Source of the DNA: Lachnospiraceae bacterium
Lineage (GTDB): Bacteria; Bacillota; Clostridia; Lachnospirales; Lachnospiraceae
Assembly (NCBI GenBank): GCA_015057435.1
Contig: SVEJ01000018.1
Location: forward strand, 1 to 55,841
Direction of reading: 5' to 3'
DNA: 55,841 nt
Shown here: in pieces, positions 1 to 55,841 of the stretch
How the letters are laid out: each line of letters begins with the position of its first letter
How positions within the stretch are numbered: position 1 is the first letter of the stretch
Position numbers and translations under genes: made by a program
The notes under the pieces: generated by a model
The model's database searches: none
What the model was told of the DNA's origin: nothing
The model's input: only the letters and a program-made list of their open reading frames with translations

Positions 1-482
1 ACATTTACAATTAAGTCTATTGTATAATACGCGCGTTTAAAATGTGTTTGCCAAGTGCTTCAGAAATATTAATATTTTTTAATCACTCAAACTCCACTTT
101 AGATATAATGCACCCTTTGTAAAACAGTGCAAACACCTATAGTTTTTGGCATATTCATTTTCTTCTCTTAATATTCCCTTCCACATATGCTCAAGAAACT
201 CTAATTTACTTTCGCCACCAAGAACAAGAAACCTGTTTATCCAAATATTTTCTAATACTTCTGCGATTATATATCAAATCATTCATCCTTATTTCCTCTC
301 ATTTAAAACCAACACTTGTAATCTTCTTCACCCATTTCTCTTTATAACTGAAATCGTATTGGTAATTATAACACATCCTTCATCACTCCGCACTAAATGA
401 ACACATTCTATTTCTACTCATTTTCTTTTGACACACTCATCCATTATTGGCAACCAAAAATCGAAAAACCTCGTATACTAAA
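1..482. other. AT-rich stretch with decayed coding sequence
   Basis: No intact gene is supported here. The plus strand is pyrimidine-rich and poor in G, which is the composition minus-strand genes show elsewhere in the window, so this is probably decayed minus-strand coding DNA. The only recognisable piece is a nitroreductase-like N-terminus (separate entry). A second minus-strand frame is open from about 229 down to a stop at 79-81 (about 50 codons, no start of its own) and continues in another frame from the break in that piece. I do not recognise its product. A plus-strand open frame at 146-400 has no ribosome binding site and an unnatural composition, so I do not call it a gene. Confidence 0.5.
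206..286 (-). pseudogene. nitroreductase-family N-terminal fragment (decayed)
   Basis: The minus strand has GAGG eight bases before an ATG at 286 and then encodes 26 residues, beginning MNDLIYNRRSIRKYLDKQVS. The run NRRSIRKY followed by a K-x-V-S turn is the classic N-terminus of FMN-dependent nitroreductases, where it contributes to flavin phosphate binding. After about 20 residues the match ends and the frame stops at 206-208, whereas the family is usually 170-200 residues long. A TATAAT-like box lies upstream at about 366-371. The piece is read as the 5' remnant of a lost nitroreductase gene. The assignment rests on a short motif, so it is moderate. Confidence 0.5.
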
Positions 483-522
483 ACACACAGCATGCAATTT
501 TATATAACTACATACTGTGTGT
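483..522 (-). terminator. candidate terminator of the ABC exporter operon
   Basis: 12-bp arms at 483-494 and 511-522 (ACACACAGCATG against CATACTGTGTGT) pair fully on the minus-strand RNA with one G-U wobble. The hairpin is followed by only a short UUUU, so termination may be weak. It lies just downstream of the permease stop at 545. Confidence 0.45.
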
Positions 523-544
523 ATAAATTCGTATTCAATTGCAA

Positions 545-2113
545 TTACTCATTCCGGATTGCAGCAAGCGGACTTAATCTCGTTGCTCTTTGTGCAGGGA
601 AGAAACCTGCAATCATACCTACAACAGTAGAAAATGCTATCGCCACTAATGCAAGCCACAAAGGAATCGCCGATATATTCATATCTACACCGTACATATC
701 TGCCATGAAAATCGGTGCCAAAAATTGATTCAAAAGGAATGATATAGAATAACTTAAAAGCAGACCAACTACACCTCCGATAAATCCGATAAATGCTGCC
801 TCAGATAAGAACATTGAACGGATATTACCAAGTCCGCATCCAAGCACCTTCATAACACCGATTTCCTTTGTTCGCTCATAAATCGACATCGTCATTGTAT
901 TCGCAATACTAATTGCAGCAACCAGCATCGCTACCGCTCCAATACCGCCAAGCACTGCTTCAATAATCATGAATTCCTTTTCAATTTCTTCTAACCATTC
1001 CTTGTTTGCATCAGCTTGGTATCCCATTGTTTGAATCTCTTCCAAAACTGCCTCAACATTATCGGCATCATCTACTTTCACCGTAAGCTGTGTATACTTA
1101 TAATCCCGATATGGCTTACCAGACTTATCTGTTGGTTGGCCCGGCACAACTGCATTCAAAGAATAGTTCTTTTTCAAAAACGCCTTTAGTGTATCTATAT
1201 CTGTATAACAGCTATATGAATAGTCTGTATAAGTATCCAAATCACCTTCTGTAATACCGGAAACATTCAGCTTGACACGCTTCATCTCATCTGAAAAGTA
1301 GCTATAATTCTCTTCCTCCCAATCATCTTCAAACGCATCATCCGTTCCTGTTTCATCATCCGGAGAAAAATCTGTGTCATCCCCAAAACCAGCATCCGAA
1401 TCATCCTCAGAATCAGCATCAGAATCAGCATCAGAATCATCTTCAAAATCGTTCGTATCGATTGAAAAATCTTCCGGTACAGAAAAGTCTGCATTATCAC
1501 CAACCCCATCCAACAAATCTTCCGGATCTGTTGTGTCATCATCCTCTGAATAATTCTCGCCTTCTTCTATACCACCAATCACCGGCGTTTTCATAAAGTC
1601 TACGTTCGGTGCTTCTCCGCTCTCAAAATCAGGCCATTCACCTGTTTTCACATCCATCAAAGACATAATCATCTGATTACCAACCAAAAGAGACATTTCT
1701 CCTTTTGCGGAAGGATACTTACCTTCCCCTATTGTAATCTTTTGTAAGTATTCCTGCGACACACCGATAATATCCATATAGCCTTCGTAATTTCCAATCT
1801 GAAACGGCATACTATAGATTAGCTGTGGTTGCACATTTTCCACAAACTCCATCTGTGAAAACTTTTCAATTGTCTTATCATCCAACAGCAAATCATCAGA
1901 ACCATACGCCGCATCCGAATAGACCATAATCTCCGTCAGTCCGCCGGCACTACCAACCTGCGCCATCATCGCCTGCTTCAATCCAAGACCTAATGAAAGC
2001 ATAACTACAATCGATGCCGTACCAATCACAACACCCAGTACTGTTAAAACGGTACGCATTTTACGTTTCCAAAGATTTGCAAGACTCATCCCAAGAATAT
2101 CAGATATTCTCAT
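545..2113 (-). CDS. ABC exporter permease (FtsX/MacB type) with acidic insert
   Basis: Inner-membrane permease of a MacB/LolC-like exporter. One transmembrane (TM) helix lies at the N-terminus, after the family hallmark SLANLWKRKMRTVLTVLGVVIG. A large extracytoplasmic MacB-PCD-like domain follows, then three C-terminal TM helices of the FtsX domain with the cytoplasmic ERTKEIGVMKVLG signature. Within the extracellular domain, about residues 190-275, sits a run of Asp, Glu and Ser with DSDAD-type repeats that is unusual for the family. The ATG at 2113 (MRISDILG) is preferred over the one at 2125, because a GGAGAGG lies 12 bases before the former and touches the latter. The start overlaps the upstream gene's stop, which indicates translational coupling in a three-gene operon. 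Confidence 0.9.
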   Translation of the reverse strand: MRISDILGMSLANLWKRKMRTVLTVLGVVIGTASIVVMLSLGLGLKQAMMAQVGSAGGLTEIMVYSDAAYGSDDLLLDDKTIEKFSQMEFVENVQPQLIYSMPFQIGNYEGYMDIIGVSQEYLQKITIGEGKYPSAKGEMSLLVGNQMIMSLMDVKTGEWPDFESGEAPNVDFMKTPVIGGIEEGENYSEDDDTTDPEDLLDGVGDNADFSVPEDFSIDTNDFEDDSDADSDADSEDDSDAGFGDDTDFSPDDETGTDDAFEDDWEEENYSYFSDEMKRVKLNVSGITEGDLDTYTDYSYSCYTDIDTLKAFLKKNYSLNAVVPGQPTDKSGKPYRDYKYTQLTVKVDDADNVEAVLEEIQTMGYQADANKEWLEEIEKEFMIIEAVLGGIGAVAMLVAAISIANTMTMSIYERTKEIGVMKVLGCGLGNIRSMFLSEAAFIGFIGGVVGLLLSYSISFLLNQFLAPIFMADMYGVDMNISAIPLWLALVAIAFSTVVGMIAGFFPAQRATRLSPLAAIRNE

Positions 2114-3746
2114 CGTACAAATCATCCTCTCCGTCTTCTGCTTCTAAAAGTGCTGCCATACGTTTCTTTCTTGTGACCACAACAATCACTATAACCGCTA
2201 CGATAACAACAAGTAAAATGATTCCAAGTATAATAAATGCCCATATCGGAATCTGGAATCCTTCCTCTTCTTCAAACTCTTCGTCATCATAGAACTCATC
2301 ATCCGTAAAATCATCTTCCATAGCCGAACTGCCATCTTCACTGACAGTACATGCAATCTTTTCTTCTACAGTTGTCACTGTACCTTCCGAATCCTCATAC
2401 GAAATCACTATCGTAATCTTACCATCTGCTGAATTATCAGCCTTACCGGTAATCTCCATTGTTGCATACGCACTCGATGAACCGGCGATATTACCTACAT
2501 AAGACTCTTTTGCTTCTACCGCATCACTTTTTGTAGAAACATTAACATTATAGACACCAACCGAACTCTTATTATTAATAGTAAACATAAGTTCCGCCGA
2601 TTCTCCAACTCCAACCACTTCCGGTGTCATAGAAACATCTGTAATAGCAAATGCTACATCCTGATATACCGGAATTGTCACACTGTCAGCAGAAGTAAAG
2701 TTATTACCATTGCCGTCATCAAAATCACCTTTTACTACCAAGCTGTAATTCTTTTGCTGCAAATCAGCACCGGCCTTCATTTCAATTTCAATATCACCGG
2801 TCTTACCTGCTTCAATCTTTTCAACAAAAACTGCATTTGAACCGGATGTCGGAGTAAAACTTCCTGCCTCATTTCCAATCAAAAACTTACCGTTACATAC
2901 ATTGACATTCTTAGAAGTGTTCTGAATATGAAGTACAATCTTGAATGTTTCTCCGGCCTTGACTTTCTTAGGTGTCGTCTCATATCCACTAATCAACAAC
3001 TTTGGTGCAACCGGCTCGTAATCGTCCGAATCACTAGAACCACCACTCGAACCACCGTCATATTCATCATCATATTCCTCATCCTGATTATCTTCTTCCT
3101 CTTCTTCCTCTTTCTTGTCAGAATTGTCTTTTCCCTTATCGTCAGAATCCGATGTATAATCACTACCCGTAAAATAAATGTTAATCGTCTTAATTACATA
3201 ATAATCCTTCGTTGAGCCATCTGCTTCCACTTTCGTATATTCACCAATAAAGCGGACACTGTGGTAGCCTGTTGTAATATCCATCCGAGTCATCATCTTG
3301 TATGATGCCGATAATTCTTTTGTTTTCTCCTCATCATCAGCTGTCACAATCTTATATGCATCACCACTTGTCTCAAACGGAAATGTTGAATCAATCACAG
3401 GGTATACACTCTTTAACTGAACAGTCTTAGTATCATTCGACTTTAACTTAAATTCAACTTTAACATTCTTTCCCGCTTTACCTGTAATAGACTTGGTCAC
3501 TTCTATTCCAACATCCGAATTCTTACCTAATACACCATTCGGATCTGCATTCGTGTTATCTGTATCTGCAGAAGTTCCTGTATTGGTTGTGTTGGTTGTA
3601 TTCGTATCATCCACCACATTTTCTACGTCTAACATTGTTGCATTCGCAACGGATGCGGGTGCTAACACAGACACCGTCATAGCCAGGCAAAGCAACCAGG
3701 CACACATACCCTTTTTGAATCGTCTTACATTATTCTTTCTCATCAT
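2100..3746 (-). CDS. membrane-anchored CARDB/Ig-like exporter partner
   Basis: Secreted protein of about 548 residues tethered by a C-terminal TM helix. It has a signal peptide (WLLCLAMTVSVLAPASVANA), a Thr/Asn-rich linker, then repeated beta-rich segments resembling CARDB or alpha-galactosidase NEW3 Ig-like domains (for example VKAGETFKIVLHIQNTSKN and GVGESAELMFTINNKSSVG). An acidic patch (KKEEEEEEDNQDEEYDDEYD) and a Gly/Ser linker lie between modules. A single TM helix near IWAFIILGIILLVVIV is followed by a short basic then acidic tail. Such proteins commonly sit between the ATPase and permease of MacB-like systems in Firmicutes, so a role presenting substrate outside the membrane is inferred. 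The start is chosen at 3746 or 3743, since GGAGG lies 6 or 9 bases upstream of this tandem ATG. Confidence 0.75.
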   Translation of the reverse strand: MMRKNNVRRFKKGMCAWLLCLAMTVSVLAPASVANATMLDVENVVDDTNTTNTTNTGTSADTDNTNADPNGVLGKNSDVGIEVTKSITGKAGKNVKVEFKLKSNDTKTVQLKSVYPVIDSTFPFETSGDAYKIVTADDEEKTKELSASYKMMTRMDITTGYHSVRFIGEYTKVEADGSTKDYYVIKTINIYFTGSDYTSDSDDKGKDNSDKKEEEEEEDNQDEEYDDEYDGGSSGGSSDSDDYEPVAPKLLISGYETTPKKVKAGETFKIVLHIQNTSKNVNVCNGKFLIGNEAGSFTPTSGSNAVFVEKIEAGKTGDIEIEMKAGADLQQKNYSLVVKGDFDDGNGNNFTSADSVTIPVYQDVAFAITDVSMTPEVVGVGESAELMFTINNKSSVGVYNVNVSTKSDAVEAKESYVGNIAGSSSAYATMEITGKADNSADGKITIVISYEDSEGTVTTVEEKIACTVSEDGSSAMEDDFTDDEFYDDEEFEEEEGFQIPIWAFIILGIILLVVIVAVIVIVVVTRKKRMAALLEAEDGEDDLYDENI

Positions 3747-4743
3747 TTCCATCCTCCGCAAAATTCGTACTTCTATCTTCAACAGCTACAATCTTACCAT
3801 CCACAATTCGAATCACCTTATCAGCAATCGCTGCAAGACTATCGTCATGGGTAACCATAACTAATGTTTTTTTCTGTTTGTTAACAATCTCTCGCATCAA
3901 GTTCATCATATCTTTCGATGTATGGGAATCTAAGTTACCGGTTGGTTCGTCCGCAAACATAATCTTTGGATTCACTACCAACGCTCTCGCCATACCTACA
4001 CGTTGCTGCTGTCCACCGGACATCTGATTCGGTCTGTGCATTGCATGTTCCTTAAGTCCGACCAAGCGAAGCAATTTCATTGCGCGTTTTAATCGAATCA
4101 TCTTCGGAACGCCTCTAAAAGTCAGTGGTAATGCAACATTCTCCAAAGCATTCATCGTTCCAATCAGATTAAAGGACTGAAAAATGAACCCTACATTCTC
4201 CCGTCTAAACTTAACAAGCTGATTCTCATTCATTTTCTCTATATGCTGTCCGTCTATTAAGATTTCACCTTTACTTGGCTTTTCCAATCCTGCCAACATA
4301 TTTAACAATGTTGATTTGCCGGATCCGGATGTACCTACAATCGCACAAAACTCACCTTCATACACGTTAAAATCAACACCATTTAATGCTCTTACCTTGT
4401 TCGTGCCAACTTTATAAATCTTATACAAATTACGGACTTTTATCACAGCCTTGCGTCCGTCATCTATCTCATACCACGGTTTTTCACTCTCATCCTCGTT
4501 TTCTAAGTTCGTCACTTCAGATGTGTCCTCATATGAATCTTGCGTTTCCGAATTGTCATACACATCCTCATCATCCGTTACAAGTTCGTCCAAAACTTCA
4601 TCAAACTGTTCACCGTCAACATCCTCATCGACCTCAAACAAATCCACTTCCATATTCTTTTTTTCACCATAATAAACGCCTGCTAAAGTAGACTCTAAGC
4701 GGTCATTCGACGAATCTGTAAACTTCAACCTGTTATCCTCCAT
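3730..4743 (-). CDS. ABC exporter ATP-binding protein (MacB/LolD type)
   Basis: Cytoplasmic ATPase of the exporter. Walker A GTSGSGKST is at about residues 137-145, followed by the Q-loop (FIFQSFNL), signature SGGQQQRVGMARAL, Walker B IMFADEPTGNLD and the switch His in VTHDD, all intact. The C-terminal part matches the usual 220-230 residue LolD/MacB nucleotide-binding domain. It is preceded by an extra N-terminal segment of about 95 residues that is strongly acidic (EVDEDVDGEQFDEVLDELV and more), which the family normally lacks. An upstream TTG at 4776 keeps the frame open, but it lies at the predicted transcription start, so the ATG at 4743 is preferred. First gene of the operon. Confidence 0.92.
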   Translation of the reverse strand: MEDNRLKFTDSSNDRLESTLAGVYYGEKKNMEVDLFEVDEDVDGEQFDEVLDELVTDDEDVYDNSETQDSYEDTSEVTNLENEDESEKPWYEIDDGRKAVIKVRNLYKIYKVGTNKVRALNGVDFNVYEGEFCAIVGTSGSGKSTLLNMLAGLEKPSKGEILIDGQHIEKMNENQLVKFRRENVGFIFQSFNLIGTMNALENVALPLTFRGVPKMIRLKRAMKLLRLVGLKEHAMHRPNQMSGGQQQRVGMARALVVNPKIMFADEPTGNLDSHTSKDMMNLMREIVNKQKKTLVMVTHDDSLAAIADKVIRIVDGKIVAVEDRSTNFAEDGNDEKE

Positions 4744-4781
4744 GCATCCAATCTGACTTTTCACCCAAATTAACAAAACTG

Positions 4782-4816
4782 ATTATAACACATTTTTTTA
4801 AAATGGTAACCCATTT
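4782..4816 (-). promoter_or_regulatory. promoter of the ABC exporter operon with overlapping palindrome
   Basis: On the minus strand TTACCA (4809-4804), a 16-base spacer and TATAAT (4787-4782) form a good sigma-A promoter. Perfect 6-bp arms AAATGG/CCATTT at 4801-4816 with a 4-base centre overlap the -35 box, as expected for a repressor operator. The predicted leader before the ATG at 4743 is about 30 bases. Confidence 0.65.
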
Positions 4817-4846
4817 GCAAAATGTTCATAGAATATTAAGAATTTA

Positions 4847-5284
4847 CTAAATCTGATACAGTTCTTTACCTTCAAGATTCTTAAATGTTTCATATACATG
4901 CGGGTAGTCTTTTTGCAAACGAATCAGTTTGAAGTCCTTATCTACAAAACAGTGGCTCGTGCGCGCATTGTTATGTAATACTGAAAAATCCTCCGAATAT
5001 ATCTGATACGTCATCTCAAATTTCACACGACTGAATTTTTCAAGTTTCGGAACAATACAAATCGTATCTCCAAATCTAGCCGGTGTTCGATAATCACACT
5101 CCACACTGAGAACCGGTATCATAACTCCGTGTTCCTCCATCCAGTTGTAATCCAAGTCTATTTGCTTCATAAAATCCATTCTGCATTCCTCTAAAAAGCG
5201 AATGTAATTAGAATGGTGTACAACCTGCATTCTGTCTGTTTCATAATAATTAATTGTTCTTTTAAAGGGTTGATAATTGGTCAT
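4847..5284 (-). CDS. acyl-CoA thioesterase, hotdog fold (YbgC/FadM-like)
   Basis: The 145-residue protein is the normal length for a single hotdog-fold 4-hydroxybenzoyl-CoA/acyl-CoA thioesterase. The N-terminal signature YYETDRMQVVHHSNYIRFLEE matches the family motif D-x-(M/Q)-x-V-V-(Y/H)-H-x-N-Y, with the catalytic Asp in the ETDRM segment. It would hydrolyse acyl- or aromatic-CoA esters in the cytoplasm. The substrate cannot be read from sequence. It ends just before the exporter promoter and starts 71 bases after the stop of the coiled-coil gene, so the two may share a transcript. Confidence 0.88.
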   Translation of the reverse strand: MTNYQPFKRTINYYETDRMQVVHHSNYIRFLEECRMDFMKQIDLDYNWMEEHGVMIPVLSVECDYRTPARFGDTICIVPKLEKFSRVKFEMTYQIYSEDFSVLHNNARTSHCFVDKDFKLIRLQKDYPHVYETFKNLEGKELYQI

Positions 5285-5316
5285 AGCTTTTCCTTTCTTC
5301 TATCGATAAACACGTA

Positions 5317-5349
5317 GGGAAGAATACTTCTGCCCGAAATATTCCTCCC
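5317..5349 (-). terminator. intergenic hairpin, possible weak terminator
   Basis: 10-bp arms at 5317-5326 and 5340-5349 (GGGAAGAATA against TATTCCTCCC) pair on the minus-strand RNA with one wobble. No U tract follows, so this may be an mRNA-processing or partial attenuation hairpin rather than a true terminator. Confidence 0.35.
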
Positions 5350-5355
5350 CCATTA

Positions 5356-6669
5356 TTAAAACTCTGTAATTTCGTAATTATCATCAAATGTCATGGTTGC
5401 CTGAACATACTCTTTTCCATCCTTGCCAACCTTAACATCTGTTGTTTCTACAACCTTAACGGTTTCTTCTATCTGAGCCTTTTCGCGCTGTTTAACAGCC
5501 CTTCCAATCAAACCGCTATACTTTTTCTCCGTTGTGATTGCATTCGCCATCTGTGCAACTTGCTCTGACGGAACACTCGCAACCGGTTGCGATTTCTTAA
5601 AATGCGGTATAAGCGGTATTGTCTCATTCTCTTTGTCGAGCTTTTCTAATTCCGCTATTGCTTCTGCCAATTCTTTTTCTTTTGCTTTCTTTTCTTCTTC
5701 TGTCAAAGGTTGTGTTTCTTTTTCCTTCTCATCCAAAACAGCTTCTACCTTTTCCGGATGTACTTCCTGTTCCACTTCTTTAACAACAGGCTTTTGTACC
5801 GCCTTCTTCTCATGAACTACTTTTTCTTCCACCATCGGTTTTGCCTGTGCAAGCGTAGCTTTCATTCCATCCTGCTTTAACTTCTCTACCTTCTCAGCCA
5901 AAGCATCTCGTTCTGCCATCATCTTAGCAAGCGCTTCTTCTGCGCGCTGTGCTTTTTCTTCAGCCTGTCTCGTCTTCTCTTCTTGCTCTTCTTGCAAATC
6001 CAGACTCAACTGAATACTTCCATCTCCATATTCATCCGGATTGCTTCTTGCCTTCATACGAGAATTATACAACTCGCTTGATAACAGCTGCCCAATCTCT
6101 AACATCTGCTGATTTCTGTCATCCGGATCCATCTCCTGCAACCCATCCATCAACTCTGCACGGTTGCTGTTAATAATGTTAAGCTTCTCTTCAAGCACCT
6201 GTAATATAATTTCATAGTCACTACGAATGTTGTGATATGCATCAGAAATCATATCAGTCACTTCAGTCAACATCTCATCTGTATAAATGAGAGAGGCCGC
6301 ATATATTTCATTCGCACCACCCAAAGCAAACTGCTCTTCCTCACTCAGTCGGTTATAATCAACCGGTGCTACACCTGTCGTGTGTTTCGTCACACGCATT
6401 CTACTGGCGCTGTGCTCTGCCTCATAGATAATTCTTTCGGCTTCTTTCTTGGCTTCGCTGATAATCTTTCCTTTGCGGTCATTCACCTCATGATAAGTCT
6501 TAATTTCCATTTCCATCTGAGAAGAAAGCTCTGTCAAAAGACTTTGCATTTCATCTTTATAAATGCTCACCTTACCTGTAGCTAGTGGCACAGATGGTGC
6601 ACTATCCAAAATCATCTGTAAACGTTCTATAATTTCTTTCGTTCTACTTCTATCAGCAATGGTAGCCAT
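5356..6669 (-). CDS. long coiled-coil cytoplasmic protein, DivIVA/AtpH-like N-terminus
   Basis: A 437-residue soluble protein with no signal peptide or membrane helix. The first about 110 residues are helical and include IISEAKKEAERIIYEAEHSA, the spaced Ala/Glu/Arg coiled coil typical of DivIVA-like and V-ATPase subunit-H-like proteins of Clostridia. A second coiled coil (about residues 220-270, AEEKAQRAEEALAKMMAERD) leads into a Lys/Glu/Val-rich, probably disordered linker, then a short C-terminal segment with KVVETTDVKVGKDGKEYV. A scaffold or septum-related role is plausible by analogy only. The function is not known. It has its own promoter at 6723-6751 and a GGAGGG 7-8 bases before the ATG. 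Confidence 0.75.
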   Translation of the reverse strand: MATIADRSRTKEIIERLQMILDSAPSVPLATGKVSIYKDEMQSLLTELSSQMEMEIKTYHEVNDRKGKIISEAKKEAERIIYEAEHSASRMRVTKHTTGVAPVDYNRLSEEEQFALGGANEIYAASLIYTDEMLTEVTDMISDAYHNIRSDYEIILQVLEEKLNIINSNRAELMDGLQEMDPDDRNQQMLEIGQLLSSELYNSRMKARSNPDEYGDGSIQLSLDLQEEQEEKTRQAEEKAQRAEEALAKMMAERDALAEKVEKLKQDGMKATLAQAKPMVEEKVVHEKKAVQKPVVKEVEQEVHPEKVEAVLDEKEKETQPLTEEEKKAKEKELAEAIAELEKLDKENETIPLIPHFKKSQPVASVPSEQVAQMANAITTEKKYSGLIGRAVKQREKAQIEETVKVVETTDVKVGKDGKEYVQATMTFDDNYEITEF

Positions 6670-6722
6670 AGTATACCCTCCAATTTTCGTTCTTTCGTAT
6701 ATATAATCACGCAGATGAAATT

Positions 6723-6751
6723 ATTATATCAAAAACACGCTCTAATCGCAA
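6723..6751 (-). promoter_or_regulatory. sigma-A promoter for the coiled-coil gene
   Basis: On the minus strand TTGCGA (6751-6746), a spacer of exactly 17 bases and TATAAT (6728-6723). The start codon lies about 54 bases downstream of the -10 box. Confidence 0.7.
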
Positions 6752-6816
6752 TTTATTTATCCGTGAAAACAAGAATATTTTATCATATTTTCCAAAAGAT
6801 CTGCATATTCTATCTG

Positions 6817-6836
6817 TATAATAATTAATAGGAGGA
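6817..6836 (+). promoter_or_regulatory. -10 box and ribosome binding site of the superoxide dismutase gene
   Basis: A perfect TATAAT at 6817-6822 and an AGGAGG about 7 bases before the ATG at 6843 are clear. No good -35 hexamer is found at 16-18 bases upstream, which fits a promoter that needs an activator. That last point is inference. Confidence 0.5.
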
Positions 6837-6842
6837 CAATCT

Positions 6843-7466
6843 ATGACTTATCCGTTCAAACCAAAAGAATTACCCTATGCTTATGACGCATTACATCCAT
6901 ATCTCAGTGAGGAAATTCTACACTTTCACCACGATAAGCATTATGTTACTTATGTGAACAAATTAAATGAAATCATTAAGAATTATCCGAATTTGCAAAA
7001 CATGACTTTGGAAGAATTACTCACCAAATGTGAAAAGATTCCAAGTGAAGCAAGAACCTCTATTAAAAACAACGCAGGTGGCGTCTACAATCACGAATTA
7101 TATTTTGATTGCATGAATTCCACTGATTGCGAACTTCCGACAGACAAATTAGCACTTGCAATTAACGCATCATTTGGTTCAATCGAACAATTCAAGGCTG
7201 AATTAGAGGCCGCTGCAATTAACCAGTTTGGTTCCGGTTATGCATGGCTCATTTTATCCGAGAACAGATTAGAAATCATCGCAACACCAAATCAAGATAC
7301 GCCAATCGCCCCTACCGTCACACCGCTTTTGTGCATTGATGTATGGGAGCACGCTTACTACTTGCAATATCAAAACCGAAGACCGGACTATGTGAAAAAT
7401 TGGTTTAATCTTATCAATTGGTGTTATGTGGGTGCACGTTACATGTCGTTAGCAAAAGAACAATAA
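6843..7466 (+). CDS. sodA: superoxide dismutase, Fe/Mn family, Mn-like signature
   Basis: Converts superoxide to oxygen and hydrogen peroxide in the cytoplasm. The 207-residue length and both domains fit the family. The metal ligands are His29 (in HFHHDKHY), His84 (NNAGGVYNHELYF), Asp166 and His170 (DVWEHAYY). The outer-sphere context NNAGG before the second His and NQDTP at about residue 150 is the pattern of Mn-specific enzymes rather than the AAQ pattern of Fe enzymes. Cambialistic use cannot be excluded. It is monocistronic on the plus strand. Its stop codon abuts the stop codon of hydF on the other strand with no base between. Confidence 0.95.
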   Translation: MTYPFKPKELPYAYDALHPYLSEEILHFHHDKHYVTYVNKLNEIIKNYPNLQNMTLEELLTKCEKIPSEARTSIKNNAGGVYNHELYFDCMNSTDCELPTDKLALAINASFGSIEQFKAELEAAAINQFGSGYAWLILSENRLEIIATPNQDTPIAPTVTPLLCIDVWEHAYYLQYQNRRPDYVKNWFNLINWCYVGARYMSLAKEQ

Positions 7467-8669
7467 TTAAACATCTTGCAGCGCTTGCAAACTTCTATCC
7501 AGAATACAGTTCATATAGGCAATCGCAATTCCATAATTCGTAAACGGCACCGTTTGCCTATGTGTCTGCATTCTTCTATGTTTCATTTCATTTTCATTAA
7601 GCATGCATCCGCCACAGTGAATAACCAACTTATACCCTGAAACATCTATCGGATAATCTGTACCTGAGCAAAAGCAAAATTGCAATTCTTTTCCGGTATA
7701 TTCAGATATCCACTTAGGTAATTTCACACTCCCTATATCGCCACATTGTCTGTGATGTGTACAACCTTCTGCAATCAAAACAAGATCTCCGTCTTGTAAC
7801 GTATCAAGCGTCTGTACCCCTTCTACTGCCATTTTCAAAAAACCTTTTTTTCTTGCCATCAAGATAGAAAATGATGTCAAAGCAACGTCCCTTGGCGTGG
7901 CATCATTCACTTTTTTAAACACCTGACTATCTGTAATTACCATATCCGGTTTCCGTTGAAGCTCTTCATATATGCGGCTATATTCCGTATCTTTCACAAC
8001 AAGTGCAATTCCACCTGCATCTAATATTTCTCTCACTGCCATTTGTTGCGGCAAAATCAATCGTCCTTTTGGTGCCGACTCGTCAATAGGTACAACCAAC
8101 ACAACAACATCCATGGGTTTTATCAAATCACCAATCATTTTTTGTGTTTCATTCTTTTTACCGGCAAGTTCAACAATTCTTTGTAAAAGCTCCTCAACTC
8201 CTGTTCTTTCATAAACACTTACACATACTTGCGCCACATCTGTATCCAAAGCAGGCTTCACACTCACCATGTCCATTTTATTCCAAACAAGAATTGTTGG
8301 TATGCCTTGTTTCCGAAGTTTGTCCAACCACTCCAAATCCACTTCATCTGTACCTGTTGTTGCATCTACAACGAATACTGCAACATCTGTTTTTCTAAGA
8401 ATTTGCTTTGTCTTTTCAACACGGAGTGCACCAAGTTCCCCATCATCATCCACACCCGGTGTATCTATCAGCACAACCGGACCTAATGGCAATAATTCCA
8501 TTGTTTTTTGTACCGGATCAGTCGTAGTACCTCTTACATCAGAAACCACACAGAGGTCTTGATTGGTCAACGCATTTAACAAACTGGATTTTCCTGCATT
8601 TATTTTACCAAAAAAGCTAATATGAATTCTTTCACTTGATGGTGTTTGATTCAAACTCATTTTGCTCAC
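7467..8669 (-). CDS. hydF: HydF, FeFe-hydrogenase H-cluster maturation GTPase
   Basis: Scaffold/GTPase on which the 2Fe subcluster of FeFe hydrogenase is assembled before transfer to HydA. The N-terminal Era-like GTPase has G1 GKINAGKSS (residues 21-29), G2 region RGTTTDP, G3 DTPG and G4 NKMD. The C-terminal cluster-binding domain has the diagnostic C-x-H ... H-C-x-x-C set, read here as Cys303, His305, His351, Cys352 and Cys355. The 400-residue length is normal. hydE, hydG and hydrogenase genes are not in the window, so the maturation genes are dispersed. The gene implies H2 metabolism and an anaerobic lifestyle. Confidence 0.95.
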   Translation of the reverse strand: MSKMSLNQTPSSERIHISFFGKINAGKSSLLNALTNQDLCVVSDVRGTTTDPVQKTMELLPLGPVVLIDTPGVDDDGELGALRVEKTKQILRKTDVAVFVVDATTGTDEVDLEWLDKLRKQGIPTILVWNKMDMVSVKPALDTDVAQVCVSVYERTGVEELLQRIVELAGKKNETQKMIGDLIKPMDVVVLVVPIDESAPKGRLILPQQMAVREILDAGGIALVVKDTEYSRIYEELQRKPDMVITDSQVFKKVNDATPRDVALTSFSILMARKKGFLKMAVEGVQTLDTLQDGDLVLIAEGCTHHRQCGDIGSVKLPKWISEYTGKELQFCFCSGTDYPIDVSGYKLVIHCGGCMLNENEMKHRRMQTHRQTVPFTNYGIAIAYMNCILDRSLQALQDV

Positions 8670-8814
8670 TCCTTTTTGATTCGAATAAAGTCATAGTACT
8701 TTCTCTCATAAATTATATCATTTCAATAATATACCCATCTTGTAAAAAAAAGCAACCTTCTGTAAAATTGTCAGAAAAAATTCAGAAAATCACTATGTTT
8801 TATTAGGTATTTCG

Positions 8815-8823
8815 TGTTATACT
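8815..8823 (+). promoter_or_regulatory. extended -10 promoter of the C39-like gene
   Basis: TGT followed by TATACT (8815-8823) forms an extended -10 element without a clear -35. AGGAGG lies about 8 bases before the ATG at 8878. Confidence 0.5.
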
Positions 8824-8877
8824 AGTAAAGTATTATTATTTCAACAAATGCTATCTATAATTTGTAGGAGGCTAACA

Positions 8878-10425
8878 ATGGATAAATTTACCAATTACGG
8901 AGACGATACAGAATTCGAAACAACCGATTTCGAATCGTTTGATACAGACACCCCGAATTATGAAGGAGTACGGTTGATGGATGTACAAGACTACCAATAC
9001 AACACACAGCCATATCCATCCGACCCATACAACTTCGAACAGTATAATCCTGAACAATATAATGCACCACAATACGAGCAGGATTCCTATAATCAAGAAC
9101 AATATGCTCAACAGCAGTATGGCGAAGAGCAATACAATCCAGACATATATGCACAAGAAACATACAATACGGCAGAGTATCCTCTTGCGCAAGTTTCAAC
9201 AGAACCTGTCGAGGCGCAACCGGCAGAGCAAGAAGACTCTATCTTCTCTCCGCTTTACCCTGAGGGATATGCCCCTGCACCGAATCCGGACGACGTATTC
9301 CGTGCAACACCTGCCGCAACACCATATAATGAGAACGATTTAACAGAAGCTGAATTAGCTGATATCAGACGACAAAAAGCAGCTGCCAGACGCAAAAAAT
9401 TAGCTGCTCGCGAACGTCGACGCAGAGAAAGAAGAAAGCAAGCCATTATACGTTGCAGTATCTTACTTGCAATTGTCATTTTCTTAATCGTTGGTTTGGT
9501 TATGCTTATTACAGGTATTGCAAACCACTTCAAAGAAAAGAAAAAAGCGCGAGAATTATCTGAATTCTATGCCACAAGCGAGGTGACAACAGAAGAGCCG
9601 GTTGCTGAGATTGATCCTGAGATTACTGCGAAAGCAATTCCTGCTGATCGCGATAGCGCTTTATCTAAGCTCCAGGAACAAGCCACTGATGATTCCACTA
9701 TGCAAAGCATCTGTGACAGTGCAGCAGCAATTCCGGATATCTTATTACAACATTTGGCAGTGAACCCTGAAATGAAAGATTTCACATTAAGCTATCCTGC
9801 TATGATTAATATCGTATTTGACGGGGAATTTTCAGTAGATTTAGAAGGTAATTCCGTTCCTCTCTATTTGCAATTTGACAAACGATGGGGATATGCGGAT
9901 TATTCTGAAGACATTATCGGTCTTCGTGGTGCCGGACCTACTGCATTATCTATGGCTTATACTTACTTGATGAAAGACGGAAGCAAGAATCCAATCAAAG
10001 TTGCAGACTATGCAACAGAAGGCGGATACCTTGATGAGAACGGCAAAACGCATTGGTCCTTGATGATTGATGGTGCCAAAGGACTCGGATTGGAATCTAG
10101 TGAAATGGAGATTAACAAAGACGACATGATAGATGCTCTAGATGAAGGAAAAGTTCTGATCTGTATGGTTTCTGACGGAGATTTTTCTACCGATGAGCAT
10201 TTCATAGTAATTCGTGATTACAAAAAGGGATTCTTCTATGTCAATGATCCTATGAGCCAGGCACGAAGTGATGTGGGTTGGGATTTCAAACGTCTGCGCG
10301 GACAAATCAAGAAGATGTGTGAATTATCACCCGGTGCCAACACACCATCTACCGAAGAAGGAACAACTGCTGAATCCACTTCTGAAAATGTACCAACTGA
10401 GCCAGAAACGCCTGATGAACAATAA
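8878..10425 (+). CDS. membrane protein with inactive-looking C39-like peptidase domain
   Basis: 515 residues from the ATG at 8878, which has AGGAGG about 8 bases upstream (an in-frame ATG at 8848 has none). The N-terminal about 130 residues are Gln/Tyr/Asn/Pro-rich with repeated EQYN, PQYE and QQY units and are probably disordered. A very basic segment (RRKKLAARERRRRERRK) precedes one TM helix (about 191-217), so the rest is extracellular. The C-terminal domain (about 325-480) matches the Peptidase_C39_2 fold: LQFDKRWGYADY, then GLRGAGPTALSMAY, later DEHFIVIRDY and FYVNDPM. The catalytic Cys of the usual G-C-G-P-T motif is Ala (residue 352), while the His (441) and Asp (457) remain. A Ser/Thr/Glu-rich tail ends the protein. 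Confidence 0.8.
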   Translation: MDKFTNYGDDTEFETTDFESFDTDTPNYEGVRLMDVQDYQYNTQPYPSDPYNFEQYNPEQYNAPQYEQDSYNQEQYAQQQYGEEQYNPDIYAQETYNTAEYPLAQVSTEPVEAQPAEQEDSIFSPLYPEGYAPAPNPDDVFRATPAATPYNENDLTEAELADIRRQKAAARRKKLAARERRRRERRKQAIIRCSILLAIVIFLIVGLVMLITGIANHFKEKKKARELSEFYATSEVTTEEPVAEIDPEITAKAIPADRDSALSKLQEQATDDSTMQSICDSAAAIPDILLQHLAVNPEMKDFTLSYPAMINIVFDGEFSVDLEGNSVPLYLQFDKRWGYADYSEDIIGLRGAGPTALSMAYTYLMKDGSKNPIKVADYATEGGYLDENGKTHWSLMIDGAKGLGLESSEMEINKDDMIDALDEGKVLICMVSDGDFSTDEHFIVIRDYKKGFFYVNDPMSQARSDVGWDFKRLRGQIKKMCELSPGANTPSTEEGTTAESTSENVPTEPETPDEQ

Positions 10426-10442
10426 AAGGTAATTATAAAAAC

Positions 10443-10480
10443 AAAGGGTATGGAACAAACAATCTTGTTCCATACCCTTT
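10443..10480. terminator. bidirectional terminator between C39-like and SulP genes
   Basis: Perfect 16-bp arms AAAGGGTATGGAACAA (10443-10458) and TTGTTCCATACCCTTT (10465-10480) with a 6-base loop. T-rich sequence follows on the plus strand (weakly), and AAAAACAAAG precedes, giving U residues on the minus strand. It sits between two convergent genes. Confidence 0.85.
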
Positions 10481-10486
10481 TCAATT

Positions 10487-12148
10487 TTATTTCTCTACCA
10501 ACTCAGCTGCACGTTCTAAGGCTGCATCAATATTCGGACAAATATTGTTTTTAGTAACTATATCATAAATTCCGGATTTTTTAAGAACACTTTCCGGTTG
10601 CTCATTCACATGCGACAAAATAATCGTAATTCCCTTTTGCTTACACTCTGCAATCAGTTTTTCAATAGAATTTACTGCTGTCGCATCAATGGCACTCACA
10701 CTTCTCATACGCAAAATCAAACAGTTGGTTTTTTTACTAAGTTCAATAGAAAGCAATTTATCTGCTGCGCCAAAGAATAGCGGACCACTGATTTCATACA
10801 CTAATGTATTTTCCGGAACGACCTTCAAATCAATCGCATCACTGTCTTCCATACCGTTCTCAATATACTTCCAGCTTTCTACATTTGTCACGTCACTCAT
10901 TCTCTTCATGAACAAGATACATGCAAGTATCATTCCAAATTCAATTGCAACAACCAAATCGAAGATAACTGTAAGCAAAAATGTAACAACCATAACCGCT
11001 ATATCACTTTTCGGAGATGTTTTTATCACGTGCACAACCGTTCTCCAACCACTCATATTGTACGCAACCATAAAAAGTATTGCTGCAATCGTCGGCATAG
11101 GAATTAATGCTGCATACGGCATAAGAACCACCAAAACCAATACCAATACAATCGCATGCACCATACCCGCTACCGGTGTTCTTCCACCGTTTTTAATATT
11201 GGCCGCTGTTCTTGCTATCGCACCTGTTGCAGGAATTCCGCCAAACAATGCAGAACCGATATTACCGATTCCCTGTGCGACTAACTCCATATTAGAATTG
11301 TGTCTCGAATGGATAATACTGTCTGCCACAACACAGGAAAGCAATGATTCAATCGCAGCCAAAATCGCAATTGTAAATGCATCAGGTAAGACATTCTTTA
11401 CCATTGTAAATGATATATCAGGCAATACAAATTGTGGTAATGCATTGCTGATTGTATACAAATCACCGATCGTATTCACCTGCATTCCAAGTCCCGTAAC
11501 CATTGCTATTCCGACAAAAACTGCAATCAACGAACCCGGAATCAACTTATTAATGTACGGCCAGACAATCTGTACAAGCAGACATACTGCGCCGACAAGA
11601 AGCGCTTGCCAATTAAATGTTCCAAAATTAGAGATCAACGCTTCTACTTTTTCAACAGTCTCCACCGGCGATTCGCCATTTTGATAGGCAACTCCAAAAA
11701 AGTCTTTTAACTGACCTACCAATATTGTAATAGCAATACCTGCCGTAAAACCCGTTGTAATTGTATAAGGAATAAAACGAATCAAACTTCCAAGACGCAA
11801 AACTCCCATAATAATTAGAAAGATACCCGCAAGCAATGTTGCCAATACCAAACCTTCCATCCCCTGCTTTGCAACAACACCTGCAACGATTGTAGCAAAT
11901 GCAGCCGTTGGTCCGGCAATCTGCACTCTGCTTCCTCCAAAAAACGAAATTAAGAAACCTGCAATAATTGCTGTGTAGATACCCTGTTCCGGTCCAACAC
12001 CTGATGCCAATGCCAACGCAATCGACAACGGCAAGGCAATAATTGCAACTATTATTCCGGCAACCACATCTTTTGCAAATTGTTTACCATCATAACCTTT
12101 TATTGTTTTCCATAGTTTCGGTCTTAGTACATCTTTCTTTTGTTCCAT
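10487..12148 (-). CDS. SulP-family (SLC26) anion transporter with STAS domain
   Basis: Secondary anion transporter of 553 residues. The N-terminal half carries the SulP core, with the family signature around AKDVVAGIIVAIIALPLSIALALASGVGPEQGIYTAIIAG read in pieces, and IPATGAIARTAANIKNGGRTPVAGMVHA near the middle, across roughly 10-14 membrane segments. Residues from about 440 to the end form a cytoplasmic STAS domain (LVYEISGPLFFGAADKL, then CLILRMRSVSAIDATAV). Substrate could be sulfate, bicarbonate or a dicarboxylate and is not readable. Start ATG at 12148 has GGGAG upstream. It is flanked by hairpin terminators on both sides and so is probably monocistronic. Confidence 0.93.
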   Translation of the reverse strand: MEQKKDVLRPKLWKTIKGYDGKQFAKDVVAGIIVAIIALPLSIALALASGVGPEQGIYTAIIAGFLISFFGGSRVQIAGPTAAFATIVAGVVAKQGMEGLVLATLLAGIFLIIMGVLRLGSLIRFIPYTITTGFTAGIAITILVGQLKDFFGVAYQNGESPVETVEKVEALISNFGTFNWQALLVGAVCLLVQIVWPYINKLIPGSLIAVFVGIAMVTGLGMQVNTIGDLYTISNALPQFVLPDISFTMVKNVLPDAFTIAILAAIESLLSCVVADSIIHSRHNSNMELVAQGIGNIGSALFGGIPATGAIARTAANIKNGGRTPVAGMVHAIVLVLVLVVLMPYAALIPMPTIAAILFMVAYNMSGWRTVVHVIKTSPKSDIAVMVVTFLLTVIFDLVVAIEFGMILACILFMKRMSDVTNVESWKYIENGMEDSDAIDLKVVPENTLVYEISGPLFFGAADKLLSIELSKKTNCLILRMRSVSAIDATAVNSIEKLIAECKQKGITIILSHVNEQPESVLKKSGIYDIVTKNNICPNIDAALERAAELVEK

Positions 12149-12174
12149 ATTTTCTCCCTCGTATCCTCAAAATA

Positions 12175-12205
12175 AAGAACCGCAATCCATTGGATAACGG
12201 TTCTT
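12175..12205 (-). terminator. terminator of the two-component operon
   Basis: AAGAACCG (12175-12182) pairs with CGGTTCTT (12198-12205), and ATCCA/TGGAT inside extends the stem after a small internal loop. The minus-strand RNA then reads UUUAUUUU. It lies between the response-regulator stop and the SulP start, so it could also attenuate SulP transcription. Confidence 0.65.
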
Positions 12206-12251
12206 GCAACGCACCTATTTTATTCCTCTAATGCCAAATTTGTCAACAGTA

Positions 12252-12902
12252 TTATTCATCTAATCCGTTTTTCACGGCATAAACTGCCAATTGTGTACGA
12301 TCTTTTAACGATAGTTTCTCTAAAACTCTCGAAATATTATTACGAACAGTCCCTTCTGCTAAAAACAAATCTGTAGCTATTTCTTTGTTGTCATACCCTT
12401 GTGCCACAAGACGTATTACATCCAATTCTCTTTGCGTAAAATGATACTCCGATTGCTCTGCCTCATCTTTTTGATATTTATTTGCAGTTTTTTCCATACG
12501 ATTACGCATCACCCTATAGACACCATCTCCAAACACACTCATACCGGAACATACACTCTTCACAGAGGCAATTACTTTTTCATCTTCCATTTCTTTTAGT
12601 ATGTATCCATCTGCCCCGCTATCAAGCGCTTTCTCAATTGTTTCTTCATCATCAAAAGTTGTCAAAACCAAAACCTTGACATGCGGAAGCTGTTGCTTAA
12701 TCGCCGCAATACCATAAGCACCATCATACTCCGGCATTCGCATATCCATAAGTACAACATCCGGTTCATAGACCTTGCATTTTTCAAATGCTTCTTTTCC
12801 GTTCTCTGCTAACGCCACAACTTCCAACTCCGAATCCTGCTCTAGCACAGCCTTGAGTCCCTGACGTAATATCATAATATCATCCGCAATCAGTATCTTC
12901 AT
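12252..12902 (-). CDS. NarL/LuxR-family response regulator (DesR-like)
   Basis: 216 residues. The receiver domain has acidic residues ADD (7-8), the phosphoacceptor Asp53 in VVLMDMRMPEYDG, the conserved Thr in VLTTFDDEE and Lys in YILKEMEDEK. The C-terminal LuxR helix-turn-helix spans about 150-216 with TQRELDVIRLVAQGYDNKEI and LAEGTVRNNISRVLEKL. It is a DNA-binding output regulator, probably phosphorylated by the kinase encoded immediately upstream (21-base gap). Likely targets include its own operon. A direct repeat upstream of the operon is a candidate site. Confidence 0.93.
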   Translation of the reverse strand: MKILIADDIMILRQGLKAVLEQDSELEVVALAENGKEAFEKCKVYEPDVVLMDMRMPEYDGAYGIAAIKQQLPHVKVLVLTTFDDEETIEKALDSGADGYILKEMEDEKVIASVKSVCSGMSVFGDGVYRVMRNRMEKTANKYQKDEAEQSEYHFTQRELDVIRLVAQGYDNKEIATDLFLAEGTVRNNISRVLEKLSLKDRTQLAVYAVKNGLDE

Positions 12903-12923
12903 ATCTCACTCCCTACTCTCATT

Positions 12924-14222
12924 TTAAAAAATATGTTTCTTACTACTCAGCGGCAAATGAATTCTTGTCAAAAATCCTTCTCCTTCATCCGATCGAAACC
13001 GCACTGTTCCGCCTGCTTCTTCTATCCTTCGCTGAATCCCCGACAGACCATGATTGCTAACAATATCCTTACAACCACATCCGTCATCACCTATCATCAC
13101 ATCAATACAGTCCGGCAAAAAGCGCACAACGATATCCATTCTGCTTGCATCTGCATATTTTAATGTATTCGTAATAGATTCTCTGACACAGTCATATATC
13201 ACACGCGATAAATGGGAATACTTTTCCGAGTCTTCTCCTTTCACAGTCACTTCTACAGGTATTTCCTTAACCTGATTGGCAAGCTGCATAACCCCTTGCG
13301 TTACCAGTTCGTTATGTGCTCCTTCTTTCAGGTGATTTATCGATTCCCTTAATTCTTTGATTCCTTGACTTGTGAGATTTCTCGCCTCCAAAAGATACTC
13401 CGCCACCTCTTCTTGTCTGGTATTTTGATTAGCCACTTGTGCAAGTTTCATATAAGACTGAATCATTGTCAATGTATGACCTGCTGTGTCATGCACTTCT
13501 TGTGCAATGCGATTTCTTTCTTTTTCAAGAATCAACTTCTCATTCGTAATCTCTAACTCTCTTTTCAAATCCAAAAAGCGATACTTTAATGTCGCCATCA
13601 GGACACAGATAACAGATATACCAAATCCAAGCGGTGTAACATCAAATGAAACAGAAAGCATACCTGACAGATTAACCGCATTCAAAAACACGGGTGCTAA
13701 TACGGATGCAATAATTAATCCCTTAGCACCATGCTCACATTGCTCATCATCAAGATTACGATACAACTTAACAGCTCCGACAATAACAAAAACATATGTA
13801 GCCAAAACATTCGTATAGAAAAAGAAACCATGCTCCACATGATCCAAACGAAATTCCTTATAATACAAATGATGCCGGCTATTGGTAAGTACCAGCCCAT
13901 AATGAAAAACAGATGAGAGAAGCGGAACAATTACCCGAACCTTAGTCAAGGCTCCTCCCGTATACAAAACAGAAAAGTAATACCATAATGCCCCTATAAA
14001 ACAAATTCCTGCATTTCCCAAGCCGTACGATAGTGCCACCTCTAATTCCGACTGTGACAACAATAATAAAACTTGAGAAACACACCAGACAACTACCAGC
14101 ATCTGGCACCCCAGATAAATTCTATTACACTTTTCTTTCCGTCCTTTAAGGAGCAGTACTGCCATACTAAACAGTACTGCTCCTATTACAAGGATATAAA
14201 CAAATCCTAATACAAATGCCAT
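12924..14222 (-). CDS. sensor histidine kinase, HisKA_3 (DesK/NarX-like)
   Basis: 432 residues with about seven N-terminal TM helices (1-215), resembling the 7TM histidine-kinase sensor module. A short coiled coil follows, then HisKA_3 with the phosphoacceptor His244 in NRIAQEVHDTAGHTL, and a HATPase_c domain whose N-box lies in YDCVRESITNTLKYA and G1 box in IGDDGCGCKD. The membrane-embedded sensor without a large external loop suggests sensing at or within the membrane. Partner of the downstream response regulator, with the upstream polytopic protein in the same operon. Confidence 0.92.
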   Translation of the reverse strand: MAFVLGFVYILVIGAVLFSMAVLLLKGRKEKCNRIYLGCQMLVVVWCVSQVLLLLSQSELEVALSYGLGNAGICFIGALWYYFSVLYTGGALTKVRVIVPLLSSVFHYGLVLTNSRHHLYYKEFRLDHVEHGFFFYTNVLATYVFVIVGAVKLYRNLDDEQCEHGAKGLIIASVLAPVFLNAVNLSGMLSVSFDVTPLGFGISVICVLMATLKYRFLDLKRELEITNEKLILEKERNRIAQEVHDTAGHTLTMIQSYMKLAQVANQNTRQEEVAEYLLEARNLTSQGIKELRESINHLKEGAHNELVTQGVMQLANQVKEIPVEVTVKGEDSEKYSHLSRVIYDCVRESITNTLKYADASRMDIVVRFLPDCIDVMIGDDGCGCKDIVSNHGLSGIQRRIEEAGGTVRFRSDEGEGFLTRIHLPLSSKKHIF

Positions 14223-14240
14223 TCGACCATTCTCTCCGCT

Positions 14241-15929
14241 CTATGCTTCTTTTGCTTTCTTAATAGCAAGCCCCACTAACACGACACCTGCTACAAACAG
14301 ATATACCCACCATGCAATGCTCAACCAAAACGCTCTTGTAAGATATAATACTAAAGCAATCAGTGTTACAGAAGATGCAACCACATATCTCTTGTGGTTA
14401 CCCATTGCTGCTACAATCAACATAATAATTCCTGTCATTCCAAGTATCAAAACGTTACCGATACCACCACAATATAAATTGTGCAACAACAAATATCCTA
14501 ACATGAGACAAATTACAACAAAGTATGCATTGCTCATTTTCTCTTTACAATCATACCAAATATGTCTAAAAAGAACAATGCCAATTGTTATCAAAAAGCA
14601 TCCCCATTCTGCTCCAAATGTTTCCGGAATCTTAACAAACGGCTGACATCCTATCGCAGCCACATATAGTAAAACTGCACATGTCATCAACATTTTCTTT
14701 ACCGTCTTTGCCGTTGGTACACTTGCCATAAAACCAAAATCCATTGCAAATATAAGACAGAACACCATAGCGCATGTATCTATTGATTTTGCAACCATGA
14801 ACACCAACAACCCACTTACAAACTCTAATATAGCAAATTTCAACAACCTACTCTTTTTTAATGCGATAAGCATATCATCACAGCCGTATCTTACAATATA
14901 CAGTGCAAAAAATGCTGTACCAATAATCAAACAATGTGGATAATAGGTTGCCACATACTCATTAGAAGAAGTACCAAAGACACAGAACAAGGCATCAAAC
15001 CAGTAATATAACAACTGTAAAATCGGAGTTATGCATCCTATTACCAGCATTGTAATTGTAATTTCTGTTCTATTAAGAAATACCATAAGGACAGATGCAA
15101 CCAGTATACAAGTCATAATAATCAACTCGGCTGCACCTTTATATTCAGCCAACAAAAAAGTATCAGTTACAAGATAAAGAACAGACCAACCAATTACGAT
15201 ACTTTGCATAACGCGAGTCCAAACGTTTTTTCTTGTCATATAAGAAACCGTTGCAACAAACAAGAGAATAATTGTCATAACGAATCCTTTTATCATCATT
15301 GTTTTTTCAACCAAAGAAACAAGACAATACGGAACAAGCAGCAACACGTAACCCAAAATATGAATAAGATATGTGATACTTAAACAAGTAAAAAATGAAC
15401 CTCTCATTTCATTTTGATATTCTTTTGCATCAAACAAAGCCAAGCAAAGTGTCAACCCACCAAGCATACATATATAAGTACCGTATGATAACTCTAACGC
15501 AATGCATCCGCTTATTAACATCATATTAATCAGTAGCACCAAAGCCACAAAATCTGACACATGCTTTTTCATAATTGTCTTAAGTGCAACAATCATTCCC
15601 ATGACACCGGATGCCACCATCACTTTAAACGCATTGCCGGTTACTCCGTCGCTAACAATACCACCCATAATAGCAATAATAAAGAATCCGACAAATGCAT
15701 TTCCAACATGGAACAAGGTCTGCGAAATCCATCCCAATCGTTCATTTCGTCCCACCTTACCGGAAGCAAAAAACATGCCACCGGCCACACCAAGCAAAGC
15801 AAACTGTTTCACAATGAGCGGAAGATATTTCCATGCCGTTGTAACGAAGATACTACCTGCCACCAGAATAAACACAACACCTACTACCAACAACAAAACC
15901 GATATCAAATCTTTTTGTTTCTTTTCCAT
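14241..15929 (-). CDS. polytopic membrane protein, DUF2157-like, in two-component operon
   Basis: 562 residues, almost entirely hydrophobic with more than a dozen TM helices. The N-terminus (LISVLLLVVGVVFILVAGSI, then TAWKYLPLIVKQFALLGVAG) resembles DUF2157-type proteins, where the predicted pattern is Trp-x-x-(I/L)-P before a helix. No transporter or enzyme motif was seen. The ATG at 15929 (MEKKQKD) has AGAGG 8 bases upstream. The in-frame GTG three codons earlier does not. The 18-base gap to the kinase gene argues for a shared transcript, so it may help the kinase sense a membrane condition. That role is inference. Confidence 0.7.
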   Translation of the reverse strand: MEKKQKDLISVLLLVVGVVFILVAGSIFVTTAWKYLPLIVKQFALLGVAGGMFFASGKVGRNERLGWISQTLFHVGNAFVGFFIIAIMGGIVSDGVTGNAFKVMVASGVMGMIVALKTIMKKHVSDFVALVLLINMMLISGCIALELSYGTYICMLGGLTLCLALFDAKEYQNEMRGSFFTCLSITYLIHILGYVLLLVPYCLVSLVEKTMMIKGFVMTIILLFVATVSYMTRKNVWTRVMQSIVIGWSVLYLVTDTFLLAEYKGAAELIIMTCILVASVLMVFLNRTEITITMLVIGCITPILQLLYYWFDALFCVFGTSSNEYVATYYPHCLIIGTAFFALYIVRYGCDDMLIALKKSRLLKFAILEFVSGLLVFMVAKSIDTCAMVFCLIFAMDFGFMASVPTAKTVKKMLMTCAVLLYVAAIGCQPFVKIPETFGAEWGCFLITIGIVLFRHIWYDCKEKMSNAYFVVICLMLGYLLLHNLYCGGIGNVLILGMTGIIMLIVAAMGNHKRYVVASSVTLIALVLYLTRAFWLSIAWWVYLFVAGVVLVGLAIKKAKEA

Positions 15930-16031
15930 AGTAAACACCTCTTTCTACGTAATCTTATAATCTCTTTGCAACATCACCAATATCCTTGTTGCTATAGGCA
16001 TAGTATATAAAAAGGTGTTCATTCCTGTTAG

Positions 16032-16045
16032 ATGTCATATGTCAT
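16032..16045. promoter_or_regulatory. tandem ATGTCAT repeat upstream of the two-component operon
   Basis: ATGTCAT occurs twice head to tail (16032-16038, 16039-16045), about 100 bases before the first gene of the operon. A TATACT-like -10 follows toward the genes, at about 16001-16006 on the minus strand. It is a candidate response-regulator site, not proven. Confidence 0.35.
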
Positions 16046-16059
16046 TCTTTGCATCAAAA

Positions 16060-16085
16060 AAGGTAGTGACAAATGTCACTACCTT
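16060..16085 (-). terminator. terminator of the AGCS symporter gene
   Basis: Perfect 12-bp arms AAGGTAGTGACA (16060-16071) and TGTCACTACCTT (16074-16085) are followed on the minus strand by UUUUU. Confidence 0.85.
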
Positions 16086-16127
16086 CTCATACTCCGTATC
16101 ACTAAATCCATTGATGTATAACCTATA

Positions 16128-17552
16128 TTAATCAGCAATTTCACCATTCTTATGACGCTTGAAAAAATCCTTAGTTTCCTTTGCAATCACACCTGAAAGT
16201 GCAAACAATGCAATCATATTAGGGATTGCCATCATACCATTGAAGATATCCGCAATTGTCCATACAGCAGATACTGTCATGTAAGGACCAATGAATACTG
16301 CAAGAATATATAACCAACGATATACCATGACACTCTTCATCTTACCACCTGTCAAGTATTCAAGACATCTCTCAGAGTAGTAATCCCATCCGAGAATTGT
16401 TGTAAACGCAAAGAAGACAAGGCAAAGCATCAATATAAATGCTGAAATCTTTGCCGGAATCGGAAGACCGTTCTGGAATGCATACGTTGTAATCTGTACA
16501 CCTTCCAATCCTTCAACCTCCCATGCACCTGTAAGAACAATTGAAAGACCTGTCATTGTACAAATCAAAATTGTATCAATAAATGTTCCCGTCATAGATA
16601 CAAGACCCTGTCGAACCGGTTCCTTTGTCTGTGCTGCTGCCGCTGCAATCGGAGCAGAACCAAGACCGGCTTCATTAGAAAAGATACCTCTTGCAACACC
16701 TTTTTGCATTGCAACAAACATACTACCAACTACACCACCGGTTACAGCCTGTGGGCTAAATGCAGCTTTTACAATTGTTACAACAGCAGCCGGAACCTCT
16801 GTAATGTTACATATAATTAATCCCACTGCAATTACAACATATATAATAGCCATAAAAGGAACAACAATTTCTGAAACTTTTGCAATACGCTTTACTCCAC
16901 CAATCAAAACAAGTGCCACACAAACACTCAATACAAGTGATGCAATTACAACTGTCCATGAGATTTCTCCAACAGCAGGAATCGCAACCGTCCAACTTTT
17001 ATTCGGATCAAAAAAGTTCTGAATTGCTGAAGAAATTCCATTCACCTGTGTAAATGTACCGATACCAAGCAAACCGGCACACACGCCAAAGAATGCAAAC
17101 AGTTTTGCTAACCATTTCCACTTAGGTCCCATACCTTTTTCAATATAATAAAATGGTCCACCAAGTGCATGATTGTTCTCATCAATCACACGATATTTCA
17201 CTGCTAACAAACCTTCGGAATACTTTGTTGCCATTCCAAAAAATGCTGCAACAATCATCCAGAACAATGCACCAGGACCACCGGTGGCAATTGCAGTCGC
17301 AACACCGACAATATTACCTGTACCAATTGTTGCTGACAAAGCAGTACAAAGTGCACCAAAAGATGTTACTTCACCTTCACCATCATCCTCATTCTTCACC
17401 ATCCACTTAAGAGCCAACGGTAACTTATGTACCTGTAACACACCCACACGGATTGTCAGCAAAAGACCACCCGCCATAATAAGCACCATAAGCGGTACAC
17501 CCCAGACAAAATCATCAATTGCTACCAACAAGTTGTTAAAACTTTCCCACAT
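16128..17552 (-). CDS. AGCS-family sodium:amino-acid (alanine/glycine) symporter
   Basis: 474 residues with about 10-11 TM helices. Family signatures include ALCTALSATIGTGNIVGVATA near the N-terminus, EGLLAVKYR, GVARGIFSNEAGLGSAPIAAA in the middle and FAFTTILGWDYYSERCLEYL toward the C-terminus. It imports small neutral amino acids, usually alanine or glycine, with Na+. The ATG at 17552 is chosen because AGGAGG lies 5-6 bases upstream. An in-frame upstream ATG at 17594 lacks a site. It has its own promoter and terminator. Confidence 0.94.
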   Translation of the reverse strand: MWESFNNLLVAIDDFVWGVPLMVLIMAGGLLLTIRVGVLQVHKLPLALKWMVKNEDDGEGEVTSFGALCTALSATIGTGNIVGVATAIATGGPGALFWMIVAAFFGMATKYSEGLLAVKYRVIDENNHALGGPFYYIEKGMGPKWKWLAKLFAFFGVCAGLLGIGTFTQVNGISSAIQNFFDPNKSWTVAIPAVGEISWTVVIASLVLSVCVALVLIGGVKRIAKVSEIVVPFMAIIYVVIAVGLIICNITEVPAAVVTIVKAAFSPQAVTGGVVGSMFVAMQKGVARGIFSNEAGLGSAPIAAAAAQTKEPVRQGLVSMTGTFIDTILICTMTGLSIVLTGAWEVEGLEGVQITTYAFQNGLPIPAKISAFILMLCLVFFAFTTILGWDYYSERCLEYLTGGKMKSVMVYRWLYILAVFIGPYMTVSAVWTIADIFNGMMAIPNMIALFALSGVIAKETKDFFKRHKNGEIAD

Positions 17553-17592
17553 ATTATCCTCCTTTGGAAATCTCTTCGCACAGAGTCCCCTC

Positions 17593-17621
17593 ATTATTTT
17601 GACTTCATCACTTTATCACAA
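17593..17621 (-). promoter_or_regulatory. promoter of the AGCS symporter gene
   Basis: Minus strand TTGTGA (17621-17616), a spacer of 17 bases, and AATAAT (17598-17593). Confidence 0.5.
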
Positions 17622-17635
17622 ACAACTATAAATAA

Positions 17636-17673
17636 AAAGAGGAATTTCGAAAAAAGTCGAAATCCCTCTTTTT
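17636..17673 (-). terminator. terminator of the secreted Ig-like/Fn3-like gene
   Basis: AAAGAGG-AATTTCGA pairs with TCGAAAT-CCCTCTTT across an A-rich loop. On the minus strand the stem ends in CUUUUUAUUU. A T run on the plus side could make it bidirectional. Confidence 0.75.
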
Positions 17674-17680
17674 TTGCGCA

Positions 17681-20089
17681 TTATTTTACCTTCACTTTTT
17701 TCACAGGACTATATTCGCTGTAAAGTTTCTTGCCGCTCACCTTGCGGAAAGTTCTTACTTTTACATAGTATGTTTTCTTACTCTTCAATTTCTTAAGTGT
17801 TGCTGTTGGTTTCTTTGTTGTTGTTGTCTTCACACCACTTACAAAATTCTTGTCTGTAGAATAAGCAATTTCATATCCCTGTGCATCAGCTGCTTTCTTA
17901 ATCTTAACCGTAGCCTTTTTCTTCGCATTGGACTTCACAGAAGCAAGTTTCGTTGACTTGCTTGTAACGATCACCTTAACAACTTTGCTGGTTGCATTGT
18001 AATTCTGTGTAGCTGCAGCACTAATCGTAATATTAGCCACACCGTATTTCTTCTTAACCGTAACTTTACCTGCACTATCAACCGTTGCAATCTTTGCAGA
18101 AGAAGTCTTATATGATAATGCACCTGTCGCCTTTGCATTCAATGCAAATTTCTTAGACTTCTTATGCTTAATAAATTCATCTGTTACATGAATTGTCTGC
18201 GCAGCCTTATTGATAACATATGTCTTTTTAACAGCACCGTTATACTTGCCAATACCTTGGATCGTTGCTGTTCTTGTACCCGCGTTCACATTTGCATCGG
18301 CAATCACTTTATAATCCACACCTTGTTTCAGTACTTCTTTACCAAGTTTCACTGTAGCTGCCGGTGCAACCGCTTTACCGGTATATGTAAGTGAGCCCAA
18401 TGTAACACTGGCACCGTTAATCGGCTTACAAATATTAAATGTAGAATAAACTGTTCCGTAATGGTAAGCTCCTTGCGTATCACGGAACTCATAATTTGCT
18501 ACAACCGTAGCTGTACCGGCATCAATGTTATCATAATAAACATATGTCACTATACCATTCACATACTTTGTCACGTCTTTATTCTGATAGTATACAATCG
18601 GTTTTGGTTCAATCATCTTTCCTGTATACGTCTGTGCCGATATTGGTTGAATTGTAATACCATCTTCCACTGCATTGCTTCCTGATAGGAAGTTCCATTT
18701 TAACGATCTACCCGGCACATTCACACGGATAAACATATAATAGGTTTTACCTGCTACCAGATAATTACGCGTTTGAATACCATCATAATTAACCTCATCA
18801 TCAATCATATATGCTTCTGTAGTTTTGTCATATAAGATAATATCTGTGTAATCAGCATTCGCATATGCCATATAATATGCCAAATTGTAGTAACCTGTCT
18901 TAGTTGGCGTAAATTGATATACAGACCAATTGCCATTGTTATATGATGTAGTTGTTTCTTTTCCTAATGAAACTGTCGGAATTGTCTTTCCTTGAATCAA
19001 AGAGTCCACTTTGCAAGGTAATTCAAAAGATACCTCATTGAATCCATTATCATAGGTGAGCAATAATTTCTTGTTTCCCAACGTGGTCCAATCCCCTTGA
19101 TAGCTATAGGACCAATCTCCATGCTTACCATACTCCACAACTTCTTTGCTGTTATCAGTATACTGTACTTCTAGCTGCATACCGTATAAATTCAAATCTG
19201 TTTCCAAATAGTCATAACTATCTTCGCCATCGTCATAATGATAGTATCTTATAAATTCCAAATGAGCCACGAGGCCTTTGGTAGGATTTTTCACAACTCT
19301 TGTAATAGACTTGATTTTTTTCAATTCTTTAATTTGACAATTCAAATTGTATGCAACTTTCTCTCCATCATCAATTCCGTAAGACCAAACTTTGAAATAT
19401 CGTGTCTGACCGGGCTGAATTACTACTTCTCCGTAAAAGCTTCGACCATTCTCATCATCATATTCTGTAATTTGCTTATACTCATTTCTCTCGAGCTCAT
19501 ATACCTCAAGATATGGATCTACAAGAGCATCACCATTGGAATAAAATAGAATTTCAACAGGATTGCTTGTAGTATTCTTATAAAGCAAATAAGTTGGTTG
19601 TGTGATTTGTGTCTGTCCATTTTTCACAGTTGGTGCATCATCCCATCTGGAATCCACTTCCGGCTCACTAAGCTCACAAATCATAGCACACGAAAAATCT
19701 TGATCGCCATCTATTTCATCTACCATAAAATACGCGATATCTCCCGCCTTGACGGTTGTCGTATATGAAAAGTTATAATCTTCATCATCAACATCATCAG
19801 AACCGCCTATCTCCTCTGTCTCCCCCGAGGCACTTACAGCATACTCTGTAATGCAAGGATCATAATCATCACATTCGGTTGAAGATAATGTCACACTGAC
19901 ATCTTCGTCTGAATCGTTCTCATAGTACCAATAGGTTCTAGCCCCTTCTACGTCGTTCTCGCCTTCTGCAATTGCCATGGCTCCATCCCATGGATTGTCT
20001 GCTACATCCGTTGCATACACAGGTAATACCGGCACAAGACCCATTACCATAATTGCAACAAGAAACACACTCATAAGTTTCTTTCTCAT
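17681..20089 (-). CDS. large secreted protein with Ig-like and Fn3-like domains
   Basis: 802 residues with a signal peptide (KLMSVFLVAIMVMGLVPVLPVYA). The N-terminal half is acidic with beta-rich segments that look like pre-peptidase (PPC)-type or carbohydrate-binding sandwiches (for example YLLYKNTTSNPVEILFYS and GYYNLAYYMAYANADYTDII). Two MBG-like modules follow (QTYTGKMIEPKPIV and LTYTGKAVAPAATVKLGK), then a BIG2-like module (SSAKIATVDSAGKVTVKKKYG) and a lysine-rich Fn3-like C-terminal module ending YSEYSPVKKVKVK. The lysine-rich C-terminus could bind anionic cell-wall polymers. No LPxTG or TM anchor is present. Probably a surface or secreted adhesion protein. The exact role is unknown. 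Confidence 0.82.
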   Translation of the reverse strand: MRKKLMSVFLVAIMVMGLVPVLPVYATDVADNPWDGAMAIAEGENDVEGARTYWYYENDSDEDVSVTLSSTECDDYDPCITEYAVSASGETEEIGGSDDVDDEDYNFSYTTTVKAGDIAYFMVDEIDGDQDFSCAMICELSEPEVDSRWDDAPTVKNGQTQITQPTYLLYKNTTSNPVEILFYSNGDALVDPYLEVYELERNEYKQITEYDDENGRSFYGEVVIQPGQTRYFKVWSYGIDDGEKVAYNLNCQIKELKKIKSITRVVKNPTKGLVAHLEFIRYYHYDDGEDSYDYLETDLNLYGMQLEVQYTDNSKEVVEYGKHGDWSYSYQGDWTTLGNKKLLLTYDNGFNEVSFELPCKVDSLIQGKTIPTVSLGKETTTSYNNGNWSVYQFTPTKTGYYNLAYYMAYANADYTDIILYDKTTEAYMIDDEVNYDGIQTRNYLVAGKTYYMFIRVNVPGRSLKWNFLSGSNAVEDGITIQPISAQTYTGKMIEPKPIVYYQNKDVTKYVNGIVTYVYYDNIDAGTATVVANYEFRDTQGAYHYGTVYSTFNICKPINGASVTLGSLTYTGKAVAPAATVKLGKEVLKQGVDYKVIADANVNAGTRTATIQGIGKYNGAVKKTYVINKAAQTIHVTDEFIKHKKSKKFALNAKATGALSYKTSSAKIATVDSAGKVTVKKKYGVANITISAAATQNYNATSKVVKVIVTSKSTKLASVKSNAKKKATVKIKKAADAQGYEIAYSTDKNFVSGVKTTTTKKPTATLKKLKSKKTYYVKVRTFRKVSGKKLYSEYSPVKKVKVK

Positions 20090-20200
20090 AACATTCTCCT
20101 CCTCTGTTATATATTAGACACGCCATAATTTTATCATTTTTAGCAAGAAACGTCTATCATTTTATCCTTATTCATAATTGCATCAGTTCCAACAAAAAAA

Positions 20201-20226
20201 AGGAGAAAATCGAATGATTTTCTCCT
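20201..20226 (-). terminator. terminator of the DUF805 gene
   Basis: Perfect 11-bp arms AGGAGAAAATC/GATTTTCTCCT with a GAAT loop. The minus strand continues with UUUUUUUU. A textbook intrinsic terminator. Confidence 0.92.
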
Positions 20227-20248
20227 AATTTTCATCACACAAATGAGT

Positions 20249-20806
20249 CTAATAAAATAGCATCGGATCTATAAACATATTAGAGACCATGCATACTACT
20301 TGGAAAATGATTGCAATTATGTATAAAACTACAGCTAAAACAATCGAACCAACACCTATGTATTCATTTGGATTCGCATACTTTGGATTCGGTCCCCACT
20401 GATTATCCGGCTTACTGTCAAAACATGACAACACAAATAACGCAATCGCACCAATACCACAACAACAGCATCCAATCAAACATACCGGATAAACCCAAGC
20501 AGCAAAGCCTGCATCATGCAAGCGTCGAACAGCCAACGAAATCGAAACAATTGTAATAACAACCGAAATCAAGATATACGGTATGAATGCGATTGTAGCA
20601 ATTGCAGAACCGGATGTAGAATAACCAAAGCTATCTCCCGTGCGGTACCACAGACAATCTCCCGCAATTGTAGCTAACAAGAATACAATACCAAAGCCAA
20701 AACATGAAATTGAACTGTTCAACAGCTGTGGAACCCAATATTCTCTTCTTCTTGTACGCCCCTTATAATCAAAGGCGTTTTTAAACATCTTTACATATTC
20801 TTTCAT
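20249..20806 (-). CDS. DUF805 family membrane protein
   Basis: 185 residues with four TM helices. The N-terminal signature FKNAFDYKGRTRRREYWVP is the DUF805 hallmark (F-x-G-R-x-x-R-x-E-F/Y-W). The later RRLHDAGF segment is the second hallmark of the family. Function of the family is unsettled. It is an integral membrane protein. ATG at 20806 is used because GGAGG lies 9 bases upstream. Followed directly by a strong terminator, so monocistronic or last in its unit. Confidence 0.9.
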   Translation of the reverse strand: MKEYVKMFKNAFDYKGRTRRREYWVPQLLNSSISCFGFGIVFLLATIAGDCLWYRTGDSFGYSTSGSAIATIAFIPYILISVVITIVSISLAVRRLHDAGFAAWVYPVCLIGCCCCGIGAIALFVLSCFDSKPDNQWGPNPKYANPNEYIGVGSIVLAVVLYIIAIIFQVVCMVSNMFIDPMLFY

Positions 20807-20931
20807 TGTATAAAACCTCCAACTCTTAAGATACATCTATACTATCATAATTCCCAAATAATAAACAGCACTTTTCGGATACATTTGCGCAACTTGAAGT
20901 TGCAAGCAATTACTATTGCTATCACTATTTT

Positions 20932-22302
20932 TTAAAAATCATGATACAACTCTCGTTTCAACTCACGAACCACCATAATCGTCACCACCAGCACTGCAAA
21001 AAAATCCGCAACGGGACCGGCATACATTATTCCGTCGATTCCTACAAACATCGGAAAAATCACAACTGCCGGCAACAAAAACAGAATCTGTCTTGTGAGA
21101 GCCAAAAAACTTCCCACCTTCGGTTTACCGATTGCAGTAAAGAAATTCGATGAAATAGGCTGTAAAAAATTCACAAATGTAAAGAATAAGAAAATACGAA
21201 AATAATTTTCAGCAAATTCATAGTAAGCATCTGAACCATCACCAAAGATAGCAATAATTTGTCTCGGAAATATCTGAAAGAGCAGAAATGCCGTAATCGC
21301 TATAGCCGCACCGCAACTAATCGCTTTCAGATACGCTTCTTTTACCCTTGCATAGTGCTTTGCTCCAAAATTAAAACTGGCAATTGGTTGTAGTCCCTGT
21401 GATATACCTATCACAAATGACATAAAAAGCATATTCACCTTGGATATAATTCCGGAACAGGCAATAGGAATTGCTTCTCCGTATACAGACATAGAGCCAT
21501 AATATTTCAAAGACTTATTCATCACAATCTGTACAAGTGTCATAGATACCTGATTACTAAATGGTGCAATACCAAGCGACATGACGCGTTTCACACATTG
21601 ACCTGATAAATGCAAATATGATTTTTTCAGTTTTATTGTTTTACAATGTGACAAGAACCATACTGCCATACAAGCCGACACAAACTGTCCAATCACCGTT
21701 GCCAGCGCTGCTCCTCTCATCTCCCATTCAAACCCAAAAACAAACAATGCATCTAATATCGTGTTTAATACCGCACCTGTCAGATTGCAAAACATCGTAA
21801 CCCTTGGCCTTCCGTCTGCTCTAATAAGATGACCTCCTCCTATAGACAGGATAAGGAAGGGAAAACCAAATGCTGTGATTCTTGTATAAGTCTTTGCATA
21901 TGTGAGCACATTTTCCGGAGAACCAAAAAAACGTAACATCGGTTCCAAAAACAATTGTGTCACCACGCAGAGACAGATTCCAAGCAATACTAACATCATA
22001 ATTGCATTCCCCATATACTGTGCCGCTCTTTTTTCATTTCGCTGGCCTAATGCAATATTAAATGCAGATGCACCACCAATTCCAAACAAAAGAGCAATCG
22101 CAGTACATGACGTTGATAGAGGAAATGCAATATTCGTAGCAGCATTTCCCAATTCGCCGACTGTCTGTCCAATGAAAAATTGATCAACTATATTATACAA
22201 AGCGCTAACCAACATAGAAATTATGCTTGGTACAGCAAAAGAACGCAACAATTTGTTAATGCGCTCTGTCTCTAGCGGATTATTGGTTGTCTTACTTTCC
22301 AT
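20932..22302 (-). CDS. MATE-family multidrug efflux transporter
   Basis: 456 residues and about 12 TM helices in two repeated bundles. The N-terminal motif NKLLRSFAVPSIISMLVSALYNIVDQFFIGQ is typical of the bacterial MepA/DinF-like branch (read in pieces). It would export cationic drugs or metabolites using Na+ or H+. The start overlaps the stop of the acyltransferase gene by 11 bases, and GGA lies about 7 bases before the ATG, so it is translationally coupled as the last gene of a five-gene operon. Confidence 0.94.
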   Translation of the reverse strand: MESKTTNNPLETERINKLLRSFAVPSIISMLVSALYNIVDQFFIGQTVGELGNAATNIAFPLSTSCTAIALLFGIGGASAFNIALGQRNEKRAAQYMGNAIMMLVLLGICLCVVTQLFLEPMLRFFGSPENVLTYAKTYTRITAFGFPFLILSIGGGHLIRADGRPRVTMFCNLTGAVLNTILDALFVFGFEWEMRGAALATVIGQFVSACMAVWFLSHCKTIKLKKSYLHLSGQCVKRVMSLGIAPFSNQVSMTLVQIVMNKSLKYYGSMSVYGEAIPIACSGIISKVNMLFMSFVIGISQGLQPIASFNFGAKHYARVKEAYLKAISCGAAIAITAFLLFQIFPRQIIAIFGDGSDAYYEFAENYFRIFLFFTFVNFLQPISSNFFTAIGKPKVGSFLALTRQILFLLPAVVIFPMFVGIDGIMYAGPVADFFAVLVVTIMVVRELKRELYHDF

Positions 22303-23338
22303 TCTGTTTCCTTCTTTCTGATATTAGTCGATTCCATGCATGCTTCACATAAGTCCACAATATTGAAAATATTAACGAACAAACAAATACAAACATACTA
22401 TATAATGGTATTCCGAAAAATGCAGAAATTGACCTTGGCGCAAACTCCAATTTCACAATATCCAAAAAAATAACATGACACAAGTAAATCATAAATGTGT
22501 GCTTTGACAAAAATGAAAGTATCTTCTTGGTACGTTCACTGTAATTACTATGCTTATTTTTTATCACATCGTAAAAAACAAGTGCTGCAGAAACTGCGAT
22601 TAACACATTACGATATTGAAATAATTCCTCATAATGCACACCATCTATCGTTGTGAATACATACGTTAATATAATCACTAAGGATAACAAAATTGCCGAA
22701 CAACCATAACACACATAAGATGGTATCGGAACTTTTTTTATTGTCATTTTAATAATGTAACCTAACGCAAAATATCCCAGATAGCAAGAATCTCCCACCA
22801 ACGGTATCTGATATGCAACTTTCAAATCACATAGTGCCAACACATACTCTATGGTCAAAAACACAAACCACATTCCAACAAAATATCGCATCAATATGTC
22901 CTGCATATTCTTAAACATATTCTGTAAAAAAGGAAGGACTATATACATTCCCAAAATTGCATACAAAAACCAGAGATGACTTTTGATTGGTTCTTCAAAA
23001 ACAAGTCGAAAATCATACATCCGGTTCCTGTAACAATAATTCCATATTAGGTAAATAAAGCTCCATAGCAATAATGTCAAAAAGATGCTCTTTACTCTTT
23101 TTAAACTTTTTCTAATAAGTACTGTTTCGTCTATCAGTAATGCACCACTAATCATAAAAAAGATAGGGACTGATATACGACTCACACCATTCAATATAAT
23201 CGAAAAAATGTAAGATGCATTGCTTACCTCTCCCAAACCATAGCCCCTGCTATAATAATTAGAAACATGAATACATACCACCATAACGCAAGCAAGCACT
23301 CTTAATAATTCAAGATTATAATTCTTTTCCCGTTTCAC
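22292..23338 (-). CDS. acyltransferase 3 family membrane protein
   Basis: 348 residues with about ten TM helices. The N-terminus NLELLRVLACVMVVCIHVSNYY carries the His of the acyltransferase-3 (OafA/WecH) family (R-x-x-x-x-x-x-V-x-x-H). These enzymes O-acetylate or O-acylate surface polysaccharides, wall polymers or small molecules. The start is a GTG at 23338 inside the 3' end of the SNF2 gene, with a poor ribosome binding site, so translation probably depends on coupling. The product acts in the cytoplasmic membrane. The acceptor is unknown. Confidence 0.88.
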   Translation of the reverse strand: MKREKNYNLELLRVLACVMVVCIHVSNYYSRGYGLGEVSNASYIFSIILNGVSRISVPIFFMISGALLIDETVLIRKSLKRVKSIFLTLLLWSFIYLIWNYCYRNRMYDFRLVFEEPIKSHLWFLYAILGMYIVLPFLQNMFKNMQDILMRYFVGMWFVFLTIEYVLALCDLKVAYQIPLVGDSCYLGYFALGYIIKMTIKKVPIPSYVCYGCSAILLSLVIILTYVFTTIDGVHYEELFQYRNVLIAVSAALVFYDVIKNKHSNYSERTKKILSFLSKHTFMIYLCHVIFLDIVKLEFAPRSISAFFGIPLYSMFVFVCSLIFSILWTYVKHAWNRLISERRKQNGK

Positions 23339-25604
23339 AATTTACACCACTTTCTGTCATACTTGTTGTTATATCATCTGATGTAACTTCTTGTACGCCA
23401 TTCGCACTCATTTCTTCCACATCATCCGTGTTATCTTCAATACCGAAACGTTTTCTTTCTTCTGCGATAATATCCTTCATCATCGCACTTTCATTAATCT
23501 GTGTATCCATTGCTCCGATAAGAGATTCATCAGCAAAGCTGTCGAATAGCTGTGCTTTTTGCTGTAATATTTCCATCACGCGTTCATCTACAGAATCATC
23601 CATCAACAATCTGTGTACCATGACAGACTGTGACTGTCCCATTCGGTAAGCTCTTGCAATTGCCTGTGTTTCCAACGACGGTTTAATCTGTGGCTCACAA
23701 AATACAACAACACTTGCCGCCTGAATATTAAGACCTACTCCTCCGGCCAAAATCTGACAAACCAATGTTGCTCCGGCAGGTGCACTTGATAACTGGTCAA
23801 TCATTGCCTGTCTGTCTTTTGACGAAACACTTCCGTCAATCACACCGATACAATCTGTTCCCAATAGCATAGAAACTTTTTGCAACACATCTTTAAAAAA
23901 CGAGAAAATGATAACTTTTCTTCCACTCGCTTTTGCATCTGCGTGTATTTCCAAAAGTCTCTGTGCCTTTGTTGAATATTGCATATCAGGAAGTTGCCAC
24001 GACACCTGGCGAACAGACATAAAGCTGCCCTCTTTTAAAGATGCTTTATAAGCCTGTAATTCTTCCTTATTCATAATTCCCCATTGTTCTTTTTCTACAA
24101 GCTCCGGTAATTCCTTCAACACATCCTCTCTCACACGACGAAGATATACCGGCGCAATTGCTTTGCGAAACGCTTCTGCCTGAATCAACTGCTTCATATT
24201 CTGTATCTTCTTTGCCACTTCCGGTTGCAAGCACTGAATCAAAAACTGCATTTCTTCTACTCTATTCTCTAGTGGCGTACCACTCATAAATAATACTTTT
24301 TTTGCTCTATCCATCGCAGCAACAACTGATTTGGTTCGCTGTGCTTGCGGATTTTTCACATAATGTGCCTCATCCACAACCATAAGCGCAAGATCAACAA
24401 CTGCAGGAATCGGAACTTTATTAAGCGTTTCATAACTTGTAATTGCGACTCCACCTTGTGCACCCCACTGTGTCATTTCAAGTACACGATCTTCACCATA
24501 TACCTCTATCACAGACAATCCGGTCTGTGATTCCACCTCGCGCTTCCAGTTCACAACAACCGAAAGCGGACACACAACGAGAAAATGCTTTGCACCTTCC
24601 TCTGCCAGATGACACATTGCAGCAATCGCCTGCATCGTTTTTCCGAGTCCCATCTCATCCCCTAAAAGAACGCGTTCCTGATGCAATATGTACTTCGTTC
24701 CAAATGTCTGATATCTTCTAAGGGTTGCCTTAAGAGTACCTGTCTGTAACGGGTAATTTTCAATACTCTCCAACAACTCTTCCGGTAATGCATTCAATCC
24801 GGTTGGAACCGCTTTTGCAATTGCATCTCCCATTACCGCCTCTAACATCGCGTAAAACGGTGCAGCATTTTGTGTAAATGCTATCACATATTCCGGATCC
24901 TGTTTCACCAACATACGGACCTTTTTATCCTGCATTCCCTGATAGTTTTCAATCGCTTGCTGTGCTAAATTGGTATATTCACCTTCTGCAATACTTTTTA
25001 TTCGATCTGCCGCCTGCAATCCGGCTTCTTTCTTAGTCTTTGAAGAAAACATCCACTTAAGACCGGATAATACAATCTTACAATCCTGTATATTCTTCCG
25101 GATGGCCGCAGAATATGCATTAGTCAATGCTTGCGCAGTCTTTAACGATGCATCATGCTTAATCAGAAAATAAAGTCCTTCCATTGCACCTTGCATCGCC
25201 GGTGTCGTATCACTTGCATCTAACTTCACAAGTGCCGAACGTTCCACACTTGTACGAATCATACTGGCATTTTTAGCAATCTTCTCTGCCGTTGCCTGAC
25301 CAATTCCCTCTATCTGTTGCAACTTAGCAACTGACATGCCCGAAACTTGTTGAATATTAACTATCCCCGCATTTTGCAGGGCAGCAATACGAATTCCATC
25401 TTTATCAATATTAATTTTTTCTATTTCCATAGTCGAAAGCGTCTCTTCTACAGAACCTGATTGCAGTTCTTTATAAAAGCCTCGAATCGCATGTTCTGTC
25501 TGCATTTTATCATTCACCATCTTAACGAGCGATTGATCAAGATTTTGCAAAAGACGAATTTCACTTTTTAATCGGTTCATGTCTTCCTTTGAAATTGCCG
25601 CCAT
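23316..25604 (-). CDS. SNF2-family DEAH helicase/ATPase with N-terminal HhH
   Basis: 762 residues. A helix-hairpin-helix motif (VAKLQQIEGIGQATAEKIAKNA, about 92-113) precedes the SNF2 core. Motif I GDEMGLGKT is at 315-323, motif II DEAH at 411-414, motif III SGTPLENRVEE, and a RecA2 lobe with GVGLNIQAASVVVFCEPQI and QAIARAYRMGQ (motifs V and VI) completes an intact Swi2/Snf2 ATPase. No SWIM zinc finger or methyltransferase is fused. It likely translocates on duplex DNA and remodels protein-DNA complexes. Its role in bacteria is unsettled. GGAG lies 6-7 bases before the ATG, overlapping the stop of the DUF1893 gene. Confidence 0.93.
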   Translation of the reverse strand: MAAISKEDMNRLKSEIRLLQNLDQSLVKMVNDKMQTEHAIRGFYKELQSGSVEETLSTMEIEKINIDKDGIRIAALQNAGIVNIQQVSGMSVAKLQQIEGIGQATAEKIAKNASMIRTSVERSALVKLDASDTTPAMQGAMEGLYFLIKHDASLKTAQALTNAYSAAIRKNIQDCKIVLSGLKWMFSSKTKKEAGLQAADRIKSIAEGEYTNLAQQAIENYQGMQDKKVRMLVKQDPEYVIAFTQNAAPFYAMLEAVMGDAIAKAVPTGLNALPEELLESIENYPLQTGTLKATLRRYQTFGTKYILHQERVLLGDEMGLGKTMQAIAAMCHLAEEGAKHFLVVCPLSVVVNWKREVESQTGLSVIEVYGEDRVLEMTQWGAQGGVAITSYETLNKVPIPAVVDLALMVVDEAHYVKNPQAQRTKSVVAAMDRAKKVLFMSGTPLENRVEEMQFLIQCLQPEVAKKIQNMKQLIQAEAFRKAIAPVYLRRVREDVLKELPELVEKEQWGIMNKEELQAYKASLKEGSFMSVRQVSWQLPDMQYSTKAQRLLEIHADAKASGRKVIIFSFFKDVLQKVSMLLGTDCIGVIDGSVSSKDRQAMIDQLSSAPAGATLVCQILAGGVGLNIQAASVVVFCEPQIKPSLETQAIARAYRMGQSQSVMVHRLLMDDSVDERVMEILQQKAQLFDSFADESLIGAMDTQINESAMMKDIIAEERKRFGIEDNTDDVEEMSANGVQEVTSDDITTSMTESGVNCETGKEL

Positions 25605-25613
25605 ATTCTTCTC

Positions 25614-26039
25614 CTATTTTTCGTACATTTTCCGAAGTGTCTGCTCCATTGCAACTTTTGCTTCTTCCGGATGTTCTATTCCGCGCACCGCCGTTTCCAT
25701 TGGGCACGGTCCGTCACCTGCACGGTTTCGGATTCCTTCTACGCACACATCATACTGTACATTGATTCTATACTTTTCTAACGTGTCCTTCGCTGGTTTA
25801 CTAAGTGTCAGTGCATATAGTTCTTTTACACCAAGTAAGACATATAACATAGCTGCACCATTTCCTACAACCTTATCCACCGCGAACGCGTCTTTCATAT
25901 CTATCTTCGTATCCAACCAAGTCAAAAGCGGTTTCACACCACGCGCTTTGCTTGTGTATACTTGCTCTTCTTTTTGCACAACACAGGTATAACCACCTTC
26001 GAGTAATGTTTCTTTCAAACGAACTAAATCCTTATTCAT
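25614..26039 (-). CDS. DUF1893 protein (TM1506-like, deaminase-fold)
   Basis: 141 residues, full length for the family. The signature runs are KARGVKPLLTWL, then VVGNGAAMLYVLLGVKELYAL, LSKPAKDTLEKYRI and NRAGDGPCPMET. This pattern fits DUF1893, whose Thermotoga maritima member TM1506 has a cytidine-deaminase-like fold. The CPMET segment supplies a conserved Cys. Enzymatic activity is not established. It overlaps the ECF S-component stop by 8 bases and its own stop overlaps the SNF2 ribosome binding site. Confidence 0.82.
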   Translation of the reverse strand: MNKDLVRLKETLLEGGYTCVVQKEEQVYTSKARGVKPLLTWLDTKIDMKDAFAVDKVVGNGAAMLYVLLGVKELYALTLSKPAKDTLEKYRINVQYDVCVEGIRNRAGDGPCPMETAVRGIEHPEEAKVAMEQTLRKMYEK

Positions 26040-26601
26040 GCTTTCCCATCTGCTCCACTACTTTCACAATAACCGGCAAAAAGATTAACTGTATCGCAAT
26101 TCCCGTTAACCCATTTACCACACCATGCCAAACCGATGCAATCGTTATCGCATGACTTCCTAAAATATAAAATGCAAATGCAACCGCTATTACTCTGCTT
26201 AGACGTCCCGCAACCTGAACAGTCAATACTTTAACAATTGTCGGAAGCTTCACATTCCGTAACATTCCTGCAAATAGTCCGTACGCACATAACTCCACCA
26301 TCATAAAAGGTAGAACAACTGCGCTTGGCATACCTGACAAAGCAAAACTGCAAAGAGGACCAAGTAAACCTGCAATTGCACCTGCTAACGGTCCTGCTAA
26401 CAAGCCTACTAATATAATTGGAAAATGCATCGGCAACAACAATTCACCAAATACAGTTCCCATACCTGTTGCCTTACCTATCAAATGCACAATCTGCGGT
26501 AATGCAACTGCAGAAACAACGGCAGTAATCGTCGCTAGCGTCTGATTCTTTACTGATAATTTTTCTTTTGCAACATACTTTTTTTCATTCATAATTGTCA
26601 T
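26032..26601 (-). CDS. ECF transporter S component (vitamin/precursor uptake)
   Basis: 189 residues and about five to six TM helices, the usual size of an energy-coupling-factor S component. The central run with MGTVFGELLLPMHFPIILVG and LAGPLAGAIAGLLGPLCSFA is typical of the ECF_trnsprt family. The N-terminal ATITAVVSAVALPQIVHLIG helix carries the usual small-residue face. It would bind a vitamin or related substrate and use a shared EcfAAT module encoded elsewhere. The substrate is not readable. First gene of the operon. AGGAGG lies 9 bases before the ATG. Confidence 0.82.
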   Translation of the reverse strand: MTIMNEKKYVAKEKLSVKNQTLATITAVVSAVALPQIVHLIGKATGMGTVFGELLLPMHFPIILVGLLAGPLAGAIAGLLGPLCSFALSGMPSAVVLPFMMVELCAYGLFAGMLRNVKLPTIVKVLTVQVAGRLSRVIAVAFAFYILGSHAITIASVWHGVVNGLTGIAIQLIFLPVIVKVVEQMGKHE

Positions 26602-26735
26602 AACCTATTACCTCCTGATAGCACAATGTATTTCTCATTTGTATCTTTCACTAGTGTAACACAATCCATTCTTCACAACAAGTTTGTTTCGCATGCAACT
26701 TAAGTTTGTGTTTTGATGTGTCATACATGTAACGA

Positions 26736-26765
26736 TTGTCATATTGCCGTTTTCTATGTTAGAAT
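26736..26765 (+). promoter_or_regulatory. promoter of the zinc-ribbon membrane protein gene
   Basis: TTGTCA (26736-26741), an 18-base spacer and TAGAAT (26760-26765) on the plus strand. This 200-base divergent region also drives the ECF operon on the other strand, for which I found only a weak TACACT-like box. Confidence 0.55.
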
Positions 26766-26802
26766 GAACCTATGTAAAACAATTATACGGAGGATAAAGA
26801 AT

Positions 26803-28002
26803 ATGATATACAACTGTCCGAATTGTATGGCAGCACTGATATATAATCCCCAATACGGAAAACTCCACTGTCTTTCCTGTAATTCCACATTTGAAACAAA
26901 TGCATTCGAAGAGAAGGAAAAGAACGAAGAAACAATTGCAAACAGAGAAACCGATGAATTAAAAAAAGCCGGCATTATAGATGAACTTATGGAATGTAAC
27001 ATCTACACTTGTACTGCCTGCAATGCTGAATTAGCAGTAAATGGTGTGGAAACTTCTACTTTTTGTGCCTATTGCGGACAACCAACGATTGTCTTCAATC
27101 GCGTTTCTTCCACCAAAAAACCAAAATATATCATTCCGTTCAGTATCACAAAGGAACAGGCGGTATCCTCGATTCGTAACCATCTTTCAAAAGGATCCTT
27201 TGTTCCGCCGGAGATTCAGAATTTCTCCGTGGAACGCGTGCGCGGAATCTACATTCCGTATTGGTTATATGATATCCGATATTTCGACGAACAATATCTA
27301 AGCGGGGAAGTAAAGTCCGGAAAAAGCACAATCACCAAGTATTATTATCGTAGTGCGACTACCACTTTTTACGATGTTACAATGGATGCCTCCAAGCAAT
27401 TAAACGACGAATCTTCACAGCGTCTAGAACCATTTGACACTGTAGCCGTACAAGATTTTGAACCAAGCTATCTGACAGGATTCTACGCCGACTGCTTCGA
27501 CATGAGTGAAACAGAGATGGAAAGTTATGCGCGTGCCCGTTGTATGCAGATGTTCAATCAACAGATTGAAAAAAGTGTCCATGCATCCAACATCAAATTA
27601 TTAAAAAACGCTCCTAAGCTTGAAGTGTTAAAAACGGAATACGCTATGTTTCCTGCATGGTTTTTGACATTCCGCTATCAGGATGTACCATACACAATTC
27701 TGGTAAATGGACAGACGGGTAAAGTTGTCGGTGCAGTCCCATTTACCAAAGCCAAAGTCAGCATGCTCTTTTGGGCAATCGGAGCATTAGCTTCTATGAT
27801 ATGTACCGGACTTGCGTTTTTTTTCCTTCAAGCAGGAACAGAAGTTGATAGCGACATATTGGAAATTGTACTTTATGGCATTGTCGGAGGCTTTGTTATG
27901 TGGGGTAACGGAGTAAACAAACTTAAGAAAGTCAAGAAAAGTATTGAATTATCAAAATCAACAAAGATGAACAGTTTTGTAAAAGACAGACAGGAGGGGT
28001 GA
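26803..28002 (+). CDS. double zinc-ribbon membrane protein (TFIIB-type ribbon)
   Basis: 399 residues from the ATG at 26803, with GGAGG 9 bases upstream. Two C-x2-C ... C-x2-C ribbons occupy the first about 90 residues (YNCPNCMAALIYNPQYGKLHC, read in pieces, and YTCTACNAELAVNGVETSTF followed by CAYCG). A beta-rich middle domain contains RGIYIPYWLYD and KTEYAMFPAWFLTFRY. Two TM helices lie near the C-terminus (LFWAIGALASMICTGLAFFF and VLYGIVGGFVMWG). This family is common in Lachnospiraceae but has no established function. The adjacent small membrane gene begins right after its stop. Confidence 0.78.
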   Translation: MIYNCPNCMAALIYNPQYGKLHCLSCNSTFETNAFEEKEKNEETIANRETDELKKAGIIDELMECNIYTCTACNAELAVNGVETSTFCAYCGQPTIVFNRVSSTKKPKYIIPFSITKEQAVSSIRNHLSKGSFVPPEIQNFSVERVRGIYIPYWLYDIRYFDEQYLSGEVKSGKSTITKYYYRSATTTFYDVTMDASKQLNDESSQRLEPFDTVAVQDFEPSYLTGFYADCFDMSETEMESYARARCMQMFNQQIEKSVHASNIKLLKNAPKLEVLKTEYAMFPAWFLTFRYQDVPYTILVNGQTGKVVGAVPFTKAKVSMLFWAIGALASMICTGLAFFFLQAGTEVDSDILEIVLYGIVGGFVMWGNGVNKLKKVKKSIELSKSTKMNSFVKDRQEG

Positions 28003-28007
28003 CAAAT

Positions 28008-28190
28008 ATGTTTTTTATTGCATTATGTATCGGTTGTTTTATCGGCTTTGGATTTGCCTATATGTGCATTGGAACATTTGTCGCCAAATCCAACGATAAA
28101 GGAAACAGCAAAGGTGACTTTCAGGATTTTACAAGAGGGTCTTGGCAACTGATTGGACATCGAGACAATGTCAAAAGAAGAGAATTCTGA
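28008..28190 (+). CDS. small single-pass membrane protein
   Basis: 60 residues: an N-terminal hydrophobic helix (FFIALCIGCFIGFGFAYMCIG) and a basic, polar tail. GGAGGGG lies 8 bases before the ATG at 28008. An in-frame GTG at 27999 overlaps that site and is rejected as start. It starts 5 bases after the zinc-ribbon gene and is followed by a strong terminator, so the pair is a two-gene unit. It resembles small DUF3789-type membrane proteins. Function unknown. Confidence 0.7.
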   Translation: MFFIALCIGCFIGFGFAYMCIGTFVAKSNDKGNSKGDFQDFTRGSWQLIGHRDNVKRREF

Positions 28191-28211
28191 AAATGCGCTT
28201 AAAGAAGAACG

Positions 28212-28246
28212 AAAGGGTTCTTGTCAAATTGACAAGAACCCTTTTT
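28212..28246 (+). terminator. terminator of the zinc-ribbon/small membrane unit
   Basis: AAAGGGTTCTTGTCAA and TTGACAAGAACCCTTT form a 15-16 bp perfect stem, followed by TTTTTG on the plus strand. It lies between convergent units. Confidence 0.85.
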
Positions 28247-28288
28247 GTTGCCTAATATGTTTTGAAATCAAACTTTTCCATTTTAGAA

Positions 28289-30568
28289 CTAATTGGTTTT
28301 TTGCAATGTAAGGTTAAAATCACCATTAGAAGATGTATAAGTATATTTCACTTTGAAATAATAGGTTTTCCCCTTTGTTAATGTAACTGTTTCACTGGAT
28401 GTCGAAGAAAAATAAGTACTCGTCTGCTCCTGTGTAAAATACTCATCCGTAATACTAAGGTTCAAATAAGAAGAAGAATCTGTTGTGACCTTATACTTAC
28501 TCGTTTCTTCCGGCATGAATTTGCAAATAACATATTCTCCCTTCGCCAAAGAAATCGGCGTAACACCAAGTCCAAGATCAAGAACCTGTGCTGCATCTTC
28601 TAAGTCAGACATTGTCGCATTTATAAAAAGTGGTTGACCCTTTACTGTAAATTTTGCTGTTAGTTTCTTTAAAGACGAAATAATCTTATTATTATTTTTA
28701 GCGGTATGAATATCATATGTTCCATTTTCCAGGTATAATACTTGCCCAACACCTACTATTTTGGAATCGTTATCATACCAATACACACCCCTCAAGTCAG
28801 CCTGTCCATTGCATGCTGCCATATCAACCCTATATAGCGGAGTTTTCACTGTACCTAAGAACTTACTCTCATTGATTACAACATTATCATACACCTTATA
28901 TATAGAATCGCCATATTCCGATTGAACATAGATATCATAGGTACCTGCAGGAACATCGTCATACGCCATACCATCAGTCACATACACCGAACAAACACCG
29001 GCACGACCGTCGTAGTCCTGATTCAATAAGGTTACCTCTACTCCATTATGAAGCGGATTGCCATTCGCATCATTGACATTTAATATATAGCTTACACACT
29101 TTGTATAATGAATCTTCACATTCACACGGCACACTAGGCTCGGATTCGAACTATCCTTAATTTCTACCACTAACGAATAGTCGCCGGGGGTTGTAAGCTC
29201 ACCTTCCAGAGCACCGTCAACTATTCTCAATCCATAGGTTTCACCTATAATAGAATATGTAAATGGACCTTTTCCACCCGCAAACGCAATCCATCGTTCA
29301 ATATACGGACTGTCACCATCCTTTTCCTCTACATATATATCCATCGGACACGCAACCATATGCGTACTATCATATACCGCCACCGGTATCGTGAAGCTCT
29401 TCGTAAGACGATTATTCTTCTTAACGTCTACCTTAACAACAGATGCTCCTACTTGTGTCGGTTCACCTGTAAGATACAGGTAACCATCCCTATTTTCCAC
29501 TTTAAGTCCCGGAAGCAAGCCTTCCACAGTGTATCTTTCTCCAATCGACATCATGCCAGTAATATTATAATTCAGTGTATTTCCCAAATGCAACGATACC
29601 AATGAGTTGCTATAAATTTGGGCTGGGGTAAAATCACCAACCGGTACTTCCATGTCTTTCTTGGTACCTGATAACGATGGAATAGAAAGCAAAACATATC
29701 CATCAATCGGCAAGCTCTCTTTTCCTAAAATTTCAATCTTATAGGTTTTATTATCTGTTGTTGTCAGATTAGAAACAGAAATCTTTTTTTCATAAGTGTC
29801 TTCCTTTTTTGCTTTTACTTGTATCATAATCTGACTTTTCGTTAGTTTACATGGATTATCAAGTGTAAACGTCAACATCTGATAATTGTTAACTGCAACT
29901 GAATGCAAATTAACAACCGTTGGTTTTACAGGTTGAACCGGCTTTACAACTTCCTTTTGCTTAACAGTAACCACGCAACTTGCACTCTTTTTACTTCCAT
30001 CAATTGCTTTGGCCGTAATCGTTGCCGTTCCGGCTTTCTTTGCAACCACACTTCCGCTCTGAGAGACAGTTGCAACAGAATCGTTAGATGAGGTCCAATA
30101 TATCTTCTTACTTGAACCGCTCTTAGCTGTAATTGTTGCTTTCAAAAGTGTTGCTGCATTCGGTTCTAATGTCACACTTGTCTTGTCAAGTGAAACCTTC
30201 TGAATCGGATTTTTCTTAACAACAACAGAGATTGTTGCCTTTTTCTTCTTATTCTTCTTAGATGTTACAATAATCTTTGTCTTACCCGGCTTCTTTCCCT
30301 TGACAACACCTTTTGCATTCACTGTTGCAATTTTTTTATTCTTTGATTTAAAGGATACTTTTTTATTCGCATTCTTGTTCGGTGTCGCTGTTACAACAGG
30401 AACAATCTTCACTGATTTCTTCTTTGCCACTTCAATTGTCTTAGTGTATGGCGCCTGTACTTTTACTGATTTCACCTTGACTTTCGCCGCATATACACTG
30501 TTATACGGAAGAAGTGCAATCACCAAAACCATGACCAAAGCTGTAAACCATATATTTTTTCTTTGCAT
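28289..30568 (-). CDS. secreted BIG2-domain protein (copy B)
   Basis: About 759 residues from the third of three tandem ATGs, the one with GGAG about 7 bases upstream. Signal peptide WFTALVMVLVIALLPYNSVYA. Two BIG2 modules follow (about 30-115 and 125-205, with NKKIATVNAKGVVKGKKPGKT and NDSVATVSQSGSVVAKKAGT pieces). Beta-rich modules after that include TYDIYVQSEYGDSIY and a C-terminal PPC-like domain (KYKVTTDSSSYLNLSI, then LTKGKTYYFKVKYTY). No wall-anchor motif is visible. It starts 22 bases after the paralogous copy A and is its co-transcribed duplicate. Likely surface or matrix protein. Confidence 0.82.
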   Translation of the reverse strand: MQRKNIWFTALVMVLVIALLPYNSVYAAKVKVKSVKVQAPYTKTIEVAKKKSVKIVPVVTATPNKNANKKVSFKSKNKKIATVNAKGVVKGKKPGKTKIIVTSKKNKKKKATISVVVKKNPIQKVSLDKTSVTLEPNAATLLKATITAKSGSSKKIYWTSSNDSVATVSQSGSVVAKKAGTATITAKAIDGSKKSASCVVTVKQKEVVKPVQPVKPTVVNLHSVAVNNYQMLTFTLDNPCKLTKSQIMIQVKAKKEDTYEKKISVSNLTTTDNKTYKIEILGKESLPIDGYVLLSIPSLSGTKKDMEVPVGDFTPAQIYSNSLVSLHLGNTLNYNITGMMSIGERYTVEGLLPGLKVENRDGYLYLTGEPTQVGASVVKVDVKKNNRLTKSFTIPVAVYDSTHMVACPMDIYVEEKDGDSPYIERWIAFAGGKGPFTYSIIGETYGLRIVDGALEGELTTPGDYSLVVEIKDSSNPSLVCRVNVKIHYTKCVSYILNVNDANGNPLHNGVEVTLLNQDYDGRAGVCSVYVTDGMAYDDVPAGTYDIYVQSEYGDSIYKVYDNVVINESKFLGTVKTPLYRVDMAACNGQADLRGVYWYDNDSKIVGVGQVLYLENGTYDIHTAKNNNKIISSLKKLTAKFTVKGQPLFINATMSDLEDAAQVLDLGLGVTPISLAKGEYVICKFMPEETSKYKVTTDSSSYLNLSITDEYFTQEQTSTYFSSTSSETVTLTKGKTYYFKVKYTYTSSNGDFNLTLQKTN

Positions 30569-30590
30569 CATCATTCTCCTTTCCACCATA

Positions 30591-32852
30591 CTATTCTACT
30601 TTTTCAAGAACAACATTAAATGTTCCTTCATAACTGTCGTAGTAATATTCTGCTCCAAAATAATATGTCTTTCCTGCTTCTAGCATATATTGAATCTTAA
30701 AATCACCATTCGAACCACCACTATCATTCGTAAAAAGTACAACGCCTTCTGCATTGCATAGATAGCCATACGTATCTTGTTTTGCTGTAGAATAGAATGC
30801 ATACTGTGCTGTTTCAGTCGGTACGAATTTTAACCAACGAGTATCGCCTCTCTCCAAGGTCACTGCATGTGTGCCAAGCGTAATCTGTGGAATGGAATTT
30901 TTCTTCGGTTTCTTCGTAGCTTTCACAGTCAAATCTTTCTTATCTGCTGTAAAATCTAAACACACATCATATATCTGTGTCATAAGCACATCGTTCGCAT
31001 AAGCAACCAAATGATATGTTCCGGGCTTCACATAGAATAGATCATCACATCCAACAATCTCACCATCTGCATCTTTCCATGCAATTTCTGCATCCACCAC
31101 TGAAGTAATAGCATTCACCTTCACATACGGAATCTGGAAATTCAGTTGTTCCGTCTGCTGTGTAACATTCAAATTCGTTGCGTTATACAGTTCATTGCTT
31201 GTATCTGCTGAATAAACAACTACATTCCATTTTCCAGGCTGAAGTGCCACACGGAAAAGACCATTTATCACATCTGAATATGTATAAAAACCGGAGTGAG
31301 AATATTTATCACCTTGGTAAAAATATACATATAGATTATCAGTACATATACCACCGCCGAGTGATTTGATAGTTCCTGTAACAATTGCAGATCGGTTAGC
31401 TGTAATATTAAGTGTGACCTTCGTAGCAATTGCAGGATTCTTCGCATCCACAACATTAACAACAACCTGATACTTACCGGCCGCATATATCTTTCCTTTT
31501 ACTGTACCCGTGTCTGTAACACTAAAGTTTCCATTGCTGCTTGCGATAGAGTATTGATAAGAACCGCTTCCTCCTGCAACTTTTATCGACTGTTGAACAC
31601 TAGTATAACTAACACCTGTCCATACTTCTACATCCTTATAATGTGCGACGATATTATTCGCATCACCAATTAATATAAAAATATCTTTCTTTAACGTGTT
31701 ACCGTATTCATCTTCTGCCGTCATAAGTGCCTTATACACACCTGTTTTTGGTGGTGTTCCTTCGATATTAGCATATTGAGAATATGGCGTAGCCTTCAAC
31801 CCTTCCGGAAGATTTGTAATCTTAATATTGCAATATCCTGACAGGTGACTCGTATAGACAGAAGTTGACATATATTTACCTGCAGTTCCCGTTATGATTG
31901 AATAATCCGTATATGTATCAGCTTTTGGTAGGAATTGTGCCTCTATACTCTTCTTCGCGCCATTCAGTTTTCCAATCTCCAACTTTACATAATTACCGTA
32001 TTCAAGAGTACCAGCATAATATCCATATGGCAAAATCATTACATAGTTCTGATGATCTGTTGTTGTCAAAGTATCCGCTTTCAATTCATATACATACTTT
32101 GATGCAGCAGTCGTTTTCACCATCACTTTAACATCTTCCAATGACAACTTAAACGGGCGATTAAGTGAAAATGTAACAACACCACTATCTTCAATCTTCA
32201 TTGCAAGAAGACTTACCGTATTATCTACAACCGGTTTTTTTGCCACAACATTGACCACGCAAGTAGCTTTCTTCTTACTACCATCTGTAGCCGCAACAGT
32301 AACAGTTGCCTTACCAGGCTTAAGCGGTGTAATCATACCGTCCTGTGACACAGTCGCAACGCCCGGCTGATCGCTTGTCCAATATACATTCTTACTTGAA
32401 CCCTTCTGTGTCGTAACCGTAGCAGCAAGCTTCATTGGTGTACCCACCGTTAATGATACATTTGTCTTGCTTAATGCCACCTTCTTAATCGGCTTTTTCT
32501 TAACCACAACCTGTATTGTTGCTTTTTTCTTCTTGTTCTTCTTAGACGTAATCACAATCTTGGTCTTTCCTGCCTTCTTACCTTTTACGATACCTTTTGA
32601 ATTCACTGTCGCAATCTTTTTATTGTTCGACTTGAAAGTAACCTTTTTGTTCTTACTGTTGTTCGGTGTGACAGTTACCACAGGTACTACCTTAACCGAC
32701 TTTCCTTTTGCAACTTCAATCTTCTTTGCGTAAGGTGCTTGTACCTTTACCGAAGTCACTTTTACTTTTGCTGCTTTCGCCTGTGTTGGAAATGCCATAA
32801 TCGCCATCACAAAAACAAACAATCCCAACATCCAAAGTTTTCTTTGTTTCAC
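30591..32852 (-). CDS. secreted BIG2-domain protein (copy A)
   Basis: 753 residues starting at a GTG with AGGAGG 9 bases upstream. Signal peptide KLWMLGLFVFVMAIMAFPTQAKA. The first about 210 residues are clearly paralogous to copy B (shared KVQAPYxKxIEVAK, KNKKKKATI and GSSKxxYWTS patterns, two BIG2 modules). The rest diverges: putative-Ig-like repeats (YTDYSIITGTAGKYMSTSVY, GGSGSYQYSIASSNGNFSVT) and a C-terminal PPC-like domain (DTRWLKFVPTETAQYAFYST). It follows the LacI/GGDEF gene by 13 bases, so surface-protein output may be tied to that sensor's operon. Confidence 0.82.
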   Translation of the reverse strand: MKQRKLWMLGLFVFVMAIMAFPTQAKAAKVKVTSVKVQAPYAKKIEVAKGKSVKVVPVVTVTPNNSKNKKVTFKSNNKKIATVNSKGIVKGKKAGKTKIVITSKKNKKKKATIQVVVKKKPIKKVALSKTNVSLTVGTPMKLAATVTTQKGSSKNVYWTSDQPGVATVSQDGMITPLKPGKATVTVAATDGSKKKATCVVNVVAKKPVVDNTVSLLAMKIEDSGVVTFSLNRPFKLSLEDVKVMVKTTAASKYVYELKADTLTTTDHQNYVMILPYGYYAGTLEYGNYVKLEIGKLNGAKKSIEAQFLPKADTYTDYSIITGTAGKYMSTSVYTSHLSGYCNIKITNLPEGLKATPYSQYANIEGTPPKTGVYKALMTAEDEYGNTLKKDIFILIGDANNIVAHYKDVEVWTGVSYTSVQQSIKVAGGSGSYQYSIASSNGNFSVTDTGTVKGKIYAAGKYQVVVNVVDAKNPAIATKVTLNITANRSAIVTGTIKSLGGGICTDNLYVYFYQGDKYSHSGFYTYSDVINGLFRVALQPGKWNVVVYSADTSNELYNATNLNVTQQTEQLNFQIPYVKVNAITSVVDAEIAWKDADGEIVGCDDLFYVKPGTYHLVAYANDVLMTQIYDVCLDFTADKKDLTVKATKKPKKNSIPQITLGTHAVTLERGDTRWLKFVPTETAQYAFYSTAKQDTYGYLCNAEGVVLFTNDSGGSNGDFKIQYMLEAGKTYYFGAEYYYDSYEGTFNVVLEKVE

Positions 32853-32865
32853 GTTCTCTTTCCTC

Positions 32866-34767
32866 CTATTTCTTTTTTTTAGTTTTATTTTGATACATCA
32901 AATCATCTACAATCTTAATGCAATCCGCCAGATGCGTATCAGCGCCCACCGGAAACAGCATATGTCCGTAACTTAATGAAAGTGTTGCTTTATTTCGCTC
33001 ATTCTGATTATAAATGTGGACTTCACTCTCTACGTTCTTCCAATACGCCTCTACTTCTTTTTCACTCTTAACTGCGCCCATTACAATGAACTCATCACCG
33101 CCATATCTTATTATTTTGAACCTGCCGGCGCATTTTTGCAAGATATTAGCCGCTGCAGTAATAATCTTATCTCCCTCTTCATGGCCGTAAGCATCATTAA
33201 TCTTCTTCAAACCATCCAAATCAATAAAAGACAGATGCATCTTACAACGGGTCATCATACACTTTCTCTTCACTTCGTTATAGAAGCGTTCCATACCGAA
33301 TCGATTCAGCATACCTGTCAAAGAATCTCTAATGTACATCTCATCAAGTCGTTCCATCGCATTTCGTAAAAGACTTTGCTTTCTAATACTCTCAATAGAG
33401 TCACCCATCTTAATCAACCAAGTCACGCATAACGGATTACCTTTCACAAAATCACTGTCTACAAATACAAGATATCCAAAATTCCTCTCGAGATAATGAA
33501 GCGGAGTAAACACATAAGTCTTTGGCTCTTCCGTCTCTTCAAACAACACGTCCAATGCTTTTTTCGATTCAAACGGAGGTTTTTGCCGGAATATTCCGTT
33601 CTTATAGGCCATTAACACCCTTACTTCATCCGTATAGGCGAGTTTCTCTTCCACGCTCATATCTTCTTGTTCTAATACATCCATTCCAAACACATCATCA
33701 ACAAAATTATCATTCACACACCAGTAGCATTCCGGCGGATCAAGCACTGCTATAAACTGCTGTAAACACTCTAACCAACCAACTATACCATCGCATTCCA
33801 TGATACCTTTTTCCAATATAATCATCTGCTGAATCAATCTTCGTTGCACAATCTCTGTTGTGCTGTATGAACGATGATGTCTATCCGGTCTGTCATCAGG
33901 CTTAGCGCATCCGCAACTTTCATTCAGCACAACCTGATCCGGAATGCGAAATAAAGTGTCCGGTTCAACCGATTGCGGATTTTCAATTCGTTCCATCAAT
34001 ACTTCACAAGCTTTATTTCCCAATGCATACACGTTACTTTTTACTGTTGTCATGGCCGGAACATGCTCTTGTCCTTCTGATGTATAATCATATCCGGACA
34101 TTGCAATATCCTCCGGTATGCGATATCCCTTTTGCATCAGCATATCGCACGCAGCAAGTGCCATTGTATCATTCGCACACACAATTGCTTCCGGCAGTTC
34201 CAATCCCGAACCAAGTATTTCTCTTACCGCCAATTCACCGCCTGTTATGTAAAAATCACCTTGTGTAATTCGTTCCGGCAAAACCGGCATTCCATGTTCA
34301 GTCAATACGTCTACATACGCCTGATAGCGCATATCAGCATCCGGATTCTTATCAACTCCCTTTACAAAATGAATCCGTTTGAACTGATGATGTTCCACAA
34401 AATGTTCTACCAGCGTCTTCATGGCTGTATAACCATCTGTATTGATGCTTGTGGCATTCTCTACTTCACATCCGATTGCAACAATCGGTATCTCCACATC
34501 TTCTATCGCCTGCTCAATTCGTTCGCGACTTCCGGGTGTATTGAACACATTACCAACTATAATCATACCATCAAAAAGATTATAGTCAGGCAAATATACA
34601 ATATTCAATTCGCCTAATGTATGCTTATCTTTTTCTGTGCCTCCTGTGAACCACAAAAAAACCGAAATATTATATCCGTGTTCTTTTCCGCATTCTTCTA
34701 TTCCTCTAAGCATCTCTGCCTGTGCATCAGAATCTATCGCTGTTACTAAAACCGCTATATTCTTCAT
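32866..34767 (-). CDS. LacI-type ligand-binding domain fused to GGDEF diguanylate cyclase
   Basis: About 633 residues, cytoplasmic (no signal peptide or TM helix). The first about 270 residues form a periplasmic-binding-protein-like domain as in LacI repressors (NIAVLVTAIDSDAQAEMLRG, FDGMIIVGNVF, EAIVCANDTMALAACDML, MSGYDYT), but without the LacI helix-turn-helix. A linker of about 200 residues (possible PAS/GAF-like) leads to a GGDEF domain starting DSLTGMLNRFGMERFYN with FIDLDGLKKINDAYGHEEGD and an intact YGGDEF active site. It probably makes c-di-GMP in response to a small ligand. ATG at 34767 has GGAG 7 bases upstream. Two secreted proteins follow in the operon. Confidence 0.87.
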   Translation of the reverse strand: MKNIAVLVTAIDSDAQAEMLRGIEECGKEHGYNISVFLWFTGGTEKDKHTLGELNIVYLPDYNLFDGMIIVGNVFNTPGSRERIEQAIEDVEIPIVAIGCEVENATSINTDGYTAMKTLVEHFVEHHQFKRIHFVKGVDKNPDADMRYQAYVDVLTEHGMPVLPERITQGDFYITGGELAVREILGSGLELPEAIVCANDTMALAACDMLMQKGYRIPEDIAMSGYDYTSEGQEHVPAMTTVKSNVYALGNKACEVLMERIENPQSVEPDTLFRIPDQVVLNESCGCAKPDDRPDRHHRSYSTTEIVQRRLIQQMIILEKGIMECDGIVGWLECLQQFIAVLDPPECYWCVNDNFVDDVFGMDVLEQEDMSVEEKLAYTDEVRVLMAYKNGIFRQKPPFESKKALDVLFEETEEPKTYVFTPLHYLERNFGYLVFVDSDFVKGNPLCVTWLIKMGDSIESIRKQSLLRNAMERLDEMYIRDSLTGMLNRFGMERFYNEVKRKCMMTRCKMHLSFIDLDGLKKINDAYGHEEGDKIITAAANILQKCAGRFKIIRYGGDEFIVMGAVKSEKEVEAYWKNVESEVHIYNQNERNKATLSLSYGHMLFPVGADTHLADCIKIVDDLMYQNKTKKKK

Positions 34768-34827
34768 CAAAAATCTCCTTCCAAAATGCAAATTCCCCCA
34801 CTTTATCTAACCATTTTACTATGTACA

Positions 34828-34856
34828 ATTATACTCTAAACTCCCTCGGTGAACAA
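34828..34856 (-). promoter_or_regulatory. promoter of the LacI-GGDEF/BIG2 operon
   Basis: Minus strand TTGTTC (34856-34851), a spacer of exactly 17 bases and TATAAT (34833-34828). It overlaps the 3' end of the araC-type gene, giving the operon its own start in addition to possible read-through. Confidence 0.6.
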
Positions 34857-35704
34857 CCAAATTTTTGTCTGAAAGCTTCCGAAAAATAACTCGCACCGGA
34901 AAAACCTGTTTCGAATGCAATCTCCGTAATATTCATATCTGATTCACGCAATAAATGCGCCGCTTTTTCCAATCTGACATCCAACAAAAACGCATTCGGT
35001 GTCACACCAACATATTTTTTAAATAACATCGTGCATGTCGTTTTCCCAACATTTCCTGCAACACATATATCATCTAGTGTAATCTTTTCCCGATAATTCG
35101 CATATATATACATCATCATATTTTTTAGATTTGACAAATGCTGGTTAGATTGTGCACCCGGTCTTTCCACCTTCTCCGTATTCTCATAAAGAATTTTCCA
35201 CATTTCAGCAAGCAACTGTAAAATTACCAATTCTGCCATTTTGCTACGTGTCTCTTCATACATTGATTCCACCAATTTCAAAATATCTTTTTGCCAGCCA
35301 ATTGAATCTCTTAAAAAAAGATATGGTATGCTTGTATTCTCCACAACAGGCTTCACATATTTTCTTTCCATTCTATAAACCGGACACAACAGCATCGGAT
35401 GTATCACAACACAATACAACACCACATAAGCTCCGTCATCCGACATAATATAATGCAACTGTTGCGCATTTACAAAAATCCCCTCACCGGCTTTCATTCG
35501 TATCACTTCGCCATTCACATTATACTTAACACTTCCCTCTGCCACTGCGATAAATTCCAAATCATGATGCCAGTGTTTTTGAACCATATGAAGCGGTTCA
35601 TCTTTTTCTATTACATTTTTTCTGATAAGCACAGGAAAATCATTCCAGTCATATTGTATCTTTTCAAGTCCGTCGTTTCGTATTACAGATTCTGAATCTT
35701 TCAT
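34829..35704 (-). CDS. AraC-family transcriptional regulator with cupin sensor
   Basis: 291 residues. The N-terminal AraC-type cupin (about 40-110) contains HWHHDLEFIAVAEGSVKY and GEGIFVNAQQLHYI. The C-terminal pair of helix-turn-helix motifs (about 195-291) contains ITLDDICVAGNVGKTTCTML and ITEIAFETGFSGASYFSEAF, ending FRQKFGCSPREFRV. This layout fits regulators of sugar or stress genes. It is divergent from the M28-like gene with a 148-base AT-rich intergenic region, so the M28-like gene and itself are the natural candidate targets. Confidence 0.93.
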   Translation of the reverse strand: MKDSESVIRNDGLEKIQYDWNDFPVLIRKNVIEKDEPLHMVQKHWHHDLEFIAVAEGSVKYNVNGEVIRMKAGEGIFVNAQQLHYIMSDDGAYVVLYCVVIHPMLLCPVYRMERKYVKPVVENTSIPYLFLRDSIGWQKDILKLVESMYEETRSKMAELVILQLLAEMWKILYENTEKVERPGAQSNQHLSNLKNMMMYIYANYREKITLDDICVAGNVGKTTCTMLFKKYVGVTPNAFLLDVRLEKAAHLLRESDMNITEIAFETGFSGASYFSEAFRQKFGCSPREFRV

Positions 35705-35852
35705 CTATTCCACACCCCATTTGAAATATTGTTATAATTTTTTGTAATATATGTATATATTTAATACTCTAATTTGAATTATAATAGCAAGCAAGCGGAA
35801 GTCAAGCATCCTGCATTGATTATTTCACAACATGAACAAGGAGGAAAATGAA

Positions 35853-37730
35853 ATGAACCTACTAAAGAAATTAGATCTGACACCAAGAAAAGTCATTCCT
35901 GCCACAATCGCCATCATTGTATCATCTATCATCATCATGATTGGATATTACTTTGGTACAAAGTTGCTTACCGGCATTTCGGTTCCAAAAGACTTTATTG
36001 AGGAGGATATAACGCTTGAAGCTGTATTAGCAGATGAAACCGCAGAGAATGAAGCATCTCTTAATATGATGTTGTCTCATCTGAAAATCATTTCTAAGGA
36101 TCGCCATACAAGCAATTCAGAGGAATTACAGTCCGTTCGCGAATATCTTTGCCAACAATTCGAGCAAATGGGATATGAATATGAAATCATTGAAGATTCT
36201 TATGAGGGAAAAGAACTTGCTGTCTTGGACATGCAACATATCATGGGATTAAGCAGAGAAGATGCCCTAGATGAGAAAGAACGCAAATCGGGAAATTTCA
36301 AGCATTTCTACAGCGAGCATTACAAAGAAAACTACGAAGACGATGAAATACTTCCTGTAAAGCATCTTTTCGTAAAAGTCACTCCTGAAAACATTTCCAA
36401 CGAAAAAGTCTTGCTTATTATGTGCCATTACGACAGTTCGCGTTCTAGCGCAGCTGCAGGAAATGGCGGAATGTCCGTAGCAAGTGTTTTGGAATCCATG
36501 CGGTTGTTACGTAACCAGGAACTTGTACGTCCTGTGTATTTCTGGTTTTCAGACGGCGAAGAAATCAGTCTCCTCGGTGCAGAAACTTTGCTAAAGACAC
36601 ATCCGGAATTCGTGGATAATGTAGAATATGTTTTGAATTTTACAGGGTATGGTTCTGAAGGCAATCAGTTTTTGATCAACACAAATCAATATAACAGTGC
36701 CATGTTAGAGCATCTAAAAAATGCAAATACAAACATTGCAGCATTTAGCCTATTCAAAAACGGATTTAACAAATGGGGTGCCGATTCCTACCGCAATGTA
36801 TTAAAACCTGCCGGTTTTCAAGGTCTTGATTTTGCGGCAATTGTTGACTCTAACGAATACTATAATACAATGCACGACTCTGTCGAGAACTTGAATCGAA
36901 ACTATGCATATGCTACTCTCACGAACATTACTGAGCTTATTACTTATTGTGCTACAACCGACACAAACAACATGAAATTATCAGGCGGCACAACATCCGA
37001 TAGTGTGATATCAGATCGCGATACAATATTATTCACACTGCCATTTTTTAAGCAAGTAACAGTTCCGGCTAAGAAATTGCAGATAATTCAATTTATCATC
37101 CTTGCTGTATTGGGATTGCTTGTTCTCATTTTGCAAAAAACAACGAACATGGTAAAAACCGAGACGAATACATCCGAATTCACTGCTTATATCGTTGGCT
37201 CATTATTGGCAGTCATTCTATGTGCTTACATTCCGAATCTAATTGGAATTCAGATGGTAGACTGGAGCATCCGCGGCTTTTTCTTAATACCGTTTTCTTT
37301 TGCGGCACTATACATTTTTACAAAAGTACTTGGCCACAAAAAAGGTGAAGTCGGAACATTCTGGTGTCTGTTTATATTCCTTGGCATCTTGAGCATCCTG
37401 ACGACCTTATTCATTCCTGAATTGTCTTATCTGTTCGTTGCTGCATTGATTGTCTTAATTCTGTTAGAATTATTCATCGCATATACGAAAACAATCCTAC
37501 AGACAATTCTTGTGCTACTCATTATAATTCCTTGCGGTGCATATATTGTAGCACTATTTGCAACATGGCAAGTCATTGCATACACAACCGTAGGACCAAC
37601 ATTGTTTGGTGCGCTGTTCTTAATCCTCATGCCGCCGTTTTGTGTCATATACCACGGTATAAATGCCGCAATCACAGCAGCAATGAAACCGGAATTTCGA
37701 CCGAATATGGGCATAACAAAAACAGAATAA
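35853..37730 (+). CDS. M28-peptidase-like membrane protein with lost metal ligands
   Basis: 625 residues from the ATG at 35853, with GGAGG 8 bases upstream. One N-terminal TM helix (IPATIAIIVSSIIIMIGYYFG) is followed by an extracytoplasmic M28 aminopeptidase-like domain (about 55-365) and then about seven or eight TM helices to the end, as in Fxna-like M28 proteases. Of the five metal ligands, the His in CHYDSS (192) and the Glu pair in DGEEISLLGA (236-237) remain. The bridging Asp is Asn204 (AAGNGG), the second Asp is Thr264 (LNFTGYG), and the last His is Asn338 (YNTMHD). It is probably catalytically inactive. See findings. Confidence 0.82.
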   Translation: MNLLKKLDLTPRKVIPATIAIIVSSIIIMIGYYFGTKLLTGISVPKDFIEEDITLEAVLADETAENEASLNMMLSHLKIISKDRHTSNSEELQSVREYLCQQFEQMGYEYEIIEDSYEGKELAVLDMQHIMGLSREDALDEKERKSGNFKHFYSEHYKENYEDDEILPVKHLFVKVTPENISNEKVLLIMCHYDSSRSSAAAGNGGMSVASVLESMRLLRNQELVRPVYFWFSDGEEISLLGAETLLKTHPEFVDNVEYVLNFTGYGSEGNQFLINTNQYNSAMLEHLKNANTNIAAFSLFKNGFNKWGADSYRNVLKPAGFQGLDFAAIVDSNEYYNTMHDSVENLNRNYAYATLTNITELITYCATTDTNNMKLSGGTTSDSVISDRDTILFTLPFFKQVTVPAKKLQIIQFIILAVLGLLVLILQKTTNMVKTETNTSEFTAYIVGSLLAVILCAYIPNLIGIQMVDWSIRGFFLIPFSFAALYIFTKVLGHKKGEVGTFWCLFIFLGILSILTTLFIPELSYLFVAALIVLILLELFIAYTKTILQTILVLLIIIPCGAYIVALFATWQVIAYTTVGPTLFGALFLILMPPFCVIYHGINAAITAAMKPEFRPNMGITKTE

Positions 37731-37736
37731 AATAAT

Positions 37737-37790
37737 AAGCCTGATGCTTCGGATGTTCATCCTTTACCAAATATCCGAAGCATCAGGCTT
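37737..37790. terminator. strong bidirectional terminator
   Basis: Perfect 18-bp arms beginning AAGCCTGATGCTTCGGAT (37737-37754) and its complement at 37773-37790, with TTTTTTATT after the stem on the plus strand and AATAATAAG before it. It separates the convergent M28-like and chromate transporter genes. Confidence 0.92.
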
Positions 37791-37821
37791 TTTTATTCCT
37801 CAAAATATATCCATATTATAT

Positions 37822-39276
37822 CTACATCATAACAACAATCGCAATCACCGCTGTTACCACAAGGTTCACAACCAACGTCAACATCGTATTAAGCTTAAAT
37901 TTGTTAACCAGGATAAAATCCACAATATATCCGGCAAGCAAACCTACCAAAATAACGCTACCTGATATTCCAAGACCATCTGACAAATTCACACATTGAT
38001 TACATAACGAAATCATGATATTTAATAACAAGCCCGCTATGACCGGTGTAATCCACTTACTGATTGTCTGAAAAATATTAAGCTTAATCAATGCATCATA
38101 AAGATAATATACTGCACTCACAAATCCGCAAGATGCAGCAACACTCGTCACAAATCCTACAATTGCAAACATCATACCGGAAAACACTGTACCACCAACA
38201 TTTTGTCCAATGTAGTATCCAACTCCTGTCAGCGTTTTACAAAGAATTGATCCCGGTAAAATATTAACAACCGATACGAGTTGTCCAAAAAACTGTTGCT
38301 CTGTAATCATTGCACCTTCGACAAAGATACCTTCTGCAATTGTAAGGTAGGCATCACCACCACCAAAGGACATAATTACAGACAGGGCACTCTTTCCAAT
38401 ATACGAAAGTACCTCCGGGTGCTGTAACGCAACTGCGCCTCCGATGATTCCCACGGCAGCCAACCAAACAACTAAATCTTTCACCACTGCCTTCAAATCG
38501 ACATTCACATCTTTCTTACTCTTCATAAAGCTTGATATGAGACCATATAGGGCAAAACCAATCATCAATAAAATATCAATCGTAACTACAAACGATGGTA
38601 TCACATCTTTTGCAACGCCTGTTCCAAGGAGATAAATTCCACCCAAAAGCAACGTAACAATCAAATGCTTTGCTGAATATTTCCCCCTTGTATAAAACGC
38701 GAAGAAAAAGACCAAAGCCAATAATTGTATCGTTGATACATAAACAAGTGGAGGATGTTCAATGCCCAATAACCGATTCAAATTCTTCCCTCCGACCAAA
38801 AGAAAAACAGCAAAAATGACAATTAATGTTTTTATAGATTGCCCTTTCCCTTGCTTAATTCCTTTTTTATAAACGGTATGTATATATTGCATAAGCAATA
38901 ACATAATAAACGCTGATACACCAATTGTCATGAATTCCACAAAGCGTAAGACTTCATCTTGTACCATCGAAAATGCAGTCAGTAAAAGAAGTGTAAGTAA
39001 CGCTCCCGGAAAAGCAATTCCTACAGATCCCAAAAGCATTCCTTGCCAGCCAAAATTACGTCGTCCGAAAGAACCTGCTATCTCAACCGGCAATGCGCCC
39101 GGTGTAATGCTGGCCACAACGACATCTTTGTTATAATTCTCTTTTGTATCAAATTGATGTTTGTCAACAACTTCTGACTCAATAACAGGAATGAGAATGC
39201 TGCCGCCGCCAAAACCGATACAGCCAACTTTTGTCATTGTCAAAAAATATTGAAGCAAACCTTTCTTTTTTTCCAT
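37822..39276 (-). CDS. chrA: chromate transporter (CHR family, two fused halves)
   Basis: About 484 residues: two homologous halves, each with about six TM helices, as in long-chain CHR proteins. The first half has the motif GFGGGSILIPVIESEVV, and the second has SFGGGDAYLTIAEGIFVEGA. The N-terminal ITPGALPVEIAGSFGRRNFG segment matches ITPGP-type motifs of the family. Characterised members export chromate by antiport. In gut anaerobes the physiological substrate is not known. ATG at 39276 is preferred over the one three codons earlier. Promoter with TTGACG lies upstream. Confidence 0.9.
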   Translation of the reverse strand: MEKKKGLLQYFLTMTKVGCIGFGGGSILIPVIESEVVDKHQFDTKENYNKDVVVASITPGALPVEIAGSFGRRNFGWQGMLLGSVGIAFPGALLTLLLLTAFSMVQDEVLRFVEFMTIGVSAFIMLLLMQYIHTVYKKGIKQGKGQSIKTLIVIFAVFLLVGGKNLNRLLGIEHPPLVYVSTIQLLALVFFFAFYTRGKYSAKHLIVTLLLGGIYLLGTGVAKDVIPSFVVTIDILLMIGFALYGLISSFMKSKKDVNVDLKAVVKDLVVWLAAVGIIGGAVALQHPEVLSYIGKSALSVIMSFGGGDAYLTIAEGIFVEGAMITEQQFFGQLVSVVNILPGSILCKTLTGVGYYIGQNVGGTVFSGMMFAIVGFVTSVAASCGFVSAVYYLYDALIKLNIFQTISKWITPVIAGLLLNIMISLCNQCVNLSDGLGISGSVILVGLLAGYIVDFILVNKFKLNTMLTLVVNLVVTAVIAIVVMM

Positions 39277-39345
39277 TAAATACAATCAAATTCCTTCATC
39301 GGAAAGAATCTTTTCCTTTCTCATCCTAATCGTACATTCTTTTAT

Positions 39346-39375
39346 ATTGTACAATTATACCCTACTTTTCGTCAA
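39346..39375 (-). promoter_or_regulatory. promoter of the chromate transporter gene
   Basis: Minus strand TTGACG (39375-39370), 18-base spacer and TACAAT (39351-39346). GTACA/TGTAC arms around the -10 could be an operator. The -35 overlaps the 3' end of the preceding gene. Confidence 0.55.
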
Positions 39376-39953
39376 TCGAAATCAGCAGGCAAACGATATG
39401 ATTCCATATCATATATTTCAATCAATTTGCTTCCGCAATATACCGTATAATATGAATCCCCAATTTCTGTAGAATAATACACATCATTCGAAACTGATTT
39501 CTTTCCGCCTTCTTCAAAGATAAGATAATAGCTCCTCCATCCGGTTCCACCCTTAGCTCCATATCTATATTTACTATCCATATCACAAACTGTTCCCACA
39601 CAAACTTCCGCTTTATTCATTGCTATCGGAACTGCATTAATCAATGCTACTCCCAAAAAAGCGGTTCCTAAAAGAGCAGTAATGAGCATTTTATTCTTAT
39701 GACTTTTATCAAAATCATGATAGTACCCATACAAATAATTAGCGATTGCCAACAAATAGAATACGCAACTGAACGCACAAGTTACACTTAGGGCGTCCGC
39801 AAACTTTTGCAGTCTTAAAATCTCCAAAAAATCCTCCGAAAGAACCTCGCCGGTCACATCAGTCCCTAAAAACAGAGCGATTCCTTCTCCCAACAATACA
39901 ATCAGTGTACAAACAATGAATACCACCAATATCGGATGTTCCTTTAGTTTCAT
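39372..39953 (-). CDS. small membrane protein with C-terminal extracytoplasmic domain
   Basis: 193 residues from the ATG at 39953, which has GGGAGGAG upstream (the open frame runs further up without a ribosome binding site). Three TM helices (PILVVFIVCTLIVLLGEGIA, ALSVTCAFSCVFYLLAIANY, LITALLGTAFLGVALINAVP) are followed by about 75 residues outside, beta-rich with Tyr (GGTGWRSYYLIFEEGGKKSV). I do not recognise a family with confidence. It lies 97 bases downstream of the reverse transcriptase stop on the same strand and could be co-transcribed with it. Confidence 0.6.
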   Translation of the reverse strand: MKLKEHPILVVFIVCTLIVLLGEGIALFLGTDVTGEVLSEDFLEILRLQKFADALSVTCAFSCVFYLLAIANYLYGYYHDFDKSHKNKMLITALLGTAFLGVALINAVPIAMNKAEVCVGTVCDMDSKYRYGAKGGTGWRSYYLIFEEGGKKSVSNDVYYSTEIGDSYYTVYCGSKLIEIYDMESYRLPADFD

Positions 39954-40023
39954 CGTTCTCCTCCCGTATTTCTTAATATTTTTACTTCTGTTTATTGTAC
40001 AAATCAATACCGTCTTTCGTTTC

Positions 40024-40050
40024 AAAAAAAAACATAAATTTCTGCTTTAT
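40024..40050 (-). terminator. weak terminator-like hairpin after the reverse transcriptase
   Basis: A 5-bp stem ATAAA/TTTAT is followed by U9 on the minus strand. The stem is too weak to be sure of termination. Confidence 0.3.
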
Positions 40051-41279
40051 TAATCACATTCAATAACAGAATCAGCATAATCCTTATCATAATAAGCGTG
40101 TACCAGATTCCGATATCCCCATTTCTTCATCTGTGCATAAGAAATCCTATAATTACCCTTGTTATGCTTTCCGGTTACACAATAACGAATATATCGTTGC
40201 ATATATTCGTCAACTTCTTTCAGTCCATTCGCTGTAGTCAAATTAGGAAAGAACCATCTGCTCCATGAAAACTCCGTTGCTGCATCCCTCACAAAAAACT
40301 TGTAATTCATTGCTTTTATAAAACCCTTAGCAGCATGTTCTCCTGTCAAACCTTTCTTCCTTGCCCAACGTCGAAGCGCCTCTGCTTTTCGTTTGATTTT
40401 TTTCTTAATCTTTACCTTTGTGTGATAGGCCAAATCCACTCTCCCATCAATATAAGAAAATCCAAGATATTCCCAGCATTCACCCGGCTTACTTAATTGC
40501 AGTTTGTCAAAATTTAATTCCAAACAATGTTCTTTAATCTTATCAAACAACGCACAGCGTAGTGCTTCTAATTCTTCTAAAGTATCCGCAAACAGCATAA
40601 TATCATCCGAATATCGAAAATACAAAACGCCTTTGTTTTCAAAAAAGTGATCCACTTCTGATAAATAGACATTTGCAAAAAAAGGAGAAATCGGTGTTCC
40701 TGCCATTGCACCTCGTTTTTCTATCACAATTTCATCACCAACAATCGCTTTATCTGCCCGCAAAAGATTTTCAAACAAATGATACAGATTACAATCAGCA
40801 TCTTGCAAAAAACTTAATTTCTTTAACAGTAATTCTACGTCAATGGAATTAAAGTAGTTACGAATATCTACCTTCAAACAATACTTTTCACTGATATTAC
40901 GTGTTGTTCGGATACGCATAACGGCATCTTTTACACCATATTGTCTGCGAAAAGCATAGCAGTTCATCGCAAATCGAGAATCATATCGATAAAGCTGATA
41001 TGCTATCATTTTCAGTATCATATTAAAATCTTCCGGATAAGAATAGACAATTCTTTTTTTCTGTACGCCTTCTTTGTTGATTTCTTTTTTTACCGGTATC
41101 GGTACTTCATATTCCGGCAAGCGCAACGTTTGCAAAATCGGCAAATATCGTCTCTCTCGTATATAAAGCGAAAGCCACTCTTGTTCTTGTTTTGACAAGT
41201 GATGTTTCTCTATCTTATATTGTAAAAAAGCCTGCCATTCTTCTGGCAGGGTGACTGTTTCTAAAATATTCATACGCAT
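40050..41279 (-). CDS. stand-alone reverse transcriptase (YSDD), type unassigned
   Basis: About 409 residues. RT motifs in order: basic RT1 (QKKRIVYSYPEDFNMILKMI), RT2 (NCYAFRRQYGVKDAV), RT3 with catalytic Asp138 (CLKVDIRNYFNSID), RT4 (RGAMAGTPISPFFANVYLSE), RT5 YSDD at about 223-226 (LYFRYSDDIMLFA), RT6 (LELNFDKLQLSKPGE) and RT7 (CWEYLGFSYIDGR). The C-terminal about 130 residues are a basic thumb-like region (VKIKKKIKRKAEALRRWARKK) ending WGYRNLVHAYYDKD. No HNH or maturase domain, Cas1 fusion or protease is attached. Start is ATG at 41291, 41279 or 41273, with no strong ribosome binding site. A structured RNA element lies directly upstream. Retron motifs (NAxxH, thumb VTG in its usual context) are not seen. 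Function is unknown: defence or repair are the known roles of such RTs. Confidence 0.9.
   Translation of the reverse strand: MRMNILETVTLPEEWQAFLQYKIEKHHLSKQEQEWLSLYIRERRYLPILQTLRLPEYEVPIPVKKEINKEGVQKKRIVYSYPEDFNMILKMIAYQLYRYDSRFAMNCYAFRRQYGVKDAVMRIRTTRNISEKYCLKVDIRNYFNSIDVELLLKKLSFLQDADCNLYHLFENLLRADKAIVGDEIVIEKRGAMAGTPISPFFANVYLSEVDHFFENKGVLYFRYSDDIMLFADTLEELEALRCALFDKIKEHCLELNFDKLQLSKPGECWEYLGFSYIDGRVDLAYHTKVKIKKKIKRKAEALRRWARKKGLTGEHAAKGFIKAMNYKFFVRDAATEFSWSRWFFPNLTTANGLKEVDEYMQRYIRYCVTGKHNKGNYRISYAQMKKWGYRNLVHAYYDKDYADSVIECD
41224..41250 (-). terminator. intrinsic terminator inside the reverse transcriptase coding start
   Basis: On the minus strand CCTGCCA-GAAGAA-TGGCAGG is a perfect 7-bp GC-rich stem with a 6-base loop, followed at once by CUUUUUUA. 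It spans about codons 10-19 of the RT frame (T-L-P-E-E-W-Q-A-F-L). It would end transcripts coming through the upstream structured RNA, leaving only read-through for the RT. See findings. Confidence 0.65.
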
Positions 41280-41322
41280 TTGTCCAAGCATAATAGTGTT
41301 CTTACTTCTTCTTACTACAACA

Positions 41323-41506
41323 ATTAATAAAAAAGGAAAGAGAAAACGCTTTGAAGGAATGAAAGCGTGCTTCATTCTACCGGACTGAACATATTTCCGC
41401 CACCTGCAAGACTTACATGAAATATGCTTTGCCCTCCACAGGTATAACAACTGTTATATTTCTCTTTCCTTTGTATTAATTTCACAAAGAAGCAACTGTT
41501 CTTTGT
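41323..41506 (-). ncRNA. candidate structured RNA upstream of the reverse transcriptase
   Basis: Terminal arms AAAGGAAAGAGAAA (41332-41345 on the plus strand) and its perfect complement (41459-41472) enclose 113 bases. The pairing resumes with ATTAATA/TATTAAT (41323-41329, 41474-41480) after a 2x1 internal loop, for 21 bp in all. Inside are TATAACA-GT-TGTTATA (41443-41458), GAATGAA/TTCATTC (41357-41377) with an alternative ACGCTTT/AAAGCGT (41346-41368), and interleaved ACCTG/CAGGT plus CATATTTC/GAAATATG that would form a pseudoknot (41390-41443). An 8-bp hairpin ACAAAGAA/TTCTTTGT (41484-41506) lies just outside. Position and enclosing stem recall the a1/a2 arms of retron msr-msd RNA or the ncRNAs of DRT systems. 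Transcription is not shown. Confidence 0.55.
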
Positions 41507-41538
41507 AAAACTAAAACCATCCTAAATAACAATATTGA

Positions 41539-41559
41539 TTGTAATCTATCACATTACAA
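41539..41559. promoter_or_regulatory. 7-7-7 dyad upstream of the RNA/RT unit
   Basis: TTGTAAT-CTATCAC-ATTACAA is a perfect inverted repeat with 7-base arms and spacer, overlapping the stop codon of the 183-aa gene. There is no U tract, so it looks like an operator or a -35 region (minus-strand TTGTAA, then a poor AATATT at 17 bases). Confidence 0.4.
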
Positions 41560-42102
41560 ATAACTTGCAATTCGTTCCTTTATGTATGCTGACTCATTCG
41601 GCAAATACTCAAAAAAGTCAAGCATTGGTATATCATATCGTTTACAATAATCCAACACTTCCCGATTCACAGCTCGATTATATTCTGAATATTCCTTCCA
41701 TAAGCGAATATACAACTTACATACTCCATCCTGATAGATTCCGTAAGAAATCGGAGCCGGCTGCTTGTATCCATTCGTTCTTCCCCGTGTATAAGCATCC
41801 TGTCCGTAGCCCTGTTCAAGTTCTTCCACCGATATCATGTTCTTAAGTTCATATGAACCATTACTTTCTAAGATTTCTTTCAATTTCACCTCAAATAATG
41901 CATGCTTTCCATGTTCTTTTACTGCCTCGGCAGCCTGTGAAAGTTTATCAACCTGACGATTCACGACCGGTGTTACATTCTCGTCTACCATTTCCCGAAT
42001 CTTACTATTCACTGCAGTTGATACAGAATCACTCACCGCATTCGTGATGGTTCTTGTTGCCTCTCTTGTCACATTACGAACAATTCTGTCAAATAATCCC
42101 AT
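41554..42102 (-). CDS. uncharacterised 182-aa soluble protein
   Basis: Starts at the ATG at 42102, with GGAGG 7 bases upstream (an earlier in-frame start lacks one). The N-terminal third is an amphipathic helix region with many Thr/Val/Arg residues (FDRIVRNVTREATRTITNAV), then a charged coil (VDKLSQAAEAVKEHGKHALF) and a mixed alpha/beta C-terminal half with GYGQDAYTRGRTNGYK, then SYGIYQDGVCKLYIRLWKEY and LDFFEYLPNESAYIKERI. No family is recognised. No signal peptide or TM helix. It has its own promoter, sits upstream of the structured RNA and RT on the same strand, and no terminator with a U tract separates them. Confidence 0.65.
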   Translation of the reverse strand: MGLFDRIVRNVTREATRTITNAVSDSVSTAVNSKIREMVDENVTPVVNRQVDKLSQAAEAVKEHGKHALFEVKLKEILESNGSYELKNMISVEELEQGYGQDAYTRGRTNGYKQPAPISYGIYQDGVCKLYIRLWKEYSEYNRAVNREVLDYCKRYDIPMLDFFEYLPNESAYIKERIASYL

Positions 42103-42181
42103 TACAGTTCCTCCTACGCACATAATCTTCTACACATATTATAATTAGATTTTACTAGGAACACAATATTCCTTCTCTCAA

Positions 42182-42210
42182 ATTCTAACAATTCAAATCC
42201 GTCAAGTCAA
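42182..42210 (-). promoter_or_regulatory. promoter of the 182-aa protein gene
   Basis: Minus strand TTGACT (42210-42205), a spacer of exactly 17 bases and TAGAAT (42187-42182). This is one of the best sigma-A matches in the window. Confidence 0.7.
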
Positions 42211-42240
42211 CAATAGGCAGGATATCCAAGTCCATACTAC

Positions 42241-42274
42241 AAAAACAGGACTGTGGCAACAGCCTCAGCCCTGT
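42241..42274 (-). terminator. terminator of the sigma/anti-sigma unit
   Basis: On the minus strand ACAGGGCTGAGGC-TGTT-GCCACAGTCCTGT pairs with one A-A mismatch and one wobble, then UUUUU. It closes the transcript that includes the remnant at 42286-42585. Confidence 0.85.
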
Positions 42275-42285
42275 CAGACAACACA

Positions 42286-42585
42286 CTATCGAATTGTAAT
42301 TATATTGGTTGCATCTACACTTTCAGCATTACTTCCCCGGGCATTCACATAGATTACAACTCCTTCGGCAGTATCATTTGCAACAAATGATTGTCCATCC
42401 TTGCTCATCTGTATGACTGAATAATACTTCTCAGAGACCGACATTTTCACCGTATAATCTCCTTCACATTCCACGTCGAACAAATCTGAAACCTGCACAG
42501 TATCTCCTACCCTTATCTCAACCTGTGATATTGGTGTAACCTTCGGTGTTTCATCAAGATATTGCTTGTCTTTTATTATAATACA
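42286..42585 (-). pseudogene. open-frame remnant of a beta-rich secreted protein tail
   Basis: The frame is open from just after the anti-sigma stop to 42286 (about 99 codons) but has no ATG. The first usable start is a GTG at 42498 without a good ribosome binding site. The product (VEIRVGDTVQVSDLFDVECE, then SVIQMSKDGQSFVANDTAEG and VVIYVNARGSNAESV) looks like one Ig-like/BIG2 module such as those ending other secreted proteins here. A -10-like TATAAT near the start of the frame is noted. It may be the surviving 3' end of a larger gene, or a short real gene starting at 42498. Confidence 0.45.
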
Positions 42586-42589
42586 TCAT

Positions 42590-43432
42590 CTACTGCTGTG
42601 AAATCTTAATGGTGTCAAGTACCTCATGCATCTGCTCTTCTGTTAAGTTTTCAAAGAATATATGTCCATCATACATATCATATGCGATTACAACATACGT
42701 TCTCGTAACCTTTGTCTCGCCAGACTCTCTGACCTCATCTACTAACGTAAACTCCACACCGTCAACGTTTTTGTAAGTTCTCTTATTACCTGTATTGGTG
42801 AGATACAAGCTACTTGATACATTTTCCGCGAAGCCTTTGATCCTCTTCGTAACAGAAAGATGAATTCGGCCTTCTCCTTCGCCATACTTAAAAGTGGCAC
42901 TAATTGCATCTTCTTCTATCGTATCGTCCTTCGTATTGACATAGCTTGCATTTTCACTTAATTCATAATCTTTACTAAACCAATTCGGCATCTTGGTATC
43001 TTCAAGCATCGCTTTGTAATCATCATACGTATAATAAGTGTTCGTCACAAGTCCGTTGAGCTTTTGCACATCTTTTGTAAGCCATTTCACATTCGCGTTA
43101 CCCTCCTCATGACTTACTATATCTGTCTTGACCTCCTCCGTAGAATTCATAGAATCCACAATATCTTTTTCATTAAAGTATTCTGTATCACCAACTGTCA
43201 TTGTATACTCTGTAACCAGCACTTGTTTTAAAATCAAATTCGTCGCATATACTCCGATTGGGCAAAGCAAGGCAAACACCAAGGCTGCCACAGCCACTTT
43301 TGGCACACCATACCACATATTTTTCTTTCTTCTTCTCTTTGCCTTTTCCAATATCGAAGCATTCAATTCGACACGCGGTACCTCATTGGGTTGTAAGGCT
43401 TTTTCCAATAAAATATCCATATTATCCTTCAT
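42590..43432 (-). CDS. membrane anti-sigma factor for the adjacent ECF sigma
   Basis: 280 residues: a cytoplasmic N-terminus of about 40 residues (KRRRKKNMWY just before the membrane), one TM helix (VPKVAVAALVFALLCPIGVYA) and an extracytoplasmic domain of about 215 residues with a DUF4179/DUF4367-like pattern (YDDYKAMLEDTKMPNWFSKD, then VDGVEFTLVDEVRESGETKV). It is expected to hold the sigma factor inactive until an envelope signal is sensed. It overlaps the sigma gene by 11 bases, so the two are translationally coupled. No classical zinc-anti-sigma HxxxCxxC motif is seen in the cytoplasmic part. Confidence 0.82.
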   Translation of the reverse strand: MKDNMDILLEKALQPNEVPRVELNASILEKAKRRRKKNMWYGVPKVAVAALVFALLCPIGVYATNLILKQVLVTEYTMTVGDTEYFNEKDIVDSMNSTEEVKTDIVSHEEGNANVKWLTKDVQKLNGLVTNTYYTYDDYKAMLEDTKMPNWFSKDYELSENASYVNTKDDTIEEDAISATFKYGEGEGRIHLSVTKRIKGFAENVSSSLYLTNTGNKRTYKNVDGVEFTLVDEVRESGETKVTRTYVVIAYDMYDGHIFFENLTEEQMHEVLDTIKISQQ

Positions 43433-43940
43433 ATTGAACCATCCCTTCTCTCAATCGATTCTTTGCCTGATGCATACGGCTTTTCACTGTACCCGCCGGA
43501 ATATGTAACGCCTTAGAAATCTCATCTACCGACATTTCCTCCATGTAATACATGAGAATAACTATTCGCATCTTTTCCGGAAGTTCATTCACCAGACTTC
43601 TTATGAGCTCCTCTTCATCCTGTTTGATGACCGTTTCTTCCACGGTCTCCGCATCTGATGACAGCTTTGTCAAATCCTCGTCCTGGAAATAAATGATGTT
43701 CGCTTTTTTCTTTCTCCACAGATATTTTCTCTTTTGATTATTCCATAGATTGACTGCTATCGAAATCAGATATGACTTGGGATTACGAGCATCGTCCAAC
43801 TCACCTTTTTCATATGCCACAAGAAACGTCTGCTGATACAAATCCTCAGCTGTTTCCTTATTACGTGTCATATACAAACAAAAGGAATAGACGTCTTTAC
43901 CGTAATCCTCTATACATTTTTCTAATACATTTGAATCCAT
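43422..43940 (-). CDS. ECF RNA polymerase sigma factor
   Basis: 172 residues, full length for an extracytoplasmic-function sigma. Region 2 (about 10-75) includes VYSFCLYMTRNKETAEDLYQQ and NPKSYLISIAVNLWNNQKRK. Region 4 (about 115-165) includes LPEKMRIVILMYYMEEMSVD and ISKALHIPAGTVKSRMHQAK. No SnoaL-like or other C-terminal extension. With the downstream anti-sigma it forms a signalling pair, and the divergent zinc-ribbon/LRR array next to it is a candidate regulon. Confidence 0.94.
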   Translation of the reverse strand: MDSNVLEKCIEDYGKDVYSFCLYMTRNKETAEDLYQQTFLVAYEKGELDDARNPKSYLISIAVNLWNNQKRKYLWRKKKANIIYFQDEDLTKLSSDAETVEETVIKQDEEELIRSLVNELPEKMRIVILMYYMEEMSVDEISKALHIPAGTVKSRMHQAKNRLREGMVQYEG

Positions 43941-43955
43941 GCTTCTTCTCCTCGT

Positions 43956-43965
43956 ATGACGTCAT
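43956..43965. promoter_or_regulatory. ATGACGTCAT palindrome before the ECF sigma gene
   Basis: A perfect 10-base palindrome 16 bases upstream of the sigma start codon, partly over its 5' leader. A TGAAAC on the minus strand just upstream resembles an ECF -35, but no -10 at 16-17 bases is convincing, so autoregulation is not shown. Confidence 0.3.
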
Positions 43966-44094
43966 GTAAGGTGTTTCACATCGCCTTCACTTATATATTT
44001 TCACAATTTAGAGATTGGTTCATTTTCTTAATAATTTCTATGCTGCTAAAATTATATTCTATCGATTTGAAATCGTCTAGCAATTAATTCTTCG

Positions 44095-44122
44095 TTACAA
44101 TCATACAAAGTAATGCTATAAT
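44095..44122 (+). promoter_or_regulatory. promoter of the zinc-ribbon/LRR array
   Basis: TTACAA (44095-44100), a 16-base spacer and TATAAT (44117-44122). The predicted start leaves a leader of about 40 bases to the GTG at 44168. Confidence 0.6.
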
Positions 44123-44167
44123 GTGAGAAAACGGTGTATATATCACAAACTTAAGAGGTATATAATA

Positions 44168-45151
44168 GTGAACAGAATAAAACAGATTCCGTCACAGTGT
44201 GAGTCGTGTGGCGGACAGATAGAACAACTTGACAAAAATACATACAGATGCGTACATTGTGATAGCTTATACTACGTTTCCACATCTACAGTGCGAAAAG
44301 TCGGTGTACACATTTCAATAAAAACATTAGTGATAAGAATGGCAATCGCTATCATAGCTCTTATTGCAATTGCTTTGATTGCCTATCAGGCTTATACTGT
44401 TTCTTTGGTAGAAGATGCCAGTCGCTTTTCCATCGCTTTCAGAGACTTTTTATTGGATGTATATGACAAACCGGTGGCGAATATCGACGATGAAGATTTG
44501 GCAAGAATCAAATATTTGCGAATTGAACGAATCAAGAAATGTTATCATTTTACATATAGTTTTGAAGATTATTATGACTACATACCAACGGAATTTGAAA
44601 ATCATACAGAAACTGTGATGATAAAAGAGAGCATCCAAGATTTTTCTCCCTCTAACATCCAGTATCTATCCGGTCTAACGCGACTTGAATTATACACAAA
44701 TTCCTGGCACAATTATGTGCTTCCTGAAGGAAATCAACTAAGAAGTATTATATGTATATCTCGTGCAGATATCTCACGATACGGAAGCTCTCCCTTTTTT
44801 GAAAAAGTCAATCCGAACACGCTAGAAGAAATCTCTATATATTCGGAGGAAAATCTGGACGAAGACCGCTATATTCTTCAAGATATCCAAGCAGTAAAGC
44901 ACTTAACACTTGAACGGTTAGTCTGTGACGACCCTGCTATCTTCAAAGATTTCAACCAGCTTACAGAACTATATCTGTTATATCCGGTAATCGAAGAAGC
45001 GGATGCCTACGAAATAATCGAATCCATATTACAATGTCCGGAATTAGAACGCTTTGTAATCGAGGGAAAAGCCGCATGGTATCTGTCAGAAGATGAATGG
45101 AATACCTTGCAGGAAACTTACGGTAAAAAAATTGAAATAGAACGAAAATAG
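44168..45151 (+). CDS. zinc-ribbon/TM protein with LRR-like ectodomain (copy 1)
   Basis: About 327 residues starting at the GTG at 44168, with AGAGG 9 bases upstream. A zinc ribbon (SQCESCGGQIEQ, then YRCVHCDSLYY) at residues 8-35 is followed by one TM helix (MAIAIIALIAIALIAYQAYT), so the ribbon is cytoplasmic and about 240 residues lie outside. The ectodomain has an all-alpha start then irregular leucine-rich repeats (NIQYLSGLTRLELYTNSW, AVKHLTLERLVCDD, DFNQLTELYLLYPVIEEA). Paralogous to the next two genes. I know no named family or function. Signal sensing or surface binding is inference. Confidence 0.72.
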   Translation: MNRIKQIPSQCESCGGQIEQLDKNTYRCVHCDSLYYVSTSTVRKVGVHISIKTLVIRMAIAIIALIAIALIAYQAYTVSLVEDASRFSIAFRDFLLDVYDKPVANIDDEDLARIKYLRIERIKKCYHFTYSFEDYYDYIPTEFENHTETVMIKESIQDFSPSNIQYLSGLTRLELYTNSWHNYVLPEGNQLRSIICISRADISRYGSSPFFEKVNPNTLEEISIYSEENLDEDRYILQDIQAVKHLTLERLVCDDPAIFKDFNQLTELYLLYPVIEEADAYEIIESILQCPELERFVIEGKAAWYLSEDEWNTLQETYGKKIEIERK

Positions 45152-45159
45152 AGGAACAT

Positions 45160-47067
45160 ATGAAATCAACTACGAACGAAACAACAACTGATTATCTGAA
45201 ATTACAATGTCCGGAATGCGGCGCGCCAATAGAACTATCACAAGACAATCGTGCAACCTGTCCTTCCTGCGGACAGACTTTCCTGCTTGATGAGGCCGGC
45301 GGTCTCATTGTAAATGTAGATGTCGACTACGGCAACACCAAAGAGACAAAAAAAGCAATCAACATAACGCTCATTGTATTATTAGCTGCTCTGGGAATTG
45401 CGCTAATTGTACTATTGGTTATATTCAGTTTCAACTATGAAGCAATTCAATCTCATTTTTTCTCTTCTGATTACAGCTGGGGTGTCACCGGATCCAATGC
45501 CTCTAAAAAGTTTTCCGAAGATATCTTTGGCAAACCGTACAATGAAATCACGAAAGACGAGTTTTCCACAGTCCGTTACATCAAATATGATATCGACAGA
45601 TTATCAGGAACCAACGAATGGATACACATCATCGAATATAGTTTTTCGGATTATCAGGATTGCAAAAGTGAAGACGCATTCCAAACAACTATAAAAAGAT
45701 GGACCTGTCAGGAGACGTCCCAACACGGACCTCGCGAACGTGCAATGGATTTTACCATGTTTACCGGTCTTACCAGAGTTGCACTAAGTGGACATCGGGA
45801 TAGTTTTACGCGAAACACCTTTTCAAGCAAAGCAGACATTCGCCATGTAACCGCTGATTCTGAGGTCGCAAATGCCAATTACATTCGAACAATTGTGAAT
45901 CCGGAGAATGTAGAATATCTGGAATACATAGCCTGGGGAGACCTAGCCGGCGTCAAATCTTTTCCGAATCTCAAAACACTAAAGTTTGATATATGGATGC
46001 GTTCCGACTTTGATATCACGGAAATCGAACATTGCAAAAATCTTGAATGTCTTGTTATAAAAGATAGTTCCAGCAATTTTATCGGACTTGAAAAAATCGG
46101 CGAGCTGAAGAACTTGAAATCCCTGTCCTTACAATATCTGGACTTACACGAGTGCGATTTTATCACTAAACTATCCAATCTCGAACAACTTACCATCCGG
46201 GTAGACGATGAAACTCCCGGAACGGAAATATTAAGAGAACTGACAGAGCTTGACGCTTTATATTTATTAGGACTGGGATGTATCCCTGCAAAGGACATCG
46301 AACATTTTGAAAAAGCAACGACATTAAAACTATCTATCAATACCTTAGAAGCATTTCTTGCATTGACTGAATTACCAAACCTCAAGACGCTAGATGTCCA
46401 TTTTGAAGTACCTTACGAGGACACGGATGCATGGCCAAGAAAATCTGTCCTGGATATGTCTCCGCTCACAAATTCGCCAAACTTAGAATATCTGTATATC
46501 CAGCCGGAAGCCAATCTCCATTCGGACGAGTTATACATTTATGGATTAGAACAAGTGCTTAATGATTCAAAGCTAAAAAATGTCTATATCAATGACCAGG
46601 AACGACCATATGTTCCAATCCCAGACAGTGACACAACCTTATGGATAGATAAAGATTCCTTTGAAACAAATGATACATTACAACAGCTTCAATTTGTTGC
46701 CTGCACGTTCAAAGATGTGAACACGGAAGAAACGGTTGCTCCGGATTTTTTCTCACATTATCCGAACCTTACGTATTTGGTAGTAGACGCTTGTGGTGTT
46801 GAAGACATCTCCTTTGTAACATCATTACCAAAGCTAAAGTATTGCAGTTTTGTACAGAATAATTTGCAAGACTTCTCACCTCTTAATCAATGCAAATTAT
46901 TAGAGGCTGTCGCAGTATATGACAACCCCAATACAACACCTGAATTGTCAGGGGAGATTGTAATCCTCACCGACGGACCGGAAGGTGTTAATCTTACGGA
47001 ATACTTAATGGGTATCGAGCGAGAAGTTGGTTATATCAAGAAACAGGAGACCGATGAAGATGAATAA
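45160..47067 (+). CDS. zinc-ribbon/TM protein with long LRR-like ectodomain (copy 2)
   Basis: 635 residues. Zinc ribbon LKLQCPECGAPIELS with ATCPSCGQTFLLD (about 13-45), a short linker with VDVDYGNTKETKKA, one TM helix (ITLIVLLAALGIALIVLLVI), then an ectodomain of about 540 residues. It begins with FSEDIFGKPYNEITKDEFST, similar to FRDFLLDVYDKPVANIDDED in copy 1, and has about ten leucine-rich repeats (LVIKDSSSNFIGLEKIG, LKNLKSLSLQYLDL, LPNLKTLDVHFEV, LPKLKYCSFVQNNL, in the LxxLxLxxN style). It starts 8 bases after copy 1. Confidence 0.76.
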   Translation: MKSTTNETTTDYLKLQCPECGAPIELSQDNRATCPSCGQTFLLDEAGGLIVNVDVDYGNTKETKKAINITLIVLLAALGIALIVLLVIFSFNYEAIQSHFFSSDYSWGVTGSNASKKFSEDIFGKPYNEITKDEFSTVRYIKYDIDRLSGTNEWIHIIEYSFSDYQDCKSEDAFQTTIKRWTCQETSQHGPRERAMDFTMFTGLTRVALSGHRDSFTRNTFSSKADIRHVTADSEVANANYIRTIVNPENVEYLEYIAWGDLAGVKSFPNLKTLKFDIWMRSDFDITEIEHCKNLECLVIKDSSSNFIGLEKIGELKNLKSLSLQYLDLHECDFITKLSNLEQLTIRVDDETPGTEILRELTELDALYLLGLGCIPAKDIEHFEKATTLKLSINTLEAFLALTELPNLKTLDVHFEVPYEDTDAWPRKSVLDMSPLTNSPNLEYLYIQPEANLHSDELYIYGLEQVLNDSKLKNVYINDQERPYVPIPDSDTTLWIDKDSFETNDTLQQLQFVACTFKDVNTEETVAPDFFSHYPNLTYLVVDACGVEDISFVTSLPKLKYCSFVQNNLQDFSPLNQCKLLEAVAVYDNPNTTPELSGEIVILTDGPEGVNLTEYLMGIEREVGYIKKQETDEDE

Positions 47068-47386
47068 GCAGACATTACAGGTAGATGTAATAGAAACCAC
47101 TATTTACAATGAAAAACCGGAATTAAAAACCCTGGATTGTTCAGGCTGCGGAGGCAGTTTGAGCATTGTGGACAATTCACGTGCCGTCTGCCCACATTGC
47201 GGACAGACTTATGAAATCAATCATGCCGGAAATCTAAAAATTGATGTGACAGTTGATTCGAAAGGACGAGAGCAGACACGATCTATGGTAACTAAGACAA
47301 TTATTGTTTTGAGTGTTATACTGGTAATAGCCGTGTTAACAACAATCGCTATTATCGGTTATAACCTACATATGCGAAGCTTATAA
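47054..47386 (+). CDS. zinc-ribbon/TM protein lacking the ectodomain (copy 3)
   Basis: 110 or 108 residues (ATG at 47054 or 47060, GGAG 4 or 10 bases upstream), overlapping the 3' end of copy 2. Zinc ribbon LDCSGCGGSLSIVDN with AVCPHCGQTYEIN, then IDVTVDSKGREQTRSMVTK and one TM helix (TIIVLSVILVIAVLTTIAII), ending a few residues later. The segment aligns end to end with the N-terminal 90 residues of copy 2, but the LRR part is absent. It is either a naturally short partner or a truncated copy. A strong terminator follows at once. Confidence 0.72.
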   Translation: MKMNKQTLQVDVIETTIYNEKPELKTLDCSGCGGSLSIVDNSRAVCPHCGQTYEINHAGNLKIDVTVDSKGREQTRSMVTKTIIVLSVILVIAVLTTIAIIGYNLHMRSL

Positions 47387-47395
47387 CACTTTAAG

Positions 47396-47430
47396 AAAAG
47401 CTTGCAGTTTCAAAACTGCAAGCTTTTTTT
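47396..47430. terminator. bidirectional terminator after the zinc-ribbon/LRR array
   Basis: AAAAGCTTGCAGTTT (47396-47410) pairs perfectly with AAACTGCAAGCTTTT (47413-47427), followed by a run of T residues on the plus strand. It lies between convergent units. Confidence 0.92.
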
Positions 47431-47448
47431 TATTATGCTTATATCATT

Positions 47449-50400
47449 TTAATTCTTTTTAAATTTTGCTTTTTTATTGACGCCACGTTTTACAAGCATC
47501 GTCTTATATGATTTCAATTTCTTTTTCGGAATCTTAACCGTCATACGCTTTGGTGTCTTTGCGAAGGCTTTGCTTCCAATCTTCTTCGTTGTCAGCTTGG
47601 TTGATTTAATTGTAAGTGTCTTAATCTTATTACATCCGTAAAATGCTTTTGAACCTATCTTGGTTACACTCTTTCCGATAGTTACGGAAGTTATCTTCTT
47701 ACAACCTTCAAATGCCGACTTACCGATAGTCTTAACCTTTGACGGAAGGGAAACTTTAGTAAGCGCTGTACACTTATAGAAAGCCTTATCACCGATAGAT
47801 GTCACATTGACTCCAAACTTCACAGTCTTAAGTTTTTTACAATTAGCAAATGCATTGTTTCCGATTGTTTTAATATATTTACCTATTACAACCTTTTTGA
47901 GATTGTTATTATCCTTAAATGCATTCTTTTCAATAGCAGTTACTCTATAAGTCACGCCACCAATTACAACCGTGTCAGGAATTATGACATCGCTAAGTGT
48001 CTTATCTGATGGTGCCATATAAGTAACTGTTCCATTGTGAATATCAGCTACATCAATTTTATAAGATCCTGCACCGGACGCATCTGTTTCAATCGTTCCA
48101 ACTACAGGTACACCAAGTGCAGCAATCTTTTCGTTTTTTTTCTGTCCGCAAATTGTACAGGTATATTTCTTTTCTCCTTCATCAACAGCAGTTGCTTCTT
48201 TTGTTATGACACCTTCATCCCATACATGTGTGCAGGCATCTCGGATAATCGTAATCTCCATACTTTCATTCACATAATTACCTTTATCTTCCCCATTATA
48301 AAGTGCAACCGCTTTTACCTCGCTACCAACGGACAATTCTTTTTTCTTATCTGTTTCTGTCCATATCCATCCCTTTGGTAATGTAGCCGAGCCTACCGTT
48401 ACCACTTCATAAGATACATGCATAGAAGCTTCCGGCAACAATGGCGGATTCATAGCCTTATCGATTGTGAGTACCGCATTCACTGTATCACAGTATTTAC
48501 CAATACCTGTTATAATCACATCATAATCCCCTACACAAATAGGTGCTTCAATGTTTTCTTCTCCCTGCTTATATTCAACTGTATAGTCTGTATCCTGCAC
48601 AAGAACCTGATCCTTGTCCTTTACCACAACACTATTACAAAATGCTCCTGTATATGTCTGCTTAGCAACATCAATTTTAATATCTTCATGTTGTAATTCT
48701 TTTCTCTTTTCCCATGTAGCCTGATAGCTTCTATCACCATAAGAGCCTGCTGCAATCTTAACTGACATGGTAGGTTCTTCCAAATCTGTTCCTGTCCAAC
48801 CGGTAAAATAATATCCTTCTCTTACCGGTGTACCAAGAATAATATCATCATTTTCCACTGTATAAGAAGAAATCGGTGTACCTTCCCATTCTCCTTCATC
48901 TAAGTCATATAAAATGCTATAATCAACTAAGCATTTTTTCACAGTCAAGTCCAACCCTGAATGCACGATTGAACCATCTGTTCGGAAATACAGAACCATG
49001 TTATTGTCTTTACTATATTGCGTTCCAACATCGACACCATTTGGTCCCATAAATGTTCCAAGCAATGTTTCTTCGGAAACCATACCATCATATACACGCA
49101 GATAGTCATTGTTATTCTCTGTACACACAGTACCTGTAAGCTCTAGCACATATCCTTTCGGCACATTAATATATGTATAACTTTCACAATTATTCGTATA
49201 ATCTCCGGCACTACCTCCGTTATCGTATAGCTTAAAACTTTCTATCTCGCGCGGAATTCCGATCGTCACTGATCCATTGCCCGGTATATTTTGATACATT
49301 TCATCAGTCATGTTTTCCGATACAGTAAACTCCGGATAAACCTTCGCGTTGCCTTCCGGCATCAAGAATGTAGCAACATTTCCCGTATGCCATGTACCAC
49401 CTTTCGATTCCAAAAGATTACCCTCAGCATCGTATACTTTTAATCCCGTTAAGGTATATCCAGCATTCGGGGTCGCTGTAACAGCTACTAATTCTGACTC
49501 AGCCGCTGATGTTACTGTTTTATCCTCTACAGAAAATGTAACCTTTCCATTAATCGGTTCATTAACTTCCAGATCAAACTTTCTATTCAAATCACTAAGC
49601 TTAACTGTGATATCAACTCCGCTACCCGCATTACTACCATCCGACTTAAAATATAACAATAACTGATTACCACTGCTAACAATAATATCAACCGTCTCAT
49701 TATTCGGACTTCCGTATTTACTTGTACTTCCCACAATTGCACTTTCTTCTGCAACATTTCCATCATATACTGTCAGATAATCATATTCGATTTTTTCCGT
49801 TTTGCAGATTCCAGAAATCTTCATAATAAATCCTTCCGGCGCCGTCAACAATAGATATCCACTTCCATTAATAGCATATCCACCATTTTTTCCACCCGAA
49901 CCGTATACCTTGAATTCCCTCACATCTCTTGCAATCTTAAGTTCTTTTGTTCCAGATACTGGTATTGTTTGCGATATTTCATTTTCTCCTGTAGACGTGT
50001 TTACAAACATACACTTCACGTTCACATCGATTGCAGGCATTAAAAATGTACACGTATTATTGGTATACCAAAAACCACCCGTAACTACCAACTTGCGTCC
50101 TAATGCATCTGTCACTTCAACACCAGTTAAATCATATCCCTCTTTCGGCGTGCCAACCACGGTAACCATCTCTTTTCCGCGAGCAGTTGACGCACCTTTG
50201 TCATTTACTAAAACATCAACCGTTCCGTTTTCATGATTATCAACAGTAATATTATAATCTGCATCAATCTTTCCCACAGACACAGTCAAATCCACTCCAG
50301 CCTTCTCAATACTACCGTCCGATTGAAAATATAGAAGTACTTGGTTCGAACTGCTAGTAACAAATTCAACCTCCACACCAGTACTACTCTCATACTCACT

Positions 50401-50790
50401 GTGTGCGCCTAATTGCCCAGACTGTGTAGAATTACCATCATACATGCGTAAATAATCACGCATATTTCCTTCCGTTATAACATTACCTGATAAAGATATT
50501 GAATACCCTGTTGGTGCTGTCAACAAAAGATAGCCATTACAATTGGAACCAAACGCATAATCTTTACCTCCATTGTCATACACCTTAAAGGTCTGCACAT
50601 TTTCATGAATCAAAAGTTCATTGGTTCCTATTGCGGGCATATTGATATAATAGCCACTTTCCGCGTCGCCAGATAACGAAACTTCTTCCGCCTGTGCTAC
50701 CAAAGGATATGCTAACAGCACCGCTGCTAACAACATACACAGTTCAAAAATTTTATAAAACTTCTTTTTCTGTCTTACACAATTCCACAT
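47449..50790 (-). CDS. large secreted protein: three CUB-like repeats, Ig-like modules, BspA-type LRRs
   Basis: 1113 residues. Signal peptide (FELCMLLAAVLLAYPLVAQA). Three CUB-like repeats of about 130 residues start near 45, 275 and 505, each with a FKVYDNGG or FKVYGSGG entry, a GYxLxLTA/NVP core and a LRxYDG calcium-site-like turn (DYLRMYDGN, DYLTVYDGN, DYLRVYDGM). They are separated by LTGVEV/LTGLKV-type linkers ending TFLMP. Then come a Listeria-Bacteroides-type repeat (YYFTGWTG), an MBG-like module (KQTYTGAFCNSVVV) and C-terminal LRR_5 repeats (FANCKKLKTVKFG, FYKCTALTKVSLP, FEGCKKITSVTIG). Likely a surface adhesin. AGGAGG lies 9 bases before the ATG. Confidence 0.85.
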   Translation of the reverse strand: MWNCVRQKKKFYKIFELCMLLAAVLLAYPLVAQAEEVSLSGDAESGYYINMPAIGTNELLIHENVQTFKVYDNGGKDYAFGSNCNGYLLLTAPTGYSISLSGNVITEGNMRDYLRMYDGNSTQSGQLGAHSEYESSTGVEVEFVTSSSNQVLLYFQSDGSIEKAGVDLTVSVGKIDADYNITVDNHENGTVDVLVNDKGASTARGKEMVTVVGTPKEGYDLTGVEVTDALGRKLVVTGGFWYTNNTCTFLMPAIDVNVKCMFVNTSTGENEISQTIPVSGTKELKIARDVREFKVYGSGGKNGGYAINGSGYLLLTAPEGFIMKISGICKTEKIEYDYLTVYDGNVAEESAIVGSTSKYGSPNNETVDIIVSSGNQLLLYFKSDGSNAGSGVDITVKLSDLNRKFDLEVNEPINGKVTFSVEDKTVTSAAESELVAVTATPNAGYTLTGLKVYDAEGNLLESKGGTWHTGNVATFLMPEGNAKVYPEFTVSENMTDEMYQNIPGNGSVTIGIPREIESFKLYDNGGSAGDYTNNCESYTYINVPKGYVLELTGTVCTENNNDYLRVYDGMVSEETLLGTFMGPNGVDVGTQYSKDNNMVLYFRTDGSIVHSGLDLTVKKCLVDYSILYDLDEGEWEGTPISSYTVENDDIILGTPVREGYYFTGWTGTDLEEPTMSVKIAAGSYGDRSYQATWEKRKELQHEDIKIDVAKQTYTGAFCNSVVVKDKDQVLVQDTDYTVEYKQGEENIEAPICVGDYDVIITGIGKYCDTVNAVLTIDKAMNPPLLPEASMHVSYEVVTVGSATLPKGWIWTETDKKKELSVGSEVKAVALYNGEDKGNYVNESMEITIIRDACTHVWDEGVITKEATAVDEGEKKYTCTICGQKKNEKIAALGVPVVGTIETDASGAGSYKIDVADIHNGTVTYMAPSDKTLSDVIIPDTVVIGGVTYRVTAIEKNAFKDNNNLKKVVIGKYIKTIGNNAFANCKKLKTVKFGVNVTSIGDKAFYKCTALTKVSLPSKVKTIGKSAFEGCKKITSVTIGKSVTKIGSKAFYGCNKIKTLTIKSTKLTTKKIGSKAFAKTPKRMTVKIPKKKLKSYKTMLVKRGVNKKAKFKKN

Positions 50791-50828
50791 TTATAATATC
50801 CTCCTATCAGATTAATAACAATAATTGC

Positions 50829-50857
50829 ATTATATCATTTGAAAAACATGACTACAA
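50829..50857 (-). promoter_or_regulatory. promoter of the CUB/LRR adhesin gene
   Basis: Minus strand TTGTAG (50857-50852), exactly 17 bases, TATAAT (50834-50829). The -35 lies within the 19-base repeat shared with 54541-54559. Confidence 0.65.
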
Positions 50858-50867
50858 CCAACAAAAA
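50849..50867. repeat. 19-base repeat, copy 1, at a terminator-promoter junction
   Basis: TGACTACAACCAACAAAAA occurs here and at 54541-54559. On the minus strand it reads UUUUUG-UUGG-TTGTAG-TCA: the U tract of the upstream terminator runs straight into the -35 box of the next promoter. Confidence 0.8.
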
Positions 50868-50898
50868 AAGTCACATACAATTCATTTGCATATGACTT
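50868..50898 (-). terminator. terminator of the XRE regulator unit
   Basis: AAGTCACATACAA (50868-50880) pairs with TTGCATATGACTT (50886-50898) allowing two wobbles, followed on the minus strand by UUUUUUU of the repeat. Confidence 0.75.
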
Positions 50899-50945
50899 CT
50901 ATCTGCTCAACCGACATCTTCATGTCAGTCTCAAGCTCTCTTTAA

Positions 50946-51557
50946 TTATTTTGTCAGCACTTTCTTATGATATCCCTTTGACTGGCAATACGGACATTTC
51001 ATTTTTCTTGTAGTTCCGTAATGCGGTGCCATAACTACCGCTTTCATAGTAGGCACATACCGTTCTTTGCACTCCGGACATTCATAGTACCCTGCATCAT
51101 GTTCAATTTTAAGTCCATAGAATATCCCTAGAGTCGTTATAACGGAACCAAGTGTACACAAAATGAACCCCATTGTTGTATTTTGTCCAGCAATAATACA
51201 ACCACTCATAATCATGGATAGGGATGCAACTACCGTTAATGTAACTAAAAATGTTTCTGCTGCCAACAATTTCTTGTTGGCTTTCTCTTCCTGCTTTCTC
51301 ATTTCAATAAGATTCTTTTCTGCAATGTCTTTGTAATTGTCCATAATAATACGTTCCCCTGTCAGGAGCTCATTTACATTAATTTTTAATAATTCGCAAA
51401 GTTCTAACATAATGGAAGCATCCGGCAGGCTCTTGCCATTTTCCCACTTTGATATTGCACGGTCAGTGATACCGAGCTGCTCTGCGAGGGATGCCTGCGT
51501 ATATCCATTTTCCTTTCTACATGTTGCTATAAACTTTCCTATTTTTTCCTGATTCAT
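50946..51557 (-). CDS. XRE-family regulator with membrane and zinc-ribbon tail
   Basis: 203 residues. N-terminal HTH_3 (residues 6-62: IGKFIATCRKENGYTQASLA, LGITDRAISKWENGKSLPDA). A short coil precedes two TM helices (ETFLVTLTVVASLSMIMSGC and TMGFILCTLGSVITTLGIFYG), and the C-terminus has two Cys pairs (YYECPECKERYV, MKCPYCQSKGYH) forming a zinc ribbon. A membrane-tethered DNA-binding protein of this kind is common in Clostridia. AAGGAGGG precedes the ATG at 51557. A cluster of palindromes upstream is the likely operator. Confidence 0.9.
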   Translation of the reverse strand: MNQEKIGKFIATCRKENGYTQASLAEQLGITDRAISKWENGKSLPDASIMLELCELLKINVNELLTGERIIMDNYKDIAEKNLIEMRKQEEKANKKLLAAETFLVTLTVVASLSMIMSGCIIAGQNTTMGFILCTLGSVITTLGIFYGLKIEHDAGYYECPECKERYVPTMKAVVMAPHYGTTRKMKCPYCQSKGYHKKVLTK

Positions 51558-51654
51558 CTGGGAACCCTCCTTTCACTACGGACTATACTATATTGTTGCC
51601 GGCACGAACACGAACTAGCGGTTGATATGCTGTAACACCAGTAAAATCAATGTT

Positions 51655-51684
51655 CTCAACCGGTGGTTGAGTTAGGTTGAACCT
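51655..51684. promoter_or_regulatory. candidate operator cluster upstream of the XRE gene
   Basis: CTCAACC-GGT-GGTTGAG (51655-51671) is a perfect palindrome with 7-base arms, followed after two bases by AGGTT-G-AACCT (51674-51684). Further GGTTGA half-sites lie nearby at about 51620. They sit between the GNAT gene and the XRE start. Confidence 0.45.
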
Positions 51685-51692
51685 TTGTTATT

Positions 51693-52178
51693 TCACCTGT
51701 TTTCTATCTTCAATTCTTTGCATATCCACTCTTCATTTAAAACACGATAGGTTTCCATTTCATCAAGAACCACATCCTCAAAACCCACTGCTTTGTAACA
51801 ATGATATGCCGAAGCATTATTTTCAAAAACGCCCAACGATACTTTTTTTGCACCATATATTTCAAAAGCATATTGTAACCCTAATCGAAGCATTGCTTTT
51901 CCATATCCTTTGCCACGCTCATTTGGATCGACAATTACAAATCCCATACGCAACTCATCCATATTGTCATTCGGATTTCTATATGTAAAAAATCCTAAAA
52001 CACCATTTTCATCAAATGCTGTAAATGGCATTAAATTCTCAACAAAACTAAATTCATTATCGGTAATAGGAAACTCACCCATTACACCCGCCGTCCATTG
52101 ATAAAATGCTCTTTCATCCTGACACCATGACAAAATTGTATTCGCATCTGTAGACTTGTATGGTCTAATTCTAATCAT
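51693..52178 (-). CDS. GNAT-family N-acetyltransferase
   Basis: 161 residues from the ATG at 52178, with GGAG about 7 bases upstream. The acetyl-CoA site is in motif A: LRMGFVIVDPNERGKGYGKAML, where the R-G-K-G-Y-G loop (Q/R-x-x-G-x-G/A) binds the pyrophosphate, and motif B follows in ASAYHCYKAVGFEDV. RimJ/RimL-like size. Substrate is unknown. It follows another GNAT gene by 42 bases on the same strand. Confidence 0.9.
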   Translation of the reverse strand: MIRIRPYKSTDANTILSWCQDERAFYQWTAGVMGEFPITDNEFSFVENLMPFTAFDENGVLGFFTYRNPNDNMDELRMGFVIVDPNERGKGYGKAMLRLGLQYAFEIYGAKKVSLGVFENNASAYHCYKAVGFEDVVLDEMETYRVLNEEWICKELKIENR

Positions 52179-52220
52179 ATTCTTTCTCCTCATATTTCAA
52201 ACTTAACATTTATAACCTTC

Positions 52221-52994
52221 TTAATTGTCCTTCTTGATAACAGAACATTGGGACACTTTAACAAATCCAAGCTTTTCTGCCATTTTTGCAGACGCAATGT
52301 TTTTATAATGACAAGCCCACACAGGATGTTTGAATTGCTCAAACGTGTATTGTATCATTCTTTTCGCAACAATCATCCCTAAACCCTGCTGTTGATATCG
52401 AGGATTCGTTTCTATTCCAATGTCTATTTCCTCTGTACTCACCGCAGCCGAAAATGCCCAGGCCGCAACGTCATCACCACGGCATATGCAATACCCTTTT
52501 CCTTTTTTCAAAAAATCATTGACATCCTTCCAAAAAAGTGAAGGTACAATGGACCCTGAAATGTTAGTCAACAATTCATTATCTATTTCTTTCAATTCAT
52601 ATCCTGACGGCAATGAAATATCATTATTTATTGTATCTCCTTGATACTCGAACAAGTATCTTTTCTCTATGCAGACATCTTGCTTTGTCATAAAATAACT
52701 ATCTATATATTGATTCTTTGACATTAAAATAAAACGTTTCTTATGCGTTCTGTTTCTGTCCATCATAATCTCATATATATCCTCTAAAAAACTCTCATCT
52801 ATATCTCCGGAAAGATATGCAAAGCCACTTTGTGTCCAAAATAATATAGTCTTCAAATCATCAACCGACTTTGTAAAAATATCTCCTTCCTGAATTCCTT
52901 CTGCCACAGAAAGGGGGTATACACAACCACAATCATGCGTTCTTGCAATTTTAATTAAATCGGAATACTGTATTAGGTTTAGTTTATGTAACAT
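52221..52994 (-). CDS. GNAT acetyltransferase with extra N-terminal domain
   Basis: 257 residues from the ATG at 52994, with GGAGG 8 bases upstream. The N-terminal half (FTKSVDDLKTILFWTQSGFA) and the C-terminal GNAT domain (about 150-255) fit the GNAT_acetyltran (PF12746-like) family. The acetyl-CoA motif is IGIETNPRYQQQGLGMIVAK, with the QxxGLG loop, followed by ACHYKNIASAKMAEKLGFVK. Such genes are frequent in accessory clusters of Firmicutes. Substrate is unknown. It is downstream of the DUF3795 pseudogene in the same run. Confidence 0.87.
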   Translation of the reverse strand: MLHKLNLIQYSDLIKIARTHDCGCVYPLSVAEGIQEGDIFTKSVDDLKTILFWTQSGFAYLSGDIDESFLEDIYEIMMDRNRTHKKRFILMSKNQYIDSYFMTKQDVCIEKRYLFEYQGDTINNDISLPSGYELKEIDNELLTNISGSIVPSLFWKDVNDFLKKGKGYCICRGDDVAAWAFSAAVSTEEIDIGIETNPRYQQQGLGMIVAKRMIQYTFEQFKHPVWACHYKNIASAKMAEKLGFVKVSQCSVIKKDN

Positions 52995-53024
52995 AAAATG
53001 TACCTCCATCCACTTCATTCATCC

Positions 53025-53244
53025 CTACTTTCTCAAATTATTTTCCTTATCAAAAAAAGCTTTCTCTAACATGTTACTAATCTTTTCACACGGAAACTCT
53101 GCACACTGGTTGCATTTAACTACGTTATGCGCCTTTGTGCATTCTACCAAATGATATGTACAAGTTTTATGAGAGGAACATCCTTCACATCTAATTTCCT
53201 CATTAGATACAATTATCTCCACATAAGGTAATTTTTTCTTCCAT
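53025..53244 (-). pseudogene. DUF3795 gene disrupted by an internal out-of-frame deletion
   Basis: From the ATG at 53244, which has GAGG 8 bases upstream, the frame reads MEEKITLCGDNCI then stops. CGDNC is the N-terminal signature of Cys-rich DUF3795 proteins. The next frame resumes with VSNEEIRCEGCSSHKTCTYH and continues HNVVKCNQCAEFPCEKISNM, the C-terminal half of the same family, to the stop at 53025. The expected 30-35 residue middle (usually a CPRY-type segment and a Trp-rich helix) is missing, so a deletion of roughly 90-110 bases that also shifted frame is inferred. It lies between the acyltransferase and GNAT genes. Confidence 0.72.
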
Positions 53245-53292
53245 GTCACTCACCTCGCCGAGCCCGAACATCCTAATTAACCATTTCAACAA

Positions 53293-54381
53293 TCATTTAT
53301 TTGAATTATATTTTGTTCCTGTAAGATAACATAAAAATGGTATCCGAATACTTATTTCGCAACATATAAATGTTGTCAAATACGCCAAAAGCACGGTGCC
53401 TACAAACAAAACTACAGTGTTGTTTCCAACAACTCCATACAACATGTACTGAAACAAGACAACCCATATAAAATGATAAATATAAAACAGAAACGACCTT
53501 TTATTCATGTAATCTGCTACTTTACCACTAACATTCCAATACTTCTTTGCCAAACCAAGTAAAGCAATGATCATAATCCACTCGGACACATATTTGGTAA
53601 CTGTATTCATCAAAGCAAATTCTTTATCTACCCAAATAAAGAGATATGTATTTAGAATTGTTGCTACGAATCCAATACCAAACAACAGCCAACAATTCTT
53701 TTCTGCCTTATTTATATTTTTTTCATCAGCAAATACATAATAGCCAAGCATAAAGAGATACATATATTCTACAAGGCTTTTCCCACCTATAGACAGCAAC
53801 TCGCTTAATAATGGCAAAGGCAACCCCAAAAGGCAAACAAGCCAAAATGGGATTATTATTTCTGATTTCAAAACAATTCTTTTTGATAGGGTAATTACTC
53901 CTACACCTACAACAGAAATAATGAAGAGGTATAGTAAAAACCAAAATTGACCTAACGAAAATCCTCCATCCGCTCCAATCAAATCCGTATATTTTGTAAA
54001 AAATATAGCATAGTGTTCCACGAAGCCACCGTTGTAGGAATAATTAAATCGATCCGCCAAATACGTCATAATCGGCATTAAAACGATTGTTCCAAACACA
54101 AGCGGTACAAACAATCTTTTTATCCTCTCGACTAGGTATTCCTTATTGGTCCTCTTTTGCAACGCAAATTTCGTACTTACTCCTGCTAACACAAACAACA
54201 ACGGCATAAAATACGGACTGAAGAATACAATGATACTGCTAATGAATCTATTTCCTTCAAAATAAATATAATTCGGTTCGACCCATGTATTCCACGCCAT
54301 AGCTGCATGATATGGTATCAGTATCAAAAGGATTATCCATCTTAAATTGTCAATATAATGCTTTCGCATACTCAAATTCAT
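53293..54381 (-). CDS. acyltransferase 3 family membrane protein (OpgC-like)
   Basis: 362 residues with about ten TM helices. RKHYIDNLRWIILLILIPYH holds the family Arg and His near the N-terminus. LPLLFVLAGVSTKFALQKRT and RLFVPLVFGTIVLMPIMTYL match OpgC-like acyltransferases that modify surface glycans. The acceptor is unknown. GGAG lies 7 bases before the ATG at 54381. Its start codon overlaps the stop of a short upstream ORF (ATGA), which suggests coupling. First full-size gene after the promoter at 54521-54549. Confidence 0.88.
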   Translation of the reverse strand: MNLSMRKHYIDNLRWIILLILIPYHAAMAWNTWVEPNYIYFEGNRFISSIIVFFSPYFMPLLFVLAGVSTKFALQKRTNKEYLVERIKRLFVPLVFGTIVLMPIMTYLADRFNYSYNGGFVEHYAIFFTKYTDLIGADGGFSLGQFWFLLYLFIISVVGVGVITLSKRIVLKSEIIIPFWLVCLLGLPLPLLSELLSIGGKSLVEYMYLFMLGYYVFADEKNINKAEKNCWLLFGIGFVATILNTYLFIWVDKEFALMNTVTKYVSEWIMIIALLGLAKKYWNVSGKVADYMNKRSFLFYIYHFIWVVLFQYMLYGVVGNNTVVLFVGTVLLAYLTTFICCEISIRIPFLCYLTGTKYNSNK

Positions 54382-54467
54382 ATCTTTGCTCCATATATAC
54401 TCTCAATCATTTCCAACACTGCAGATCTTTTATCATCATCAACCATTATCCATCTTACTTCCTCCAT
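54378..54467 (-). CDS. possible 29-aa leader ORF coupled to the acyltransferase
   Basis: An ATG at 54467 opens a frame of 29 codons (MEEVRWIMVDDDKRSAVLEM, then a short tail) ending in TGA that overlaps the acyltransferase ATG by ATGA. A GGAG lies 11 bases upstream, which is far. It could be a real coupled leader peptide or the decayed start of a lost gene. No family is recognised. Confidence 0.35.
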   Translation of the reverse strand: MEEVRWIMVDDDKRSAVLEMIESIYGAKI

Positions 54468-54520
54468 GGTTTTTTAATCTCCATTTTTAATGTTTCAATA
54501 TGATAGCGCCTATGCCACAC

Positions 54521-54549
54521 ATTATACCATCTACAATATGTGACTACAA
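54521..54549 (-). promoter_or_regulatory. promoter of the acyltransferase/GNAT/XRE run
   Basis: Minus strand TTGTAG (54549-54544), exactly 17 bases, TATAAT (54526-54521), the same hexamers and spacing as at 50829-50857. Confidence 0.65.
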
Positions 54550-54559
54550 CCAACAAAAA
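54541..54559. repeat. 19-base repeat, copy 2, at a terminator-promoter junction
   Basis: TGACTACAACCAACAAAAA, identical to 50849-50867 and again linking a terminator U tract to the -35 of the next transcription unit. Confidence 0.8.
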
Positions 54560-54560
54560 G

Positions 54561-54594
54561 AAGTCCTATGCAGCATTTTCTCTGCTTAGGACCT
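54561..54594 (-). terminator. terminator of the DUF6544-like gene
   Basis: AAGTCCTATGCAG (54561-54573) pairs with CTGCTTAGGACCT (54582-54594) with one mismatch and one wobble, followed on the minus strand by CUUUUUG. Confidence 0.75.
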
Positions 54595-54628
54595 CATAAT
54601 CTATTTGATATGATACACCTTTCGTGTC

Positions 54629-55498
54629 TCATTCTTCATATAATACCTTGCTAATCAAACCATCAAAATAGACAAAATCTCCATCCGGATAGTTCCATAT
54701 CGCTTTAAACTTGGTCGGATACTTGATTCCATTTTCCGAAACAGCATATTCTTCACACACTGCAGACCAAGGGATATATTCCATCGTTCCATCCGGATTG
54801 CTCACTGCCCTGTCATTGGTGGTAAACGAAACAAATTCATACTGCTCATTAAATGTAAAAATACCGCTCACCATCTGACCTTCATATGAAATAGTTGCTT
54901 TCACTTCATAATCACTAATTTCCTCAAAAGAAATATAATCCTGTAACAAAATGGACGGAGCAAACATAACCTCTGCCAGATATGTCGCAAGACACGCTTT
55001 ATCCATATCTGCTCCGGTCTGATCAAACAAGGTTATCCCTTTCGCAATAACCCCTTTCATTCCACCCACACCATTTTGATAATAGTCATATCCTTCAAAA
55101 GGTACGCCAAACATACTGCTATCAATGAACGCCATTCGGCTTGGTTTCGCAACAAAATCATATTGGGTGTAATCAATTTTCAATGCCGGACCATTTTTCC
55201 CCTGCATAAAATCCACGTCATGATATTCCATTTTCAAATAACTCATCTGAGGTGTTCCTATGTATCCGCAAGCTTCTAGATAGCGTTGAATCGCAAGTGG
55301 TAAATGAGAAAAATCTTCCATTTCAAACAAATGCCCCTGCTGTTTTAGTTGATTATCTTCTTTTAATGCATCTATATCACGTGAAAACTCCTTTTTAACC
55401 GGTGAATACGGAATGTGAAACCATACTAAAACAACTCCAATAATAATGAACAAAACTCCAATCGCAACAAACACCTTATCAGACCTCACTTTTTTCAT
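54629..55498 (-). CDS. DUF6544-like membrane-anchored protein
   Basis: 289 residues: one N-terminal TM helix (VFVAIGVLFIIIGVVLVWFH) and an extracytoplasmic or cytoplasmic domain with LPLAIQRYLEACGYIGTPQM, the (L-P-x-x-V/I-Q-R-Y-L) signature of DUF6544-type proteins. Later MFGVPFEGYDYYQNGVGGMK, YLAEVMFAPSILL and FTTNDRAVSNPDGTMEYIPW fit the family's predicted beta-rich lipid-binding-like fold. Function unknown. GAGG lies 8-9 bases before the ATG. Terminator and shared repeat follow. Confidence 0.7.
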   Translation of the reverse strand: MKKVRSDKVFVAIGVLFIIIGVVLVWFHIPYSPVKKEFSRDIDALKEDNQLKQQGHLFEMEDFSHLPLAIQRYLEACGYIGTPQMSYLKMEYHDVDFMQGKNGPALKIDYTQYDFVAKPSRMAFIDSSMFGVPFEGYDYYQNGVGGMKGVIAKGITLFDQTGADMDKACLATYLAEVMFAPSILLQDYISFEEISDYEVKATISYEGQMVSGIFTFNEQYEFVSFTTNDRAVSNPDGTMEYIPWSAVCEEYAVSENGIKYPTKFKAIWNYPDGDFVYFDGLISKVLYEE

Positions 55499-55527
55499 AT
55501 TCTAATTCCTCTGTATAATCATTTACT

Positions 55528-55841
55528 TTATGCCTTGTATTCCTCACCCAGAAAATCATATATTGGTTGCAAATACTTCCGGTCTGTCCAGTCACATTTT
55601 TGTCCAACTGCGCCCATTAAAGCCTTCTCCCATATTTCATAAGTGGAAGGGTCTTTCTTACCAACAGCCTTTTGCAACATCTTACACAGGGTTCGATCTC
55701 CAAATGTCATTGCCTCCTCATCCCATGCGCCACGACAATAAACCAGTGGTATATCTTTCAGTTCTTCTTTGAAATGAAGACTTCGAGCCTGCTCAATGGC
55801 AGCTTCATCATAAGGAGAGGCGCCAACACAAAATACAATAA
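55528..55841 (-). CDS. flavodoxin-domain protein, 5' end beyond the window
   Basis: The frame is open from the window edge to the stop at 55528 (104 codons), so the start is outside. A Met at 55710 is internal, not the start. The visible part reads IVFCVGASPYDEAAIEQARS, then IPLVYCRGAWDEEAMTFGDR and TLCKMLQKAVGKKDPSTYEI. V-G-A-S-P-Y-D and the RGAWDEE turn fit Flavodoxin_5-type FMN-binding proteins (protoporphyrinogen oxidase HemG-like group). It would carry FMN in electron transfer. It ends 30 bases before the DUF6544-like gene and may be in the same unit. Confidence 0.72.
   Translation of the reverse strand, partial: IVFCVGASPYDEAAIEQARSLHFKEELKDIPLVYCRGAWDEEAMTFGDRTLCKMLQKAVGKKDPSTYEIWEKALMGAVGQKCDWTDRKYLQPIYDFLGEEYKA

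Follow-up and report, generated by a model that had tools for sequence, protein, structure and literature searches.

The window, by which we mean the whole stretch of DNA analysed, comprises positions 1 to 55,841 of contig SVEJ01000018.1 from a Lachnospiraceae bacterium (GCA_015057435.1). A reverse transcriptase (RT) gene, a structured non-coding RNA (ncRNA) adjoining it and a small-protein gene are found there, all on the minus strand (Table 1). The 14-bp perfect arms described in an earlier note, with 113 bases enclosed between them, can be found in the sequence, as can their outer extension by ATTAATA (41323-41329) and TATTAAT (41474-41480) beyond a 2x1 internal loop. The RT could start at 41291 or, judged by its homologues, at 41273, and for these two starts the element lies 32-50 bases away, as that note had given. 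By arm length and by folding, the element is structured well beyond chance: within the 600 bases around it, perfect inverted repeats spanning 60-170 reach a maximum length of 14, compared with 6-11 in 40 Markov shuffles, and the folding energy of the RNA strand (-42.7 kcal/mol; z -3.70) was equalled by one of 200 shuffles.

Elsewhere in the window, a ChrA chromate transporter gene (37822-39285, minus strand) adjoins the cassette; it likewise adjoins the cassette in two further genomes of the genus, G015 and G016, although the gene itself was found in only 4/26 genus genomes at E ≤ 1e-20. Three neighbouring genes at 44123-47386 (plus strand) have a common zinc-ribbon-like N-terminus, and two of them carry leucine-rich-looking repeats by eye.

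Table 1. Features of the cassette in the window.
Feature	Position	Strand	Sequence	Remark
UG26 reverse transcriptase	40050..41273	-		407 aa; YSDD active site
Whole ncRNA (covariance model R1)	41331..41473	-		Rfam RT-5 core 41343-41447
P1 enclosing stem, 5' arm	41459..41472	-	TTTCTCTTTCCTTT (as read on the forward strand)	pairs with 41332-41345; 14 pairs, two-sided changes in all
P1 enclosing stem, 3' arm	41332..41345	-	AAAGGAAAGAGAAA (as read on the forward strand)	perfectly complementary to 41459-41472; a U-rich run comes next
P2 small hairpin	41443..41458	-		last base can pair in the pseudoknot instead
Pseudoknot, 5' strand	41438..41443	-	ACCUGU	pairs with 41402-41407; 99.8% of cells paired
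Pseudoknot, 3' strand	41402..41407	-	GCAGGU	P3 apical region
P3a, 5' strand	41431..41434	-		pairs with 41382-41385
P3b, 5' strand	41419..41427	-		pairs with 41389-41397
P4 hairpin	41357..41377	-	GAAUGAAG...UUUCAUUC	helix length compared with shuffles
J4/1 loop, P4 to P1 3' arm	41346..41356	-	CUUCAAAGCGU	candidate template
Candidate template stretch for the J4/1 reading			CUUCAAAGC
Partner protein	41554..42102	-		182 aa (189 aa from upstream start); putative divergent RTasCOG2852 type

RNA family, predicted fold and RT group

The RNA is a member of the Rfam family RT-5 (RF03026), whose model it matches over its full length (41343-41447, minus strand; model positions 1-104) at 59.7 bits against a gathering score of 45.7. 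No other Rfam family reaches gathering anywhere in the window. The family is located next to reverse transcriptase genes, and the RNA in the window adjoins such a gene, as expected. The RT is in turn a member of the UG26 group, with a near full-length best match to PADLOC RT_UG26 (2.9e-157, 521.5 bits, profile positions 1-395 of 398; next best model 111.7 bits). With these two matches, the RNA and the RT each fall into a family that already has a name, and the suggestion in the earlier note that they might form an undescribed RT-ncRNA class had to be dropped. The link between UG26 and RT-5 may itself be in print already, in Mestre (2022) or Weinberg (2017). Neither a function of RT-5 RNA nor an account of UG26 function was found in the literature searched.

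The 104-position Rfam model has a structure line without the enclosing stem P1, the hairpin P2 or the pseudoknot, and these are added to RT-5 here, with covariation. In an alignment of 96 RNAs, 92 of them distinct (A3), the predicted fold has five helices, among them a pseudoknot and a long closing stem: P1 (14 pairs), P2 (5), the pseudoknot (6), P3a (4) and P3b (9). Two-sided changes were observed in 37 of the 38 pairs across the 92 distinct RNAs, and the five helices are formed in 95.8% of cells, which 0/500 shuffles equalled and which compares with 46-57% for slid structures; as A3 was fitted to the structure of our covariance model R1 for P1, P2 and P3, these counts lean in its favour, the pseudoknot being absent from R1. 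Pairing of the enclosing arms is borne out by two-sided changes in 14/14 P1 pairs among homologues, and what had been noted as a possible pseudoknot is real, as 6/6 of its pairs covary. Conservation of arms and hairpins beside homologous RTs, on which the earlier note had staked its proposal, therefore held. The P4 hairpin has a helix of at least five pairs in 88 of the 92 distinct RNAs, compared with 20% in shuffles, and a mean longest helix of 7.6 against 3.6; its sequences are quite different in a second branch, with the hairpin retained. Among unpaired stretches, conservation is highest in the UUYAA core of the J4/1 loop (U301 in 91/91 RNAs; A303 and A304 in 89/91).

We also compared UG26 with RTs of known type. 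Among the solved defence-associated RTs (DRTs) in a PDB search, the UG26 profile scored 72 bits with DRT9 (identified via PDB 9NLV/9NLX), 45.6 with DRT2, 32.8 with DRT3a, 28.3 with DRT1 and 25.4 with UG15. Non-DRT RTs stood above DRT9 in the same search (8bgj, 95.3 bits; the group II intron GsI-IIC, 91.2; Cas6-RT-Cas1, 80.1). In PADLOC, the window RT matched UG17 (85.7 bits), Drt9 (78.7), Drt3a (66.4) and Drt2 (61.2), with generic RT, UG4, Cas1_IIIb and UG27 models above UG17. With class 2 labels for DRT2, DRT9, DRT10 and DRT3a taken from PMC12632851 and PMC13174585, UG26 looks class-2-UG-like, but its placement in class 2 is not proven, because non-DRT RTs outscore DRT9 and other models outrank UG17. 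Comparison RTs of UG17 and UG27 were sought in 146 genomes and found in none (0/146 each at E ≤ 1e-50, in a search without any control match).

Variation among UG26 RTs was observed at several positions. Tyr379 is present in 68/68 RTs of alignment A5; a C-terminal priming tyrosine was considered and is not claimed, because the RT of L101, which lies outside A5, has His there. One UG26-like RT (L047:1702-2919, plus strand) has YADD for YSDD, the sole case among the 68 in A5, and the UG26 RTs of L010 and L011 carry long insertions directly before the RGAMAG motif. In L113 (6001-7197) the UG26 RT frame is broken after 179 aa, and the adjoining RNA still scores 124.4 bits.

Association of the RNA, the RT and a third protein

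A contig scan with a query alignment of ten UG26 RTs (A1) yielded 278 relatives among 313 stretches. The window and the best 80 of these 278 relatives (L053-L132) made up a set of 81 loci; the best 80 are mostly from Lachnospiraceae or other members of the Clostridia, and the labels of L127 and L132 are Acidobacteriota and Eggerthellales. R1, which was built from 23 sequences and extended to the enclosing stem, found one RNA each in 79 of these 81 UG26 loci (23 of the 79 matches arise by construction, because those RNAs trained the model) and no further match in 955 kb of UG26 loci at E ≤ 0.01. In the two exceptions, the contig starts inside the RT gene (L107; RT match from residue 65) or inside the RNA (L124; partial match, E 0.042). 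Among 27 loci with other RTs (20 lower-scoring and seven viral), R1 gave 0 matches at E ≤ 0.01.

The converse search gave a similar picture. Searched for by itself, RF03026 was found in 22/392 genomes of the order and 15/391 of the class, with the source genome of the window counted in both, and 33 of the 34 RNA-found loci (window left out) contain a UG26-like RT downstream. In L142 it is a partial match (93 aa) some 1.2 kb from the RNA, where the locus ends; in L143 no UG26-like RT was found within 1.5 kb of the RNA. The RT-first and RNA-first sets are not independent, since they share a genome (that of L042 and L006), and L046, L052 and L151 carry the same RNA sequences as L108, L101 and L109. 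Taken together, the census points to a near-obligate, near one-to-one tie between RT-5 RNA and UG26 RTs, in agreement with the earlier proposal of a structured ncRNA tied to the RT.

The 182-aa gene upstream had been listed in the earlier note as a neighbour, which it is, but its role as a third component had been missed. The partner is predicted to combine a variable, low-confidence N-terminus with a restriction-endonuclease-like C-terminal fold that lacks a conserved active site. It is present in 64 of the 81 loci (window and best 80 of 278) and 19 of the 34 RNA-found loci, and in 7/10 UG26 genomes compared with 0 strong matches in 50 others. It is absent from 3/10 UG26 relatives, among them G012 with an upstream flank of no more than 372 bases, and from 11 of the 81 loci (window and best 80 of 278) despite long flanks. 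Across 48 loci, pairwise distances correlate between RT and RNA (0.68), RT and partner (0.71) and RNA and partner (0.48), with 0/999 permutations reaching each value. Two partners of the second branch match the PADLOC model RTasCOG2852 (4e-53 and 4e-57), and a profile comparison links the window-type family to that branch. The model itself does not reach window-type partners, which have diverged too far: the window protein and that of L053 gave 0 matches, and the L127 partner matches at only 5.5e-4, over the C-terminal domain. The upstream gene is thus best described as a predicted third component, a divergent relative of RTasCOG2852, which the PADLOC model misses in the branch of the window. 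No convincing match to the partner was found by sequence in Pfam or PDB, no SLATT match in 63 partners (0/63), and no paper on COG2852 together with a reverse transcriptase in the literature searched.

UG26 is sporadic among the genomes searched. No UG26 RT was found in phage and plasmid records at E ≤ 1e-20, and viral contigs gave seven RT matches with 25-36% identity. Judged by recurrence at the best 80 of the 278 loci, the neighbours show no defence-island pattern: apart from the RT and partner families, which are widespread, shared neighbours are found at no more than 12. None of eight tested window flanking genes occurs in the 6-kb flanks of L053, whose RT is 71% identical; the cassette therefore seems to move as a whole, the loci being from metagenome assemblies. 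The eight genes have homologues in only 2/80 loci (best 80 of 278) and two of them, searched in the genus, in 4/26 genomes each (source genome included), and because these are so few no empty cassette site could be demonstrated in either set.

Proposed mechanism and alternative readings

Because the RNA matches RT-5 and accompanies UG26 RTs, usually with a third small protein, it is most likely a working part of a DNA-making machine resembling those of virus defence. We propose a three-gene cassette of partner, RT-5 ncRNA and UG26 RT that would work like the class 2 'unknown group' defence RTs. The UG26 RT would bind the RNA as a cofactor and could copy a short template within it into a short cDNA of repetitive or defined sequence; the likeliest template is the J4/1 loop, directly 3' of P4. 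The partner with the nuclease fold, which has no conserved active site, may bind the cDNA or the ribonucleoprotein, and its variable N-terminus, an amphipathic-looking helix or coiled coil, may deliver the effect, probably abortive phage defence. We put the probability of this class-2-UG-like, three-part reading, with the RNA as RT cofactor and probable template, at roughly 0.7, and we lean, with somewhat less assurance, towards a role of the cassette in defence.

In the class 2 RTs examined to date, part of a cis-encoded ncRNA is reported to serve as the template (PMC13174585, PMC12632851), and in DRT10 the template loop is described as lying 3' of hairpin SL5 and needing an A-B-A' pattern (PMC12632851). 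J4/1 is placed like the template loops of DRT10 and DRT3 (PMC12632851, PMC13174585). It is named as the template candidate because its place matches that in DRT10 and it includes the most conserved unpaired stretch; the assignment is tentative, and we would give it slightly less than even odds. Taking J4/1 as the loop, A-B-A' occurs at chance (43/92 RNAs compared with 47 in shuffles), so a reset of the DRT10 type is not supported. When P1 bases were included, the picture was mixed: repeats of at least three were seen in 12/92 RNAs with two bases (25 in shuffles), in 54 with four (39.6 in shuffles; maximum 49 in 100 shuffles) and in 65 with six (56 in shuffles; maximum 66). No conserved poly-U template of the DRT9 type was found among the J4/1 loops. 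An ACACAC template of the DRT3 type was also tried and rejected, as it occurs in only 1/92 RNAs.

These data bear on whether the RNA might instead be a scaffold or activator, with the RT making untemplated or protein-templated DNA like class 1 enzymes. The lack of A-B-A' enrichment in the likeliest template loop would fit such a role, as would the length of J4/1 (8-11 nt in 78/92 RNAs) compared with the 20 positions probed in the DRT10 loop (PMC12632851). However, class 2 enzymes score highest among solved DRTs against the UG26 profile, and those studied are reported to be RNA-templated (PMC13174585), and we regard the scaffold role as improbable. A cis-regulatory leader controlling RT expression would account for the RNA lying in the RT's 5' region at most inspected loci, but the RNA has its own promoter signature and is not just a leader. 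TATAAT-like sites are concentrated in the bin [-17,-9] upstream of the RNA start (49 in 88 loci, compared with 2-15 per other bin), and those with a -35 box number 17 compared with 0-3; the pairing with a -35 box is the better evidence, because the signal bin is slightly richer in A+T (0.63 compared with 0.53-0.61). In the window itself, no convincing promoter-box pair was seen by eye. In L118, moreover, the RT-5 RNA (6936-7073, minus strand) is found downstream of the UG26 RT and on the strand opposite to it, and the expected place of the RT, downstream of and next to the RNA, is taken in L142 and L143 by a gene on the other strand. Together with the promoter signature, these arrangements make a leader role very unlikely. 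The gene in L142 and L143 encodes about 325 aa and is glycosidase-like by eye; in L142, the RT starts beyond it.

An unusual retron, in which P1 would stand for a1/a2 and P4 for a miniature msd, was also weighed, since the order of enclosing stem, hairpins, 3' hairpin and RT is retron-like. NAxxH and VTG are retron motifs. VTG is found in 41/79 intact RTs of the main set (window and best 80 of 278), albeit near the C-terminus, but NAxxH is found in 0/79 of these, and in 1/68 RTs of A5 (L032, residue 328). The NCBIfam retron St85 model scores the window RT at 54.2 against a cut-off of 235, compared with 521 bits for UG26, and RT-5 is the only RNA family over threshold in the window. Between the retron and DRT layouts that the earlier note had raised, the evidence thus favours the DRT side, and a retron is scarcely to be expected. 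The remaining reading, in which the locus would be left over from a group II intron or related to one, draws on a match to the TIGR04416 maturase model (8.9e-30, 104 bits, under the cut-off of 300) and on a group II RT among the best PDB matches; against it, no intron RNA family reaches gathering in the window, and intron RNA was found at 15/20 lower-scoring RT loci, where RT-5 was found at 0/20. We consider this origin extremely improbable.

Comparison with known systems

Judged from comparative sequence analysis, the window holds what is a real, strongly conserved ncRNA-RT pair, both members of catalogued families. To these families the present analysis adds the complete predicted fold with P1 and pseudoknot, the UG26 tie, the promoter signature, the divergent partner branch and the lack of A-B-A' enrichment in J4/1. 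With the RNA ends, fold, pseudoknot, template candidate and third protein given, which DNA is produced becomes a directly testable question. UG26 is a group found here mainly in Clostridia. The class 2 UG RTs examined to date differ in their DNA products: DRT2 makes a gene, DRT9 poly-dA, DRT3a poly-dTdG and DRT10 tandem repeats (PMC12483538, PMC12489045, PMC13174585, PMC12039810, PMC12632851). A more specific reading is that UG26 with RT-5 represents a mechanistically new DRT type, in which a pseudoknotted RNA with a very short UUYAA-core template would yield cDNA without A-B-A' resetting, to be read or carried by an active-site-less nuclease-fold protein fused to interchangeable N-terminal modules; we hold this to be rather doubtful as a whole.

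DRT9, DRT3a and DRT2, whose RTs are class 2 UG enzymes, share with UG26 a structured, cis-encoded ncRNA adjoining the RT; a pseudoknot is a feature of DRT2 and a conserved loop motif one of DRT9 and DRT3 (PMC12483538, PMC12489045, PMC13174585, PMC12039810). DRT2 is reported to use a 120-nt template, for which the window-type RNA has no room, and the poly-U and ACACAC templates of DRT9 and DRT3 are not conserved in UG26 RNAs. DRT10 differs from UG26 in its separate RT group (UG17), in its SLATT partner, where UG26 partners have no SLATT match and a restriction-endonuclease-like fold instead, and in A-B-A', which is not enriched in UG26 RNAs. As described in PMC12632851, DRT10/UG17 likewise has three parts, an ncRNA, a small protein and an RT, and its 137-nt ncRNA, like the window RNA with its 143-nt model match, has a large closing stem and smaller hairpins, the last of which is followed on its 3' side by a loop.
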